64,000 nucleotides of DNA from Arthrobacter echini (GTDB lineage Bacteria; Actinomycetota; Actinomycetes; Actinomycetales; Micrococcaceae), in contig NZ_VSLD01000006.1 of assembly GCF_008107445.1 (NCBI RefSeq), positions 62,001 through 126,000 of the forward strand, written 5' to 3'. The notes under the pieces are model-generated. The model saw only the letters and a program-made list of their open reading frames with translations, did not search any database and was not told the origin of the DNA. This document shows, piece after piece, positions 1 to 64,000 of this stretch. How positions within the stretch are numbered: position 1 is the stretch's first letter; the number at the start of each line of letters is the position of its first letter. The translations under genes and the position numbers were made by a program.

Positions 1-235
1 CCACCACGAGCCACATGCCGGAGATGCCGTACTGGTAGCCGAGGCCCACACCGCCCACGGTGGACGCGCCTCCCAGGACCACGGCGGCCATGGTCCCGGT
101 GTAGAGGAGCGGCCCGAGGCGTCTGCCTGCGACCAGATAGTCGCTCGCAGTCCGGGTACGGGACTTGCCCCACCAGCCGAAGCCGAGCATGGCCACGAGA
201 TAGATCACCACGATGGAGATGTCGAACAGGTGCAT
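1..235 (-). CDS. Sodium:solute symporter family transporter, N-terminal part (cut by window edge)
   Basis: Only the first 78 codons are present; the gene runs off the left edge. The protein begins MHLFDISIVV and shows a first membrane helix, then a loop with the SDYLVAGRRLGPL motif, then a second helix rich in Gly and Ala (residues about 45-75). That is the typical start of the sodium:solute symporter (SSS) family, which imports small organic solutes with Na+. It is divergent from the XRE/cupin regulator, with a 77-base gap that must hold both promoters. Its position beside the ureohydrolase/decarboxylase operon suggests it imports a guanidino compound, an amino acid or a polyamine-like substrate. 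That assignment is inference; the family call is firm. Confidence 0.75.
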   Translation of the reverse strand, partial: MHLFDISIVVIYLVAMLGFGWWGKSRTRTASDYLVAGRRLGPLLYTGTMAAVVLGGASTVGGVGLGYQYGISGMWLVV

Positions 236-312
236 GATGGGCCTTCCGGGGACGGATGAAGGGGTGTCCTCTTCCCGGTAAGCTTCCCTGATTGCCGCCG
301 GAGAGGACAACC

Positions 313-894
313 ATGAAGGCATTGCCCATCGAGCCGTCCAATGTGCCCGTCGCCATCGGATCGCGCATCCGTGCCGCGCGGCAGGCGCAGCGGATGACGA
401 TCGAGCAGGTGGCTGCCTCGACGGGACTGACCAAGGGGTTCCTCAGCAGGGTGGAGCGCGATCTGACCTCCCCGTCCGTGGCCTCGCTCGTGACTCTGTG
501 CCAGGTGCTCTCGATCCCCATCGGCGACCTGTTCCTCCAGCCCGAGACGTTCCTGACGAGACTTCAGGAGGCGCCGCGGATCAGCCTCGGCGGCGAGGGC
601 ATCGAGGAGACCCTGCTGACGGCGCGCTCGGAGCGCCGGCTCCAGCTGATCCGCGCCGTCGTCGAGCCGCACGGCCGGGGGGAGGACGAGCTCTACTCCG
701 TGGACTGCGAGGTGGAGGTTCTCCACGTGGTCTCCGGCCGGCTGGAGCTGATTTTCTCGAACGACCGCTACGATCTCCGTGCCGGGGACACGCTCACCTT
801 CCCGGGCAGGGAACCGCACAGCTGGGCCAACCCGGAGGATCATGAGGCGATCGTCCTGTGGACCCTGGTCGCAGCTGCCACCGGCCGATCATAG
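313..894 (+). CDS. XRE-family transcriptional regulator with C-terminal cupin domain
   Basis: A 193-residue protein with an N-terminal helix-turn-helix of the XRE/Cro type (about residues 15-70, including MTIEQVAASTGLTKGFLSRVE) and a C-terminal cupin sensor (about 105-185, ending DTLTFPGREPHSW). Regulators of this build usually control polyamine, amino-acid or sugar catabolism, with the cupin binding the effector. The ATG at 313 is preferred over a TTG at 292 because a GGAGAGG ribosome site lies just upstream. It is divergent from the symporter and directly upstream of the ureohydrolase and decarboxylase genes, so it is the obvious local regulator. A perfect inverted repeat in the downstream promoter is a candidate operator. 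Confidence 0.9.
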   Translation: MKALPIEPSNVPVAIGSRIRAARQAQRMTIEQVAASTGLTKGFLSRVERDLTSPSVASLVTLCQVLSIPIGDLFLQPETFLTRLQEAPRISLGGEGIEETLLTARSERRLQLIRAVVEPHGRGEDELYSVDCEVEVLHVVSGRLELIFSNDRYDLRAGDTLTFPGREPHSWANPEDHEAIVLWTLVAAATGRS

Positions 895-940
895 GGGCCA
901 CGGCGCCTGCCCGCGCCGCAGGTGGAGAACGCTGCGATCC

Positions 941-997
941 TTGACCCGGTGGAACCCGCCCAATAGCCTTGGGAAAAACCTTTGATTCATATTGGGC
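941..997 (+). promoter_or_regulatory. Promoter and inverted repeat upstream of the ureohydrolase gene
   Basis: A -35 box TTGACC (941-946) is followed after 17 bases by a -10 box TAGCCT (964-969). A perfect 8-base inverted repeat, GCCCAATA (958-965) and TATTGGGC (990-997), straddles the -10 box and the expected transcription start. This is the usual position for a repressor site. The neighbouring XRE/cupin regulator is the natural candidate to bind it; that link is inferred. Confidence 0.55.
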
Positions 998-1021
998 AAC
1001 TCACCGAGTGGCCCGGAACGG

Positions 1022-2035
1022 ATGGCAGCTGTGGAAGAACTGCGTGTCACGAGCGGCGGTCAGCTGGGCCCCATCGATTCCTCCCGCGTCCCCCGCTATG
1101 CCGGAGCGGCCACCTTTGCCCGGCTGCCGCGGCTCGACCAGGTGGAGCACGCCGAGGTGGCCGTCGTCGGCGTCCCGTTCGACTCGGGTGTCTCCTACCG
1201 CCCGGGAGCGCGGTTCGGCGGCAATGCCATCCGCGAGGCCTCACGCCTGCTGCGTCCCTACAACCCGGCACTGGACGTCTCGCCGTTCGAGCGCGTGCAG
1301 GTGGCCGACGCCGGGGACATGGCGGTCAATCCGTTCAACATCGGCGAGGCCATCGAGACGGTGCAGCAGAACGCGCTGGATCTCACCGCGAACGGCACGC
1401 GGCTCGTGACCCTGGGCGGTGACCACACCATCGCCCTACCGCTGCTGCGGGCCGCGACCGAACGGGCCGGCTCGCCCGTGGCGATGCTCCACTTCGACGC
1501 GCACCTCGATACGTGGGACACCTACTTCGGCGCCGAGTACACCCACGGCACGCCGTTCCGCCGCGCCGTGGAGGAGGGCATCCTCGATACCGAGGCCATC
1601 TCCCACGTGGGGACGCGCGGGCCGCTCTACGGCGTCCGTGACCTCGAGGACGATCGCCGTTTCGGTTTCGGCATCGTGACGTCCTCGGACGTCTACCGCA
1701 AGGGCGTCGACGAGATCGTGGACCAGCTGCGCTCACGCATCGGCTCCAGGCCGCTGTACGTCTCGGTGGACATCGACGTCCTCGATCCCGCGCATGCCCC
1801 GGGCACCGGCACGCCCGAGGCCGGCGGCATCACGAGCCGCGAACTGCTCGAGATCCTCCGCGGCCTGCGCGGACTCAACCTCGTCGGCGCCGACGTCGTC
1901 GAGGTGGCCCCGGCCTACGACCATGCGGAGATGACCGGCGTCGCCGCGTCCCACGTGGCGTACGACCTCGTCACGCTCCTGGCGGATACCCTGACCCCAG
2001 GTACACCCGCCACCACGACCCCCGAGGACCAGTAG
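1022..2035 (+). CDS. speB: Agmatinase/guanidinobutyrase-family ureohydrolase
   Basis: A 337-residue Mn2+ ureohydrolase that cleaves a guanidino compound to an amine and urea. The metal-binding motifs are all present: GGDHT, the [10 protein letters not shown] block and [19 protein letters not shown] near the C-terminus, as in agmatinase (SpeB) and guanidinobutyrase (GbuA). The ATG at 1022 is taken as start; a TTG ten codons upstream (992) is possible, and neither has a strong ribosome site. The stop codon touches the start of the next gene (2036), so the two are translationally coupled. Pairing with a ThDP decarboxylase resembling AruI suggests the substrate is 4-guanidinobutyrate rather than agmatine; sequence alone does not settle this. 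Confidence 0.9.
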
Positions 2036-3736
2036 ATGGCCAGCATCAACAGCACCGACAGCGCAGCCTCCACCCCGCCGGCGCCCGTCACCGACCAGCG
2101 CAACGGCGGCGATCTCGTCATCGAGACCCTCACCGCGCTCGGGGCGACGACGGTGTTCGGCATTCCCGGGCAGCACGCCCTCGGTCTCTTCGACGCCCTC
2201 TCCCGCTCGGAGCTCCGCTTCGTCTCCTCACGTGTGGAGAACAACTCGGCGTTCGCGGCCGACGGCTTCTCCCGGGCCACCGGGGATGTGGGGGTGCTCT
2301 TCCTCTCGACCGGCCCCGGGGCACTCACTGCCCTCGCCGGCCTGCAGGAGGCCTACGCCACGGGCGTCCCGATGGTGGTCGTCGCCAGCCAGATCCCCCT
2401 CGAGGGCCTCGGCGCGCGGCGCAAGGGCATGCTGCACCAGCTGGATGACCAGAAGGCCTCGGCGGCGAACGTGACCAAGAGCCAGCGGCTCATCCAGCAG
2501 GCCTCCGGCATTCCCTCGGCCATCCAGGACGCCTGGACCGAGGCCGTCTCGTCGCCGCAGGGCCCGGTATGGATCGAGGTACCGCAGAACGTGCTGCTGG
2601 ATCCCGTGATGGTCCCGCGGGTCGAGGACGCGCTCGCTGAACCCTTCGACAATCCTCCACGGGTGGAACTCGTGCGCGAGGCGGTGGCCTGGCTGAAGGA
2701 CTCCAAGCGCCCGGCGATCGTCGCCGGCGGCGGTACGCGGCGCGGTGGAGCCGAGGCCGCGCTGCTCTCGATCGCCGAGAAGCTCGGCGCTCCCGTCATC
2801 TGCTCACCGGGCGGCAACGGCGCCTTCCCCTGGACCCACGAGCTGTCACTGCAGTCCTGGGTGGAGGACCGCCACACCACGGACGTCCTCGAGGACGCCG
2901 ACGTCCTCCTCGTGGTCGGCTCCTCACTCGGTGAGGTCACCTCCAACTACTTCACGCTCGAGCCCCGCGGCCGCATCATCCAGATCGACGCCGAACCGCG
3001 GGTCCTGGAGTCCAATCGTCCGGGGCTCGGCATCCGCGCCGACGCCGGACAGGCGCTCACGGCCCTCGACGCAGCGATCGAGCCGCTCGAGCGCGACCGC
3101 GAACCCGGGTACGACGCCGTCGCGCTCGTGGCCGCGACCCTCGCGAAGGTCGGTGCGCGTCTCGACGGGCAGGAGCTCGGCAAGGAGCGCGCGTTCATGC
3201 AGGACATCCGGGAGGCCGTGCCCGCGGGCATGCAGACCTTCTGGGACATGACCATCGCCGCCTACTGGGCCTGGAGCTGCTGGGACGCGCGTGAGGGCCA
3301 GTTCCACTCCGCGCAGGGCGCAGGCGGGCTGGGCTTCGGCTTCCCGGGCGCCATCGGCGGCTCCGTGGGCCTCGCATCCCATGACCTGCCCGCACGGGTC
3401 CTCGCCGTCTCCGGCGACGGCTCCGCCATGTACTCCATCGCAGAACTCGCCACCGCGCGACAGCACGACATCCCGGTGACCTGGCTGATCGTGGACGACG
3501 GCGGCTACGGCATCCTCCGCGAGTACATGGAGGGCGCCTTCGGCAAGGCCACGGCGACGGAACTCGCGCGGCCCGACTTCGTGGCGCTCGCGGAATCCTT
3601 CGGCGTACCGGCCCGGCGCGTGGGACCGGAGGGTATCGGTGCCGCGTTGCGCGAGTCACTCGCTGCGGAGGGCCCGAATGTCGTCGTCGTGGAGACTCTC
3701 CTGAGACTGTTCGCCCCGACGCACCTTGATCGGTAG
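2036..3736 (+). CDS. Thiamine-diphosphate-dependent enzyme, acetolactate synthase-like (possible 2-ketoarginine decarboxylase)
   Basis: A 566-residue protein with the three-domain layout of the acetolactate synthase/decarboxylase family: an N-terminal pyrimidine-binding domain (GIPGQHALGLFDAL, catalytic Glu in SSRVENNSAF), a central domain (AIVAGGGTRRGG) and a C-terminal ThDP domain (SGDGSAMYSI followed by DDGGYG). It begins on the base after the ureohydrolase stop codon. In the arginine transaminase pathway of Pseudomonas, AruI, a protein of this family and length, decarboxylates 2-ketoarginine to guanidinobutyraldehyde, and guanidinobutyrase acts two steps later. The coupling seen here fits that pathway. 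True acetolactate synthase is unlikely because no small subunit gene follows. Family certain, substrate inferred. Confidence 0.85.
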   Translation: MASINSTDSAASTPPAPVTDQRNGGDLVIETLTALGATTVFGIPGQHALGLFDALSRSELRFVSSRVENNSAFAADGFSRATGDVGVLFLSTGPGALTALAGLQEAYATGVPMVVVASQIPLEGLGARRKGMLHQLDDQKASAANVTKSQRLIQQASGIPSAIQDAWTEAVSSPQGPVWIEVPQNVLLDPVMVPRVEDALAEPFDNPPRVELVREAVAWLKDSKRPAIVAGGGTRRGGAEAALLSIAEKLGAPVICSPGGNGAFPWTHELSLQSWVEDRHTTDVLEDADVLLVVGSSLGEVTSNYFTLEPRGRIIQIDAEPRVLESNRPGLGIRADAGQALTALDAAIEPLERDREPGYDAVALVAATLAKVGARLDGQELGKERAFMQDIREAVPAGMQTFWDMTIAAYWAWSCWDAREGQFHSAQGAGGLGFGFPGAIGGSVGLASHDLPARVLAVSGDGSAMYSIAELATARQHDIPVTWLIVDDGGYGILREYMEGAFGKATATELARPDFVALAESFGVPARRVGPEGIGAALRESLAAEGPNVVVVETLLRLFAPTHLDR

Positions 3737-3897
3737 CGCAGAATCGGCAGGGGCCGGGCCCGTTCCGTTTCGTGTCATCCCGTGGCAGGGTAACGAACAC
3801 CGGGCACAGAGCCGATAGGGATGTGCGGCGCCCTGAGTACTCCGGCGTCCGGACCGGCCGATTCCCGGAGCGTGGACGAGAACAGTGGGGAGCTCCT

Positions 3898-4692
3898 ATG
3901 GCGTGCAACGGATGCAGCTCGGCGTCGAAACTCGACTTCGACTTCAGTATGGCGTTCCAGCCGATCTATGACGCCGTGGCGGGGCGCGTGTGGGGTTACG
4001 AGGCGCTGGTCCGGGGACTGGCGGGCGAGGGCGCTCAGCAGATCCTGTCGAGGGTGACGCCGGAGCAGAAGTACCGCTTCGACCAGGACTGCCGCATCAA
4101 GGCGATCGAACTCGCCTCGCGCCTGTTCCCCGCGGGTGAGGAGCTGATGCTCTCCATCAACTTCATGCCGAATGCCGTCTACGAACCGGCCGCCTGCCTG
4201 CGCGCGACGCTGCGTGCAGCCGAGCGGTACAGCTTCCCGATGTCCTCCATCATGTTCGAGTTCACGGAGGACGAGGAGGTGGCCGACACCGCCCATCTCC
4301 AGAACATCATCTCCGAGTACCGCAAGCACCACTTCACCACGGCCATCGACGATTTCGGTGCCGGTCACGCCGGGCTGGGGCTGCTCGTCGATTTCCAGCC
4401 GGATCTGCTCAAGATCGACATGCTGCTGGTCCGGGGGATCGACACGAGTCCGGCGCGCCGGGTGGTGGTGGACGGCATCCTGGGAATCGCCCGGGAACTC
4501 GGCATCACCGTGCTTGCCGAAGGGGTGGAGACGGAGGCGGAGTTCTCGGTGCTGCAGGCAGCGGGCGTGCGCCTCTTCCAGGGGTACTGGTTCGCGAAGC
4601 CCGCGTTCGAGGAGCTGCCCCGCATCCGTCCCCGGTCCCTCGGCGCCCCAGCTGAGGTCGAGATGTCAGTAGGAGTACCCACCCCCGCCTGA
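3898..4692 (+). CDS. EAL-domain cyclic-di-GMP phosphodiesterase
   Basis: A 264-residue stand-alone EAL domain, the fold that hydrolyses cyclic-di-GMP to pGpG. The EAL motif is at residues 35-37, and the other residues needed for metal binding and catalysis are intact: Asn89, Glu122 and Glu125, the IDDFGAG loop (Asp152/Asp153), Lys173 and the EGVE motif (Glu209, Glu212). It is therefore probably active rather than a degenerate sensor. There is no obvious N-terminal sensor domain, only a short tail with a CNGC pair (Cys3, Cys6) that might bind metal or respond to redox. The start at 3898 is supported by a GGGGAG ribosome site. It stands alone after the decarboxylase operon. Confidence 0.9.
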   Translation: MACNGCSSASKLDFDFSMAFQPIYDAVAGRVWGYEALVRGLAGEGAQQILSRVTPEQKYRFDQDCRIKAIELASRLFPAGEELMLSINFMPNAVYEPAACLRATLRAAERYSFPMSSIMFEFTEDEEVADTAHLQNIISEYRKHHFTTAIDDFGAGHAGLGLLVDFQPDLLKIDMLLVRGIDTSPARRVVVDGILGIARELGITVLAEGVETEAEFSVLQAAGVRLFQGYWFAKPAFEELPRIRPRSLGAPAEVEMSVGVPTPA

Positions 4693-4783
4693 CACGTGCA
4701 CCCCACGCGGTGCAGCACGCCTTCCGTTCCGCTCGTGGAGATGAGAATGTCGAGGCACATCACCATGACGACGGAGGAGAACC

Positions 4784-4987
4784 ATGGCATTCCGCAAGGG
4801 CGACACGATCACCTGGAACACACCGCAGGGCGAGACCGAGGGCTCGATCGTGGAGAAGCACGAGAAGGAGTTCACGTTCGACGGGCAGAAGTTCAACGCG
4901 TCGGAGGACGAGCCGTACTACACCGTCGAGAGCGCGAAGTCCGGCAAGCATGCCGCGCACAAGGAGAGTGCGCTGACGAAGAAGTAG
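4784..4987 (+). CDS. DUF2945 family small protein (TUDOR-like)
   Basis: A 67-residue hydrophilic protein beginning MAFRKGDTITW, with a Gly-Ser turn and a basic C-terminal half ending in Lys-Lys. Pattern and length match DUF2945 (hypervirulence-associated TUDOR-like domain), a small beta-barrel of unknown function widespread in actinobacteria and proteobacteria. A GGAGGA-type ribosome site precedes the ATG. The DUF3140 gene next door faces it, and the two families are often found near other small general-stress proteins. Function unknown. Confidence 0.8.
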   Translation: MAFRKGDTITWNTPQGETEGSIVEKHEKEFTFDGQKFNASEDEPYYTVESAKSGKHAAHKESALTKK

Positions 4988-5018
4988 CAGCCCCTTCTCA
5001 CGCCGGCGGGCCGTGATC

Positions 5019-5363
5019 TCAATTCAGCGGGTCGTGGCCCCAGTTCATGAGCGAGTAACGCCATTTGGACGTCTCCAGGTCTTCCTTCGACGGTTTCTGG
5101 GCCAGGTGGCGGTGGACGTAGCCGACCACTTTCCGCATGTGGGCTACGTCGTCGTCGGTGAGCTCCGCCTTCCTCGTCCGGAGGATGTCCACGATCCGCC
5201 GTCCCGATTCGTGGCCCACCGATTCGCCGCCGGCCGAGTCCTTCTGGCCCACCGATCGGGACTCGTCGGAGTCGAGCCAGGTCTCGAGCTGCGACGCGGT
5301 CATGGTGACGGCGTCCTTCCAGTCAGACCAGACGTCCTCGAGCTGGTGGGGTGCAGCGTTCAT
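5019..5363 (-). CDS. DUF3140 family protein
   Basis: A 114-residue acidic protein matching DUF3140: an N-terminal VWSDWKDAVTMTASQLETWL segment, then SVGQK, GESVGHESGRRIVDILR and the ending HMRKVVGYVHRHLAQ...RYSLMNWGHDP. The ATG at 5363 is preferred over one six codons upstream because GAGAGG lies at a suitable distance. Members are small cytoplasmic proteins of unknown biochemical role; the family resembles DNA-binding-like small stress proteins, but that is not established. It converges with the DUF2945 gene and diverges from the membrane protein at 5497. Confidence 0.8.
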   Translation of the reverse strand: MNAAPHQLEDVWSDWKDAVTMTASQLETWLDSDESRSVGQKDSAGGESVGHESGRRIVDILRTRKAELTDDDVAHMRKVVGYVHRHLAQKPSKEDLETSKWRYSLMNWGHDPLN

Positions 5364-5391
5364 CGGTTCCGGGCCTCTCATAGCATGGCGT

Positions 5392-5446
5392 GTGACGAGT
5401 CACAGCAGGGCTTTTTCGCGAGCTTGCAATAGCTTAATCGTAAGCT
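5392..5446. promoter_or_regulatory. Two short palindromes in the divergent promoter region
   Basis: Between the divergent genes starting at 5363 (minus) and 5497 (plus) lie GTGAC-GA-GTCAC (5392-5403) and AGCTTA-ATCG-TAAGCT (5431-5446), both with perfect arms. The surrounding bases are AT-rich for this genome. They are plausible operator sites for shared control of the two genes. No regulator can be assigned. Confidence 0.35.
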
Positions 5447-5496
5447 GGCTGATAAATGTAGAGGGTAGGTCAACAACGTCTAAGGAGCTCTACATC

Positions 5497-6036
5497 ATGG
5501 CAGGAAACCTTTTGGCACGATCAGCCCACGATCTGGGCGCCGCAGCCTGGTTCGGCGGAACGCTCATGGGCGCTGTCGGTCTGAACGGCGCGACGGCGAA
5601 GGCCAAGGACCCCAAGGAGCGCACCCGCCTGTCGGCCCTCGGCTGGGCCAAGTGGACCCCGGTGCAGATCGCGGCCTTCGCAGCCCATGGCATCGGCGGC
5701 CTCGGCCTCATCGGCGCCAACAAGGGACGCGTCAAGGGCCAGGACTCGGTCGGTTCCAACACCGGCTGGAAGACCGCCGTGACCCTCGTCGGCATGGCAC
5801 TGTCGCTCTACTCGGGCATCCTCGGCAAGAAGGTCGGCGAGCTGGCCGAGCAGGGTGGCCAGGGAGCCACCGAGCCCCGCCCGGGAGCCAGTGACGAACT
5901 CGCGAAGGCCCAGAAGCAGCTCCAGGTCACGCAGTGGCTGCTGCCCGTCTTCAGCGGCGCCGTCATCGTCATGGGCGCCAAGCAGGGCGAGATGCAGCGT
6001 CCGGAGAACATCGTGAAGGGCCTGCTCAAGAAGTAG
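5497..6036 (+). CDS. Conserved hypothetical membrane protein
   Basis: A 179-residue protein beginning MAGNLLARSAHDLGAAAWFG. I do not recognise a named family. It has about four hydrophobic stretches (roughly residues 12-30, 52-75, 92-112 and 145-162), separated by charged loops including a KAKDPKERTR segment, suggesting a small inner-membrane protein. The start at 5497 is supported by AAGGAG nine bases upstream; in-frame sequence upstream belongs to the opposite-strand neighbour. Codon use is typical of the genome. It stands in a cluster of small stress-type genes, which is the only hint of role. Confidence 0.7.
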   Translation: MAGNLLARSAHDLGAAAWFGGTLMGAVGLNGATAKAKDPKERTRLSALGWAKWTPVQIAAFAAHGIGGLGLIGANKGRVKGQDSVGSNTGWKTAVTLVGMALSLYSGILGKKVGELAEQGGQGATEPRPGASDELAKAQKQLQVTQWLLPVFSGAVIVMGAKQGEMQRPENIVKGLLKK

Positions 6037-6160
6037 GACCTCCCGGTTCGCGAGGCCCCCGCAGGCTCGTCCCTTCCACGAACACGTGGTCGGCGTCGGG
6101 CCAGCGGGGGCCTCTGCCGTTCCCGGGCACCTCGTCCCGGGGCGCCCTGTTCCTGGGCTC

Positions 6161-7297
6161 CTACTGCATCGTGAAGGCGCGGGCGACGCCGCCGTGCACC
6201 GTCGGATTCCGGATCAGGGCCGAGAGGACGGCGTTGCGGCCGCGCATGAGCGGGACGGGCAGGGGCCTGCCGAGCGCCATGTTGAGATGGGCCTTCCGCC
6301 GGGCGAGGGTCGCCTCGGCCCGGCGATCCTTCTCGTACCCGGCCAGCTGCGCCGCCACATCCTGGCCGTCGCGCAGTGACGCGACGATGATCGGGACGAG
6401 CCGTGCGGCGTCGAGCCAGCCGAGATTCATCCCCTGCCCGCCGATCGGGGAGATCTCGTGGGCGGCGTCCCCGACCAGGACGGTGCGTCCCGCGACGAAG
6501 CGCTCGGCGAGTCGTGACCGCACCTCGAAGGCGCTGATCATGGAGTTGGTGGCCTGGTCGACGGCCACACCCGTCCGGTCGCGGATGAGGGCGGCGAGGC
6601 GGTCGACCGAGGGCTGCTCCACCGGGGAGCCCACGCGGACCACCCAGCGGCGGAGACCGCCGGGCAGGGGGAAGGACTCCACGATCCCACCGGTCTCCAG
6701 GTACAGCACGGCGTCGTCGCCGTCGGCGGTATCGTCCCGGAAGTCACCCATGACGTAGCAGTCCGGGTAGCGGCGCGGCCGTGCCCGGATGCCGGCGTTG
6801 TCCCGCACCGAGCTCCGGGCACCGTCCGCCGCGACGATCAGCCTCGCGTCCAGCACCGCGTCCTCGCCTTGGCTCCTGGTCACCGCCAGGATGCGGTCAC
6901 CGGCGTCGTGCGTGGTCAGCAGGGACACGTCGCGCCGGAGTGTACCGGGGAACTCCCGTTCCAGCCGGCGCTCGAGGATCTCCTCCGTGACGGCCTGCGG
7001 GACGGCGAGCACGTACTGCTCGGCTCCGGGCAGCGCGGAGAAGGAGATGGTGCCCACGTGGCGACCGGAGCTCCTGGCTACCCCGTCGCGGATCAGCACC
7101 CCGCGTTCGCGCAGCTCGTCGGCGATTCCGACGGCGTCCAGCGCCCGCAGGGCGGGTGGGTGGATACCGATGGCCCGGGAGTGGGTGCCGCGCTCGGGCC
7201 GGCGCTCGAGCACGACGGCGTCCAGGCCCGCCCGGCGCAGGAGCAGCCCGGTGTACAGCCCCACGGGTCCACCTCCGACGACGATCACGTCATGCAC
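6161..7297 (-). CDS. FAD-dependent monooxygenase (aromatic hydroxylase) of a type III PKS operon
   Basis: A 378-residue flavoprotein hydroxylase of the PHBH/UbiH type. The Rossmann motif VVGGGPVGLYTG is at the N-terminus, and the GDAAHEISPIGGQGMNLG motif that binds FAD ribityl lies near residue 280. The start is a GTG at 7297 with a strong GGAAGGAG site; the first codons overlap the end of the methyltransferase gene by 8 bases. As last gene of a PKS-methyltransferase-hydroxylase operon it probably hydroxylates the aromatic ring of the polyketide, as SrsC does in Streptomyces, turning a resorcinol into a hydroquinone/quinone. Substrate inferred from context. Confidence 0.85.
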   Translation of the reverse strand: MHDVIVVGGGPVGLYTGLLLRRAGLDAVVLERRPERGTHSRAIGIHPPALRALDAVGIADELRERGVLIRDGVARSSGRHVGTISFSALPGAEQYVLAVPQAVTEEILERRLEREFPGTLRRDVSLLTTHDAGDRILAVTRSQGEDAVLDARLIVAADGARSSVRDNAGIRARPRRYPDCYVMGDFRDDTADGDDAVLYLETGGIVESFPLPGGLRRWVVRVGSPVEQPSVDRLAALIRDRTGVAVDQATNSMISAFEVRSRLAERFVAGRTVLVGDAAHEISPIGGQGMNLGWLDAARLVPIIVASLRDGQDVAAQLAGYEKDRRAEATLARRKAHLNMALGRPLPVPLMRGRNAVLSALIRNPTVHGGVARAFTMQ

Positions 7298-8027
7298 GGT
7301 CGGCGTCTCCTTCCGCAGGGGCGCCCGAGCGGTCGAGCACGAGGAGATTGATGAACGGGGCACGCGTGCGGACCTGCCATGCGCGGCGATCGGCCACCGC
7401 GGCGCGCAGCTCGTCCGGCGTGTAGCTGCGACGGATGGAGGTGAGGCCGTCCTCGCGGATGAAGGATCCCGGCAGCGGGAGCGTGCCCACCGCGAACAGG
7501 GCGTAGCCCGCGGGATGGCGTGCGATATCGCTGTGGACCGCCACGCGGCGCGCGAGCTGTTCCGAGTCGTCGAGCAGACCCCCGAGTGCGGCGGGATCGA
7601 GGTGGTGGAGGACATGGTTCGACACCACGGCGTCGAAGGACGCACCCTCGGCCACCAGGTCCGAGCTCAGCGCCCTGCGGAAGGAGAGTCCGGGCAGCGG
7701 CGGGAGCGATGTCGCGTAGGCGTGGGCCCGCTCGTCGGGGTCGACGGCGGTCACCTCGAGCCTGAAGCCGTCGAGCTGCGCCCAGCGGCTCAGGGCCCGC
7801 GGTACGTCGCCTCCTCCCGAGCCGACGTCGAGCAGCGTGTTCACCCGGTCGCGGGAGAACACGGGGCGCAGCAGGGAGGTGTACGTGCGGCGCCAGCCCG
7901 AGACCACGGCATTGACGATCCCGAACTGGGCGTAGGTACGCTCGAGCCTGGCCGCGTCGCAGTCGGGGCGGTCCATCTCCTCGACGGCGTCGGCGTCCCG
8001 CTGGGCGAGGAACCCGCTCGACGTCAT
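7290..8027 (-). CDS. Class I SAM-dependent methyltransferase of the type III PKS operon
   Basis: A 245-residue Rossmann-fold methyltransferase. SAM-binding motif I is LLDVGSGGGD (about residues 65-75), followed by an acidic residue in AVDPDE and the motif SNHVLHHL near residue 137. It lies between and overlaps both neighbours (4 bases with the PKS, 8 with the hydroxylase), so the three genes are one transcript. It probably methylates a hydroxyl or ring carbon of the polyketide. It occupies the position of srsB in the Streptomyces phenolic-lipid operon but appears to be a soluble class I enzyme. Confidence 0.85.
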   Translation of the reverse strand: MTSSGFLAQRDADAVEEMDRPDCDAARLERTYAQFGIVNAVVSGWRRTYTSLLRPVFSRDRVNTLLDVGSGGGDVPRALSRWAQLDGFRLEVTAVDPDERAHAYATSLPPLPGLSFRRALSSDLVAEGASFDAVVSNHVLHHLDPAALGGLLDDSEQLARRVAVHSDIARHPAGYALFAVGTLPLPGSFIREDGLTSIRRSYTPDELRAAVADRRAWQVRTRAPFINLLVLDRSGAPAEGDADRA

Positions 8028-9259
8028 GCGCCCGCGTTCGTCAGGACGGGTGTCCGCTCGGCGGGGCCGGCGACGCTGCCGTCGAGGGCCGCCGCGGCAT
8101 CCGTCGTTGCCGGTGCGTCTGCCGCCTCTCGTGCGCCGAGCCGGGTCAGCAGCGCTGTCTCGACGGTCAGGCCGGGGCCGAACGCCATGGAGCAGATACG
8201 ATTGTTCCCCGCAGTGGCGGGCTGGTCCATGATGTGCTTGAGCACGAACATGACGGTCGCGCTGCTCATGTTCCCGTAGTCGCGCAGTGTCTCGCGCGCG
8301 GGCACGAGCTGCTCAGCGGTCAGTCCGAGCTTCGCCTCCACCTTGTCGAGGATGCTGCGGCCGCCGGGGTGGATGGCCCAGTGCTCGATCTCCGCGTAGT
8401 CCAGGCCCTGCAGGGACGCGTCGCGCGCCAGCAGCGGTTCCAGGGCGCCGATGATGTGTGAGTCGATGATGTGCGGCACGTAGGTACCGAGGACCATCTC
8501 GAAACCTTCGTCGCCGATGTTCCAGGCCATCGACTCCTCGCCCACGGGCGTGAGGACGGTCTCGAAGTGGTCGAGGGTCAGCGCCGGCCCCTCCAGGGGG
8601 AGATCCCGGGCGGAGACGATCGCTGCTGCGGCCCCGTCCGCGAACAGGGACGACCCCACGATCGTGTCGGGGTTGTTGGACGAGCGCACGTGCAGGGAGC
8701 ACAGTTCTGCCGAGACCACGAGGACGACGGCGTCCGGGTCGGCGTCGCAGAACGCCTTGGCGGCGCGCAGGGCAGGGAACGCGGCGTAGCAGCCCATGAA
8801 GCCGAGGTGGTAGCGCTGGACGGCCGGATCGAGATCGAGGGCGCGGACGATCTTGTAGTCCGGGCCGGGAGCGAAGAAGCCCGTGCAGGAGACCGTGACC
8901 ACGTGGGTGACGTCCGCGGCCTCGATTCCCGCAGCCGCGTCGAGTGCCTTGCGGGCCGCCTCGACGAAGAGCTTGGTGCCCTCCTGAGCGTAGAGCTCGT
9001 TGCGGGTCTTGGTGCTGGGCGTCAGGATCTGCATGTTCTGCTGGTCGAAGAAGACCGGGTGCTCGAAAGACTTCTCGACGGTGAGCTCTTCCAGGGCGGT
9101 GTAGCGGGTCTCGATCCCCGACGAATCGAAGGCGGCCCCCACGAGGCGCTTCCCGAGCCGGGTGAGATCGGGTTGGGCGGCGAAGACGTCACGGACCTGC
9201 GGCTGCACCATGATCGTGTCGGGTACAGCTGTTTCGAGGGCTCTCAGGATCACTGTCAT
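8024..9259 (-). CDS. Type III polyketide synthase (chalcone/alkylresorcinol synthase family)
   Basis: A 411-residue homodimeric-type ketosynthase that extends an acyl-CoA starter with malonyl-CoA. The catalytic triad is clear: Cys125 in VSCTGFFAPG, His297 in IHPGG and Asn330 in YGNMSSAT. The C-terminus carries about 35 extra Ala/Thr-rich residues not needed for catalysis. The ATG at 9259 starts the conserved sequence MTVILRALETAVP; an in-frame codon 12 codons upstream (GTG, 9295) is less likely. It is the first gene of a three-gene operon with a methyltransferase and an FAD hydroxylase. By analogy with srsABC the product is probably a long-chain alkyl-resorcinol, -pyrone or -quinone lipid for the membrane. 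Confidence 0.92.
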   Translation of the reverse strand: MTVILRALETAVPDTIMVQPQVRDVFAAQPDLTRLGKRLVGAAFDSSGIETRYTALEELTVEKSFEHPVFFDQQNMQILTPSTKTRNELYAQEGTKLFVEAARKALDAAAGIEAADVTHVVTVSCTGFFAPGPDYKIVRALDLDPAVQRYHLGFMGCYAAFPALRAAKAFCDADPDAVVLVVSAELCSLHVRSSNNPDTIVGSSLFADGAAAAIVSARDLPLEGPALTLDHFETVLTPVGEESMAWNIGDEGFEMVLGTYVPHIIDSHIIGALEPLLARDASLQGLDYAEIEHWAIHPGGRSILDKVEAKLGLTAEQLVPARETLRDYGNMSSATVMFVLKHIMDQPATAGNNRICSMAFGPGLTVETALLTRLGAREAADAPATTDAAAALDGSVAGPAERTPVLTNAGA

Positions 9260-9447
9260 ACACCCATTACTAGAGGACTGCCGCGACAAACACAACGAAG
9301 GCCTTCGTGCCCCGCCCCGCGGGGAGGTCCTCCGCGGTGCCTCGCTGCCGCGCGCCGTTCCCGGACCAAGCCGGGGCGGTCGATGCGACGAATCACACCC
9401 ATCACCGCCGACGGCTCAGCCGTCCTCCCGACCAGGACGGACCACCC

Positions 9448-10110
9448 GTGAGATCCAAGACCGCACTGCCCCATCGGAACCGCGCCACCCTGCTCGTCGC
9501 GCTCGGTGCCTGCCTGGTCCTGGCGGGCTGCGGCGCCGCCGAGGAGGATCCGCTGGGCGTCAACAGTGCTGCGGACGGGAGCGCCGCTGGATCGGACGGG
9601 GCAGGTGCGGGCCAGGCCGATCCCGTCGGCGCCGGGCTGGGGGATGACCCCCTGAACATCGGGCGCGACGGCGCAGCGCTCTGCGGGGTGCAGCCGAAGG
9701 AGAGCCGACTGCACTACACGGTGATGCTCCACAATCCCACGCTGGAGGCCTTCACCCTGGGGGAGGTACGCCTCGGCGATCCCGAGGACCTCACCGTCGT
9801 CTCGACGATGGTGCAGACCGCGAACCGCGAGGGTCATCACCACGGGGGAGCGCCCGAGGGCGGGCACGACGAGCATGCAGCGACTCCGGCCCCCACCAAG
9901 GCTCCCGAGCCGATCGGTCCGCCCGTCGAGGCCGAGGGCTACGTGTTCGAACCCGACGCCCACCTCAACATCATCGTCACCGTCGAACTCGCCGAGGGTG
10001 CTTCGCACGGCAGTGCGGAGAACATCATGGTGGCCTTCGCCAACGACGAGCGGGACTTCGCGGTGCCCCACCCCCTGAAGATCGACGTCGACGCGAAATC
10101 CTGCGCCTGA
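9448..10110 (+). CDS. Secreted lipoprotein, DUF461/PCuAC-like role uncertain
   Basis: A 220-residue protein with a lipoprotein signal peptide: basic start VRSKTALPHRNR, hydrophobic core, and the lipobox LAGC with the acylated cysteine at residue 28. A Gly/Ala/Asp-rich linker follows, then a beta-rich domain with the phrase LHYTVMLHNPTLEAFTLGEVRL. Residues about 132-146 contain a His-rich stretch (HHHGG...GHDEH) that could bind a metal. The start is a GTG at 9448 that gives a canonical signal peptide; longer in-frame starts do not. I do not recognise a named family; the His cluster makes metal binding an attractive but unproven guess. Confidence 0.75.
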   Translation: MRSKTALPHRNRATLLVALGACLVLAGCGAAEEDPLGVNSAADGSAAGSDGAGAGQADPVGAGLGDDPLNIGRDGAALCGVQPKESRLHYTVMLHNPTLEAFTLGEVRLGDPEDLTVVSTMVQTANREGHHHGGAPEGGHDEHAATPAPTKAPEPIGPPVEAEGYVFEPDAHLNIIVTVELAEGASHGSAENIMVAFANDERDFAVPHPLKIDVDAKSCA

Positions 10111-10156
10111 CCGAGCTGATTCCGAGCCACAGGGTCCCTGACCGGGGATTCCCAAA

Positions 10157-10198
10157 GACAGAGAACCCCCGCCCTGTACAGGACGGGGGTTCTCTGTC
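10157..10198. terminator. Bidirectional terminator hairpin
   Basis: Arms GACAGAGAACCCCCG and CGGGGGTTCTCTGTC, with further pairing toward a short loop, form a long stem between two convergent genes (lipoprotein and Rpf). There is no long T-run on the plus side, as is usual in this group. Confidence 0.85.
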
Positions 10199-10231
10199 GC
10201 CGGCCCGGGAGCCGGACCGACGTGGACCGGA

Positions 10232-11032
10232 CTAGGCCGGGAGGTTCAGCAGGTGACCGGCATAGATCAGGTTGGGATCCACAACCGTGCCGGTGTTCGC
10301 GGCGTACAGTGCCTGCCAGCCGCCGACGACGCCGAGGTGCTGGGCGATCTCACTGAGGGTGTCGCCGGACTGGATGGTGTAGCTCTGGCCGCTGAGCGCG
10401 ACAGGTGCTGCAACCGGCGCCTGGACGACAGGGGCAGCGACGGGTGCCTGCGCAACAGGAGCAGCGACAGGTGCCGGGGCCTGGGCGACGGGGGCGGCAG
10501 CAGGGGCCGGGGCTACAGGAGCGGCGACAGGGGCTGCGGCCGGAGCTACAGGAGCGGCAACAGGTGCCGGGGCCTGGGCGACCGGGGCGGCAACGGGTGC
10601 CTGGACGACGGGGGCCTGGGCAACAGGGGCGGCGACGGGTGCCTGGACAGCTGCCGACTGGGCGAACTGCACGGGCGCGGGTGCTGCTGCACCGTTGAGG
10701 CCGAGCTTGGCGGAGCAGGCGGGCCATGCGCCCCAACCCTGACCGGCGAGGACGTTCTCCGCGACAGCGATCTGCTGCGAACGGCTCGCGTCTTGAGGCT
10801 GTCCCTTGCCGCCGAAAGCGTCCCACGTGGACTTCTGGAACTGCAGTCCACCGGAGAAACCATTGCCGGAGTTGATGTTCCAGTCTCCGCCGCTCTCGCA
10901 CTGGGCGAGGGCGTCCCAGTCGCTCCCGGGTGCGGCGTTGGCCGCTCCGGCCGCCGAGCCGAGGGCCAGTCCGGTGAGGGCGACGACGGCGAAGCCGCGG
11001 CGGGCGGTGGTGCTGAAGGTGTTTGTGTTCAT
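10232..11032 (-). CDS. rpf: Resuscitation-promoting factor-like transglycosylase with LysM domain
   Basis: A 266-residue secreted cell-wall enzyme. A signal peptide (residues 1-33, ending ANAAP) is followed by the Rpf domain (about 36-112): [19 protein letters not shown] with the catalytic Glu, then [15 protein letters not shown] and a Cys pair (CESGG...WPACS). Residues about 117-215 are a low-complexity linker of repeated Ala-Pro-Val units, and the C-terminus is a LysM peptidoglycan-binding domain ([18 protein letters not shown]...). Rpf proteins cleave peptidoglycan and help dormant cells resume growth. The ATG at 11032 begins a canonical signal peptide. It is preceded by a roughly 190-base leader. 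Confidence 0.93.
10395..10665 (-). repeat. Low-complexity Ala-Pro-Val coding repeat in rpf
   Basis: About 90 residues of rpf consist of imperfect units such as QAPVAAPVA and APAPVAAPV, giving degenerate 15-27-base direct repeats at DNA level. The repeat spans the linker between the Rpf and LysM domains and probably crosses the cell wall as an extended spacer. Such tracts change length easily by slippage. Confidence 0.85.
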
Positions 11033-11256
11033 GGGATTACGATGCTCCGAGGCCACCCGCACTAGGTCCGTCCCCGGACTTCTTCGCGCCGCTGCTCACC
11101 TTGACGGTATTGAGGTCATGGTTCGGCAGCCGCCTGATGAGCAACGAGCGGTGGAGAGCGGTGCCGGGCATAGATCGCTGCTCGCTGGGCGGCAGCCGTT
11201 CGCTTCCCTGGACGGGGAACTTGGTCCACCCTAAAGGAATTGCGATTCGATGCCAA
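11033..11256 (-). promoter_or_regulatory. rpf promoter and long structured 5' leader
   Basis: On the minus strand a -35 box TTGGCA (11251-11256) and -10 box TAGGGT (11228-11233), spaced by 17 bases, place the transcript start near 11221-11226, leaving about 190 untranslated bases before rpf. The leader can fold: GCCGCC (11188-11193 on plus as GGCGGC) pairs with GGCGGC (11129-11134 on plus as GCCGCC), enclosing a second stem between AGCGAGCAGCG and CGCTCGTTGCT with one wobble and a 2x2 internal loop. A further GTCCG-GGGA-CGGAC hairpin lies nearer the gene. Actinobacterial rpf genes are often controlled by c-di-AMP (ydaO) riboswitches, but I do not see the conserved ydaO core clearly, so the class is left open. 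Confidence 0.5.
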
Positions 11257-11320
11257 ATTGGTGCAGGTCGGTGCTTGACAACGCTGCGGAAGGTCCTGCG
11301 GTGTGGAGATTTCCGACCGG

Positions 11321-12691
11321 TCAGCCGCTGAGCGCAGCCCGGGCCGCATGCCCGATCACAGCGCTGTAAGTGGGGTAGGCGAACTTGACCCGGGCCAGGG
11401 TGGAGAGATCCGTCCCACCCGCCATGGCCGCGGCCACGGCGGTGATGACCTCGACCGCGTTCTCACCGACGGCGTGCGCGCCAAGGATGAGCTCACGCCG
11501 GCGGTCCACCACGAGCTTCAGGAAGCCCTGCTCGCGGTCGTCGATGATCGGGCGCTCCACGACGGCGTAGGGCACGGTCACCGCATGGCATTCCGCGTCG
11601 CGCTCGCGGGCCTTCGCCTCGGTCAGGCCCACGCCGGCGTAATCCGGATCGGTGAAGCCGCCCTCGGGCAGCAGATGGTGTGGCGAGGTGTGGGTGGCAC
11701 CCAGCACGGCGTTCTCCGCCGCCGTCTCCCCCTCGACCACGGCGGCCTGCACCAGCATGCTCAGGCCGTTGGCGTCGCCCGCCACGAAGATGTGGGGGAC
11801 GGAGGACCGCAGGTAGTCGTCCACCGGGATGAAGGAGCCGGCGGTCCGCACCCCGGCGGACTCCAGTCCGAGCCCCGGGAGGTTGGCGGGCCAGCCGGCG
11901 GCCATGATCACGGCGTCCACGTCCCGCGACCGCCGGTCGCCGTCGTGCTCCCAGCTGAGGGTGAGGTGGCCGTCCACCCGCTCGATGCGGTCGATCCCGC
12001 CGATGCCCGTCTCCACCTCCACCCCCTTGCCCGTGAAGCCGGCCGTGACGGCGGCGGCGACGTCCTCGTCCTCCGTCATGAGGATGCGCGGTGCGAGGTC
12101 GAGGAGCAGCACCTGCGAGCCCAGCGCGTCGAAGATGGTGGTCAGCTGGGCGCCGGTGTGTCCGCCGCCGATGATGGCCACTGCGCCGGGAAGGCGCTCG
12201 AGATCCAGGACCTCGTGCGGCAGGACGGCGTGTTCGGCGCCGTCGATGGGTAGCCGGCGACCACTCCCGCCGACGCACAGGATGATGGAGGCCGCCGTGA
12301 GCTCCCTGTCGCCGACCAGGACGCGGTGGTCGCCGGTGAGCTCGGCGTCGCCCTCGATCAGCTCGATGGCCAGGCGTTCCATCGTGGCGCCGTACCCCTT
12401 CGACGCGAGGACCCGGGCAACCGTGGCCCGCACGCGCTGCACTGTCCTGTCCCAGTCGACGGCCGGCTCGTCCACCACGATCCCGTAGTCGTAGGCCGTG
12501 CGGACCTCCCGGAACAGGCGGGCGGTCTTCGCCAGGACGCGGCTCGGCACGCAGCCGGAATTCACGCAGGTGCCACCGAGCGCCGACCGTTCGACGACGG
12601 CGGTCCGCGCGCCGAGCTCTGCAGCGCGCGTGGCGGCGGCCATGCCCGCGGGGCCACCACCGATGACGAGGACGTCGAACGTGTACTCCAT
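11321..12691 (-). CDS. FAD-dependent pyridine nucleotide-disulfide oxidoreductase (mercuric/lipoamide reductase-like)
   Basis: A 456-residue flavoprotein of the class I disulfide reductase fold. FAD motif VIGGGPAGMAAA is at residues 9-20; the redox-active disulfide is Cys42/Cys47 in GGTCVNSGCVPS; an NAD(P)-binding GGGHTG follows (about 180); and the second FAD motif is IFVAGDANG. The C-terminal dimerisation domain lacks the catalytic HxHPT-x-E motif of true lipoamide and glutathione reductases: the equivalent place reads FAYPTYSAV. It is therefore unlikely to be lipoamide dehydrogenase and may act on a different disulfide, a quinone or another electron acceptor. The start at 12691 begins the conserved N-terminus. 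It follows fdhA on the same strand but is separated by a terminator. Confidence 0.85.
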   Translation of the reverse strand: MEYTFDVLVIGGGPAGMAAATRAAELGARTAVVERSALGGTCVNSGCVPSRVLAKTARLFREVRTAYDYGIVVDEPAVDWDRTVQRVRATVARVLASKGYGATMERLAIELIEGDAELTGDHRVLVGDRELTAASIILCVGGSGRRLPIDGAEHAVLPHEVLDLERLPGAVAIIGGGHTGAQLTTIFDALGSQVLLLDLAPRILMTEDEDVAAAVTAGFTGKGVEVETGIGGIDRIERVDGHLTLSWEHDGDRRSRDVDAVIMAAGWPANLPGLGLESAGVRTAGSFIPVDDYLRSSVPHIFVAGDANGLSMLVQAAVVEGETAAENAVLGATHTSPHHLLPEGGFTDPDYAGVGLTEAKARERDAECHAVTVPYAVVERPIIDDREQGFLKLVVDRRRELILGAHAVGENAVEVITAVAAAMAGGTDLSTLARVKFAYPTYSAVIGHAARAALSG

Positions 12692-12776
12692 GGCGAGTGC
12701 TCCTTCGGTGACTGCCCGGACGGGTACCACGATCAGTCCCGGATGTGACGGAGAACGTGGGTCCTCCCCGCGAGGA

Positions 12777-12814
12777 CCGGGACCGCCGTCGGACGATACC
12801 GACGACGGTCCCGG
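12777..12814 (-). terminator. Terminator downstream of fdhA
   Basis: A GC-rich stem of about 16 pairs with one wobble (12777-12792 with 12799-12814) and a six-base loop lies 10 bases after the fdhA stop codon. It separates fdhA from the downstream disulfide oxidoreductase gene. Confidence 0.75.
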
Positions 12815-12823
12815 CACCACCGC

Positions 12824-14041
12824 CTAGGCGGCGACGTACCCGTGCGGGTCGAGTACGTACTTCGTGGCCGCACCGGCATCGAACTCCTCGTAGCCGCGAG
12901 GGGCGTCCTCGAGTCCGATCGTCTTGGCGTTGACGGCCTTGGCGATCGCGATGCGGTCGTGCAGGATCGCCATCATCAGGCCCCGGTTGTACTTCATGAC
13001 GGGGCACTGCCCGGTGGTGAAGGACAGCGACTTCGCCCAGCCCGTCCCCAGGCTGAGCGAGAGCGAGCCCACCTTCGCGGCGTCGTCGGCTGCGCCCGGA
13101 TCGCCGGTGACATACAGGCCCGGGATGCCGAGGGCACCGCCGGCGGCCGTGATGTCCATGAGGGAGTTCAGCACCGTGGCCGGGGCCTCGGTGGCTGCAC
13201 CCTCGCCGTGGCCGCGCGCCTCGAAGCCCACGGCGTCCACGCCGCAGTCCACCTCCGGGACACCCAGCAGCTGCTCGATCTGCTCACCCGGATCGCCCTT
13301 CGACACGTCGATGGTCTCGCAGCCGAAGCTCCGCGCCTGCGCGAGGCGGTCCTCGTTGAGATCGCCGACGATCACCACGGCAGCACCGAGCAACTGCGCC
13401 GACGCTGCTGCTGCCAGGCCCACGGGACCGGCTCCGGCAACATAGACCGTCGACCCCACGCCCACGCCGGCGGTGACCGCGCCGTGGAAGCCCGTGGGAA
13501 GGATGTCCGAGAGCATCGTCAGGTCGAGGATCTTCTCCAGGGCCTGGTCCCGGTCCGGGAACTTCAGCAGATTCCAGTCGGCGTAGGGCACCAGGACGTA
13601 CTCGGCCTGGCCACCCACCCAGCCGCCCATGTCCACATAGCCGTAGGCGCTGCCCGGGCGGTCCGGATTGACGTTGAGGCAGATGCCGGTCTTACGCTCC
13701 TTGCAGTTGCGGCACCGTCCGCACGCGATGTTGAAGGGGACCGAACAGATATCGCCCTTCTTGATGAACTCGACGTCGCGACCCACTTCGACGACCTCAC
13801 CGGTGATCTCGTGACCCAGCACGAGATCCTTCGGTGCGGACGTGCGGCCGCGGACCATGTGCTGGTCCGAGCCGCAGATGTTGGTGGTGACCGTCTTGAG
13901 GATCACGCCGTGGTGGACCTGCCGGCCCACGTTGGCCGGGTTCACCCCCGGTCCGTCCTTCAGCTCGAATGTGGGGTAGTCGGTGTCGATGACCTCGACC
14001 TTCCCCGTCCCCTTGTACGCAACAGCTCTGTTACCACTCAT
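12824..14041 (-). CDS. fdhA: Glutathione-independent formaldehyde dehydrogenase (zinc alcohol dehydrogenase family)
   Basis: A 405-residue medium-chain zinc dehydrogenase. The N-terminus MSGNRAVAYKGTGKVEV and the block TTNICGSDQHMVRGR, with the catalytic-zinc Cys, then GHEITGEVVEVG, a structural-zinc site CGRCRNCKERKTGIC, and the NAD-binding VAGAGPVGLAAA are all typical of glutathione-independent formaldehyde dehydrogenase, which oxidises formaldehyde to formate with NAD+. The length equals that of characterised enzymes (about 400). A strong AGGAGAGG site precedes the ATG. An FdhF/YdeP-type molybdoenzyme lies 43 kb away; no direct link is shown. Dismutation of aldehydes is an alternative activity in this family. 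Confidence 0.92.
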   Translation of the reverse strand: MSGNRAVAYKGTGKVEVIDTDYPTFELKDGPGVNPANVGRQVHHGVILKTVTTNICGSDQHMVRGRTSAPKDLVLGHEITGEVVEVGRDVEFIKKGDICSVPFNIACGRCRNCKERKTGICLNVNPDRPGSAYGYVDMGGWVGGQAEYVLVPYADWNLLKFPDRDQALEKILDLTMLSDILPTGFHGAVTAGVGVGSTVYVAGAGPVGLAAAASAQLLGAAVVIVGDLNEDRLAQARSFGCETIDVSKGDPGEQIEQLLGVPEVDCGVDAVGFEARGHGEGAATEAPATVLNSLMDITAAGGALGIPGLYVTGDPGAADDAAKVGSLSLSLGTGWAKSLSFTTGQCPVMKYNRGLMMAILHDRIAIAKAVNAKTIGLEDAPRGYEEFDAGAATKYVLDPHGYVAA

Positions 14042-14255
14042 GGAACATCCTCTCCTGATACCTCGGTGGCGTCCGGCTGACCCGCACGCCAACACCCTGC
14101 GCCCACTGATGGCCTCGGGTCGCAGATGTCGGGACTCTAACATCTCGGGGGCTTGCACGGACCATGTATTTTCCGCCCCGTATCCGCCAGGGCAGGCGTG
14201 GTGAGCTGCAGCGATGCGTCTTGCCCGCGTGGGTGGCGTGGGGGAGGGTGGCCAC

Positions 14256-15032
14256 ATGACCGAAACCGTCCTCATCACCGGCGCGACATCGGGCATCGGC
14301 GCCGAGTTCGCCCGACACTTCGCCTCCCGCGGCCGGGACCTGGTGCTGGTGGCCCGGGCACCCGGCCCGCTCGGGGAGACCGCAGCCGCGCTGCGGGAGC
14401 GGTGGGGCATCGGGGTGGAGACCATCGCCGCCGATCTGCTCGAGACCGACGGTCTGGCGCGGGTCCTCGCCCGCCTGGCCGACGACGGACCGGCGCACCC
14501 CGGCCGGGCACGTGTCACGGTGCTGGTCAACAATGCGGGGTACGGACTCGTGAAGCCGTTCGCGGACAACACGCTCGACGACGAGGTGCGCCATCTGAGG
14601 ATCCACCTGGAAGTCCCGCTGTCCCTGGCCCATGCTGCGCTGCAGTCGATGCGCCGGCATGAGCACGGGACGATCATCAACATCGCGAGCGTTGCCGGGT
14701 TCACCCCGAGGGGGACCTACGGTGCCGTGAAGGCGGCGATGATCAGCTTCAGTCGGTGGGCCAATCTCACCTACGGGCCAGGAGGTATCCGGGTCACGGC
14801 GGTGTGTCCCGGGTTCGTCCACACCGACTTCCACCAGCGGATGGGTGCGGACAGGGCGAGCGTGCCGGGCATCCTGTGGCTCGACACGGACCTCGTGGTG
14901 CGCGAAGCGCTGCGCGACACCGCCGCGGGGAAGGCCGTCTCCATCCCGAGTCTGCGCTACCGGGTGCTCGTCGCCCTCGCCCGGGTGGCGCCGTCGTCCC
15001 TCGTGGCCCGGCTGGCCCGCCGCGGCCGCTGA
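14256..15032 (+). CDS. Short-chain dehydrogenase/reductase
   Basis: A 258-residue SDR with cofactor motif TGATSGIG (residues 8-15), NNAG, and the catalytic Ser/Tyr/Lys arrangement (IASVAG, then YGAVKAA). The last 30 residues are hydrophobic and basic (YRVLVALARVAPSSLVARLARRGR), a tail often seen in SDRs of the DltE/YqjQ type that may touch the membrane. The start at 14256 has a GGGGGAGGG site; an upstream in-frame ATG (14214) lacks one. It is divergent from fdhA across a 214-base gap. Substrate unknown. Confidence 0.87.
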   Translation: MTETVLITGATSGIGAEFARHFASRGRDLVLVARAPGPLGETAAALRERWGIGVETIAADLLETDGLARVLARLADDGPAHPGRARVTVLVNNAGYGLVKPFADNTLDDEVRHLRIHLEVPLSLAHAALQSMRRHEHGTIINIASVAGFTPRGTYGAVKAAMISFSRWANLTYGPGGIRVTAVCPGFVHTDFHQRMGADRASVPGILWLDTDLVVREALRDTAAGKAVSIPSLRYRVLVALARVAPSSLVARLARRGR

Positions 15033-15137
15033 TGATCGGGGTGACCGTTGCATAATTGCGCGGTTCCAGAAGCACTAAGTGTGCTTACGATGAGCCATCG
15101 GAAATTCTGAAGATGCCCCTTACAAGGAGGTAGGACG

Positions 15138-15398
15138 ATGGCAGGTTACTTCAAGCTGGTCGACGCCCACGACGGCGGGTTCCGCGTCAAGCTGACCGCT
15201 CCCGACGGGACCCTGGTGGGTGTATCCACTTTCTACGCCTCGAAGGAGGAGGCGGTGGCCGGGATAGAACTTATCCGGGAGATCGCCGGCACGGGGCCCG
15301 TGGTGGATCACAGCCGGGACGATCCGGGGCCGGTGGAGATCCTCAGCGGACTGCAGGCCCTCGCCGGACAGGAGCATGCGTTCGGGCGGGACGCCTGA
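15138..15398 (+). CDS. YegP/DUF1508 family small protein
   Basis: An 86-residue protein with one DUF1508 unit: GYFKLVDAHDGGFRVKLTAPDGTLVGVSTFYASKEEAVAGIELIR, the pattern of a beta-beta-alpha module that reads like a small capping protein. A near-perfect AAGGAGGT ribosome site at 15123-15130 predicts high expression. Members are common, often induced by stress, and biochemically uncharacterised. It stands alone between the SDR and aconitase genes. Confidence 0.85.
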   Translation: MAGYFKLVDAHDGGFRVKLTAPDGTLVGVSTFYASKEEAVAGIELIREIAGTGPVVDHSRDDPGPVEILSGLQALAGQEHAFGRDA

Positions 15399-15436
15399 GC
15401 GTGATCGCCGGCGCCGTCTGACGGACTTTCGGTGTA

Positions 15437-15485
15437 CGACTGTATACAGTCGCGGGGATCGTGGAATAGGATGAGGGCATTCCAC
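15437..15485 (+). promoter_or_regulatory. Palindromes in the aconitase promoter region
   Basis: A perfect 16-base palindrome CGACTGTATACAGTCG (15437-15452) is followed by a second inverted repeat GTGGAAT (15461-15467) - 11 bases - ATTCCAC (15479-15485), which overlaps a possible -10 box TAGGAT (15467-15472). The core TGTATACA resembles operators of GntR regulators with FCD domains, and such a regulator is encoded just after acnA. In corynebacteria a TetR protein (AcnR) controls acn; no acnR is visible here. Confidence 0.6.
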
Positions 15486-15510
15486 AATCTCATCGAAGGG
15501 AGCCGAGGTC

Positions 15511-18354
<2,844 letters not shown>

Positions 18355-18361
18355 TCGGTAC

Positions 18362-18405
18362 GCCGGTCCCGGTCCGGGAGGCCCACCTCCCGGACCGGGA
18401 CCGGC
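18362..18405 (+). terminator. acnA terminator
   Basis: A perfect 20-base-pair GC-rich stem (18362-18381 with 18386-18405) with a four-base loop CCCA begins 8 bases after the acnA stop codon. No T-run follows. Confidence 0.85.
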
Positions 18406-18461
18406 GGCAGCTCTTCATCCGATCCAACTCCTGTCCAGCCCAGATCATCCGAGGGGGTGCC

Positions 18462-19127
18462 ATGGCCGAACCCACAGAGCTGACGGCGCGCGTCGACGGT
18501 GAGGCGATCTTCCGGGCGCTCCGGAGCGAGATCCTCGCCGGGATGCACCCTCCCGGGACGGCGCTGCGCGAGGTCGTGATCTCCGAGCGTTTCGGAGTCT
18601 CCCGCACCCCGGTCCGGGAGGCACTGAGCAGGCTGCAGCACGAGCGACTGCTCGAACGCGCGGTCCGCGGACTCCAGGTCCCCCAGGTCGACCCGCAGCA
18701 GGTCATCCAGATCTACGACCTGCGGGTGATGCTGGAGGAGGAGGCGGCCGGACAGGCGGCCCTGAACCGCGGGACAGCGGATCTCATGCGGCTCGAAGCG
18801 CTCCTGGATCGCGACCGCGCCGCCGTCGACCCCGACGACACCACGAAGGTCACCAACAATCTCGAGTTCCACACCACGCTGTGGGCAGCGGCGCGCAATC
18901 CCATCCTCATGGATCTGCTCCAGCGGCTCTCCACGCACCTGATCCACACCCCGCGCTCCACCCTCTCGGTGGGCAATCGCTGGCAGGAGGTCCTCGGGGA
19001 GCACGAGGCGCTCATCAGTGCCATCACCGAGCGGCGGAGCGAGGACGCCCGGGCCATCGCCCGCGCCCACATGGAGACGGCGCGCACGCTGCGACTGCAG
19101 CTGCTGCGCACGTCGGCGGCGGACTGA
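18462..19127 (+). CDS. GntR-family regulator with FCD ligand-binding domain
   Basis: A 221-residue regulator. The winged helix (about residues 10-75) contains SRTPVREALSRLQHE, the GntR recognition signature, and the C-terminal all-helical FCD domain contains the acidic and His residues that usually bind a metal and a carboxylate effector (NLEFHTTLW, HEALISAI, RAHMETAR). It ends two bases before the nucleoside hydrolase start, so the two are co-transcribed and it is the likely regulator of the hydrolase/ECF transporter genes. It could also act on acnA, whose promoter contains a TGTATACA palindrome; that is a hypothesis. Confidence 0.9.
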   Translation: MAEPTELTARVDGEAIFRALRSEILAGMHPPGTALREVVISERFGVSRTPVREALSRLQHERLLERAVRGLQVPQVDPQQVIQIYDLRVMLEEEAAGQAALNRGTADLMRLEALLDRDRAAVDPDDTTKVTNNLEFHTTLWAAARNPILMDLLQRLSTHLIHTPRSTLSVGNRWQEVLGEHEALISAITERRSEDARAIARAHMETARTLRLQLLRTSAAD

Positions 19128-19129
19128 TC

Positions 19130-20164
19130 ATGCCGCAGTCCCGCCAGCGCCTCCTGCTCGACGTCGACACGGGGATCGACGACGCCGTCGCCCTCCTGTA
19201 CCTGCTCGCGACGCCCGGGGTGAGTATCGAGGCCATCACCTGTACCGCGGGCAATGTCGGCGCCCACCAGGTGGCCGCCAACAATCTGGCGCTGCTTGAG
19301 CTGTGCGCCCGGGCCGGCGTGGAGGTGGCCATCGGCAGCGAGGTGCCACTGGAGATCCCCCTCGTCACCACGGAGGAGACCCACGGCGACCAGGGAATCG
19401 GCTACGCCGTCCTGCCTCCGCCGCGCTGCAGCGTCTCGAGCCGCAACGCCGTGGATGTCTGGCTCGAAGCCGCCCGCTGCCATCCCGGCCAGGTCACCGG
19501 AATCATCACGGGTCCGCTCACCAATTTCGCCCTGGCGCTACGGGCCGAGCCGGAGCTGCCCATGCTCCTGAAGGGTCTCGTGATCATGGGTGGGGCGTTC
19601 AACTACCCGGGCAACACCACGCCGGTCGCCGAGTGGAACATGCACGTGGATCCGCATGCGGCCAGGGAGGTGTTCGCCGCCTACGAGGGGCTGCCGTACG
19701 AGAAGCTGCCCGTCATCTGCGCCCTCGAGACCACCGAGCGCATCGAGTGCACTCCCGCGCATCTGGAGGCCGTGGCCGCGGCGGCGTGTGCCGGGCCGGA
19801 AGTGGTTTCGCCGGATCAGCCCGAGGGGACGCGCAGCACCAGCGACAACGCCGTTGTCGCATGCCTGTCCGATGCCCTGCGCTTCTACATGGAGTTCCAC
19901 CGGCTCCACGGCCAGGGGTACATCGCGCATCTGCACGATCTCTTCGCCGCGATGGTCGCCACGGGGGAGGCCGGCATCACGGAGCGGACCGTGACGGTGG
20001 ACGTGGAGACACAGTCTCCACTGACGATCGGGCAGACGGTGGCCGATGTCGCGGGGATGTGGGGGCGCCGGCCCAATGCGCGGATCGTCACGGGCAACGA
20101 CCCTCCGGCCGTCTTCGAGCTCATGGTCCGCCGGCTCTCGCACCTGGCCCGGATGCACGGCTGA
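19130..20164 (+). CDS. Nucleoside hydrolase (IunH-like)
   Basis: A 344-residue N-ribohydrolase that splits a nucleoside-type substrate into base and ribose. The Ca2+-binding motif DVDTGIDDA (Asp11, Asp13, Asp17, Asp18) opens the protein, and ITGPLTNFALAL, VIMGGAFNYPGN and WNMHVDPHA follow. The C-terminal Ca2+ aspartate sits in TSDNAVVA, where inosine-uridine hydrolases normally have His-Asp; the missing His suggests a different leaving base. It is translationally coupled to the GntR gene and followed by an ECF transporter. Salvage of a nucleoside or a ribosylated vitamin or queuosine-like base is the inferred role. Confidence 0.88.
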   Translation: MPQSRQRLLLDVDTGIDDAVALLYLLATPGVSIEAITCTAGNVGAHQVAANNLALLELCARAGVEVAIGSEVPLEIPLVTTEETHGDQGIGYAVLPPPRCSVSSRNAVDVWLEAARCHPGQVTGIITGPLTNFALALRAEPELPMLLKGLVIMGGAFNYPGNTTPVAEWNMHVDPHAAREVFAAYEGLPYEKLPVICALETTERIECTPAHLEAVAAAACAGPEVVSPDQPEGTRSTSDNAVVACLSDALRFYMEFHRLHGQGYIAHLHDLFAAMVATGEAGITERTVTVDVETQSPLTIGQTVADVAGMWGRRPNARIVTGNDPPAVFELMVRRLSHLARMHG

Positions 20165-20188
20165 CCCGGCGCAGGCCCCCGCTACACT
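20161..20188 (+). promoter_or_regulatory. Probable promoter for the ECF transporter genes
   Basis: A -35-like CTGACC (20161-20166) and a -10 box TACACT (20183-20188), spaced by 16 bases, overlap the stop of the nucleoside hydrolase gene. Transcription would begin near 20195, leaving a leader of about 78 bases before the S-component GTG. No known riboswitch fold is recognised in it. Confidence 0.45.
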
Positions 20189-20272
20189 GGAAGCGGCCCG
20201 CGATGCTGCGTGGCCGGCGCCGAGGTGACATGAGGTGCGTGTCCTGCCCTCGATCCCCGCCCAAGGAATACC

Positions 20273-21112
20273 GTGAGCTCATCCTCCGCGCCGGCAGCAG
20301 AGCCGGCCGCCCTGCGACCCCGCCGCCTGCTCCTCGCCGCCGGCGGCACACTGATCGTCCTGACGTACCTCCTCCTGGTGATCCTGCAGCCCACCGAGCT
20401 CGCCGGGGGCATGGGCAGCGTGGCCGCGCTCGTCTCGCTCATCGGCTTCCTCGGAGGAGGTGCACTCCTCGTCGCAGGGATCCTGCCCATGCTCAGCACC
20501 AGCTCGCTCGTGGTCATGCCGCTGGGGATCGCCCTGAACATCGCCATCGGCCAGCTCGCAGGATCGCTGGGCCTGCAGATCTACCTCGACGCCATCGGGA
20601 CGGTGCTCGTCGCCGTCCTCGCCGGACCGGCCGCAGGAGCCGCGACCGGTGCCATCAGCAACGCGATCTGGGGACTGTTCAATCCCTTCGCCCTGCCCTT
20701 CGCCGCCGGCGCTGCACTGATCGGCCTGCTTGCCGGTCTCGCCGCGAAGCACGGACTCTTCCGCCGCGTCTACACCGCAGCGGGTGCGGGTCTCGTGACC
20801 GGCGCGATCGGCGGACTCGTCGCGGCCCCGGTGGCGGTCTTCATGTTCGGTGCGGCGGGCACCCCCGGGACCAATGCGATCATCGCGGTGTTCCGCTCGC
20901 TGGGGGACAAGCTCCTCCTCGCCGCGACCAAGCAGGGTCTGCTCTCCGACTCGCTGGACAAGATCGTGGTGTTCGTCCTCGTGGCGCTGATCGTCCACGC
21001 GCTGCCGCAGCGGGCGGTCCGCCAGTTCCCCTTCGCCCGGACGCAGCGGGTCATCGGCGGGCGAGGCGGCGGACGGTCCGCCGCCCGCGGGAACGATGCC
21101 GGCACGGCCTGA
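20273..21112 (+). CDS. ECF transporter substrate-binding (S) component
   Basis: A 279-residue integral membrane protein with about seven hydrophobic segments and a polar tail (last 25 residues Arg/Gly-rich). The stretch LQIYLDAIGTVLVAVLAGPAAGAATGAISNAIWGLF resembles the core of riboflavin/thiamine-type S components, which capture a vitamin or precursor and release it when driven by EcfT/EcfA. It is longer than most S components (about 180-200). The start is a GTG at 20273 after an AAGGA site. EcfT and a fused EcfAA follow immediately, and a nucleoside hydrolase precedes. The substrate is not deducible; a nucleoside, nucleobase or ribosylated cofactor precursor is the best guess. Confidence 0.8.
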   Translation: MSSSSAPAAEPAALRPRRLLLAAGGTLIVLTYLLLVILQPTELAGGMGSVAALVSLIGFLGGGALLVAGILPMLSTSSLVVMPLGIALNIAIGQLAGSLGLQIYLDAIGTVLVAVLAGPAAGAATGAISNAIWGLFNPFALPFAAGAALIGLLAGLAAKHGLFRRVYTAAGAGLVTGAIGGLVAAPVAVFMFGAAGTPGTNAIIAVFRSLGDKLLLAATKQGLLSDSLDKIVVFVLVALIVHALPQRAVRQFPFARTQRVIGGRGGGRSAARGNDAGTA

Positions 21113-21115
21113 CCC

Positions 21116-21871
21116 ATGCCCCGCCGCAGGATCTACAACCCCGTGACCGAGCTGCTCACGGCCGCGCTGCTGGTGGTCCTCGTGCTCGTGGTGAACCGGT
21201 GGGAGTTCTCCCTCGGGGTCCTGGTGCTCGGGGTGCTTCCCGCCGTCCTGTTCTCGGGCAGGGCCCGCCGGATCGGGCTCGCCCTCGCGCTGGTCACCGG
21301 GCCCCTCTTGATCTCCTCCCTCCTGCTCCACGGACTGTTCTTCCCCGAGGGGGAGCGGATCCTGCTCGATCTCGGGATCGCCCGCGTGAGCGTGGAGGGA
21401 CTGGTCTTCGCCGCCGTCCTGGGCGTGCGGACGAGCGTCTTCGCGGGTGTCCTGCTGACCACGGCGATGACCCTCGACATCGCCGAGCTCCTGGCCACCA
21501 TGACCCACCGCGGCTGGAACCGGAAGCTCGTCTTCGTCATCGGCTCCGCCGTCGGCCTGATTCCGCACGTGGCCCTCCGCGGGCAGCAGATCACCCGCGC
21601 CCAGCAGGCGCGGGGTTTCGTGGTGGGCCGAGGCCCGTTCACCCGCCTGCGGGGACTGCTCGCCGTCACCACTCCGCTGGTCATCGGCCTGCTCGTGGAC
21701 GCCTCGGAGCGCAACCACATGCTCGAGGCACGCGGCTTCTCCGCCACGGTGGCGCGCACGAGCTATGTGCCGGACTCCGACACGGCGGGGCAGCGCGTGT
21801 TCCGCCGCCTGCTGGTGCTCGGCGTCGGCCTCTGCTGCGCGGTGTGGTTGATCGTGACGGTGCCCGGATGA
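21116..21871 (+). CDS. ecfT: ECF transporter transmembrane (T) component EcfT
   Basis: A 251-residue membrane protein (four to five helices) with the two Ala-Arg-Gly coupling motifs that dock into the ATPases: AQQARGF (about residues 160-167) and MLEARGF (about 200-207). It couples ATP hydrolysis to movement of the S component. It begins 3 bases after the S gene and overlaps the ATPase gene by ATGA, so all three are made together. Confidence 0.9.
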   Translation: MPRRRIYNPVTELLTAALLVVLVLVVNRWEFSLGVLVLGVLPAVLFSGRARRIGLALALVTGPLLISSLLLHGLFFPEGERILLDLGIARVSVEGLVFAAVLGVRTSVFAGVLLTTAMTLDIAELLATMTHRGWNRKLVFVIGSAVGLIPHVALRGQQITRAQQARGFVVGRGPFTRLRGLLAVTTPLVIGLLVDASERNHMLEARGFSATVARTSYVPDSDTAGQRVFRRLLVLGVGLCCAVWLIVTVPG

Positions 21872-23343
21872 TCAGTCTCGAGGTCGAGTCCTTCGCCCAC
21901 GACGGCGCCGCCCCGGCCCTGACCGATGTCTCGCTCTCGGTGCAGCCCGGGGAGCACGTGGTCCTCGCGGGCGCATCGGGGTCGGGGAAGACCACGCTCG
22001 TCCGCCTGCTCGCGGGCCTCACCGGTCTCGACGCCGGAGCCACTCTTCTCGGGTCGATCACGCTCGGGGACCAGCGGCTCCGCTTCGACGGCTCGCCGCG
22101 GGATCCGCGCATCGACGCCGCCCGGTGGAGTGCACAGGTGGCCTATGTGGCGCAGGGGGCGTGGGGACAACTGTCGATGATGTCCTCGACCGTCGGTGAG
22201 GAGGTGGCTTTCGGCCTGGCGAACCGCGGGGTGCCGAGTGCGCAGCTGCGCCTGCGCGTGGAGGAGGTCGCGGTGGCGCTGGGGCTGACACCGCTGCTCC
22301 AGCGAGACCCACGCCGACTGTCCGGGGGCCAGCTGCAGCGCACCCTGATCGCCGCCGCCGTGGTGCAGCGTCCACGGGTCCTGGTCCTCGACGAACCCTT
22401 CCAGGGGCTCGACGACGACGCCGTGCGTGAGGTGGGAGCGGCCCTGGAGGTGCTGCGCGGGGACGGCACCGGCGTCGTGGTCTCCGCGCCGATGCTCCCC
22501 CTCGACGCGCCGCGGTCCGCGCGGGTCCTGGCCCTGGCGGGCGGCCGTCCGGTCTTCGACGGCCCGCTCGCCGAGGCCCGCTCGGCCGGGCTCGATCGGT
22601 ACGGCATCGGCACGGCGGGGGATCCCCCTACGAGAACCGGCGTGGACCGCCCGGCCGGAGCGGGCCCCGCACTCGTGGAGCTGAGGAACGTGTCCTTCAG
22701 CTATCCGGACGAGCGGGGAGCGCCGCGGGTCGCCGGTCTTCGCGGCATCGACCTGGACGTCCATCCGGGTGAGATCGTCGCGCTGCGGGGCCCCAACGGC
22801 TCGGGCAAGTCCACCCTGCTCCAGCACCTCGACGGACTGCTCCGGGCCGGGGCCGGCTCGGTCACGGTGGAGGGCACGCTCATCCGCCGGCAGCCGACGG
22901 GTTCGTTCGCCGGCACCGTGGGCTATCTGTTCCAGGACACCGACCAGCAGTTGTTCGAGCGGACCGTGCTCCGGGAGGTGGCCTACGGTCCGCGGGTCAC
23001 CGGCGCGGGCCGGGCGGAGGCGGGGCGCCGGGCCGCAGCCGCTCTCGCGGAGGTGGGTCTGCGGGCGGTGGAGGAGGTCCATCCCTACGAACTCGGCTTC
23101 GTCCAGCGTCGGTTGGTGGCGCTCGCCTCACTGATCGCCACCGGGCCCAGCCTTTGGGTGCTCGACGAGCCGACGGCCGGGCTCGACGCCCCCGCACGCG
23201 AGACCGTGGCGGCCCTCCTGGCCGCCCATGCCCGGGCGGGAGGCGCCGTCGTCCTGGCCACCCACGACGCGGCTTTCGCAGACGCGGTGGTGCACCGCAG
23301 CCTCTGGCTCGACGACGGCAGGGTCGTCCGGGAAGGCCACTGA
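21868..23343 (+). CDS. Fused double ATPase of the ECF transporter (EcfA-EcfA')
   Basis: A 491-residue protein with two ABC ATPase domains in tandem. Domain 1 (about residues 1-235): Walker A GASGSGKT, Q-loop, signature LSGGQ, Walker B VLVLDEP. Domain 2 (about 265-491): Walker A GPNGSGKS, VGYLFQDTDQQLF, Walker B LWVLDEP and the switch His in VLATHD, but its signature reads YELGFVQRR instead of LSGGQ. Thus one of the two composite ATP sites is degenerate, an asymmetry seen in many fused ABC systems. The start codon overlaps the ecfT stop. Confidence 0.92.
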   Translation: MISLEVESFAHDGAAPALTDVSLSVQPGEHVVLAGASGSGKTTLVRLLAGLTGLDAGATLLGSITLGDQRLRFDGSPRDPRIDAARWSAQVAYVAQGAWGQLSMMSSTVGEEVAFGLANRGVPSAQLRLRVEEVAVALGLTPLLQRDPRRLSGGQLQRTLIAAAVVQRPRVLVLDEPFQGLDDDAVREVGAALEVLRGDGTGVVVSAPMLPLDAPRSARVLALAGGRPVFDGPLAEARSAGLDRYGIGTAGDPPTRTGVDRPAGAGPALVELRNVSFSYPDERGAPRVAGLRGIDLDVHPGEIVALRGPNGSGKSTLLQHLDGLLRAGAGSVTVEGTLIRRQPTGSFAGTVGYLFQDTDQQLFERTVLREVAYGPRVTGAGRAEAGRRAAAALAEVGLRAVEEVHPYELGFVQRRLVALASLIATGPSLWVLDEPTAGLDAPARETVAALLAAHARAGGAVVLATHDAAFADAVVHRSLWLDDGRVVREGH

Positions 23344-23370
23344 GCATTCCCCCGACCGGCGGCAGCCCTC

Positions 23371-23376
23371 TAGGGT
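23371..23376 (+). promoter_or_regulatory. -10 box of a leaderless promoter
   Basis: TAGGGT lies exactly six bases before the ATG at 23383, so transcription is expected to start at the A of the start codon. No convincing ribosome site is needed or required in this arrangement. Confidence 0.5.
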
Positions 23377-23382
23377 GGAGCC

Positions 23383-24255
23383 ATGGATGTGCTGCGCGAA
23401 CGCCACCGGACGGTCCCCACGAAGGGCGCCGACATCGCCGTCTTCGAGTACGGCGTGGATCCCCGTCCCGACGCGCCGACGCTGGTGTTCGTCCACGGCT
23501 ACCCCGACGACCACCGCGTCTACCACCCGGTGCTGCGCGAGCTCGCCCCGACGCATCACCTGGTCGCCTTCGACACGCGCAACGCGGGCCGCTCCCGCAC
23601 GCTCGGTGGGGCGGGCTTCACCCTGGGGGAGCTGGTGGACGACATCTTCGCCGTGCTGGACGCCGTCGACACCCCCGGGGGTGTGCGGCTCGTCGGCCAC
23701 GACTGGGGGTCCATCCAGGGCTGGGCCGCCGTGCAGGACGAGCGGGCCGACGGCCGGATCGTCGACTACACGAGCATCTCCGGACCCGACCTGCGGCACT
23801 TCTCGCGCTGGCTTCGGCGTCGCCTCCGGGAGCCGCGGCTGATGCCACAGGGCATCGGGCAGCTGCTGCGCAGCTGGTACGTCGCCCTGTTCCAGCTGCC
23901 GGTCCTGCCCGAGCTGCTCTGGCGCTCCGGCCTGACCCGCCGGTACGAGCTGGCGGCGCGCCGCAATGTGGGCACCGACCCCATCCGTGGGCTGGCCCTG
24001 TACCGCGTGAACATGTTCTCGGAGGAGATTCCGCCCAGGAGCCGCCGTGTGTCGGCCCCCGTCCACGTGATCGTCCCGCTCAAGGACCCCTTTATCTCGC
24101 CGAAGCTCGTCGACGGGTTGGAGGACCTGGTGGAGGATCTCACCGTGACGAGTGTCCCCGGCAGCCACTGGTGGATCGCGGCCCGCCCCAGGGCGTTCGC
24201 CGAACTGCTCGACCCGGCCCTGCGGCACGCTCCCGCCGATCAGCCGGGCGGCTGA
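23383..24255 (+). CDS. Alpha/beta hydrolase, epoxide-hydrolase/dehalogenase-like
   Basis: A 290-residue alpha/beta hydrolase with the oxyanion motif HGYPDD and the nucleophile elbow GHDWGS, in which the nucleophile is Asp, not Ser. HGxP plus GHDWG is the pattern of epoxide hydrolases and haloalkane or haloacetate dehalogenases. The catalytic His is in GSHWWIAARP near residue 265. Substrate unknown. It is probably transcribed without a leader and converges with the helicase gene, with only 9 bases between stop codons. Confidence 0.88.
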   Translation: MDVLRERHRTVPTKGADIAVFEYGVDPRPDAPTLVFVHGYPDDHRVYHPVLRELAPTHHLVAFDTRNAGRSRTLGGAGFTLGELVDDIFAVLDAVDTPGGVRLVGHDWGSIQGWAAVQDERADGRIVDYTSISGPDLRHFSRWLRRRLREPRLMPQGIGQLLRSWYVALFQLPVLPELLWRSGLTRRYELAARRNVGTDPIRGLALYRVNMFSEEIPPRSRRVSAPVHVIVPLKDPFISPKLVDGLEDLVEDLTVTSVPGSHWWIAARPRAFAELLDPALRHAPADQPGG

Positions 24256-24264
24256 GGCGGCCGG

Positions 24265-27558
<3,294 letters not shown>

Positions 27559-27725
27559 AATTCCATGCTCTCACGCGGTACGGGCGCCTGCCGTCCGGGT
27601 TCGCGGCCGAGGCTGGGTCGATCATCCTGACCGGCAGCCGTGGACCGGGTGGCGCGGGAGGTGCCGCACGCTGACTTATTCTTGGTCGGGGGACACCACG
27701 GGTACACAACAAGAAGAGGTCATGC

Positions 27726-29027
27726 GTGTTCGAACCGACGAGCGTCGTCTTCACGGCGGCGGGGCTCGCGGTCTTCGCCGCAGCCCTCCTGCCCCGACTG
27801 CTGATGCGGGCCCCCGTCTCGATGCCCATGGTCTTCCTCGGGGCGGGCATCCTCATCTTCACGTTCGCCGAGGATCTGCCGGATCCGGACCCGGTCAAGT
27901 ACAGCGACATCACCATCCACCTCACCGAGGTGTGCGTGATCATCTCCCTGATGGGCGCGGGCCTGGCCCTGGACCGGAAACTGGGCTGGCGCCGTTGGGC
28001 GACCACGTGGCGCCTCCTGGGCATCGCCATGCCGCTGTGCATCGTCGTCCTCACGCTCATGGGCATGTGGGTGCTGGGTCTCGGCGTCGCGTCCGCCCTG
28101 CTGATCGCTGCGGCCCTGGCGCCCACGGACCCCGTCCTGGCCTCCGAGGTGCAGGTGGGCGAGCCCACGGAGCTGGAGGAGGACCTGGAGCGGGAGGACG
28201 AGGTGCGCTTCGGGTTGACCTCCGAGGCGGGCCTCAATGACGGACTCGCCTTCCCCTTCGTCTACCTGGCGATCCTGCTCAGCACGGTCGGTACCGCACC
28301 GTCCGCCTGGCTCACCGAGTGGATCCTGCTGGATGTGCTGTGGCGCACGGTCATCGGCTGCGCCCTCGGGTACCTGATCGGCAAGCTGCTCGGCCGGATC
28401 TTCTTCCGCGCACCCTTCGAGAGCGTCCGCCTGGCCAACTACTCGCAGGGCTTCGTGGCCCTGGCCGCCACGTTCCTGACCTACGGGCTGACGGAGGGGG
28501 TGGAGGGATACGGCTTCATCGCCGTCTTCGTCTGCGCCCTCACCATCCGCGCGGGTGAACAGACGAACGGTTACCACGGGGTGCTGCACAGCTACATCGA
28601 GCAGCTGGAGCGGCTCCTGACGGTGGTGGTGCTGGTACTCCTGGGAGGCGCCGTGGCGCGCGGGCTCCTCGACGGCCTGCGACCGCTGGAGGTGGTGGTC
28701 GCCGTCGCCTTCATCGTGCTGGTGCGTCCTGTCACCGCGTGGCTCAGCCTCGCCCGCACCCGGACCGGGCCGCGGGAGAGGGGGGTCCTGGCGTTCTTCG
28801 GTGTGCGGGGCATCGGGTCCCTGTACTACCTGAGCTATGCGTTGGCCAAGGGCGAGTTCATGGCCGACGAGGCGACGCTCTGGCGCATCGTTGCGCTGGT
28901 CATCGTCATGTCGATCGTGGTGCACGGTATCTCCGCGGGGCCCATCATCAACGCCCTCGACAGCGCCCGGCAGCGCAAGGCACGCGACGAGGGCGACGAG
29001 GCGAACGCGGCCACCACCCCGGTCTAG
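27726..29027 (+). CDS. Na+/H+ (cation:proton) antiporter, CPA1 type
   Basis: A 433-residue protein with about 12 membrane helices. LAPTDPVLASEVQVG and SEAGLNDGLAFPFVYLAI contain the conserved Asp pair and Asn-Asp (ND) motif expected in the ion-binding core of CPA1 exchangers, which export Na+ or K+ for H+. The start is GTG at 27726 behind an AAGAAGAGG site; an ATG four bases earlier is out of frame. Its TAG stop overlaps the TAG of the convergent benE gene in the single palindrome CTAG. Confidence 0.9.
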   Translation: MFEPTSVVFTAAGLAVFAAALLPRLLMRAPVSMPMVFLGAGILIFTFAEDLPDPDPVKYSDITIHLTEVCVIISLMGAGLALDRKLGWRRWATTWRLLGIAMPLCIVVLTLMGMWVLGLGVASALLIAAALAPTDPVLASEVQVGEPTELEEDLEREDEVRFGLTSEAGLNDGLAFPFVYLAILLSTVGTAPSAWLTEWILLDVLWRTVIGCALGYLIGKLLGRIFFRAPFESVRLANYSQGFVALAATFLTYGLTEGVEGYGFIAVFVCALTIRAGEQTNGYHGVLHSYIEQLERLLTVVVLVLLGGAVARGLLDGLRPLEVVVAVAFIVLVRPVTAWLSLARTRTGPRERGVLAFFGVRGIGSLYYLSYALAKGEFMADEATLWRIVALVIVMSIVVHGISAGPIINALDSARQRKARDEGDEANAATTPV

Positions 29028-30259
29028 CCCTCGGCCGCTGACCCCCGGGTCGCCGGGCCCCGGGGCGTGCGGGTGACCGCCGTCCGCTCGAGCGTCAGCC
29101 GCACGAGCAGTCCGCCGACCAGCGCCCAGAAGGCGCCGCCGATCCCGAGGATCGTGAGGCCGGAGGCCGCCAGCAGGAACGTCACGGCCCCGCTCATACG
29201 CCCCGAGGCGTCGCGGAACGAGGCGGTCACCGCGGTCGCCATGGTCCCGATGAGTGCAAGACCGGCCACGGCCTCGACGAGCCCGGCCGGTGCGGAGCCC
29301 ACGACGACGACGAGCGCCCCCGAGATCCCGGCGAGGACGAGATACGAGCACCCCGCGGTGAGCGCCGCGATCCAGCGTCTCTCGCGGTCGGCGCCCGCTC
29401 CCTCCCCGGCAGCCAGCGCTGCCGAGAGCGCCGCCAGATTGACGGCGTGCCCGCCGAAGGGAGCCACGACGGCGGTGCCCACCCCGGTCACGAGCAGCGC
29501 CGGCCGCCACGGGGTCCGGTACCCGAAGGAGGACAGGACGGCGACGCCGGGCAGATTCTGCGACGCCATCGTCACCACGTACAGGGGCAGCGCGAGGCCG
29601 ATCAGCGCTCCGGGTTCCAGGACCGGCACGGTGGGCGAGGGATGCGGGAGCAGGGAGGCGGGGTCGATGACGGTGCCCTGCAGCCTCAGCTGGACACCGA
29701 TCACGACCAGCGCCGCCACGAGCGCGAGCGGCACGGCCCACCGTGGCGCGAGGGCGGAGGCGGCGAGCCACACGAGGATCACCGGCAGGACCAGCTCGGG
29801 GATGGACCCGAGGGAGCGGAACGGGGCGAGGCAGAGGGGCAGCAACACCCCGGCGAGCATCGCCTGGGCCAGGTGCTGCGGGATGCGCGCCACGAGCCGG
29901 CCCAGCCAGGGAACGGCACCGGTCAGGGCGAAGAGGACGCCCGTGACGAGGAAGGCGCCCACGGCAGCCGGCCAGCCGCCGGAGGGGACGCTGGCCCCGG
30001 CCAGCAGCGCCGCGCCGGGCGTGGACCACGAGAGCGTCACGGGCACGCGGTACCGCAGCGCCAGCAGGATGATCCCCAGGCCCACGACCACGGTCAGGGC
30101 GAGCAGTCCCGAGGACGCCTGGTCAGGACTCGCGCCCGTGGCCCGCAGTCCGGCGAGGACGACGGCGAAGGAGGAGGTGAAGCCGACGATGGCCGTGACC
30201 ACACCGGCGAGGACGGGCTCGTGCAGGGAGGGCCGCTCGACCTGGCTGAGATGGGCCAC
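29024..30259 (-). CDS. benE: BenE-family benzoate/H+ symporter
   Basis: A 411-residue membrane protein with about 11-12 helices. Its opening GVVTAIVGFTSSFAVVLAGLRATGASPDQASSGLLAL and VTLSWSTPGAALLAG are hallmarks of BenE, the benzoate:H+ symporter family. The GTG start at 30259 has a CAGGAGAT ribosome site. No benzoate catabolic genes lie in the window, so the physiological substrate may be another aromatic acid. Convergent with the antiporter, divergent from the luciferase-like oxidoreductase. Confidence 0.9.
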   Translation of the reverse strand: MAHLSQVERPSLHEPVLAGVVTAIVGFTSSFAVVLAGLRATGASPDQASSGLLALTVVVGLGIILLALRYRVPVTLSWSTPGAALLAGASVPSGGWPAAVGAFLVTGVLFALTGAVPWLGRLVARIPQHLAQAMLAGVLLPLCLAPFRSLGSIPELVLPVILVWLAASALAPRWAVPLALVAALVVIGVQLRLQGTVIDPASLLPHPSPTVPVLEPGALIGLALPLYVVTMASQNLPGVAVLSSFGYRTPWRPALLVTGVGTAVVAPFGGHAVNLAALSAALAAGEGAGADRERRWIAALTAGCSYLVLAGISGALVVVVGSAPAGLVEAVAGLALIGTMATAVTASFRDASGRMSGAVTFLLAASGLTILGIGGAFWALVGGLLVRLTLERTAVTRTPRGPATRGSAAEG

Positions 30260-30358
30260 GGATCTCCTGGAGGCAGCGCCGCCGGGGCGGAAGCGGTCGT
30301 TCGGGCGGGGTGGGGGACGGACACGGCAAGCGTAGCGCGGGCGCTCCGGGGACCGGGC

Positions 30359-30399
30359 CCGGTTCTGCCGGCCCGCGGCTCCCGGTCCGGCAGAACCGG
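30359..30399. repeat. Perfect 13-base inverted repeat between divergent genes
   Basis: CCGGTTCTGCCGG (30359-30371) and CCGGCAGAACCGG (30387-30399) are exact reverse complements separated by 15 bases, in the intergenic region between benE and the luciferase-like gene. It could be an operator for both genes or an RNA hairpin in either leader. It is too far from any stop codon to be a terminator. Confidence 0.6.
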
Positions 30400-30502
30400 T
30401 CCTGCCAGCGCGGCCGGGAATTGAAGTACCCGGGCAACGGTTCTTGTACAGAGAGCGCTGCAGCATGATCTCTGCGCAGCACGCACGATCGAAAGGCACA
30501 CC

Positions 30503-31492
30503 ATGACCGTCCCCCTGTCCATCCTGGATCTGGCCCAGGTAGCCGAGGGCTCGACGCCGGCGCAAACCTTCGCCTCGAGCGTCTCGCTGGCCCAGCACGC
30601 CGAGCGCTGGGGCTACAGCCGCATCTGGTACGCCGAGCACCACAACATGGGCAGTATCGCCTCGTCCGCGACGAGCGTGCTGATAGCCCATGTGGCCGCG
30701 CACACCTCGACCATCCGCCTCGGCTCCGGCGGCGTGATGCTGCCGAACCACTCGCCGCTGACCATCGCCGAGCAGTTCGGCACCCTCGAGAGCCTCCACC
30801 CCGGCCGGATAGACCTCGGTCTCGGACGCGCGCCCGGCAGCGACCAGACCACTGCCCGGGCACTACGTCGTGATCCCATGGCGGCTGACAGCTTCCCGCA
30901 GGACGTCCTGGAGCTGCAGGGGTACCTGACGGGGCAGAGCCGTGTCCCGGGTGTCCAGGCGACCCCGGGACAGGGCACGAACGTGCCGCTCTACATCCTT
31001 GGGTCCTCGCTCTTCGGCGCGAGGCTCGCAGCGGCCCTCGGGCTGCCCTTCGCGTTCGCCTCACACTTCGCACCCCAGGCCCTGGAGGACGCCGCCGCAC
31101 TCTACCGCCGGGAGTTCAGGCCATCGGCCCAGGCGCAGGCGCCGCACTTCATCGCCGGCGTGAATGTCATCACCGCCGACGACACCGACCAGGCGCGGCA
31201 CGAGTTCCACGAGGCCATGCTGCGTCGCGTCACACTGCTCCTCGGTCGTGGGCAGAGCTTCACGCGGGAGGAGTCCGAGGCCATCCTGTCCTCGCCCGGC
31301 GGCCAGCAGATGGCGGGCCTGGCGCGGCACAGCGCCGTCGGGACCCCCGACATGGTCCGGGACTACCTCGAGCAGTTCACCACCCGGTACGGGGCCGACG
31401 AGCTGATCGTCGCCACCCAGGCCGGGAGCACCGAGGCGTGGCTGCGATCCTTCGAACTGCTCGCCGGATCCGTGCTGCCCGTGGCTGCCTGA
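30503..31492 (+). CDS. Luciferase-like (LLM class) flavin-dependent oxidoreductase
   Basis: A 329-residue TIM-barrel flavoprotein of the bacterial luciferase family (MsnO8/YhbW-like subgroup). Typical segments are [41 protein letters not shown] and [14 protein letters not shown]. Such enzymes use reduced FMN to oxidise small organics, but for this subgroup the substrate is unknown. The ATG follows a GAAAGG site. It is a single gene between benE and the cold-shock gene. Confidence 0.9.
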
Positions 31493-31524
31493 GACCCGCA
31501 GAAATCACGACTTTCCGCATCCTG

Positions 31525-31704
31525 CTTGCCTTTACCCCGCAAGGTTTGGTTAAGTGGGTCTCGGTTGTAGTGTTGCGCATTTGTATTTCGTGCGGTTCAG
31601 CCCTCACGGGGTGGGCCGCGTCTCTGAAAAAGCGGACAAGCACGCCGCGACTGGGGCTCTCCGAAAGTCGGAGCGCGTCTGAGTTTCAGAAGGATAAAAT
31701 AAAA
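31525..31704 (+). promoter_or_regulatory. AT-richer leader of the cold-shock gene
   Basis: The roughly 200 bases before the cold-shock gene are visibly richer in A and T than the surrounding genome and contain candidate -10 boxes (for example TATTTC at 31582-31587), but no gene. Cold-shock genes commonly carry long untranslated leaders that control translation at low temperature, and this is the likely content here. Confidence 0.45.
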
Positions 31705-31908
31705 ATGGCAACAGGTACCGTGAAGTGGTTCAACGCTGAAAAGGGCTTTGGATTCATTGCTCCCGACGACGGAAGCGCAGATGTGTTCGCACACTTCTCC
31801 GCCATCAACGCGAGCGGCTACCGCTCGCTCGATGAGAACCAGAAGGTCAGCTTCGACACCGAGCAGGGCCCCAAGGGTCCTCAGGCGTCGAACATCCAGC
31901 CCCTCTAG
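31705..31908 (+). CDS. cspA: Cold-shock protein, CspA family
   Basis: A 67-residue single cold-shock domain with both RNA-binding motifs intact: KGFGFIA (RNP1) and DVFAHFS (RNP2). It begins [17 protein letters not shown], as standard. It binds single-stranded RNA and acts as an RNA chaperone. A GAAGGAT ribosome site precedes the ATG in an AT-rich setting, and a strong terminator follows. Confidence 0.97.
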
Positions 31909-31937
31909 GGTTCGGATCTTCCACTAGATCTTTTCGC

Positions 31938-31975
31938 GAAGAAGCAGGTCGGACCCCGGTCCGGCCTGCTTCTTC
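31938..31975. terminator. Terminator of cspA (bidirectional)
   Basis: GAAGAAGCAGG... pairs with ...CCTGCTTCTTC through a stem of about 17 base pairs with one wobble, followed by GTTTA. It ends at the stop codon of the convergent nuclease/helicase gene and can serve both strands. Confidence 0.9.
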
Positions 31976-31977
31976 GT

Positions 31978-34900
31978 TTAACGCCCAGAGCCCTGGTGTC
32001 CGGGCTGGCAGAGTCCGATGAACGCCCCGAGGTCCTCGAGTCCGTCCGGTGAGCCTGGCAGGTAGTGGGTGAGCCGGGGCGAGCGGATGATCACGGCCCG
32101 CCACTGGCCGCGGGAGAGCGCGACGTTGATCCGGTGGCGGTCGAGCAGGAAGCCTGCGCCCCTGGCGGCCTCCGCGGCCGACGACGCCGCCAGGGTGAGC
32201 AGGACGACCACGGACTGCTGCCCCTGGAACCGGTCCACGGTACCCACCCGCACGGCCGCGTACCCTGCGGCGTCGAGGACGCGGCGCACCAGGCGCATCT
32301 GGGCGTTGTAGGGCGCGACCACGAGGATGTCGGCCTGGTCGAGGGGGCGGGGTGCCGCACCCGCCGCGGGAGTCCAGGGCAGTCCCAGATGCAGACCGAC
32401 CTGCGTGCGGACCTCGGCCGCCTCCTCGGGCGAGGAGGTGGTGTTCCCCGCGTGCTCCACGACCACACAGTCGATGCCGGGAGCGGCGCCGTCGAGGGAG
32501 CGCTCGCGGGCAGCCGGGGCGGTCTCGAGCCGGCCCTCGTACGCGTAGTGGGAGACCGCCCTGCACAGCGCGGGGTGCATGCGCCAGGTGTCCGCGAGGA
32601 AGTACCCGTACCGGGCCGGCAGCGTCGTGTGCTCGGCGGACAGCCACCCCAGCGCGGAGTCATCCACCGGTGCCGGATGCGTCCCCTGGGTGACCTGGGG
32701 GAGCTGCTGCGGATCCCCGAGGAGGAGCAGCCGGCGCGCGGCCCGGGCGACGGCCATGGTGTTGGCCAGCGAGAACTGGCCCGCCTCGTCGACGACCAGC
32801 AGGTCCAGGCCTTCCGCCGGCACGAGCCTGCCCGTCATGGTCCACGCGGTTCCCCCGATCAGGCAGCCGTCCGGATCGTCCACGAGTCGTGCCACGTCCT
32901 GGTCCGATTGTTGCGACCAGGGCAGTTGCGACTGCTGGTCGCCGGGCTTCCCCTGGTCCCGGGGCTTCTTCGCCACGCGCTCGGCCGGGACCCCGGCGTC
33001 GATGGCGCGGCCGAGCAGATTCTCGACGACGGCGTGGGACTGGGCGACGACGCCGATCTTCCAGCCGGCCCGGACAAGTCGCTCGATCACGGCGGCCCCC
33101 ACGTGGGTCTTCCCGGTGCCGGGTGGACCCTGCACCGCCAGATAGGAGGAGGACATCGCCTGCAGTGCTGCGACGATGGCCGCCACGTACCCGTCGTCGC
33201 CCGGAGGGACCGTGGGAAGTGTTCCGGCGGCATCGAGCCGGGGTGGCAGGCGCCGGAGGAGATCGAGCGCCGGGCCGGCCGGCAGGTCGGGTAGTGAGCC
33301 GGCCACGTCCTCGGCGAGGGCGGCGAGCGCGTCCTCCAGCGACCTGGTCCTGAGCGGTTGGTCGGGGGTCAGGGCCACGGGTAATTCGGACCGTTCCGGG
33401 GCGCCGCGCTTCGACCGCTCGCGGAGCAGGACGGTCGCCGTACCGTCGGTGTTCTCGTCCACCGCCAGGAGCTCGGCGCCGAACCAGCCGCCGCGGCCGG
33501 CTCCGCCGCTGTCCACCGAGTCGGCGTCCTCGGCTACGGGTGCGGCGTAGACGGCGAAGCAGGTGGAGCCCTCGCGGAACTCCGCTCCCGGCTCGATACG
33601 GACTGTGGCCCTCAGGACGCGGGCCGGGTTGGAGCGCGGGGTGGGGCGGGCCCAGTCGGTGTGCACCTCGACGGCGTGGAGGACCAGGACGTCGCGGGAC
33701 TGCTCCCAGGCCTGGGTCGATGCCGCGAGGCGATCGAAGTGGGACCACCAGAACTGCTTGCGTTCGCGCCGGTGGTAGCCCACGGCAGCGGCCACCAGGG
33801 CGATGGCCTGCTGGTCCGCGGGGTCCGCTGCTTCAGGAGGATCGGTCAGGTGGTGGAGCAGCCTGGCCTCGGTAGGGTCCGGACCGTCGTCGGGCAGGTC
33901 GTCGGGCAGGTTGTGCGATTCCCGACCGGGGCGCTCTCCGACTGGTTGAGCCCCCCGGGCCGGGGCGGGGCTCGGCGGTGCGTCGCCGTCGCCTGTGGCA
34001 CGGAGGTCCTGCAGGCCGAGCAGCCAGGCGCGGAGTCCCAGTGTCGAGAGGCAGTCGTACCGGTTGTAGTCGCTGATCCCCGCAAGGAGCTGTGCGGCGG
34101 CCGCGGCATCGCCGTCGTCCCGGGCCGCGCAGTAGGCCGCATAGGCCACCACGGAGGCGCCGGCGTCGGTGACGTCCCCGGATCTCAGGTTCGAGCCCAT
34201 GTACAGGGGCTCGAGCTTCTTGAGGCTGTAGGAGCGCTCCGAGAGGCGCAGGCTGTGGCGCACGGTGTCGTAGAGGTCCACGAGGACGCCCTCGCGCAGC
34301 AGAGTGTCCACCGCGTCCTCCCCGATCACGTGGGTGAGGGACAGGCGGCGCAGGGCACTGCGCTCGTACGCCGCGTAGTGGTAGATGTGCAGCTCCGGGA
34401 ACCGCCGGCGGCGCTCGGCCACATAGTCGAGGAAGCGTGCCAGCGCCGAGCGCTCCTCGGCCCGGGTGTGCGCCCAGAACGGGTGGAAGGGCGGGGCGCC
34501 GCCGGACGCGGGGAGTTCCAGCACACCGAACAGGTACTCGATGCCCCAGCTGCCGTCCACGGGGTCCTGCCAGAGCGGGTCACCCTCGAAATCGAAGAAG
34601 ATGTCGCCCGGACTCGGCGCCGGCAGCGTGCCCAGGGTGTGCTCGGGGAGCACGCGATAGGAGACGGAGCGCTCCGTCCCGTCCGGGCCGGTGTACACGA
34701 CGCCGCCGTCGGTCTCCGCCACGCCCACCTGGAGCCGGGCCTGGTCCCGCAGCCGGGCGGAGGTCGGGTCGCCCGCGCGTGGGGGCTGTGCTGCCAGCTG
34801 CTCGATGGTCAGGACGCCCTCGCTCCGGAGCTTCGCCCGGCGCTCTGTGGTCATGCCTGCGACGAGCAGCAGATCGCGGCTGACCTCCACCTGCTCGGTG

Positions 34901-35619
34901 CAGTAGGGGCAGCGGCCGCAGGCCTGTAGCCCGGACGCGCCCCACTCCACCGGGTGCGACTGGTCCCGCTGCGCCCCGACCAGGTCGAGGAACCGGTCGC
35001 GGCGCTCGCGGAAGACCGGGAGGAGATCGGGAAGGCTGTGCGTGGTGTGCGTGGTGTCGCCCAGCACGAGCGTCACCTCGGGCGACGTCGGGATCCCTGC
35101 GGCCTGCAGCTGGTCACCGTAGGCGGCGAGCTGCAGCAGGGCGCCCACCCTCGCCCGCCGGGCGAGTTTGGTGTCCCAGACGGCGTAGGAGGAATCGGGG
35201 CGGCGGACGAGGAAATCGGAGCGCCCGTGGAAGACGCCGTCGAAGAAGGCCGCCTGGAACACCACGGAGGCCCCCGAGTGCAGTGCATGGAGCGACTCCT
35301 CGTGCTTGTGTGCCAGCGTGGCACGGTCCATCGACTCGGCCGGTGCGACGTCGTACACGCCCGTGGGACGATCCGGTGACCACAGCCCGTGCTCGGCCAC
35401 GAGTCCGTCCAGCACGCGGCGCTCGTGGACGTCCCCGAGCAGCGCTGCGCGCTCCGTCATGCCGTCCACCGCGAACTCTGCGCGTGGTGTCCGCCCGAGC
35501 TTCTCGTCGAGTACGCGCAGCACGCGGTACTCGCACTCCGACGCCGTCACCAGATCGGAGGCCGAGAACACCAGATCCGGTCGGCTGGACCGAGGGGAGC
35601 ACGCCTCGAGCAGGAACAT
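31978..35619 (-). CDS. TM0106-family RecB-like nuclease fused to DEDD exonuclease and superfamily 1 helicase
   Basis: A 1213-residue protein with three modules. Residues 1-300: RecB/Cas4-like nuclease with active-site GRSDFL and WDTK (PD-(D/E)xK type) and four cysteines (SECEY, then CGRCPYC) placed as in iron-sulfur Cas4/AddB nucleases. Residues about 370-570: an RNase H-like DEDD exonuclease fold (FFDFEGDP, YHYAAYERSAL, YNRYDCLSTL). Residues about 830-1213: a DNA2/UPF1-like helicase with Walker A GPPGTGKT, VVDEAGQ, GDPQQLPQ and a final NVALSRGQ motif. The ATG at 35619 has an AAAGG site. It is probably a DNA repair or end-processing enzyme, cytosolic, transcribed alone. Confidence 0.88.
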   Translation of the reverse strand: MFLLEACSPRSSRPDLVFSASDLVTASECEYRVLRVLDEKLGRTPRAEFAVDGMTERAALLGDVHERRVLDGLVAEHGLWSPDRPTGVYDVAPAESMDRATLAHKHEESLHALHSGASVVFQAAFFDGVFHGRSDFLVRRPDSSYAVWDTKLARRARVGALLQLAAYGDQLQAAGIPTSPEVTLVLGDTTHTTHSLPDLLPVFRERRDRFLDLVGAQRDQSHPVEWGASGLQACGRCPYCTEQVEVSRDLLLVAGMTTERRAKLRSEGVLTIEQLAAQPPRAGDPTSARLRDQARLQVGVAETDGGVVYTGPDGTERSVSYRVLPEHTLGTLPAPSPGDIFFDFEGDPLWQDPVDGSWGIEYLFGVLELPASGGAPPFHPFWAHTRAEERSALARFLDYVAERRRRFPELHIYHYAAYERSALRRLSLTHVIGEDAVDTLLREGVLVDLYDTVRHSLRLSERSYSLKKLEPLYMGSNLRSGDVTDAGASVVAYAAYCAARDDGDAAAAAQLLAGISDYNRYDCLSTLGLRAWLLGLQDLRATGDGDAPPSPAPARGAQPVGERPGRESHNLPDDLPDDGPDPTEARLLHHLTDPPEAADPADQQAIALVAAAVGYHRRERKQFWWSHFDRLAASTQAWEQSRDVLVLHAVEVHTDWARPTPRSNPARVLRATVRIEPGAEFREGSTCFAVYAAPVAEDADSVDSGGAGRGGWFGAELLAVDENTDGTATVLLRERSKRGAPERSELPVALTPDQPLRTRSLEDALAALAEDVAGSLPDLPAGPALDLLRRLPPRLDAAGTLPTVPPGDDGYVAAIVAALQAMSSSYLAVQGPPGTGKTHVGAAVIERLVRAGWKIGVVAQSHAVVENLLGRAIDAGVPAERVAKKPRDQGKPGDQQSQLPWSQQSDQDVARLVDDPDGCLIGGTAWTMTGRLVPAEGLDLLVVDEAGQFSLANTMAVARAARRLLLLGDPQQLPQVTQGTHPAPVDDSALGWLSAEHTTLPARYGYFLADTWRMHPALCRAVSHYAYEGRLETAPAARERSLDGAAPGIDCVVVEHAGNTTSSPEEAAEVRTQVGLHLGLPWTPAAGAAPRPLDQADILVVAPYNAQMRLVRRVLDAAGYAAVRVGTVDRFQGQQSVVVLLTLAASSAAEAARGAGFLLDRHRINVALSRGQWRAVIIRSPRLTHYLPGSPDGLEDLGAFIGLCQPGHQGSGR

Positions 35620-35835
35620 GGACCAGGGACCTTTCGCTCGGCGGGCAGGGTCCAGTCCATCATGATCCTCCGACAGGACGGCTCCGGCACGGTAGATTAC
35701 CCCCATCGGCCGCAGCAGCGCGGGCCCGTGTCCCGGGGTGGTAGTCGTTCCGCGCGAGGGTCCTGTGCCGCTGAACCGCACCTCCGCGGGAGGATCCGCG
35801 GGACCGACCAGCAGTGACGAGGAAAGGATGTTCGC

Positions 35836-36033
35836 ATGAGCTTCATCGACAAGGCGAAGAATAAAGCCGAGGAACTCTCGGGCAAGGCCAAGGAGGCCAT
35901 CGGCGACTCGACCGACAACCACGATCTCAAGGCCGAGGGTCAGGGCGACCAGGCTTCGGCGTCCGGCAAGCAGGCCGGTGAGAACGTGAAGGATGCGGCG
36001 TCCAACGTCTCGAACGCCTTCAAGGGCAAGTAG
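35836..36033 (+). CDS. CsbD-family general stress protein
   Basis: A 65-residue, charged, helix-forming protein (MSFIDKAKNKAEELSGKAKEAIGD...) matching the CsbD family, abundant stress proteins of unknown mechanism. A GAGGAAAGGA ribosome site is present. A hairpin terminator follows 10 bases after the stop, so it is a single-gene unit. Regulation by a stress sigma factor is usual for the family; no clear box is identified upstream. Confidence 0.93.
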   Translation: MSFIDKAKNKAEELSGKAKEAIGDSTDNHDLKAEGQGDQASASGKQAGENVKDAASNVSNAFKGK

Positions 36034-36043
36034 TCCCGCATGT

Positions 36044-36075
36044 GAGAGCCCCGTGCCGATAGGTACGGGGCTCTC
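36044..36075 (+). terminator. Terminator after the CsbD gene
   Basis: GAGAGCCCCGT pairs with ACGGGGCTCTC (perfect 11-base arms, ten-base loop) directly after the CsbD stop codon. Confidence 0.85.
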
Positions 36076-36154
36076 GCTGTGTCCGGGCTCGAGCGGCTCC
36101 GCGGCTCCGGGAAGAATGGAACAATCGGGGGAGACCCGATCACCAGGAGTACCG

Positions 36155-36625
36155 ATGAATCCCCGCACGCTGTTCCGTTCCGTCGCCGTCGCGGAGGTGA
36201 TGACGTGGGCCTTCCTGCTGCTGGGAATGTTCCTGAAGTACGTCACGCGGACCACCGAGGCGCTCGTGCCACCCGCAGGAGCCGTGCACGGGTTCGTCTT
36301 CCTGTGCTTCGTGGTCACAACGGTGTTCGTCTGGATCAACCAGCGCTGGTCGGCGGGCACCGGGGTGCTCGGCCTGGCCTCGGCGGTGATCCCGTTCGCG
36401 ACCATCCCCTTCGAACGACGGATCGAACGCCGCGGGCAGCTGAGCGACACCTGGCGTCTGGGCCCCGGAGCGGAGGCTCCCGCGACGGTCCCCGAGAAAC
36501 TGCAGGCCTGGGTGCTGCGCAGTCCGCTCGTCGCACTGCTGGTCGCCGTCGTGGGCATAGGTGTGGTCTTCAGCGTCCTGCTGATGCTCGGCCCGCCCGG
36601 ATCATGGGGCGGTGAGGGCTCCTGA
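36155..36625 (+). CDS. DUF3817 membrane protein
   Basis: A 156-residue protein with four hydrophobic helices and the DUF3817 opening LFRSVAVAEVMTWAFLLLGMFLKYV, then HGFVFLCFVV and a basic FERRIERRGQL loop. Homologues are small actinobacterial membrane proteins of unknown role. The ATG at 36155 has a CAGGAG site. Its stop shares bases with the start of the next gene (TGATG), so the next two genes form one operon with it. Confidence 0.85.
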   Translation: MNPRTLFRSVAVAEVMTWAFLLLGMFLKYVTRTTEALVPPAGAVHGFVFLCFVVTTVFVWINQRWSAGTGVLGLASAVIPFATIPFERRIERRGQLSDTWRLGPGAEAPATVPEKLQAWVLRSPLVALLVAVVGIGVVFSVLLMLGPPGSWGGEGS

Positions 36626-36978
36626 TGAGTGATCTCGGTGGCACCACGGACGACAAGCGGTTCTTCCTCCACAGCGGACGCCGCTGGCGGAAGACCGATC
36701 CGTCCCTGCCGGAGGAGGTGAAGATCCGCCTCATGTCCCACCTCGGGCGTGGGCGCTCCGGCGTGCGCAACAGTTCCAAGGGCGACGCCGGAGGCGCCCT
36801 TCCGCGGGCACGGCGCACCGTCCAGCTCGCCAAGGAAGGCCTCGGCGAGCGGGGCACGCCGTGGTGGGAGCAGTCGGCGGCCCAGCGCGAGGCGCGGTGG
36901 ACGGCGGCACTTGAGGAGCTCGAGGCGCTTCGCCCGAAGCCTCCCGGCACCGCCGGGGCCCCCGCCGATGACGACTGA
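36625..36978 (+). CDS. Hypothetical cytosolic protein in a three-gene operon
   Basis: A 117-residue basic protein beginning MSDLGGTTDDKRFFLHSGRRWRKTDPSLPEEVKIRL. I do not recognise a characterised family; homologues in this group are sometimes called biopolymer transporter Tol, without evidence. It has a helical central part (RTVQLAKEGLGERGTPWWEQSAAQREARWTAALEELEAL) and no membrane segment. It is overlapped by 1 base with the upstream gene and by 11 bases with the downstream DUF3253 gene. Confidence 0.75.
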   Translation: MSDLGGTTDDKRFFLHSGRRWRKTDPSLPEEVKIRLMSHLGRGRSGVRNSSKGDAGGALPRARRTVQLAKEGLGERGTPWWEQSAAQREARWTAALEELEALRPKPPGTAGAPADDD

Positions 36979-37261
36979 GGCCCTTCCCGGGGCCCTGCGC
37001 GCGGAGATCCTGCGTATTGCGGAGCACCGCGGATACGGGAAGACGCTCTGCCCGTCCGAGGCCGCGCGCAGCATCGGTGGCGAGCAGTGGCGGGAGCTGA
37101 TGCCCGCAGCGCGTCGCGTCGCCTTCGAACTCGCCGCGGCAGGGCTGGTCGAGGTCACGCAGGGCGGCGACCCTGTTGACGCCGACGCACGCGGTCCCGT
37201 CCGCATCCGCTGGGTGGACACGGGTGAATCCGACGGGCCGAACGGCGTACCCGCTCGGTGA
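36968..37261 (+). CDS. DUF3253 family protein (winged-helix-like)
   Basis: A 97-residue protein with the DUF3253 pattern: LRAEILRIAEHRGYGKTLCPSEAARSIGG, then the Trp-Arg-Glu-Leu-Met segment and VRRVAFELAAAGLVEVTQGG. The fold looks like a small winged helix, so nucleic-acid binding is plausible but not shown. The start overlaps the end of the upstream gene. Confidence 0.82.
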   Translation: MTTEALPGALRAEILRIAEHRGYGKTLCPSEAARSIGGEQWRELMPAARRVAFELAAAGLVEVTQGGDPVDADARGPVRIRWVDTGESDGPNGVPAR

Positions 37262-37270
37262 CGGGTCGGC

Positions 37271-37621
37271 TCAGGTCCCGGCGAGCTGCCGGACGGCCTG
37301 CAGATGCTCGCGCCGCACGGGTGAGGCGTGCTGCTGGTACTCCTCGTGATTCTTCAGCCACGTCTTGATGTACGGGCAGACAGGGACGATCGTCAGACCG
37401 GCAGCAATGGTGTCGTCGAGGGCGTGCCTGACCAGGATCGACGCGAGTCCCTGGCCGGCGTAGGCCTCGTCGACCTCGGTGTGATGGAAGATCCGTTCGT
37501 TCTGCCCCACGCCGCCGGCGGGCACGTACTCGGTCTTGCCGATAGCGGTGCCGTCGTCGAGGATCTCGTAGCAGTTCTTCGCCGCTGCGTGCTCGACGGT
37601 GGGAGTACTCTTCGGTTCCAT
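37271..37621 (-). CDS. GNAT-like N-acetyltransferase (Acetyltransf_CG type)
   Basis: A 116-residue short GNAT fold protein, the YjdJ/Acetyltransf_CG subfamily: IFHHTEVDEAYAGQGLASILVRHALDD, with the acetyl-CoA loop GQGLAS, then VPVCPYIKTWLKNHEEYQQHA. The small size and CPY motif are typical. It probably transfers acetyl groups to a small amine; substrate unknown. An AGGAG site precedes the ATG. It faces the DUF3253 gene with a 9-base gap. Confidence 0.87.
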   Translation of the reverse strand: MEPKSTPTVEHAAAKNCYEILDDGTAIGKTEYVPAGGVGQNERIFHHTEVDEAYAGQGLASILVRHALDDTIAAGLTIVPVCPYIKTWLKNHEEYQQHASPVRREHLQAVRQLAGT

Positions 37622-37643
37622 GGAAACTCCTGATCGGCTGTGG

Positions 37644-38654
37644 CTAGCCGCGAGGTCGCAGCTGGACATTGGGTAGGACGGGGGCGGGCAGCGGTGCCGG
37701 TGTACCCTCCGGGAACGGGCCGAAGCGTAGGTGCGGGGGAATCCCACCGGGAGTCCCGTCCGGGGACGGGGTGGGTTCGGCGCCGATCTCGGCCTGCCAT
37801 GCTTCCCGGTAGGCGGCCACTTCCTCGTGGGTCCGGCCGATGAAGTTCCACCACATGACGATCTGCTCACCGAGGGGCTCCCCACCCAGGATGAGTACCC
37901 GCACGGGGGACTGCTTCGCTTCCAGGATCAGCCGGGCATGCCCGGTGGGCAGGTATGCGAGATGGTCCACCGGAACGGCGGAGCCGTTGAGGGTCAGGTC
38001 ACCGGTATCCAGGAGGACGCCGTGTTCGAAGGACGGATCCAGTTCCAGTTCGAGGGTCTCTCCGGCGCTGATCACTGCCTCGGCGGCGAGCAGGGGCGGT
38101 GTGTAGGTCTCCACGGGCGAGGTGGAGCCGGCGAGGGACCCGAGGAAGACCTTCAGCTCGGCGCCGGCGAGACGGACGGGCTCCGGGGCGAAGCGCTCGA
38201 AGGTCGGCAGCATGTGACGCGTGGAGTCAGGCAGTGCGAACCAGAGCTGCGCGCCGTGCAGCACCGTGGTGTCGTGGGTGGAGAGTTCCTGGTGGGAGAT
38301 GCCGCGACCGGCGACCATGAGATTGACCTCGCCAGGTTCGACGGTCGCGGTGTTCCCGGCAGAATCCCGATGGTCGATCTTGCCGGAGAACAGCCAGCTG
38401 ACAGTGGCCAGCCCGGTATGCGGATGGCGTGCCACCGACATGCCGCCGGAGGTGGAGACCAGATCCGGACCGTAATGGTCCAGGAAGCACCAGGAACCGA
38501 TCAAACTGCGCTTCCGCTGCGGCAGCGTCCGGCGTACGGGCATGGCACGGGGTCCGCCCAGCGGAACATCGCGCGGGGGCAGGACCTCCACCCCGTCAGG
38601 GTGTCCCTGCTGCCGGCACAGTGTTTCCTTGGGGGCTACCTCGAGATTGCTCAT
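37644..38654 (-). CDS. Pirin family protein
   Basis: A 336-residue bicupin of the pirin family. The N-terminal cupin keeps the metal ligands in ARHPHTGL (His-x-His) and ISHQEL (His-x-Glu), as in human pirin and YhhW, which is a quercetin dioxygenase. The C-terminal cupin is less conserved and ends in a Pro-rich tail. Roles range from flavonoid oxidation to redox sensing; not fixed by sequence. It has a GGAGG site and its start overlaps the preceding CMD-family gene by ATGA, so the two are coupled. Confidence 0.9.
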   Translation of the reverse strand: MSNLEVAPKETLCRQQGHPDGVEVLPPRDVPLGGPRAMPVRRTLPQRKRSLIGSWCFLDHYGPDLVSTSGGMSVARHPHTGLATVSWLFSGKIDHRDSAGNTATVEPGEVNLMVAGRGISHQELSTHDTTVLHGAQLWFALPDSTRHMLPTFERFAPEPVRLAGAELKVFLGSLAGSTSPVETYTPPLLAAEAVISAGETLELELDPSFEHGVLLDTGDLTLNGSAVPVDHLAYLPTGHARLILEAKQSPVRVLILGGEPLGEQIVMWWNFIGRTHEEVAAYREAWQAEIGAEPTPSPDGTPGGIPPHLRFGPFPEGTPAPLPAPVLPNVQLRPRG

Positions 38655-39157
38655 GATGCCTCCGCTGCTGCTTTCTGCGTGGCGTTCTTGCCTGCTCCAG
38701 GACGGAGGCGCACGGGATGGCCGCTGAGGATCGAGACCCGGTTGAAGGCATTCATGGTCACGGCAGCCCACTGGAGGGCCGAGAACTGCTCATCGGTGAG
38801 CTCTGCCCGCGCGGCCGCCAACTCCGTCTGGAGCCGCTCGTGGTCGGGGAGTTCCGTGGCGGCTTCCCCGATCATGAGGGCGGCGCGTTCGGTGGTGGAG
38901 AACACCGTGGTATCCCGCCAGGCGGGAAGGACGGCGACCTGCTGCTCGCTGGCCCCCGCCTGACGCGCGAGCCGGACATGCAGGTCGAGGCAGAAGGCAC
39001 AGCCGTTGAGCTGGGAGATCCGGACGTTGACCAGTTCGACGGTGGAGCGCGGCAGACCGGCCTGCTCGACCGCCTCGGCGACCTTGAGCGCCAGACCGTT
39101 CAGGGCCCTCCAGCTGGCGGGGTCCGACTTGTCGAGAAAAAGATCCTTGCCTGTCAT
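38651..39157 (-). CDS. Carboxymuconolactone decarboxylase/AhpD-like protein
   Basis: A 168-residue all-helical protein with the AhpD-type active site Cys53-Ala-Phe-Cys56-x3-His60 (NGCAFCLDLH). This CxxCxxxH arrangement reduces peroxides or disulfides, so an alkylhydroperoxidase function is more likely than lactone decarboxylation. The ATG at 39157 follows GTGAGGAG. It is upstream of and overlapping pirin, an arrangement that hints at a joint oxidative-stress function. Confidence 0.9.
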   Translation of the reverse strand: MTGKDLFLDKSDPASWRALNGLALKVAEAVEQAGLPRSTVELVNVRISQLNGCAFCLDLHVRLARQAGASEQQVAVLPAWRDTTVFSTTERAALMIGEAATELPDHERLQTELAAARAELTDEQFSALQWAAVTMNAFNRVSILSGHPVRLRPGAGKNATQKAAAEAS

Positions 39158-39315
39158 GCTGCTCCTCACGTCGACCGGTCGAGGGTGACCGCGATTCGTT
39201 CCCAGTGCTCCTCCCAGTCTGTCTCACCCGGTACGACTTCGGGAACGGGGCACGGTCCGGTGCCGGCCGAATCGGGCACGGGTTTCAGGCGCGGGCCTTC
39301 ACCCGACGGCGGGGA

Positions 39316-40353
39316 TCAGGCGGTCCGGCGCGAGAGGAGCTCCGGGTGGTGGAGTTCGGTGACATCCGGGTGGGCGCGGACGCGGCCCTTGAGGACGTTG
39401 GAGCCGTAGGAGGAGAGCATCGGGTTCTCCGGGTCGTCGGAGACCCCGCGCGCCGAGGCCCTCAGCTCATCGCTGAGGGGAACCGGCTCGATGACGGCGT
39501 CGAGGCGTGGTGACCAGAAGAACGGGATGGCGTAGCGGTCCACGCCGGGGGCAGGAGCGGTCACGCGGTGGACGGTGGCTGCGAGGTATCCCTCGGTGGC
39601 CACCTCGAGCATCTCGCCCAGGTTCACCACGAGCGCTCCGGGGACCGGCGTGACGGGAACCCAGGTGTCCGTGCCGTGGGGGAGTACCTCCAGTCCGCCC
39701 ACCTCGTCCTGTAGCAGCAGTGTCACGAAGCCGTAGTCCGCATGGGCGCCGACGCCCTGCGATCCTGCCTCGTCGACCACTCCGCCCACGTAGTGGACGA
39801 GCTTCGCCATCCACGCCGGCGTCGCAGCGAACGCTTCGGCGAAGTGGTCTTCCGGCAGGTGAAGGGCGACGGCGATCGCCGACAGCAGCTCGGCGCCCAC
39901 CTGCGACATCAGGTCCGCCCAGGCCATGGCCCGGTCCTCGAGTTCCGGCAGGGTCTCGCGGGGCCACAGATTGGGGCCCTGCAGGAGCCAGTACGGTTCG
40001 TCCGCCGGGTACTCGGCCACGGGTGCGCGTTCGGGGGAGAAGTCGATCTGCTCGCGGGCATCGGGGCGGCCGCGCGTGATCTCGGTCCCCAGGCCGGCGT
40101 AGCCGCGGAAGTGGGGGGAGGTGCGGTTGTGGATCGCGAGGCGTTGCTCGAGCGGCAGCTCGAAGAACCGGCGGGTGACGTCGAAGAGGTCATCGACCTG
40201 GGTGGGGGCGGCGCCGTAGCCGACCACGTGGAAGAAGCCGACGGTGTGTGCGGCGGCACGCAGCTCCTCGATGAACTCCGGGGTGAAGGAGCCATCGGCG
40301 GAACGCGCGGTACTGAGGTCAAGGGTGGGGATCGATCCCGGGGTGTGCAGCAT
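39316..40353 (-). CDS. Isopenicillin N synthase-like 2-oxoglutarate/Fe(II) oxygenase
   Basis: A 345-residue non-haem iron dioxygenase. The iron ligands are His204 and Asp206 (GAHADYG) and His262 (TVHRVT). The co-substrate-binding Arg is Arg273 in DRYAIPFF; the usual following Ser of RxS is Ala here. The N-terminal domain (IPTLDLS...GFFHVVGYG) is standard. No beta-lactam genes are present, so it is probably a primary or unknown-metabolite oxygenase. The start at 40353 lacks a ribosome site but has a -10 box at leaderless distance. Confidence 0.88.
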   Translation of the reverse strand: MLHTPGSIPTLDLSTARSADGSFTPEFIEELRAAAHTVGFFHVVGYGAAPTQVDDLFDVTRRFFELPLEQRLAIHNRTSPHFRGYAGLGTEITRGRPDAREQIDFSPERAPVAEYPADEPYWLLQGPNLWPRETLPELEDRAMAWADLMSQVGAELLSAIAVALHLPEDHFAEAFAATPAWMAKLVHYVGGVVDEAGSQGVGAHADYGFVTLLLQDEVGGLEVLPHGTDTWVPVTPVPGALVVNLGEMLEVATEGYLAATVHRVTAPAPGVDRYAIPFFWSPRLDAVIEPVPLSDELRASARGVSDDPENPMLSSYGSNVLKGRVRAHPDVTELHHPELLSRRTA

Positions 40354-40360
40354 GCGCAGG

Positions 40361-40366
40361 AGGCTA
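40361..40366 (-). promoter_or_regulatory. -10 box of a leaderless promoter for the oxygenase
   Basis: On the minus strand TAGCCT lies seven bases before the ATG at 40353. This explains the lack of a ribosome site and favours this start over an in-frame ATG at 40398. Confidence 0.5.
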
Positions 40367-40566
40367 CGCCCGGTCCCCGGATGGTGGCTCCTTTGCATTA
40401 CGCCGTGTTGCGCCGCACGCAGGGCCGGTGCCGTCCGTTCGCCCAGCTGCCCCTTCACTCCTCCCGCGATGTGGAGGACACTATGAAGCGTCTCGAGGCT
40501 ATCGATGAGGCGCCGGGGAGACTCCCCGTTTGATCGCCCGGTATCACGCCCAGCGAGGAGCGCCCG

Positions 40567-41616
40567 GTGAGTGACGAGGTCGAAGCAGCAGCCACGTCCG
40601 TAGATCGTGACCGCGAACCCACGCCATCGGGACCGGCAGAGTCACCGGATGCCTCGGGTACAGCGGCCATCGAAATTGTCGGCCTGACCAAGCAGTTCAA
40701 GGACTTCACCGCCGTGGAGGAGCTGGACCTGGAGATCGGCCGCGGAGAGATCTTCGGATTCCTCGGACCCAACGGTGCCGGAAAATCCACGACCATCAGG
40801 ATGCTGCTCGATCAGTTGCGACCCTCCTCCGGATCGGCGCGGGTCCTGGGTCTCGCTGTGGGGCCGGACTCGCTCGAGATCCACCGACGCATCGGCTACA
40901 TCCCGGGCGATCTGGCGCTGTACCCGAAGCTCACCGGTATCCAGACGCTGCGGTACTTCGCACGGCTGCGCGGAAATGTGGACTGGTCCTACGTGCTGGA
41001 ACTGGCTGAACGCCTGGAAGCAGACCTCGGGAAGAAAGTGGCGGACTACTCGACCGGCAACCGGCAGAAGATCGGTCTCATCCAGGCCTTCATGCACCGC
41101 CCCGAGCTGCTCATCCTCGACGAGCCCAATGCCGGCCTCGATCCCCTCATGCAGCAGACCTTCCACGAGATGCTGCGCGAGGTACGCGCTGCCGGTCGCA
41201 CCGTCTTCCTGTCCTCCCACACCCTCTCCGAGGTGGAGCGCGTCGCGGACCGCGTCGGGATCATCCGGCGGGGGAAGCTCGTCGTCGTCGAGCGGGTGGA
41301 CGAGCTCAAGCGCAAGGCCATCCGACGCCTGGACTTCGAGTTCGACCAGCCGGTCCCGATCGACATGTTCGAGGGCGTCGCCGGTGTGCGGGACGCCGAG
41401 ATCGACGGCGTCCACGCCGGGATCGCCTACGAGGGGAGCGTCAACGACGTCCTGCAGGCGGCCCTGGTCCATGAGGTGGTCAATCTGCACTCCCGGGACG
41501 CGGATCTCGAGGAGATCTTCCTGGCCTTCTACCGTTCCGACGATTCCCCCGCCCCGTTGTCACCGGCCCGGACCGCGACAGCATCGGCGCCCAGGGCGGG
41601 ACGCCATGTTCGCTGA
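40567..41616 (+). CDS. ABC transporter ATP-binding protein
   Basis: A 349-residue ATPase of the ABC-2 exporter type (CcmA/DrrA-like). Walker A GPNGAGKST, a modified signature YSTGNRQKIG, Walker B LLILDEP and switch His in LSSHT are present. A leader of about 35 residues and a C-terminal regulatory tail (about 230-349) surround it. The start is GTG with GAGGAG upstream. It overlaps the next gene by 11 bases and forms an operon with two permease genes. Confidence 0.92.
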   Translation: MSDEVEAAATSVDRDREPTPSGPAESPDASGTAAIEIVGLTKQFKDFTAVEELDLEIGRGEIFGFLGPNGAGKSTTIRMLLDQLRPSSGSARVLGLAVGPDSLEIHRRIGYIPGDLALYPKLTGIQTLRYFARLRGNVDWSYVLELAERLEADLGKKVADYSTGNRQKIGLIQAFMHRPELLILDEPNAGLDPLMQQTFHEMLREVRAAGRTVFLSSHTLSEVERVADRVGIIRRGKLVVVERVDELKRKAIRRLDFEFDQPVPIDMFEGVAGVRDAEIDGVHAGIAYEGSVNDVLQAALVHEVVNLHSRDADLEEIFLAFYRSDDSPAPLSPARTATASAPRAGRHVR

Positions 41617-42382
41617 GGTCCTGCGGCACGAGAGTCGACAACGCGCGGTCCCGACCGGCGTCCTCGGCGGGACCCTCGCCGTCTTCACCTTCTTCGGGCT
41701 CGCCGTCTCCGGCAGCCTCGGCTCCGCCCTCGACTCCCTGACCGCCTCCATGCCCGAGGCACTGACGGCGTTCATCGGCGGCGATTCACCGGGCGGCTAC
41801 GTGGTGGGTGAGATCTTCACCCTGATGGCACCCATCGCCCTCGTCGCCTACGGCATCATCGCGGGAGCCGGCCTCTTCGCGGGGGAGGAGCGCGAGGGCA
41901 CCATGGCCGTCCTGTCGGCGCAACCGGTGACCCGGCGAAGTCTCCTCCTTGCGAAGGCCTGCAGCCTCCTCCTGAGCCTGGTCGTCATCGCCGGGCTCTT
42001 CTGGGGCGGGATGACAGTGGCCGCGCTCGTCTTCGATTCCGAGCTCACCGCAGGTGCACTGGCGGCCGGCAGCACCCATCTGGTGATGCTCGCCCTGGCC
42101 TTCGCCGCCGTGGCCCTCGCGGTCGGGGCAGCCACCGGCCGTCCCGAGCTGGCCTCCGGAACAGCAGGCGGCCTCGCGGTCATCTCCTATCTGACCTCGG
42201 CCATGCTGCCGCTCGCCGGTCTGGAGCAGTGGGCACGGCTCAGCCCGTGGCACTACGCCCTGGGCAGTGATCCGCTGCGCAACGGGATCGATCTTTCCCA
42301 CCTGGGTGCCTTCGCAGCCATCATCGTCGTCGCACTGGTCGCCGGTCTCGTCGCCGTGAACCGGCGCGACCTGAAGGGATGA
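41606..42382 (+). CDS. ABC transporter permease, ABC-2 type (first)
   Basis: A 258-residue membrane protein with six predicted helices and the loop GEEREGTMAVLSAQPVTRRSLLLAKACS typical of ABC-2 permeases. With its neighbour it forms the channel of an exporter for an unknown substrate, perhaps a lipid or drug. Overlapping starts (11 bases upstream, 4 bases downstream as ATGA) show tight coupling. Confidence 0.88.
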   Translation: MFAEVLRHESRQRAVPTGVLGGTLAVFTFFGLAVSGSLGSALDSLTASMPEALTAFIGGDSPGGYVVGEIFTLMAPIALVAYGIIAGAGLFAGEEREGTMAVLSAQPVTRRSLLLAKACSLLLSLVVIAGLFWGGMTVAALVFDSELTAGALAAGSTHLVMLALAFAAVALAVGAATGRPELASGTAGGLAVISYLTSAMLPLAGLEQWARLSPWHYALGSDPLRNGIDLSHLGAFAAIIVVALVAGLVAVNRRDLKG

Positions 42383-43260
42383 ACCTCATGACCGCAGCAC
42401 CCATCACGCCTTCCACTCGCGACAGCACCTCCGGGGGTGGTCGCGGACCGGCCCGTTCGGTCGGCAGGCACTTCGCCACGATCTGGGCCCGCGCCGTCGG
42501 CGACAAGCTGGTACTCGTATCCGTCCTGGCCGTCTACGGTCTGGTCATCGGTGCGGGAGTCGGTGCCCTCTGGCCACCTCTGCGCGATACTTTCGCAGAT
42601 CTGGCCCAGAACCTACCCGCTGCTTTCGACCAGATCCTGGGCGGGATATCACTGGCCACCCCTGAGGGCTGGCTCCACGCGGAAATGCTCTCGATCCTCG
42701 CTCCGGGCTTCCTCATCGCCGCGGCGATCATCTCCGCCGGAGCCGCGACGGCGGGTGAGGAGCAGGCTCGCACCCTCGGGCTGGTCCTGTCCTCCGGGGT
42801 GGGTCGTACCACCTTCCTCGCGGCCAAGACCGCCGCCGTGGTGACACATCTGCTGCTGGTCAGCGTCGCGATGTTCCTCGGGATGGTCATCGGCAACGCG
42901 AGCGGTGACATGGGGATCGCCATCGGAGCCCTGGCATCCTCCGCACTCTGGGTCTTCCTGTTCGGTCTGATGTATGCGGCGATAGCGCTGACCCTCGGCG
43001 CTCTCCTCGGCGACCGGCGCCTGAGCTCGGCGATCACCGCAGGGATCGCGGCCGTCTCGTTCGTCCTCGCGACCTTCCTGCCGCTGAACGATGCGCTGAC
43101 CGGGTGGGCCAAGGTCAATCTCTGGTATCCCTACAGCGGAAACGTGCCGGTGGTCGACGGCATCGACGGCGGACTGGCTGCGGTCATGGTCGGTATCGCC
43201 GTCGTGGTCGCCCTTGTCGGCCTCGTCGGTTTCCGCCGCCGCGCCGACCTCCGCGGTTGA
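42379..43260 (+). CDS. ABC transporter permease, ABC-2 type (second)
   Basis: A 293-residue membrane protein with six helices and the counterpart loop TAGEEQARTLGLVLSSGVGRTTFLAAKTAA. About 35 polar residues precede the first helix. It completes the exporter with the ATPase and first permease; ATGA overlap with the latter. The cardiolipin-synthase-like gene follows directly, which may hint at a membrane-lipid theme. Confidence 0.88.
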   Translation: MNLMTAAPITPSTRDSTSGGGRGPARSVGRHFATIWARAVGDKLVLVSVLAVYGLVIGAGVGALWPPLRDTFADLAQNLPAAFDQILGGISLATPEGWLHAEMLSILAPGFLIAAAIISAGAATAGEEQARTLGLVLSSGVGRTTFLAAKTAAVVTHLLLVSVAMFLGMVIGNASGDMGIAIGALASSALWVFLFGLMYAAIALTLGALLGDRRLSSAITAGIAAVSFVLATFLPLNDALTGWAKVNLWYPYSGNVPVVDGIDGGLAAVMVGIAVVVALVGLVGFRRRADLRG

Positions 43261-43282
43261 GGCCCGGCGCGGTGTCCGCCGG

Positions 43283-44506
43283 ATGATCCGCGATGTGACG
43301 GGACTGGCCGTCGTCCTGGGCGCGATCCTCCTGGTCCTCGACCTCGCCCTGCGTATCGGTGCGCTGATCACCTTCCCGCAGGGGCGCAGACCGACTGCAG
43401 CCATGGCCTGGCTCCTGGCGATCTTCTTCATCCCGGTGATCGGCACCATCGTGTTCCTGCTCATCGGGAGCCCGCACCTTCCCCGATCGCGTCGTGAGAA
43501 GCAGGCGACCATGAGCGACACCATCAGGGCCGTCGACCCGGGCGCGCTGGATCTGGTCACCGAGGCCCCGGATCCGCCGTGGATCCGCCCGGTCGTGCGC
43601 CTGAACCGACGGCTGGGCGCTATGCCCATGCTCAGGGGCAACACCACGACCCTCATCACGGGATACGCAGCGGAACTCGCCGCCCTGACGTCGGCCGTCG
43701 AGTCCGCTCGGCACTCTGTCCACCTCCAGACGTACATCCTGTCCCTCGATGAGACCACGACCGAGTTCTTCGATGCGGTGACCCGCGCCGTACGCAGGGG
43801 TGTCACGGTGAGGGTGTTGCTCGACCACATCGGGTCCTGGCGCTCTCCGAACTACCGCGCAACCATCGAGAAGCTCACGAGCGCCGGCATCGATCGGCAC
43901 CTGATGTTGCCGGTACAACCCCTCCGGGGGCGGTACCAGCGACCTGACCTCAGCAACCATCGCAAGGCGATGATCGTCGACGGCGAGAGGGCCTTCGTCG
44001 GCTCGCTCAACATCATCGACGCGAGCTACAACAAGAGGGCGAACCTGCGTCGCGGCCTCCAGTGGACGGACGTCCTGGTCGAGCTGGGCGGTCCCGTGGT
44101 GTACGGGATCGAGGCCGCCTTCCCCACCGACTGGTACAGCGAGACCGGAGACTACACCACGCCGCTGCCGATCCTGCGAGGCAGCTTCGACCTACTCATC
44201 TCGCTCTACGCCGGGCCGGTCTGGGAACACTGTCGACACTATCTCTCGTCACAGGGCAGCTTGCTGGCCAATACCAGTCACGGAGATGCCAGCCTTGCCG
44301 CACTCGATCCGGTCCTCCGGCTTGTTGCCACGGTGCACCAGCGCGACGGCGGGTACCGACTCGATACCGCGGGCCTCGACGGCTATCTCATCCCCCGACG
44401 ACCGTCGGCAGCCGACCCCGACACCATTCGTCGCCAGGGGCGGGGCATCGCCTACACCAGGACCGCTTTCGCGTACGTTTTCGAATTCGCCGGGGCTCGC
44501 CGCTGA
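43283..44506 (+). CDS. Cardiolipin synthase-like phospholipase D protein with only one clear HKD motif
   Basis: A 407-residue protein. The first 70 residues carry two membrane helices as in cardiolipin synthase (PLDNuc_N-like), followed by one PLD domain with the complete motif NHRKAMIVDGERAFVGSLN (His-x-Lys-x4-Asp). Normal cardiolipin synthases (about 480-500 residues) have a second PLD domain with a second HKD motif; here, after FPTDWYSETGDY the sequence diverges and no second motif exists in this or the other two frames. It may be a truncated or recombined copy, or a single-motif enzyme acting as a dimer. The ATG at 43283 is preferred; a TTG at 43214 would overlap the permease gene. Confidence 0.75.
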   Translation: MIRDVTGLAVVLGAILLVLDLALRIGALITFPQGRRPTAAMAWLLAIFFIPVIGTIVFLLIGSPHLPRSRREKQATMSDTIRAVDPGALDLVTEAPDPPWIRPVVRLNRRLGAMPMLRGNTTTLITGYAAELAALTSAVESARHSVHLQTYILSLDETTTEFFDAVTRAVRRGVTVRVLLDHIGSWRSPNYRATIEKLTSAGIDRHLMLPVQPLRGRYQRPDLSNHRKAMIVDGERAFVGSLNIIDASYNKRANLRRGLQWTDVLVELGGPVVYGIEAAFPTDWYSETGDYTTPLPILRGSFDLLISLYAGPVWEHCRHYLSSQGSLLANTSHGDASLAALDPVLRLVATVHQRDGGYRLDTAGLDGYLIPRRPSAADPDTIRRQGRGIAYTRTAFAYVFEFAGARR

Positions 44507-44667
44507 TTCATGGCCCACGACTGCACCTCTCTGGAGTAGCTCCCCGCCCTCATAGGGCAAGCACCCGACCGGTTCGTGCTCGTCGAGGCATTCCAGGACG
44601 ACGCCCCCGCCGAAGCAAGTGGTGTGCACAATTGCGCATCTTCTTGTTCCTGCGTAGCGTCTGCCAC

Positions 44668-44816
44668 ATGGATGGCGGCAAGGAACCAGAGCAGACGTCG
44701 GCCGGCCGTCCCGAAGGCACGGGTAGGGTGTTCTTTCCATTGGTATCGTATTCCTTGTCGTCGCAATTTCGATAATGTTTTCGGGAACGACGTTCTGGGC
44801 TGCCTTTTTACCGTGA
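44668..44816 (+). pseudogene. Possible frameshifted small membrane protein
   Basis: Reading from the ATG at 44668 gives MDGGKEPEQTSAGRPEGTGRVFFP, a plausible polar N-terminus; from about 44732 the next frame gives a clean membrane helix (SIGIVFLVVAISIMFSG) ending in TTFWAAFLP and a stop at 44816. Joined across one missing base near 44731, the two halves make a sensible 49-residue single-helix membrane protein. Either the gene is broken or there is a sequencing error. Confidence 0.35.
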
Positions 44817-45011
44817 GCATCACGTTCCTCATCCTTGGGCTACAAAAGCCTTCAAGCAAGGGTGAGCCCCCATCCGGCTGGACTTCGCAGGGCCGACTGT
44901 AAGTGGCGTATCCAGAGAGTCGATCTGCCACCGCCGGAGATCGGCGGCAAACCACTGCAAACACCACGTGCTCTCCTCCTGTGATGCAGAAGGCGGGTGT
45001 AGATCGCTCTG

Positions 45012-45046
45012 CCAATCAGCCGCGCTCAGCTTCATTGGCTGACTGG
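45012..45046. repeat. Inverted repeat upstream of heliorhodopsin
   Basis: CCAATCAGCC (45012-45021) and GGCTGACTGG (45037-45046) are complementary except at one position. An overlapping GCCAAT (45011-45016) / ATTGGC (45034-45039) pairing is also possible. It lies 143 bases before the heliorhodopsin start and could be an operator or a leader hairpin. Confidence 0.4.
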
Positions 45047-45188
45047 GTGAGTTCTTCGGTCGCGCCGGAAGGCAATGCAGAGCGGGTCTCGGTACTCGAA
45101 ACAGCCGGCGAATTTACCGCCAGGAAATGTCGCGGTCCGGAGTCCGATCCGGTATCACATTCGATCCAATGGTGACACAATCTTATTC

Positions 45189-46034
45189 ATGAGTGTTTCT
45201 CCTTTGGAGCTGCAGACCACGTCCGTGCAGATAGCGTTCCGCACGGCCACACGGTTGCGGGTCTTCAACGCTGTCATGGGGTTTCTTCATCTGGCCTCGG
45301 GATCACTCATGGTGGCGCTCAGTAACGACTTCTCCCTACCGGTGTCGACGTTCGCGTTGAACGGCACCCCAGGGACATCCTTGTCGCAGGGTGTCACCAA
45401 TCTCGTCTTCGATGTGCCTCTGGGCATCGCGACGGCATCTTTCCTGTTCCTGTCTGCCTTCTTCCACTTCCTGATCGCCTCACCCATCGGTTTCCACCGC
45501 TACATCGGGGAGCTCTCCAGAGGACGTAATCGTTTCCGGTGGGTTGAGTACAGTGTGTCCTCCACGCTCATGATCGTGCTCATCAGCCTGATTCTGGGGA
45601 TCTCGGACATAGCAGCACTCATCGGTCTGGGTATCGCCAACATCTCGATGATCCTCTTCGGATGGCTGATGGAGATGACGAACAACGGACTCATGCACGA
45701 CGCGGACGGACGCCCACAACGCGGGCAGCGCGCCTGGTGGACGCCCTTCTGGTTCGGCTGCGTTGCCGGCATCGGCCCGTGGCTGGCCGTGGCGGTCTAC
45801 CTGATCGTCAATGTCGGCGTCGAGGGTGGGGAAGGGCCCCCGGGATTCGTGTACGGCATCATCATCTCGCTGTTCGTCTTCTTCAACAGCTTCGCGATCA
45901 ACCAGTGGCTCCAGTACAAGCAGGTCGGCCGCTGGAGGAACTACCTCACCGGCGAACGGACCTACATCGTGCTCAGCCTCATCGCCAAGACCCTCCTGGC
46001 ATGGCAGGTCTTCGCCAACGTACTGATCGGCTAG
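45189..46034 (+). CDS. heR: Heliorhodopsin
   Basis: A 281-residue seven-helix membrane protein of the heliorhodopsin family. The retinal Schiff-base lysine is Lys267 in helix 7 (VLSLIAKTLLAWQ), with Ser263 four residues before it; the counterion Glu120 is in RWVEYSVSS of helix 3; and the two conserved histidines are His34 (FLHLASG) and His93 (FFHFLIA). FGWLMEM, PFWFGCVAGIGPW and GFVYGIIISLFVFFNSFA also match heliorhodopsin 48C12. Proteins of this family sit with the N-terminus inside the cell, absorb green light and have a slow photocycle without ion pumping in most cases. The ATG at 45189 is the only start giving the full family; it has no good ribosome site. It is transcribed alone, convergent with an acetyltransferase gene. 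Retinal would have to come from genes elsewhere. Confidence 0.96.
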   Translation: MSVSPLELQTTSVQIAFRTATRLRVFNAVMGFLHLASGSLMVALSNDFSLPVSTFALNGTPGTSLSQGVTNLVFDVPLGIATASFLFLSAFFHFLIASPIGFHRYIGELSRGRNRFRWVEYSVSSTLMIVLISLILGISDIAALIGLGIANISMILFGWLMEMTNNGLMHDADGRPQRGQRAWWTPFWFGCVAGIGPWLAVAVYLIVNVGVEGGEGPPGFVYGIIISLFVFFNSFAINQWLQYKQVGRWRNYLTGERTYIVLSLIAKTLLAWQVFANVLIG

Positions 46035-46073
46035 GACAAGCGAGCACGTTGTGTCTCAGTCGACCGAGACCGA

Positions 46074-46616
46074 TCACGGGGCCATGGCCAACGGCTGCTC
46101 GAGGATGAAATCGTCTTCGAACCGGTCCCCTAGGCGGAACCGCTTGGTGCCGACGATCCGGAAGCCGCTCTTCTCGTAGAAGCGGATGGCGCGGGGATTC
46201 TCCTGGTTCACGCCGAGCCATACTCCGGGCAGTCCTGAGCGCGCAGCGAGCTCCAGTGTCGCCGCCATGAGTGCGGCGGCCGTACCCCGCCCGTGCTGCT
46301 CGGGATGGACGTAGAACTTGCTCAGCTCCACCACCGGGGAGAGGGACAGGGCGTCGAGCACATCCGCGTCAGCGGGCTGGTCGAGGACCACCATGCTCCA
46401 CCCCACGACCCGCGCGTCCTCCCGGAGGCAGAGGATCGTGTGGCCGGGCATGCCGACCAGGGCAGCAAAACGCGCAGCCGAGAGGTGCGTGGCGATGTGC
46501 CGCTCGATGTCCTCGGGGCGCGATGCCGGAGGGCAGGCGAGGGGGAAGGTGATCGCGGCGCACTCGGCCAGTGCCTCGGCATCGTCCGCTGTCGCCGTCG
46601 TGATCCGGATGCTCAT
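46074..46616 (-). CDS. GNAT-family N-acetyltransferase (RimI-like)
   Basis: A 180-residue GNAT enzyme. It opens ITTATADDAEALAECAA, and the acetyl-CoA motif is VELSKFYVHPEQHGRGTAAALM (Q-x-x-G-x-G/A type) with NPRAIRFYEKSGFRIVG at the C-terminal third. This combination resembles acetyltransferases of small molecules or proteins; the target is unknown. The ATG at 46616 lies six bases after a TAGATT box, so the message is probably leaderless. The stop lies 39 bases from that of the convergent heliorhodopsin gene. Confidence 0.9.
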   Translation of the reverse strand: MSIRITTATADDAEALAECAAITFPLACPPASRPEDIERHIATHLSAARFAALVGMPGHTILCLREDARVVGWSMVVLDQPADADVLDALSLSPVVELSKFYVHPEQHGRGTAAALMAATLELAARSGLPGVWLGVNQENPRAIRFYEKSGFRIVGTKRFRLGDRFEDDFILEQPLAMAP

Positions 46617-46622
46617 GATCCC

Positions 46623-46628
46623 AATCTA
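46623..46628 (-). promoter_or_regulatory. -10 box of a leaderless promoter for the acetyltransferase
   Basis: On the minus strand TAGATT is separated by six bases (GGGATC) from the ATG at 46616. Confidence 0.5.
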
Positions 46629-46764
46629 GGGCCGATGGAGGCGTGGCTCGGAGCAGATGGACCCGGCCCCGGGCAGAACCGGTGCAAGACTGGGTCCGGA
46701 GGCCCGGCAGTGACGCCGTACCGGGCAGCGCACGCCGGAAACAGGTCAGGGAGGACCACGATCG

Positions 46765-47790
46765 ATGACGACCACACAGCAGCACACGTACGGACCGGAC
46801 GTCCTGGGCGAGGGCTACGAGGCACGGACCATCCCCCTGCGGCCCGACGAGGAGGGCGAGGTCGTGGCCACGCTGGTGCGCCGGGCCCTACCGGGAGGAT
46901 CGCGGCGCGCAGTCCTCTACGTGCACGGCTTCGTGGACTACTTCTTCCAGCAGCATCTCGCCGACGCCTGGCTCGGGGCCGGGTTCGACTTCTACGCCCT
47001 GGATTTGCGGAAGTACGGGCGCTCGCTGCGTGAGCACCAGAGCCCCAACTACATCACGGCTCTCGAGGCCTACGACGAGGAGCTGGATGCCGCAGCCCGG
47101 ATCATCCGTGAGGAGGAAAGCCACGACGTCCTCGTGGTCATGGGCCATTCGACCGGCGGTCTGGTGACCTCGCTGTGGGCCCACGACCGGCGCGGGCGCG
47201 GCATCGTCGACGCGCTGGTGCTCAACAGCCCGTGGTTCGATCTCAACGCGGGCTTCCTCCAGCGCACGGTCGGCACCCTCGCGGTGCGTAAGCTCGGCAC
47301 GCTGAAGCCGAAGACCGTGGTCAGCTCCCTCGGATCCGCCTACGGGCGCTTCCTGCACCGGGAATCCAGCGGGGAGTGGGACTACGATCTCGCTTGGAAG
47401 CCGCACCGGGGTTTTCCCGTGGTCGCCGGGTGGTTGCGGGCCATCCGCGCCGGGCACGCACGGCTCAATCGCGGTCTCGCCATCGACTGCCCGGTGTTCG
47501 TGGCCTGCTCCGACGCGAGCTCGAACCCTGTCCGGGAACCAGATCGCGTCTCCTCCACGGACGTGGTGCTCGACGTCGGCCAGATAGCCCGCCGCACCCC
47601 GAAGCTGGGCGGGCTCGTCACCCTGGTGCGCATCACCGGCGGGATCCACGACCTGACGCTCTCGCCGGAACCGGCACGGTCCGCGTTCTTCGCCGAGCTG
47701 GAGCGCTGGCGGGCGGCCTATGTTCCGGCGGGGCCGGCGGATTCAGGGCGAACCGAGGGGCGCAGGGAGGGACCAGGGCGTGCCTGTTGA
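46765..47790 (+). CDS. Alpha/beta hydrolase, monoglyceride lipase/S33 type
   Basis: A 341-residue hydrolase with the oxyanion motif YVHGFVDYF, the nucleophile elbow MGHSTGG (Ser nucleophile) and a catalytic His in GGIHDLTLS near the C-terminus. The arrangement matches the serine aminopeptidase S33/monoacylglycerol lipase group, which cut ester bonds of lipids or peptides. No signal peptide. A CAGGGAGGA site precedes the ATG. The last 20 residues are Arg/Gly-rich and dispensable in appearance. Confidence 0.87.
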   Translation: MTTTQQHTYGPDVLGEGYEARTIPLRPDEEGEVVATLVRRALPGGSRRAVLYVHGFVDYFFQQHLADAWLGAGFDFYALDLRKYGRSLREHQSPNYITALEAYDEELDAAARIIREEESHDVLVVMGHSTGGLVTSLWAHDRRGRGIVDALVLNSPWFDLNAGFLQRTVGTLAVRKLGTLKPKTVVSSLGSAYGRFLHRESSGEWDYDLAWKPHRGFPVVAGWLRAIRAGHARLNRGLAIDCPVFVACSDASSNPVREPDRVSSTDVVLDVGQIARRTPKLGGLVTLVRITGGIHDLTLSPEPARSAFFAELERWRAAYVPAGPADSGRTEGRREGPGRAC

Positions 47791-48071
47791 TGCATCGAAC
47801 CGGCCTGGGCTGGTCCGGGAAGCGGTGGTCACCGGGGGGTGACAAGCTCCATTCAGGCGATGGGGTCGGTTGGCGTGTTCATGACGGTCCCGCATCCGAT
47901 GCCGATACTCTGGTGGTACTACCCGAGCCAGCGGGGTTGCTCAGGGCCGTGGACGGGTTTCTTCGCGGCCGTCGTCGGTGCTGTGTTTCTGACGATACGA
48001 GGCGAAGCGATGGAGCGCCGTCAGCCATCGAGTGCCTTTGTGATCGTCGTGTCTAGGTGAAGGTGTCGTGC

Positions 48072-48614
48072 ATGCCTGAAGAAAGTTCCCCACTGACGGG
48101 GGTCAGCTCGTTCGCCGACGACTATCGGATCGAGCTGATGGAACCACGTGCTGTCTCCGTATCCATGCGTCATCCACTCCACCTCGACCGTGAGGCCGCC
48201 CAGCGGATGCTGCAGGGCAGCTTCGACGTCGCGCACGGACTCCGATACGTGGTGGTGGTCGACATGGCCGGCCTACTGGGAATCTCGGCTGAGGCACGGC
48301 GAGTCATGTCCTCGGCCCGCAACATCCTGGCCGCAGCGATGTTCGGGGATTCCCCCATGGACAGAGTCCTGGCAGCCGCCTATGCACGGGCGCCGTACCC
48401 GTGTGAGTACTTCCCTGATCGTCAGCAGGCACTGGGGTGGCTACTGGGGCACGATCCCCACTGTGAGGACATCCATGAATTACATCGCGAGCGTCACTGT
48501 CGCCCTGTGTCCTCCGAGGAGTCCCGTCACCGGTTCGGGGTCGTCGAGGAGCATGCACGGACCCCTCACAGGGCGTCGGAGCGGCCGCCGGGTCCACGAC
48601 ACTCCGACCCGTAG
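48072..48614 (+). CDS. STAS/SpoIIAA-like protein of unknown role
   Basis: A 180-residue protein whose first 120 residues alternate strands and helices in the manner of STAS-like (DUF7793-type) domains: VSVSMRHPLHLDREAAQRML, YVVVVDMAGLLGISAEARRVM, then PYPCEYFPDRQQALGWLLGH. These are small cytosolic proteins, probably regulatory. The C-terminal 60 residues are Arg/His/Pro-rich and unlike a folded domain, possibly an extension from a lost stop codon. The ATG at 48072 follows GAAGGTG; a GTG at 48057 is possible. It converges with the GAF-protein gene. Confidence 0.6.
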   Translation: MPEESSPLTGVSSFADDYRIELMEPRAVSVSMRHPLHLDREAAQRMLQGSFDVAHGLRYVVVVDMAGLLGISAEARRVMSSARNILAAAMFGDSPMDRVLAAAYARAPYPCEYFPDRQQALGWLLGHDPHCEDIHELHRERHCRPVSSEESRHRFGVVEEHARTPHRASERPPGPRHSDP

Positions 48615-48676
48615 CCTCGGAGATGGGTGGGGCATTCGAACACCCAGATCTTCGAGGACATCCGCGGGTGCGGGAT

Positions 48677-49264
48677 CTATTCGACGACCGGTGGTGTGTT
48701 CAGTTCGAGTTCGGCCTGGGCAGCCAGGGAGCGGAGCACCCGCTGGTCCTCGGCGGTGAAGGCACGCGGCCGCTGGTCGATCACGCACAGCGTGCCGATG
48801 AGCCAGCCACCGGGTCCACGCAGTGGGCATCCGGCATAGAACCGTATGCGCGGATCTCCCGTGACGAGTGCGTTGGCACTGAAGCGCGGATCCTCGTGCG
48901 TGTCCTCGACGACGAGGAGATGCTCGTCCTGGATCGTCACGTTACACAGCGCATCACCACGGTCCACGCTCCGGGACAGAGGGCCGGTCACTGAGAACAG
49001 GATCTGCTGGTCGGCGGTGATCACGCCGATACTGGCCGAGCTCACCTCGAAGATCTCACGCGCATAGCGGACGATCCGGTCGAAGCGTTCCGCATCCTGT
49101 ACCTCCAGGATCCGCGATCGTGCGACGGAGAGCAGGCGCAACTTCTCCGCCTCCGACCGGGCGCCGCGGCCGCCGCCAGGCGGGAGCGCTGTACCGGGAT
49201 TGTCCCCGGCGACCGCATCATCGCCACGGCCAACCTCACTGGAGGGTGTCCTCGCTGATTTCAT
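48677..49264 (-). CDS. GAF-domain protein
   Basis: A 195-residue protein with a Gly/Ala-rich leader of about 40 residues and a single GAF domain (about 50-190): RILEVQDAERFDRIVRYAREIFEVSSASIGVITADQQILFSVTG, then a Cys in DALCNVTI and FYAGCPLRGPGGWLIGTLCVID. It resembles GAF sensors of the free-Met-sulfoxide-reductase/phytochrome superfamily. It lacks an output domain, so it may sense a ligand or light and pass the signal by protein contact, perhaps to the STAS-like neighbour. The exact start is uncertain (ATGs at 49264 and 49285, GTG at 49348). Confidence 0.78.
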   Translation of the reverse strand: MKSARTPSSEVGRGDDAVAGDNPGTALPPGGGRGARSEAEKLRLLSVARSRILEVQDAERFDRIVRYAREIFEVSSASIGVITADQQILFSVTGPLSRSVDRGDALCNVTIQDEHLLVVEDTHEDPRFSANALVTGDPRIRFYAGCPLRGPGGWLIGTLCVIDQRPRAFTAEDQRVLRSLAAQAELELNTPPVVE

Positions 49265-49422
49265 CGTCGTCTCAGGTCCTGGCATACGAGTGGTGGCGAG
49301 GGCGTCGGCTGTTCCCCCAATGGTCTTCGACGTTACGGCACCCACCACGACCGAGCCGGTAACCGGGGGTGTCGGCTATGTCACGACGGAGCACGGGAGC
49401 AGATCGGAGCACCCCGGCACGG

Positions 49423-51195
49423 TCAGACGCGCGCGGCAGAGGCGTCGGCTCCGGCGACGAAGTGCCGCACCAGGGCATCGAACTCCTCCTCCCGCTCGAT
49501 CTGCGGCATGTGCCCGCACTTCTCGAACAGGTGGAACTCGGCGTGCGGGAACGCGGCGCGCGCGTGCTCGAGATGCGACGCCGGGAGCACGCGGTCCTCG
49601 TCGCCCCAGATGACCAGGGTGGGCTTGCGCTGGGCTGCCACACGGCGCAGGAGCTCGGTCCGCCAGCGACGACGTACACCGCCGAAGGTCCCCAGGTGTC
49701 CGGCGACGGCGAGCATGACGTCGTCGTACACGGGGTTCCGGCCCACCTCCTGCGCGTGGTCGAGGCGCTCCTCGGTGACGAAGACCTTGTCGTAGAAGAG
49801 GGCCCTCTCGGTGCGGTAGGCGGCCTTCCGCGACTTGTCCCGCATGAGGAACCTGCCCACGGGGCGGACGGCGAGGAGGCGCAGGGCTATGGTGACCTCC
49901 CTGCCGAAGCCGGCACTGTTCGCGAGCACCAGGCTCCGGACGCGCTCGGGGGCCAGGGCGCTGATCTTCAGGGCGACCGCCCCACCGAGGGAATTGCCCA
50001 CCACGTGCAGCGGCCGGTGTTCCCCGAGGGTGTCGAGTACCGCGAGGACGAAGCGGGCCAGTGTCTCCATGGAGTATTTGCCCTCGGTGCGCTCCGAGAG
50101 TCCGAAGCCCGGCAGATCCACGCTGATGACGCGGTGGTCCGGTGCGAGGCGTTCGTAGAGACCCTCCCAGTCCTCGAGGCTGCGCCCGATCCCGTGCAGC
50201 AGGAGCACAGGCGTCCTCTCCGCGGCTCCCTCGTCCCGGTAGCGGACCCTCACGCCGTCCACGCGCAGGTAGCCGTCGCCCAGCACGCCGTCGGGGTCGA
50301 CCGCCGCACCAATGCCGGGTCCGGTGCTGCGGCCTGCCCCGGAGGCTCGGCGCACCGCACCCGGCAGGCGGGACAGACGCGCGACGCGGCGCTCGAGCAT
50401 GCCGAAGGACAGCGGAGCCACCCGGGCGACGACGTCGGGCAGCTTGGCGCTCAGGCCGATCAGCAGGCGCGGCGTACGGTTCCGCACGGCCTCCAGCATG
50501 AGCTGCGCCGCCCGATCGGCCGGGAAGGTCAGGAGCCGGTCGAAGTCGCCCCGGGCCTTCCTGCTGGCGGCCTCGTCGAGATCGCCGCCCAAGCGCGCGT
50601 TGCGGGCGATGTTCGTGCGGATACCGCCGGGATGCACGGAGGTGGTGCCGATACCGCGCGGCAGCAGCTCGTTGCGCAGCGCCTCGGTGAAGCCCCGCAA
50701 CGCGAACTTCGACGAGGAGTAGGCGGTCTGCCCGCGCGGGGCCACCAGGCCGAACAGGCTCGACACGTTCACCACGTGGCCGCCGGGGCGCATGAGGGGC
50801 AGCAGGTGGTGGGTGAGCAGCACCGGCGCACGGAAGTTCACGGCCATGACCCAGTCGAAGTCGTCCATGGTGATCTGGTCGAACGTCCCGGCCAGCGCCA
50901 CGCCGGCGTTGTTGATCAGCAGGTCCACGGTGTCGGTGGCGGCGAGGAGGTCGGCAGCCACCTGGTCGACGGCGTCGCGCCCGGCCAGATCGGCCACGAA
51001 CGTGGTGACGGACGTGTCCGGGTAGGCGGCGCGGATGGAGGAGGCGACGGCATCGAGATTCGCGGCGTCTCGGTCGACGAGCAGCAGCCTGCTCCCGCGC
51101 TCGGCCAGTCCGCGGGCGAGGTGCTCCCCCATGCCGCCCGCCGCGCCGGTGACGACGGCGGTGGCGCCCGCGAAGTGGAACGGTGCCGGCTTCAT
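49423..51195 (-). CDS. Bifunctional fusion: short-chain dehydrogenase + alpha/beta hydrolase
   Basis: A 590-residue single reading frame. Residues 1-275 are an SDR (TGAAGGMG cofactor loop, INNAG, then SSLFGLVAPRGQTAYSSSK with the catalytic Ser, Tyr and Lys). Residues about 300-590 are an alpha/beta hydrolase (LLLHGIGRS, nucleophile Ser in VGNSLGG, catalytic His in EKCGHMPQIE), joined by a Gly/Arg-rich linker. In mycobacteria the two activities lie in separate genes beside the MymA monooxygenase; here they are fused. It overlaps the monooxygenase gene by 4 bases. A joint role is inferred: reduction or oxidation of a carbonyl, and hydrolysis of the ester made by the monooxygenase. Confidence 0.88.
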   Translation of the reverse strand: MKPAPFHFAGATAVVTGAAGGMGEHLARGLAERGSRLLLVDRDAANLDAVASSIRAAYPDTSVTTFVADLAGRDAVDQVAADLLAATDTVDLLINNAGVALAGTFDQITMDDFDWVMAVNFRAPVLLTHHLLPLMRPGGHVVNVSSLFGLVAPRGQTAYSSSKFALRGFTEALRNELLPRGIGTTSVHPGGIRTNIARNARLGGDLDEAASRKARGDFDRLLTFPADRAAQLMLEAVRNRTPRLLIGLSAKLPDVVARVAPLSFGMLERRVARLSRLPGAVRRASGAGRSTGPGIGAAVDPDGVLGDGYLRVDGVRVRYRDEGAAERTPVLLLHGIGRSLEDWEGLYERLAPDHRVISVDLPGFGLSERTEGKYSMETLARFVLAVLDTLGEHRPLHVVGNSLGGAVALKISALAPERVRSLVLANSAGFGREVTIALRLLAVRPVGRFLMRDKSRKAAYRTERALFYDKVFVTEERLDHAQEVGRNPVYDDVMLAVAGHLGTFGGVRRRWRTELLRRVAAQRKPTLVIWGDEDRVLPASHLEHARAAFPHAEFHLFEKCGHMPQIEREEEFDALVRHFVAGADASAARV

Positions 51196-52703
51196 GCGTG
51201 GATCTCCTGGAGTTCGGGGGCGGGCGTACCGCTGGATGCCGGGCGGTCGAAGACCATGTTCTTGGCGAGATTGCCGCGCAGGGCGGTGGGGGCGTCGAGC
51301 AGGTAGTTCTGGCGCATGGTCCATGGCTGCCTGTCGCCCTGCTTGGGGAACGCCGAGACGGCGCGCTGCACGTAGCCGGAGGTCAGGTCGAGGATGGGGC
51401 GGGGCGTCATCCCGCCGTCCGTGGACGGCGCGCCGTAGCGATGCCCGTGGCGGTCCATGTAGGTGATGAGGCGGCAGACGTAGCGTGAGCTGAGATCCGC
51501 CCGGAGCGTCCAGGAGGCGTTGGTGTAGCCGACGCAGAGCGCCAGATTCGGCACGCCGCTGACCATCAGTCCCCGGTACACCCAGGAGTCGCCGAGGTTC
51601 ACGGGCTCGCCGTCCACGCTGAAGGTGGCCCCTCCCAGGGGCAGCATGGACAGTCCGGTGGCGGTGACCACCACGTCGGCCTCCAGCTCCTGCCCCGAGG
51701 CGAGGCGGATGCCGTGCGGCGTGAAGGTGTCGATGGTGTCCGTGACCACGGACGCCGTCCCGGCCTTGAGGGCCTTGAACAGATCGGCGCTCGGAGCCAC
51801 GCAGAGCCGCTGGTCCCACGGGTTGTAGGCGGGGGTGAAGTGCTCGGCCACGAGCTTCTCGTCCCCGACGATCCGCTCCGTCTGGGTGCGGATGATCTTC
51901 TTCGCGAGCTCCGGTCGGCGACGGCACAGCTGGTAGAAGGCCTGGGTGAACAGCACATTCTTGGTGCGGGCCACATGGTGCGCGAGACCGGCGGGCAGAT
52001 AGCGCCGTGCCGCGTCGGAGAACGTATCGCGGCTCGGCACGGCCGTGACGTAGGTGGGGGAGCGCTGCAGCATGGTCACGTGCGCGGCTTCCTCGGCCAT
52101 CGAGGGCAGCAGCGTGATGGCGGTGGCTCCACTGCCGATCACGACGACGCGCTTGTCCCGGTAGTCGAGGTCCTCGGGCCAGAACTGCGGGCGGACGATC
52201 TGCCCCTGGAAGGACTCCAGGCCTTCGAAGGTGGGCTCGTAGCCGTGGTCGTAGTTGTAGTAGCCGCTGCAGATGTACAGGAATCCGCAGGTTACCGTGC
52301 GGCGCTCGGTGGCGCCGTCGTCGTCGCGCACGTCGAGCTCGAGTGTCCAGCGGGCGTCCTCCGAGGACCACGCGGCGCTGACGAGCTTGGTGCGGAACCG
52401 GATGTTCTCCCTGATCCGCTCGTCCTCCGCGGTGGCGCGGACGTAGGAGAGGATCGAGGAGCCGTCGGCAATGGCCTTCGCCTCGGTCCACGGACGGAAC
52501 GGGTAGCCGAGGGTGAACATGTCGCTGTCGGAGCGGACCCCGGGGTAGCGGAAGAGGTCCCAGGTGCCGCCCACGGTGTCGCGGGCCTCGAGCACGGCGA
52601 AGCTCTTGCCCGCGAGCATGGTCGAGACGCGATAGGCCGCGCCGATGCCGGAGAGTCCGGCGCCCACGATCACGACGTCGAGGTGTTCGGTCAGTATGTC
52701 CAT
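51192..52703 (-). CDS. Flavin-containing/Baeyer-Villiger-type monooxygenase (EthA/MymA-like)
   Basis: A 503-residue two-dinucleotide flavoprotein: FAD motif VIVGAGLSGIGAA (12-24), NADPH motif VVIGSGATA (187-195). Between them is the Baeyer-Villiger fingerprint F165-x-G167-x3-R171-x3-W175-P176, in which the usual His is Arg. EthA and MymA of mycobacteria are close relatives in layout. Such enzymes insert oxygen beside a ketone to give an ester. It is the first gene of a two-gene operon with the SDR-hydrolase fusion, and divergent from an AraC regulator. The ATG at 52703 has an AATACT box six bases upstream and no ribosome site. Confidence 0.88.
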   Translation of the reverse strand: MDILTEHLDVVIVGAGLSGIGAAYRVSTMLAGKSFAVLEARDTVGGTWDLFRYPGVRSDSDMFTLGYPFRPWTEAKAIADGSSILSYVRATAEDERIRENIRFRTKLVSAAWSSEDARWTLELDVRDDDGATERRTVTCGFLYICSGYYNYDHGYEPTFEGLESFQGQIVRPQFWPEDLDYRDKRVVVIGSGATAITLLPSMAEEAAHVTMLQRSPTYVTAVPSRDTFSDAARRYLPAGLAHHVARTKNVLFTQAFYQLCRRRPELAKKIIRTQTERIVGDEKLVAEHFTPAYNPWDQRLCVAPSADLFKALKAGTASVVTDTIDTFTPHGIRLASGQELEADVVVTATGLSMLPLGGATFSVDGEPVNLGDSWVYRGLMVSGVPNLALCVGYTNASWTLRADLSSRYVCRLITYMDRHGHRYGAPSTDGGMTPRPILDLTSGYVQRAVSAFPKQGDRQPWTMRQNYLLDAPTALRGNLAKNMVFDRPASSGTPAPELQEIHA

Positions 52704-52773
52704 GGTTCCAGTATTCCGGCCTCGGGGACACGCGCGCTTGACTTCGCGCGACAGCTATTTACCCTTGGGTGAC

Positions 52774-53829
52774 ATGGGTTCCGTGATCCGCTCCGCCGGC
52801 ATGCGCGGCTTCAGGCAGGTGGTCGAGGAGTTCGGCGGGGACGCCGCTGCGCTCGCTGCGCTCCACCACGTACCGCTGGAGGCCATCGACGACGACGACG
52901 TCCTCGTCTCCGACGTCGCGATGGCGAAGCTCCTCGAGGGCGCCGCACGCACGCTGCCCTGCCCGGATCTGGGACTGCGCATCTCGGAGTACCAGGACAT
53001 CAGCATCCTCGGTCCGCTCGCGGTGGCGGTGCAGAACTCCCCGACGGTGGGAGCTGCCCTGGAGTGCGCCTCGCAGTTCCTCTTCCTCCACAGCCCGGCC
53101 CTGCGCTTCACCATCGTGCCGGACCCGGAGGGCCGGACCGGCGACGTGGGCCTGTGCTACGGATCCTCCGAGGGGGCGCCGCCCCGACAGGCGAGCGACG
53201 CCATCCTGGCCTTCGTCCATCGCATGCTCCGGTTCCTCGTGGACGGACCGTACGCGCTCCACTCGGTCCACCTGTCCCATCTGCCGAAGGCCCCCGCAAG
53301 CCGTTACACCGGATTCTTCGGCGCCGAGGTCCGCTTCGGGCAGGACGCCTCACTACTGCGGGTACCGCGGAGCCTGCTCGACCGGCCGCTGCAGGCGGTG
53401 GACGGTACGCTGCGGGAGATCGCGCTCGACTACCTGCGGCACCACTTCCCCGAGCCGGGTCGCGTGGTGGCGCCGACGGTCCGCATCTCGATCGAGCGGA
53501 TGCTGGGTACGTCCCCGCCCCGCATCGATGCAGCGGCCCGGCTCCTCGGCATGCACCCGCGGACCCTGCAGCGTCGACTCGCGGCCGAGGGAACCTCGTT
53601 CGAGGCGCTGCTCGACCACGCGCGCCGCGACGCCGCGCACCGCCTGTTGACCCGGACGGATCTGCCGCTGCAGCAGATCGCCGGCCTCGTCGGTCTGTCC
53701 GAGCAGTCAGCCCTGACCAGGTGCGTCCACCGCTGGTACGGCAGGACGCCGAGCAGTCTGCGGACAGGTGTCGCGTCCGTGGTCAGCGCACCCCGATCAC
53801 GCGGTTCCGCCCGGCGAGCACTCCCATGA
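52774..53829 (+). CDS. AraC-family regulator (VirS/OruR-like)
   Basis: A 351-residue regulator with an N-terminal arabinose-binding-like domain (GMRGFRQVVEEFGGDAAALAALHHVPLEAIDDDDVLV and PTVGAALECASQFLFLHSPALRF) and a C-terminal AraC helix-turn-helix (about 255-340: RIDAAARLLGMHPRTLQRRLAAEG, GLSEQSALTRCVHRWYGRTPSSLR). This full-length layout is that of VirS and OruR. It is divergent from the monooxygenase over 70 bases, as virS is from the mymA operon, so it is the probable activator. Its 3' end overlaps the convergent MFS gene by 47 bases. Confidence 0.9.
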   Translation: MGSVIRSAGMRGFRQVVEEFGGDAAALAALHHVPLEAIDDDDVLVSDVAMAKLLEGAARTLPCPDLGLRISEYQDISILGPLAVAVQNSPTVGAALECASQFLFLHSPALRFTIVPDPEGRTGDVGLCYGSSEGAPPRQASDAILAFVHRMLRFLVDGPYALHSVHLSHLPKAPASRYTGFFGAEVRFGQDASLLRVPRSLLDRPLQAVDGTLREIALDYLRHHFPEPGRVVAPTVRISIERMLGTSPPRIDAAARLLGMHPRTLQRRLAAEGTSFEALLDHARRDAAHRLLTRTDLPLQQIAGLVGLSEQSALTRCVHRWYGRTPSSLRTGVASVVSAPRSRGSARRALP

Positions 53830-54985
53830 CGGCGAGCACCACCATGATGCCTGCCGTGGCGACGAGGGGGAGTGTCCAGTCCCCGCTCAGATCGCGCAGG
53901 CCCCCGAAGAGCACGGGCCCCACGGCGGCGAGGCCGTAGCCGACGGACTGCGCCATCCCGGACAGGGAGCCCGCCTGGGTGTAGTTGACGCTCCGGAGGC
54001 TGAACAGCGACAGGGCGATCACGATGAGGAAGCCGGAGCTGATCGAGCCCAGCACCACCCACAGGAGGATCAGGCCCGGGGCGAAGGCCAGGCCGAGGAA
54101 GGTCGCGACGGCGAAGACGGAACTGACGAGGGAGATGAGCCGCTGGTCCGACCCCCGATGCAGGATCCCCCCGGCCACGAGACTGGCGAAGACGCTGATG
54201 AGCAGGAAGACGGACAGATGCACACCGGCCGTGGCGGCGGAGATGCCGCGGCTCTGTTCGATGGTGGGCAGCCAGGCCATCAGCACGTAGTAGGAGATGG
54301 ACTGCAGACCCATGAAGAGCGTGACCTGCCAGCCGAGGGCCGAGGCCCAGGGCGAGCGGTACGGGACCTCCGGCGCGGACGCCCCGCTGCTGTCCCCGGT
54401 ACGCCGGAGCAGCCACGGCAGGAGCACCGCCATCGCGATCAGGGCCACGCCCACCCAGATCCCGAGGGCCAGGCGCCACCCCGCCGGCGAGGTCTGGGCC
54501 ACGGGTACGACGACGGCGGCACCGATCGCGGCCATCGTGGCCTGCGCCGCGGTGTAGATCCCGGTGACCTGGCTGACCCGGAGGGGGAAGTCGCGCTTGA
54601 CGAGGGACGGCAGCAGCACGTTGAGGAAGGCGATCGCCACGCCGATCAGGGCGGTGCCCGACCAGATGACGCCGGCCAGGGGCAGGGAGCGGAGCACGAT
54701 GCCCACCGCGAGGATCAGCAGCGAGACCCACAGGGCGCGGTCCAGGCCCAGCCGGGCGGCGAAGACGGGCGCCACGGGCGAGAAGACGGCGAAAGCGATG
54801 AGCGGCAGGCCCGTGAAGAAGCCGGCCTCGGCGCTGGAGAGTCCCAGATCGTCGCTGATGTTCCCGAGCACCGGCCCCACGCTGATGAAGGACACCCGGA
54901 GATTGACGGCGATGAGCAGCACGCCGACGAAGGCCATACCGAGCCGTGCGGGGCCCGCGGGCGTCCTCCGGGTCACAAGGGACAT
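53783..54985 (-). CDS. MFS transporter, CynX/NimT-like
   Basis: A 400-residue protein with 12 membrane helices and the pattern AVNLRVSFISVGPVLGNISDDLGLSSAEAGFFTGLPLIAFAVFSP of the cyanate/nitroimidazole (CynX/NimT) MFS group. It exports or imports a small organic ion, probably unrelated to cyanate here since no cyanase is present. The ATG at 54985 has a GGAACGTGAG site. Convergent with the AraC gene with a 47-base coding overlap. Confidence 0.87.
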   Translation of the reverse strand: MSLVTRRTPAGPARLGMAFVGVLLIAVNLRVSFISVGPVLGNISDDLGLSSAEAGFFTGLPLIAFAVFSPVAPVFAARLGLDRALWVSLLILAVGIVLRSLPLAGVIWSGTALIGVAIAFLNVLLPSLVKRDFPLRVSQVTGIYTAAQATMAAIGAAVVVPVAQTSPAGWRLALGIWVGVALIAMAVLLPWLLRRTGDSSGASAPEVPYRSPWASALGWQVTLFMGLQSISYYVLMAWLPTIEQSRGISAATAGVHLSVFLLISVFASLVAGGILHRGSDQRLISLVSSVFAVATFLGLAFAPGLILLWVVLGSISSGFLIVIALSLFSLRSVNYTQAGSLSGMAQSVGYGLAAVGPVLFGGLRDLSGDWTLPLVATAGIMVVLAVMGVLAGRNRVIGVR

Positions 54986-55258
54986 CTCACGTTCCAATCC
55001 TTCAGCGAGAGGCGTGGGCAGCGGCGGCGTGGGCCGCTCCCTCGCGTGGCGCGGGACCCGAGCCTGTGGTCACCTTACCTGCGCGGCACTGCAGCGGCGA
55101 TCGGGGTGGTGAGGCACCCGGGACGGAGCGCGTCAAGGGTGGGGGTGAACGGGCTACCGCTCCGCGTGCGTTGAAGCACTCCGATTTCGGTGCTACATCT
55201 TGAGGCAGAGGTGCTCGCACAGCTGCGGCATCCCCCGTACTCCGACCAGAGGAACCCC

Positions 55259-55573
55259 ATGACCACGTACGACGACGAAAGCCGCACGCTCACCGAGTGG
55301 AGCCGCACCTTGGCCCAGGCCCTCCAGATCCTCGATCTGGAGCTCGACCATGCCCGGATCCTGGAGCTCACCCAGCGGTCGTCCCACTACATGTCCGCCG
55401 ATGCCGCGGCGATCAGCGCCTTCATGGTCGGGTACGCCGCCGGATCGGTGACCACAGAGGGGCGTGACGAGGCGAGTGCCGCCGTCGAGAAGGCCACGAG
55501 CACGGTGCTGGCCGTCATCGACAAGGACGAGCAGGCCCAGGAGAAGAAGGGCTGGACCGGCACGGCCCAGTAG
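55259..55573 (+). CDS. DUF6457 family protein
   Basis: A 104-residue helical protein with LTEWSRTLAQALQILDLELDHARILELTQRSSHYMSADAAAISAFMVGYAAG, matching DUF6457. Family members occur alone or fused behind MobA, the enzyme adding GMP to molybdopterin, so a role in molybdenum-cofactor maturation is suspected. An FdhF-type molybdoenzyme lies 1.4 kb downstream. A GAGGAA site precedes the ATG. Function unproven. Confidence 0.8.
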   Translation: MTTYDDESRTLTEWSRTLAQALQILDLELDHARILELTQRSSHYMSADAAAISAFMVGYAAGSVTTEGRDEASAAVEKATSTVLAVIDKDEQAQEKKGWTGTAQ

Positions 55574-55580
55574 AGCGGGC

Positions 55581-56885
55581 TCACGCGGCGAGAGGTACCC
55601 GTCGTCGGGCCGCGACCAGTCGCGTGAGCGTCCACCCCAGGACGACGGCGACCGGGACGGCCGCGACGAGGCCGAGCCCCGCGTAGCCGAACAGCACGAG
55701 GGCGGGTCCCGCGAGTGCGCCACCGGTGGCGCCCGCGAGATTCATGAGCAGGTCGGAGGACCCCTGGGCCGGTGCGCGTTCGGTGACCCCGACCGCACCG
55801 GCGAGCAGGGCCGACGCCGAGACGATGCACGCCGACCAGCCGAGCCCCAGCAGGATCAGGCTCACGGTCACCATGGCCTCGGACTCGGCGCCGCGCCAGG
55901 CCGTGAGGAGTGCTGCGAGGAGGAGCAGCTGGCCGCACAGGATCCCGCGAGTGGTCCCGGCGCGATCCGCGATCCACCCGAAGACCGGCGACAGCGCGTA
56001 CATGCCGGCGACATGCAGGCTGATGGTCAGACCGACCACCGAGAGGCCGGCGCCGTGATCGTGGAGGTGTACCGGGGTCATCGCCATGAGAGAGACCATC
56101 GCCGCGTGGGCGACGGCGATGCTCACCACGGCGTAGCGCGCCGCCGGGGTGTGCACGAGGATGGCGAGCCCGCGGCGCTTCGCCGGAGTGGACTCGACCC
56201 CGGGGCCGTCAACAGCGCGCTCGCCGACCCGGAGCCGGAGCGCGGCCAGCAGGGGGTCGGGCCGCAGCCCCAGCCGGTACAGCAGGGCAGCGCCCACCTG
56301 CGCCGCCGCGGAGAAGACGAAGCCGCCGCTGAGCGCGGGAATACCCAGGATCCCCGCCACGACCTCGCCGGGTTCGAAGAGATTCGGCCCGAGGACCGCC
56401 CCGATGGTGGTCGACCACACGACGACGGCGAGGCTGCGACCACGCGTCGCGTCGGACGCGAGATCCGTCGCGGCGAAACGGGCCTGCAGGCCCGTGGCCG
56501 AACCGACGCCCAGGAGGACCAGCGCAGCGAGCAGCAGCGGGAACAGGGACAGGGAGGCCGCCGTGATCGCCAGCAGCGCACCCGAGCCTGCCACCACCGC
56601 GCCTGTGGACAGGGAGACACTGCGTCCCCTGCGCTGGGCGAGTGTCGCGAGGGGAACCGCAGCGGCTGCGGCGCCGAGCGTGGCCATGGTGGCGGCCATT
56701 CCCGACCAGGCGCTCGAGCCCGAGAGCTCGGCCGCGAGGAGCGCCCCGAGGGACAGGGTGGCCCCGGCGCCGATCCCACCCAGGACCTGGGCGAGGACGA
56801 GCACCCGGATGACGTTGCGCTGCTGATCCCGCGGGTCAGCCGGCGGCCGGGTGGCTCGGCTGTCCGCTGCCTGGTCCTGCTCCAT
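55581..56885 (-). CDS. MFS transporter
   Basis: A 434-residue protein with 12 membrane helices. A polar N-terminus (MEQDQAADSRATRPPADPRDQ) precedes the first helix, and LATLAQRRGRSVSL after helix 2 is the MFS loop motif. No substrate signature. A GGAGGGTG ribosome site is present. It follows the molybdoenzyme gene on the same strand but is separated by a strong terminator, so it is probably an independent unit. It converges with the DUF6457 gene. Confidence 0.85.
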   Translation of the reverse strand: MEQDQAADSRATRPPADPRDQQRNVIRVLVLAQVLGGIGAGATLSLGALLAAELSGSSAWSGMAATMATLGAAAAAVPLATLAQRRGRSVSLSTGAVVAGSGALLAITAASLSLFPLLLAALVLLGVGSATGLQARFAATDLASDATRGRSLAVVVWSTTIGAVLGPNLFEPGEVVAGILGIPALSGGFVFSAAAQVGAALLYRLGLRPDPLLAALRLRVGERAVDGPGVESTPAKRRGLAILVHTPAARYAVVSIAVAHAAMVSLMAMTPVHLHDHGAGLSVVGLTISLHVAGMYALSPVFGWIADRAGTTRGILCGQLLLLAALLTAWRGAESEAMVTVSLILLGLGWSACIVSASALLAGAVGVTERAPAQGSSDLLMNLAGATGGALAGPALVLFGYAGLGLVAAVPVAVVLGWTLTRLVAARRRVPLAA

Positions 56886-56919
56886 GGGGCACCCTCCGCT
56901 GTGCGTGCTGACCACAGAA

Positions 56920-56953
56920 CTCTACCGGCGCATCCGAGGATGCGCCGGTAGAG
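56920..56953 (-). terminator. Perfect-stem terminator of the molybdoenzyme gene
   Basis: A perfect 16-base-pair stem (56920-56935 with 56938-56953) closed by a two-base loop GA lies 31 bases after the stop codon of the FdhF/YdeP gene. Confidence 0.88.
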
Positions 56954-56983
56954 GATTCAGCCGCGAGGAGGGGTCCGGTGTCC

Positions 56984-59395
56984 TCAGGCGTTGGCGGTCT
57001 CCCTCACCGGTGCGCCCGCGTCGGCCGGTGCGAAGCCGTCCGGCTCGTTCCGGGGAGCCTCGGAGGTCGCAGCGGCGTCGTGCTCGGTCGGCGCGCGGTG
57101 CGAACTCGGCTCGAAGCGGACGATGACCTGCTTGGACAACGGGGTGTTGCTGCCCTGGGCCACCTCGTCGAGGGGAACGAGCACATTGGCCTCCGGGTAG
57201 TAGGCGGCAGCGCATCCCCGCGCGGTGGGATACGAGACCACGCGGAAGGCGCGGAGTACGCGCTGCACGCCGTCGTCGTACACACCGTGGATGTCGATGT
57301 TCTGACCGTCCTCCAGGCCCAGTTCGGTGATGTCCTCCGGGTTGATGAACACTACGTGGCGGCCCTTCTTGATGCCGCGGTAGCGATCATTGTGCCCGTA
57401 GATGGTGGTGTTGAACTGATCGTGCGAGCGCAGCGACTGCAGGATCAGTGTTCCCTCCGGCCGCTCGATGTAGTGCAGATCGTTGACCGTGATCACGGCC
57501 TTGCCCGTCGGGGTATTGAACGTCCGCGAGTCCCGCGGCCCGTTGGGCAGCACGAAGCCGCCGTCCTGGCGGATCTTCCGGTTGTAGTCCTCGCAACCCT
57601 CCACGACCTGGGAGATGTGACGGCGGATGAGGTCGTAGTCCTGCTCGAAGCCTTCCCAGTCGGCGTTGATGCGATTGCCGACCGTTGCCCGGGCGAGGCG
57701 GCTGATGATCGCCGTCTCGGAGAGCAGATTCTCGGAGACGGGCTCCACGCTGCCCCAGGACGGGTGGACGGCGCAGACCGTGTCCTCGACCGAGACGAAC
57801 TGCTCGCCCGTGGCCTGGCGGTCGATCTCCGTGCGGCCCTTGCACGGCAGGATCAGCGCTTCCTTGCCGGTCACCACGTGGGAGCGGTTCAGCTTGATGG
57901 AGATCTGCACGGTCAGGTCGGTGTTCTCGAAGGCCTTCTCCGCCACGATCGTGTCGGAGATGGCGGAGACCAGATTGCCGCCGAGGGCCACGAAGGCCTT
58001 GATACGCCCGTCGGTCATCGCCCTGATGGTCTCCACGGCGTCCGTGCCGTGTTCCTGCGGCGGCTGGAAGTCGAACTCCTTGCCGAGGGCGTCCATGAAC
58101 GTGGCGGGCATCTGCTCCCAGATACCCATGGTGCGGTCTCCCTGGACGTTGCTGTGCCCGCGGATCGGCGAGGCACCTGCCCCGGGCTTGCCCATGTTGC
58201 CGCGCAGCAGGAGGAGATTGATGATCTCCTTGATCGTCGCGACGCCCTTCTTCTGCTGCGTGATGCCCATCGCCCAGGTGATGATCACCTTGTCGGCGGC
58301 GATGTACCGGGCGGCCAGCTCGTCGATCTCCTCGATACGGAGTCCGGTGGCCTCCACCACGGTGGCGTCGTCGAGCTTGAGGAGGTATTCACGGAGTTCG
58401 TCGAGGCCCTCGCAGTACTCGTCGAGGAAGGCGTGGTCCAGGACTGTGCCGGGGTTCTTGGCCTCGGCCTCGAAGACGCGCTTCGACACGGCCTGGAGCA
58501 GGGCCATGTCGCCGCCGAGTCGGACCTGGAGGAACTGGTCCGCCAGCTCGGTGCCCTTGCCGGCCACGCCGCGGACGGTCTGCGGGTTCTTGTAGCGCTT
58601 GAGGCCTGCCTCGGGGAGCGGATTGACGGCGACGATCTGCCCGCCGGTCTGCTTGCAGTTCTCCAGCTCGGTGAGCATGCGTGGGTGGTTGGTGCCCGGG
58701 TTCTGTCCCATGAGGATGATCAGGTCCGCGTCGGCGTAGTCGTCGAACGTCACGGTCGCCTTGCCGATCCCGATGGTCTGGCCCATGGCCCAGCCCGAGG
58801 ATTCGTGGCACATGTTGGAGCAGTCCGGCAGATTGTTGGTGCCGTAGGCGCGGACGAAGAGCTGGTAGAGGAACGCGGCCTCGTTGGAGGCGCGGCCACT
58901 CGTGTAGAACGCGGCCTCGTCGGGGGAGTCCAGGCCGTTCAGCCTGGAACTGATGATCTTGAAGGCCTCGTCCCAGCTGACCGGCCGGTAGTGGTCCTCG
59001 CCCTCGGGCTTGTAGAGCGGTTCGGTGAGGCGGCCCTGCATGCCCATCCAGAATTCCGAGCGCTCGCGGAGCTCGGTGAGGGAGTTCTCGGCCCAGAACT
59101 CGGTGGGGATGACCAGCGGCGCTGCTTCCCAGGTAACGGCCTTGGCGCCGTTCTCGCAGAACTCGAAGGTCTTGCGCTTGCCGGGATCCGGCCAGGCACA
59201 GCTGGGGCAGTCGAAGCCCTTCTTCTGGTTCATCTTCAGCACGGTCCTGGCGGTGCGCTCAACACCCATGTGCTCGATGGCGGGCTTCATGGAGTGGTAG
59301 ACGCCGGGGACGCCGGCGGCCCATTCCTTCGGGTGGTCCTCCACGTGGAGATCCTTCTCGTCGACTTCCTCTACGTGGGCTTCATTGCGCGTCAT
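56984..59395 (-). CDS. FdhF/YdeP-family molybdopterin oxidoreductase
   Basis: An 803-residue member of the DMSO-reductase superfamily, YdeP branch. The N-terminus has CPSCAWPDP but lacks the four-cysteine cluster site of classical formate dehydrogenases. NMCHESSG marks the active-site loop with Cys rather than selenocysteine, and MGQNPGTNHPRML, GVAGKGTELA, SHDQFNTTIYG and the C-terminal YYPEANVLVPLD match the family. YdeP is linked to acid resistance in E. coli and other members to formate oxidation; substrate open. The ATG at 59395 has a GGAAGAGG site. It ends at a perfect hairpin. Confidence 0.9.
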   Translation of the reverse strand: MTRNEAHVEEVDEKDLHVEDHPKEWAAGVPGVYHSMKPAIEHMGVERTARTVLKMNQKKGFDCPSCAWPDPGKRKTFEFCENGAKAVTWEAAPLVIPTEFWAENSLTELRERSEFWMGMQGRLTEPLYKPEGEDHYRPVSWDEAFKIISSRLNGLDSPDEAAFYTSGRASNEAAFLYQLFVRAYGTNNLPDCSNMCHESSGWAMGQTIGIGKATVTFDDYADADLIILMGQNPGTNHPRMLTELENCKQTGGQIVAVNPLPEAGLKRYKNPQTVRGVAGKGTELADQFLQVRLGGDMALLQAVSKRVFEAEAKNPGTVLDHAFLDEYCEGLDELREYLLKLDDATVVEATGLRIEEIDELAARYIAADKVIITWAMGITQQKKGVATIKEIINLLLLRGNMGKPGAGASPIRGHSNVQGDRTMGIWEQMPATFMDALGKEFDFQPPQEHGTDAVETIRAMTDGRIKAFVALGGNLVSAISDTIVAEKAFENTDLTVQISIKLNRSHVVTGKEALILPCKGRTEIDRQATGEQFVSVEDTVCAVHPSWGSVEPVSENLLSETAIISRLARATVGNRINADWEGFEQDYDLIRRHISQVVEGCEDYNRKIRQDGGFVLPNGPRDSRTFNTPTGKAVITVNDLHYIERPEGTLILQSLRSHDQFNTTIYGHNDRYRGIKKGRHVVFINPEDITELGLEDGQNIDIHGVYDDGVQRVLRAFRVVSYPTARGCAAAYYPEANVLVPLDEVAQGSNTPLSKQVIVRFEPSSHRAPTEHDAAATSEAPRNEPDGFAPADAGAPVRETANA

Positions 59396-59753
59396 GACGA
59401 ACGTCCTCTTCCGTGCCCTGTTCCGGGCGCTCCTCGACAGATGATCCACCGTGTCGTTTGTACTAGGCCTAGCAGGAGGAGGGAGCTCATCGCAAGCCTC
59501 GACCCTGTCAAGGGGTGGGTTGACGCGGCCGGCGAGAGGTGGCGGTCACCCTCCCCATCGGCGATTTGATTAGTTGACCTAACCAAAACCTGCGCGTACA
59601 GTTACCTGGAGCAACGACATGCCCGAGGTGGTACGCGTCGTCACACCGGAGGAGCTGCCGAGGCTGCAGTGCTGGTTTCGCTCCCAACCCACTGCGAACG
59701 GGCATGGCCATCATCCGGGCCCTGCGTCCAAGAACTCGAAGGAAATCCTACTG
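59396..59753. other. Divergent promoter region between the molybdoenzyme and a DHA2 transporter
   Basis: This 358-base stretch has no gene. It carries a perfect 10-base palindrome CTAGGCCTAG (59463-59472) on the molybdoenzyme side, and the transporter promoter with its inverted repeat at 59568-59602. An in-frame ATG at 59619 precedes the transporter start but has no ribosome site, so its product is doubtful; if used it would add 45 residues. Confidence 0.6.
59568..59602 (+). promoter_or_regulatory. Promoter with imperfect inverted repeat for the DHA2 transporter
   Basis: A -35 box TTGACC (59574-59579) and a -10 box TACAGT (59597-59602) are spaced by 17 bases, a near-consensus promoter. GATTAG (59568-59573) and CTAACC (59579-59584) form an inverted repeat (one mismatch) around the -35 box, similar to operators of MarR regulators that repress drug exporters. 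No marR gene lies in the window. Confidence 0.6.
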
Positions 59754-61622
59754 ATGGCCCTCCATCCCCCTACGGCGAAGCCGACCGAGGCTGCACAGCC
59801 GCCCATGACACCAGCTGCGCAGGCGAGCGAGCCGATGAGTCACCGGCAGGTCCTGCAGGCCCTCACGGGTCTCCTCGCGGGACTGTTCACCGCCATCCTG
59901 AGCAGCACCATCGTGGCGAATGCCCTACCCACCATCATGAGTGAGCTCAACGGTTCGCAGACGGATTTCGCCTGGGTCATCACCGCAGCGCTGCTGGCCA
60001 ATGCCGCGACAACACCCATCTGGGGCAAGTTCGCCGATCTGTTCGACAAGAAGCTCCTGGTGCAGGTCAGCATCGTCATCTTCGTGGCCGGTTCGGTCCT
60101 GGCGGGCTTCGCCGAGAGCATCCCGCTGCTGCTGACGGCTCGCGTCATCCAGGGTGTCGCCATGGGCGGGCTCACCGCCCTGGCCCAGGCCATCATCGGC
60201 ACCATCATCGCTCCGCGGGAACGCGGCCGCTACGCCGGCTACATGGGCGGGGTCATGGCTGTCGCAACAGCCGGCGGACCGCTCCTCGGCGGGCTCATCG
60301 TGGACTCCCCGCTGGGCTGGCGCTGGACCTTCTTCGTCTGTGTCCCCTTTGCGATCATCGCGCTGGTGCTGCTGCAGCTCACCCTGAAGCTGCCCGACAC
60401 CCGCCGCAAGGCCCGCATCGACTGGCTCGGCTCCATCCTGCTCACCGCGGGGGTCAGCCTGCTGCTCATCTGGGTCTCCTTCGCAGGCAAGGAGGGCTAC
60501 TACGACTGGTTCTCGAGGGAGAGCGCCCTGATGGTCGGCGGCAGCGTGATCCTGCTGGTGCTGCTGCTCGTCGTCGAATCCAAGGTGCCCGAGCCGATCA
60601 TCCCGCTCAAGATCATCTCCCAGCGCACCACGGCCCTCGCGATCATCGCGTCCATCGCCGTCGGTATCGCCCTGTTCGCCAGCTCCAGCTACATCGGCCA
60701 GTACTACCAGGTGGCCCGCGGGGCCACGCCCACCGAGGCGGGGCTCCTGACCCTGCCCATGATCGCCGGCAACCTGCTCGGTTCCATCGGTGCCGGAGCG
60801 CTCGTGACGCGGTACGGCAAGTGGAAGCGGTACCTGATCGCGGGGTCCGTGCTCCTGATCGTTGGCCTGGGCCTCGCGGGGACGATCGACCATCTCACGG
60901 ACCTGTGGCTCGTGGGCGTCTACACGTTCGTCTTCGGCCTGGGTCTGGGCCTGATGCTCCAGAACCTCGTGCTCGCCGTGCAGAACACCGTCGCCGTACG
61001 GGACATCGGCTCGGCCAGTGCCTCCGTGGCCTTCTTCCGCTCGCTCGGCGGTGCCGCCGGCGTCGCCGTCCTCGGGGCGATCCTCGGGACCCAGGTGAGC
61101 ACCCGGACGGCAGACGGGCTCGCCGCAGCCGGGGTGCCGGCCGGAGCCGGGGGTGCTGCGGGCGGCTCCCTGGACCTCGTGGATCTCCCCGCACCTATCG
61201 CGGAGATCGTCCGCAGCGCCTTCGGGGACAGCACGGCCATCATCTTCATCATCACGGCGGCCGTCGCTGTCATCGCCCTGATCTGTGTGCTGTTCATCGA
61301 GGAGACCCCGCTGCGACGCACGGTCGATCTGGTGCAGCCCGCCCCCGCTGGTCCTGCGTCCTCCATCGCGGCCGAGGCGCCCGGCGCCATGCCGGCGACC
61401 GACGGCTCGACGGCCGAGGGTGCGACGGCTGACGACGCAACCGCTGAAGCCGTGGGCAGCGGCGCCGCGCACGACCCCGAGGTCCTCGCCACCCAGCCCT
61501 CACGGGGCCGGCGTAGCGCCGGACCGGTCACCATCATGAAGTCCGACGTCGAGCGTGTCACGCGTGAACTGGCGGAGCTGGACGCGGGCCGCGAGGGGCC
61601 TTCGGCGGCCGAGCGGCGCTGA
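59754..61622 (+). CDS. DHA2 (EmrB/QacA) family drug-type MFS transporter
   Basis: A 622-residue protein with 14 membrane helices. GLLAGLFTAILSSTIVANALPTIMSELNG and the WRWTFFVCVPF motif of DHA2 exporters are present. A long polar C-terminal tail of about 100 residues (Ala/Thr/Glu-rich) is cytosolic. It probably exports a toxic or amphipathic compound with H+. The ATG at 59754 has an AAGGAA site. Confidence 0.9.
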   Translation: MALHPPTAKPTEAAQPPMTPAAQASEPMSHRQVLQALTGLLAGLFTAILSSTIVANALPTIMSELNGSQTDFAWVITAALLANAATTPIWGKFADLFDKKLLVQVSIVIFVAGSVLAGFAESIPLLLTARVIQGVAMGGLTALAQAIIGTIIAPRERGRYAGYMGGVMAVATAGGPLLGGLIVDSPLGWRWTFFVCVPFAIIALVLLQLTLKLPDTRRKARIDWLGSILLTAGVSLLLIWVSFAGKEGYYDWFSRESALMVGGSVILLVLLLVVESKVPEPIIPLKIISQRTTALAIIASIAVGIALFASSSYIGQYYQVARGATPTEAGLLTLPMIAGNLLGSIGAGALVTRYGKWKRYLIAGSVLLIVGLGLAGTIDHLTDLWLVGVYTFVFGLGLGLMLQNLVLAVQNTVAVRDIGSASASVAFFRSLGGAAGVAVLGAILGTQVSTRTADGLAAAGVPAGAGGAAGGSLDLVDLPAPIAEIVRSAFGDSTAIIFIITAAVAVIALICVLFIEETPLRRTVDLVQPAPAGPASSIAAEAPGAMPATDGSTAEGATADDATAEAVGSGAAHDPEVLATQPSRGRRSAGPVTIMKSDVERVTRELAELDAGREGPSAAERR

Positions 61623-61670
61623 CACCACGAGACTGTGCCTCGCGGATGGCACCGGGACTCGCTGAAACGT

Positions 61671-61699
61671 TCATTAGTGCGTAAGTGTGCACTTATAGT
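61671..61699 (+). promoter_or_regulatory. Promoter with ArsR-type operator
   Basis: A weak -35 TTCATT (61671-61676) and -10 TATAGT (61694-61699) are spaced by 17 bases. The perfect palindrome TAAGTG-TG-CACTTA (61682-61695) overlaps the -10 box. Size and symmetry fit operators of ArsR/SmtB repressors, and such a repressor gene lies at the end of this two-gene operon. Confidence 0.7.
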
Positions 61700-61736
61700 G
61701 GGGAGACCCCGCTTCTCCACCCGATAGGTCCCCACG

Positions 61737-62969
61737 GTGCTGTTCGTCCTCCGAGATTCCGCTTACCGCAATCTGTTCACGGCCCAGGTGGTCGCCCTCC
61801 TCGGAACGGGGCTGCTGACCGTTGCCCTGGGCCTGCTGGCTTTTGATCTCGCGGGAGGGCAGGCGGGAGCTGTGCTCGGCACGGCACTGACGATCAAGAT
61901 GGCCGCGTATGTGATCGTCGCCCCGGTGATGTCGGTGCTGGTCGAGAGATTGCCCCGCAAGGCGGTTCTCGTCGGCGCGGACCTGATCCGTGCAGGAATC
62001 GCCCTGGGTCTACCCTTCGTCGACCAGGTCTGGGAGATCTACGTGCTGGTGTTCGTCCTGCAGGCGGCGTCGGCCACGTTCACCCCGGCCTTCCAGGCTC
62101 TGATCCCGGTCCTGCTGCCCAGCGAGAAGGACTACACCAGCGCGCTGTCTCTCTCACGCATCGCGTACGACCTCGAATCCCTGGTCAGTCCGCTCCTGGC
62201 AGCCGCACTGCTGGTCCGGATGTCGTATTCCGATCTGTTCGTCGGCACCATGATCGGTTTCCTGGTCTCCGCGGCCATGGTTCTCGGCACCACTCTACCC
62301 ACCGCAGCGACAGCGCGGACTCGAGGTGGCCTGCTGCGGCGAACCTCCCGCGGGACCCGGATCTTCCTGCGTACGCCCGCGCTGCGGGGACTCCTCGCAC
62401 TGAACCTGGTGGTTGCGGCGGGCACCGCGCACGTCGTCGTCAATACGGTGGTGTATGCACGGGGCCTCTTCGGTGGATCCATGACCGATGTCGCAATCGC
62501 CCTGGCCTTCTACGGTGCGGGGTCCATGATGGTCGCGTTCATGACGCCCTGGGTGCTCGAGCGCCTGGGCGAACGGGCGTTCATGCTCCTCGGCGGAGCT
62601 CTCCTGCCCGTCGGCCTGCTCGGAGCCGGGCTCGTCGGCGGCAGCTCCTGGACGGCGTTCCTCGGCCTATGGGCGATTCTCGGCATCGCCACCTCGATGA
62701 TCAGCACCCCGTCCTCGCGCCTGCTCCGGCGCGCGGCCACCGACGGGACGAGGAGCCATCTGTTCTCCGCCCAGTTCTCGCTGTCGCATGCCTGCTTCAT
62801 GCTGACCTACCCGCTTGCGGGCTGGGTCGGAGCGGCAGCGGGGCTCCCCGCCGCAGGGCTCGTCCTTGCGGGGGTGGGTCTCGCCGGCGTCATCATCGCC
62901 GTCTCGTCCTGGCCGGCGTCTACGATCACAGGGGCGGGGGAGCCGGAAACCCAGCAGGCAGGACGGTAG
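61737..62969 (+). CDS. MFS transporter co-transcribed with an ArsR regulator
   Basis: A 410-residue 12-helix protein beginning MLFVLRDSAYRNLFTAQVVALLGTGLLTVALGLLAFDLAGG, similar to the MFS group often paired with ArsR regulators (EntS/MdtG-like). It may export a metal chelate or drug. The start is GTG at 61737 with an AGG site. It is followed by the ArsR gene with 43 bases between, and preceded by the palindromic promoter. Confidence 0.88.
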   Translation: MLFVLRDSAYRNLFTAQVVALLGTGLLTVALGLLAFDLAGGQAGAVLGTALTIKMAAYVIVAPVMSVLVERLPRKAVLVGADLIRAGIALGLPFVDQVWEIYVLVFVLQAASATFTPAFQALIPVLLPSEKDYTSALSLSRIAYDLESLVSPLLAAALLVRMSYSDLFVGTMIGFLVSAAMVLGTTLPTAATARTRGGLLRRTSRGTRIFLRTPALRGLLALNLVVAAGTAHVVVNTVVYARGLFGGSMTDVAIALAFYGAGSMMVAFMTPWVLERLGERAFMLLGGALLPVGLLGAGLVGGSSWTAFLGLWAILGIATSMISTPSSRLLRRAATDGTRSHLFSAQFSLSHACFMLTYPLAGWVGAAAGLPAAGLVLAGVGLAGVIIAVSSWPASTITGAGEPETQQAGR

Positions 62970-63012
62970 CGTGGCAGTCCAGCTGACCGGAGCACGCAGG
63001 GGAGGGACCGTC

Positions 63013-63402
63013 ATGATCGACCACAGTGGGGACCCCGGGTCCTCCCGACGGCGTCCCGCGGGCAGCGCACCGAGCCTCATCCATCCTGTGGAGCCGGACG
63101 CGCGGCGCCTCGAGGCGGGGGCGGCCACGTTCCGGATGCTCGCTGATCCGACCCGGCTGCACATCCTCTGGCTCCTCACCCAGGGGACCGCCGACGTCGG
63201 CACGCTCGTGGCGGCCACGGGTGCCGCCCGTACCGCGGTGAGCCAGCATCTGGCCAAACTCCGACTCTCCGGGCTCGTGTCCACGCGCAAGGAAGCGCGC
63301 AATGTCCTCTACACCATCATCGACGGTCACCTCACCCGACTCATCCTCGAAGGGATGAACCACGCCGATCACCGGGTCACAGGAGAGCCCGACCACGAGT
63401 AG
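63013..63402 (+). CDS. ArsR-family repressor
   Basis: A 129-residue winged-helix regulator: LADPTRLHILWLLTQGTADVGTLVAATGAARTAVSQHLAKLRLSGLVSTRKEARNVLYTI is the complete ArsR/SmtB helix-turn-helix and wing. The usual Cys metal-binding pair in helix 3 (ELCVCDL) is absent, and the protein has no Cys at all, so it probably does not sense a soft metal by that site. A GGAGGGA site precedes the ATG at 63013. It is the likely repressor of the promoter at 61671. Confidence 0.9.
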   Translation: MIDHSGDPGSSRRRPAGSAPSLIHPVEPDARRLEAGAATFRMLADPTRLHILWLLTQGTADVGTLVAATGAARTAVSQHLAKLRLSGLVSTRKEARNVLYTIIDGHLTRLILEGMNHADHRVTGEPDHE

Positions 63403-63454
63403 TGCCCGCAGCTTCGGGGGACGACCGCATGGCGGAGTGCGGCCGCCGCGCCAG

Positions 63455-63460
63455 TAGCAT
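63455..63460 (+). promoter_or_regulatory. -10 box of a leaderless promoter
   Basis: TAGCAT is separated by exactly six bases from the GTG at 63467. Confidence 0.45.
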
Positions 63461-63466
63461 CGAGGG

Positions 63467-64000
63467 GTGAAACCGTTCCTCCTGCTGGCCACCCGCGCCG
63501 AGAACCACGCCGCCGACGCCGAGTACCGCAGCTTCCTGCGCTTCGGCGGCCTCGCCGGGTCCGAGCTCCACAGGATCCGGCTGGAGGAGGGGCCCATGCC
63601 CGAGCTCGAGCTGGCCGACTACTCCGGGATCTTCCTCGGCGGGAGTCCGTTCAACTCCTCTGATCCGGAGGAGGCGAAGACCGGTGTGCAGCAGCGCGTG
63701 GAGCGCGAACTGGATGCACTCCTGGACCGGGTCGTGCCGGAGGACTTCCCGTTCCTGGGTGCCTGCTACGGTGTCGGGACCCTCGGTCGGCACCAGGGAG
63801 CCGTCGTGGACACCACCTACGCCGAGCCCATCGGTACGGTACAGATCACCGTGAGCGACGACGGCGCCGCGGACCCGCTGCTGGCCGCGCTGCCGTCGTC
63901 GTTCGCGGCGTACGTGGGGCACAAGGAGGCCTGCGCCGCCCTGCCGCGGGGAGCGGTGCTCCTGGCCTCCTCCGCGACGTGTCCCGTGCAGATGTTCCGC
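63467..64000 (+). CDS. Class I glutamine amidotransferase, N-terminal part (cut by window edge)
   Basis: 178 codons are present before the right edge. MKPFLLLATRAENHAADAEYRSFLRFGGL opens the protein; YSGIFLGGSPFN and the nucleophile loop FLGACYGVG (Cys at about residue 101) show the class I glutamine amidotransferase fold, GMP-synthase-like subgroup. The stand-alone form may transfer ammonia to an unknown partner or act as a gamma-glutamyl hydrolase. The GTG at 63467 is supported by a -10 box at leaderless distance. Confidence 0.85.
   Translation, partial: MKPFLLLATRAENHAADAEYRSFLRFGGLAGSELHRIRLEEGPMPELELADYSGIFLGGSPFNSSDPEEAKTGVQQRVERELDALLDRVVPEDFPFLGACYGVGTLGRHQGAVVDTTYAEPIGTVQITVSDDGAADPLLAALPSSFAAYVGHKEACAALPRGAVLLASSATCPVQMFR

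Follow-up and report, generated by a model that had tools for sequence, protein, structure and literature searches.

The heliorhodopsin gene and its product

The window (the whole 64,000-nucleotide stretch of DNA analysed here) carries at 45189..46034 on the forward strand, stop codon included, a gene for a heliorhodopsin (HeR) of 281 amino acids, whose reading frame is free of inner stops in translation. Upstream on the same strand lie genes for an ABC ATPase, two ABC-2 permeases and a PLD-family, cardiolipin-synthase-like protein (43256..44506, start codon uncertain; assigned by Pfam and NCBIfam), the last of these separated from the HeR gene by a gap of 682 bp. The ATG chosen as the HeR start is backed by the alike N-termini (MSxxPLxL-like) of close relatives, and a longer open reading frame starting at 45075 is an open-frame extension.

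The preliminary description, which had the sequence alone to go on, had called the gene a heliorhodopsin, and the profile searches bear this out: the protein matches Pfam PF18761 with E 4.1e-95 (318 bits; cut-off 26.7) and the HeR family NF038020 of NCBIfam with E 1.1e-90 (303.5 bits; cut-off 100), and a phmmer search against the PDB returned the entries of heliorhodopsin 48C12 at E about 2e-72. We aligned the protein with 95 loci and the 48C12 stretch (97 rows in all, after 8 of 103 loci, namely L001, L009, L011, L096, L097, L099, L100 and L102, had been dropped as duplicates or fragments). In this alignment the Schiff-base lysine K267 (codon 45987..45989, forward strand) corresponds to K241 of 48C12, S263 to S237, E120 to E107 and H93 to H80, and all four are invariant (97/97 rows); H34, which corresponds to H23, is kept in 96 of the 97 and missing from L008. 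The signature residues are thus intact and aligned as had been claimed. Together with L009, L008 represents a second HeR copy in a genome of the host's genus (G014:C18:46862-47589), broken into two frames that cover profile positions 1-39 and 38-242, which is either a decaying gene or a sequencing error.

By sequence and by alignment to 48C12, helix 3 holds an ESL motif at E120, S124 and L131, in which we take the second and third positions to fall at +4 and +11, and helix 7 holds the SxxxK motif formed by S263 and K267. Both motifs are given for heliorhodopsins in the available portion of PMC9601134. An AlphaFold2 model (44-row alignment; pLDDT 84.4) shows seven long helices, the first two of them joined by a hairpin, and in a Foldseek search with it the top places went to ten HeR chains (E from 7e-21 up to 2.4e-17), with 48C12 (6su3) as the best match at TM 0.83/0.90, type-1 rhodopsins appearing only from E 1.2e-4. 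The protein thus resembles 48C12 (PDB 6su3, 6uh3) in fold, pocket residues and SxxxK, at 47-49% identity in structural alignment. Lysine and arginine are absent from each modelled extracellular loop and number 3, 3 and 2 in intracellular loops 1 to 3; the N-terminal tail has none in residues 1-16 and three in residues 17-24. In the model this charge pattern is, on balance, what a protein with its N-terminus inside would show.

Omega between the window gene and that of Arthrobacter sp. H5 is 0.089 by NG86 and 0.060 by YN00, and it stays at or below 0.12 in all nine pairs computed (NG86); judged from these substitution rates, the gene is under purifying selection and the protein has been kept working. 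Taken on its sequence, the protein is a genuine type-3 rhodopsin, ordinary and well-formed by the measure of its family. That family is already known, and the window protein is a further member of it; the setting is more interesting than the family call, in that the gene is mobile and conserved, has a distinctive loop and sits in a host with no detected chromophore route.

The helix 4-5 loop and the spread of the gene

Intracellular loop 2, between helices 4 and 5 (residues 165-185; 45681..45743, forward strand), is longer than in 48C12, as the preliminary description had noted: the spacing from counterion glutamate to Schiff-base lysine is 147 residues, compared with 134 in 48C12, and the loop bears the motif NNGLMH...RGxRAWW. 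In a 96-row tree (the alignment rows less L008; quick method, SH-aLRT only), the HeRs of the window and of Arthrobacter sp. H5 fall in a 19-row clade with support 99. Throughout this clade NNGLM (165-169) is exact (19/19), as are R178 and G179 (19/19), and H170 is kept in 18 of 19. Of the 78 rows outside it, 77 have gaps all along alignment columns 167-172, and the remaining one, L086, has two residues there. A short insert of another kind, lying within 173-177, occurs in four rows (L046, L047, L057, L062). AlphaFold2 models the region of the insert with low confidence (low pLDDT), and on alignment and modelled topology the insert is clade-specific and cytoplasmic. That the loop would also be more charged than that of 48C12 proved a lesser feature (3 K/R and 2 D/E in residues 165-185); the loop is set apart by its conserved, clade-specific motif.

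The loop had further been put forward as a possible partner-binding site, which is plausible and is strengthened by the conservation of the insert, though the insert could stabilise the protein instead. For the heliorhodopsin of O. cerasi (OcHeR), charged and aromatic residues in loops 1-3 are proposed to bind a partner, according to the part of PMC11109279 at hand. The presumed counterion of OcHeR, E118, lies 134 residues from K252, the spacing of 48C12, and OcHeR therefore has no such insert. At about 21 residues, the window loop should not be the one described by Bulzu et al., as far as the accessible text of that work goes. Among the matches listed for HeR in Arthrobacter, Dietzia, Nesterenkonia, Micrococcaceae and Tessaracoccus in the literature, we saw no description of the insert-bearing clade.

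The clade spans at least five actinobacterial families (Micrococcaceae, Dietziaceae, Propionibacteriaceae, Ornithinimicrobiaceae and Intrasporangiaceae/Dermatophilaceae), with hosts including Arthrobacter sp. H5, Dietzia alimentaria, Tessaracoccus antarcticus, Nesterenkonia, Terrabacter, Humibacillus, Ornithinimicrobium, Phycicoccus and others. Its members (L010-L026, L095) are 72-90% identical to the window protein (L025, 69%), share its insert and, like it, end a run of genes on one strand; they differ from it mostly in their neighbours. The nearest tree rows after H5 belong to Dietzia (87% identity) and to Propionibacteriaceae. The Dietzia gene (L010; NZ_AGFF01000031.1, Dietzia alimentaria 72), whose product is the one 87% identical, follows a gene for a heavy-metal P-type ATPase at a distance of 121 bp. 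The Mycobacteriales, to which Dietziaceae belong, possess an outer layer of mycolic acids; provided that the contig does come from Dietzia, this HeR bears on the claim that heliorhodopsins are confined to monoderms.

The host had been described as Micrococcaceae-like, which agrees with its sharing a genus with Arthrobacter sp. H5 (G017, whose locus L003 opens with a stretch that occurs exactly in NZ_KI914985.1 of that strain). Within that genus HeR occurs in 6 of 38 genomes, and across the sampled family it is found above cut-off in 19 of 395 (G284 matched below cut-off and is uncounted). The four other HeR-bearing genomes of the genus (L002, L004-L007) carry a different HeR lineage, at about 47-48% identity to the window protein, and the presence of two lineages in one genus implies that HeR was gained at least twice or that one or the other was selectively lost. 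Two species of the genus, G023 (L004) and G032 (L005), have identical HeR proteins of the other lineage, and the HeR gene of G032 adjoins genes for a serine resolvase and an M48 peptidase. A serine resolvase also lies about 1 kb downstream of the H5 HeR (L011).

At the locus itself, a block consisting of the PLD gene, the 682-bp gap and the HeR gene (43262..46055) is missing from a sister species (G034; locus L160), whose alpha/beta hydrolase is 94% identical and which has no HeR: the same locus is present there with the ABC exporter, GNAT and hydrolase genes, but PLD and HeR are replaced by 77 unaligned bp, the blastn match breaking off at 43261/6902 (window/sister) and resuming at 46056/6980. 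In another genome, G010, the ABC block is missing as well, and these differences together mark the spot as one of turnover. The two ends of the block carry no repeat, direct or inverted, of at least 8 bp, so its borders do not decide between insertion here and loss in the sister species. In 150-bp bins, GC is mostly 0.54-0.62 over the gap and the HeR gene (one bin reaches 0.67), compared with 0.62-0.73 around them. On the evidence of the tree, the sister locus and the nearby serine resolvases, all of it comparative, the HeR gene appears to move between actinobacteria. Among 72,556 plasmid records HeR was found on two, both distant (from Chloroflexota at 44.4% and from Lactococcus petauri at 43.0%), the latter being a plasmid of 10.5 kb (NZ_CP141705.1) with a 43% identical HeR and with Ictalurus sp., cell culture, as its source; the 50,697 phage records held no match, and a pattern that sees close relatives only had no match in viral contigs.

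Genomic neighbourhood and upstream region

In the window, no same-strand gene lies within the 682 bp upstream of HeR or directly downstream of it. We compared neighbours across the window and 24 loci (L002-L008, L010-L026), with gene picks that rest on codon-position GC and not on a trained gene finder; 16 of 18 clade loci could be parsed in this way, L015 and L023 having no HeR among the crude picks. The gene after HeR is convergent in all 16, its reading frame overlapping HeR, and perhaps spurious, in L017 and L026. In 12 of the 16 a same-strand reading frame lies upstream, at distances from a 77-bp overlap to 355 bp and in several cases within 23-55 bp, so that HeR may there close a short operon. 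Recurring neighbour families stay inside host groups (three Propionibacteriaceae loci; two Nesterenkonia; Phycicoccus/Dermatophilaceae; pairs within the genus of the window host), and just two cross family lines: an ABC ATPase with a permease, which the window has in common with L017, and a gene family (F8) found 3-6 kb from HeR in L017, L020 and L023.

An operon partner for HeR was rejected as a candidate, given upstream genes that mostly differ between families and a downstream gene that is convergent in every parsed locus. So was the downstream alpha/beta hydrolase, from which HeR is separated by a GNAT gene on the other strand. Homologues of this hydrolase occur in 38 of 38 genomes of the genus, compared with 6 for HeR. 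Alpha/beta hydrolases form one of ten groups of HeR neighbours, and 38.6% of the HeRs surveyed had a co-transcribed neighbour, in the section of PMC11109279 available to us. The preliminary description had held that each new genomic context is informative for a family with no settled function; this hardly holds here, where neighbours mostly change by family, where none of the 16 loci has a same-strand gene directly downstream and where the sister species keeps the locus without HeR and PLD, the one exception being the ABC exporter in Ornithinimicrobium laminariae. Elsewhere in the window we observed a type III polyketide synthase of the chalcone/stilbene synthase family (8024-9295, reverse strand) and, near the HeR locus, a DUF7793 protein (48057-48614, forward strand) and a GAF-domain protein (48677-49348, reverse strand), neither of the latter two linked to HeR by any evidence.

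Directly before the gene, 7 nt upstream of the ATG, lies a putative extended -10 element, TGA-CACAAT (45173..45181, forward strand). The pattern TGN-NAnn(C/A)T followed by 4-8 bases and ATG occurs in 11 of the 19 clade members, with spacings of 5-7, and is missing in 8; it occurs in 1 of 76 other HeRs and in 36 of 7856 ATG/GTG contexts on the plus strand of the 18 clade loci, a contrast that is descriptive, as we settled on the pattern with the sequences already in view and the clade members are related. Shine-Dalgarno-like words precede 4 of 19 clade members vs. 22 of 76 other HeRs. The motif suggests leaderless transcription, and HeR is probably transcribed from its own promoter.

Retinal supply and candidate modes of action

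The preliminary description had proposed a search of the whole genome for blh/brp and crtY or other carotenoid genes, which came out negative for blh and crtY and puts the source of retinal at the centre. In the genome of the host, a soil-type actinobacterium (3.16 Mb in 42 contigs, the window being 62001-126000 of contig C39; completeness 100, contamination 0.15), profile searches found neither Blh/Brp (PF15461) nor an RPE65-type oxygenase (PF03055). The lycopene-cyclase domain TIGR03462 was likewise absent (with a positive C. glutamicum control), and the CrtY type (PF05834) gave no more than five matches below cut-off, each spanning 35-49 positions where the profile begins. Control genomes were positive for PF03055, PF05834 and TIGR03462; for PF15461 the controls gave 0/14, and Tessaracoccus antarcticus (G396) served instead, its match at E 2.8e-69 showing that the search is able to see Blh. 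In Arthrobacter sp. H5 (G017), the closest named relative, neither Blh, RPE65 nor the TIGR03462 cyclase was detected.

These absences extend to other hosts. PF15461 was above cut-off in none of the 395 family genomes (G142 had one sub-cut-off match) and in only one, G396, of 68 HeR-bearing genomes. PF03055 had matches in 28 of 67 HeR-bearing genomes; of the 19 belonging to the family, G220 alone had one, so that 18 of these 19 lack both cleavage families; an RPE65-family match alone does not mean that retinal is formed. TIGR03462 was present in 22 of 67, including 12 of the 18 family members with a completeness rating of 90% or more, and several HeR hosts of the family therefore carry this type of cyclase while lacking a cleavage enzyme. 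Among the insert-bearing clade, one or other cleavage family occurs in 4 of 19 genomes (G395, G396, G399, G400), from Tessaracoccus, Dietzia, Terrabacter and Humibacillus, with G406 represented by its twin G216 in the PF03055 search. The HeR-bearing set, which 49 of 80 loci from the search for HeR relatives entered (L011 was left out, being G017), numbers 68 for PF15461 and 67 for PF03055 and TIGR03462, and some genomes were reached twice: G307/G403, G301/G405 and G344/G408 have identical TIGR03462 match places, and G216 and G406, the latter in the PF15461 set only, were judged the same from identical HeR proteins and agreeing sizes.

By Pfam, contig C15 of the host carries a polyprenyl synthetase, a phytoene synthase, an amine oxidase and a NUDIX gene, a cluster that looks crtE-crtB-crtI-like with an idi-like NUDIX gene, adjoining what look like rpoB and rpoC. 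Given this cluster and no later step among the families searched, lycopene should be reached and retinal by no known step. What is absent is the known families of enzymes, and scavenging of retinal is therefore a proposal.

The reading we place first, just short of calling it probable, is that of a mobile sensory HeR with its own promoter and scavenged retinal, signalling through its cytoplasmic loops to an unlinked partner. The extended -10 promoter would start the message at or next to the ATG, without a leader, and the opsin would insert with its N-terminus inside. Retinal would be picked up from outside, from phototrophic or retinal-making neighbours, and joined to Lys267 as a Schiff base whose counterion would be Glu120; light would then start a slow, non-pumping photocycle. 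The signal would leave by the positively charged cytoplasmic loops, above all by the helix 4-5 loop with its conserved NNGLMH...RGxRAWW motif, and reach a partner that these hosts share and whose gene lies elsewhere, making HeR a light switch active only where retinal is available. A bolder version, which we regard as doubtful, takes the whole insert-bearing clade for a solo gene spreading through actinobacteria as a light-AND-neighbour sensor, which in a host unable to make retinal would be armed only by that of others and whose NNGLMH loop would address a housekeeping protein common to the hosts.

Rhodopsin hosts that lack the known genes for retinal have precedents. In Rhodoluna and Aquiluna, rhodopsins, HeR included, mostly occur without blh, and a reliance on outside retinal is proposed; most Luna-1 genomes have rhodopsins but no blh, and 82-83% of the Rhodoluna and Aquiluna genomes keep crtB and crtY (all from the portion of PMC12422013 at hand). 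In the window host, by contrast, neither of the two lycopene cyclase families tested was detected. The strongest competitor, though an unlikely one, is that the host makes its retinal by an undescribed pathway, leaving HeR self-sufficient. The actinobacterium Aurantimicrobium minutum has neither blh nor diox1, yet it makes endogenous retinal and has a working rhodopsin, and our host carries carotenoid precursor genes; A. minutum, however, has putative C50 cyclase genes, crtYe/Yf (both points from the accessible text of PMC7734400). With no lycopene cyclase of these two families detected in the window host, no known origin can be named even for the ring of retinal. The C50 carotenoid bacterioruberin is made by pink Arthrobacter, according to the excerpt of PMC9122864 available.

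That HeR instead regulates the upstream DrrA-like ABC exporter, the PLD/cardiolipin synthase or both is, in our estimate, improbable. OcHeR sits in an operon with the multidrug ABC transporter OmrDE and up-regulates it (PMC11109279, in the part available), the exporter and PLD genes lie just upstream of the window HeR on the same strand, and PLD and HeR are missing together from the sister locus. Nor is the context wholly unlinked: in Ornithinimicrobium laminariae, of the same HeR clade, L017 positions 1249-3810 hold ABC-2 exporter genes related to those at window positions 40567-43260 (identity 72% for the ATPase, 40% for the permease); they lie upstream of HeR at about 4-7 kb, the ATPase about 4 kb away, and are read from the opposite strand. 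The ABC exporter is thus the best candidate among the neighbours. Against such regulation stand the 682-bp gap with its promoter-like element, the absence of that ABC family from the other 16 clade loci compared (by gene picks), the lack of an insert in OcHeR, and a PLD search of the fetched HeR loci that returned only the window copy and one weak 31% match (L086). The sister species keeps the exporter without HeR, and for this reason we hold the shared exporter for chance more than linkage.

A protein that works without retinal, as an apo-opsin that for instance structures membranes or handles lipids, would suit a genome with no known retinal source, but the invariance of Lys267, Ser263, Glu120 and His93 under purifying selection would be odd if retinal were never bound, and we consider it very unlikely. 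Hardly credible is a light-driven transporter like the viral V2HeR3: one viral HeR does transport protons (PMC9448325, available portion), but O. cerasi HeR showed no ion-pumping activity in the part of PMC11109279 at hand.

Heliorhodopsin function has mostly been inferred from gene neighbours. For a clade with little or no conserved neighbourhood but a conserved cytoplasmic loop, the partner of the sensory HeR proposed here could be sought with a bait instead of through an operon. As the host has no detected retinal route, effects of the holo- and the apo-protein could be separated by adding or leaving out retinal, which would make the function of a heliorhodopsin directly testable.
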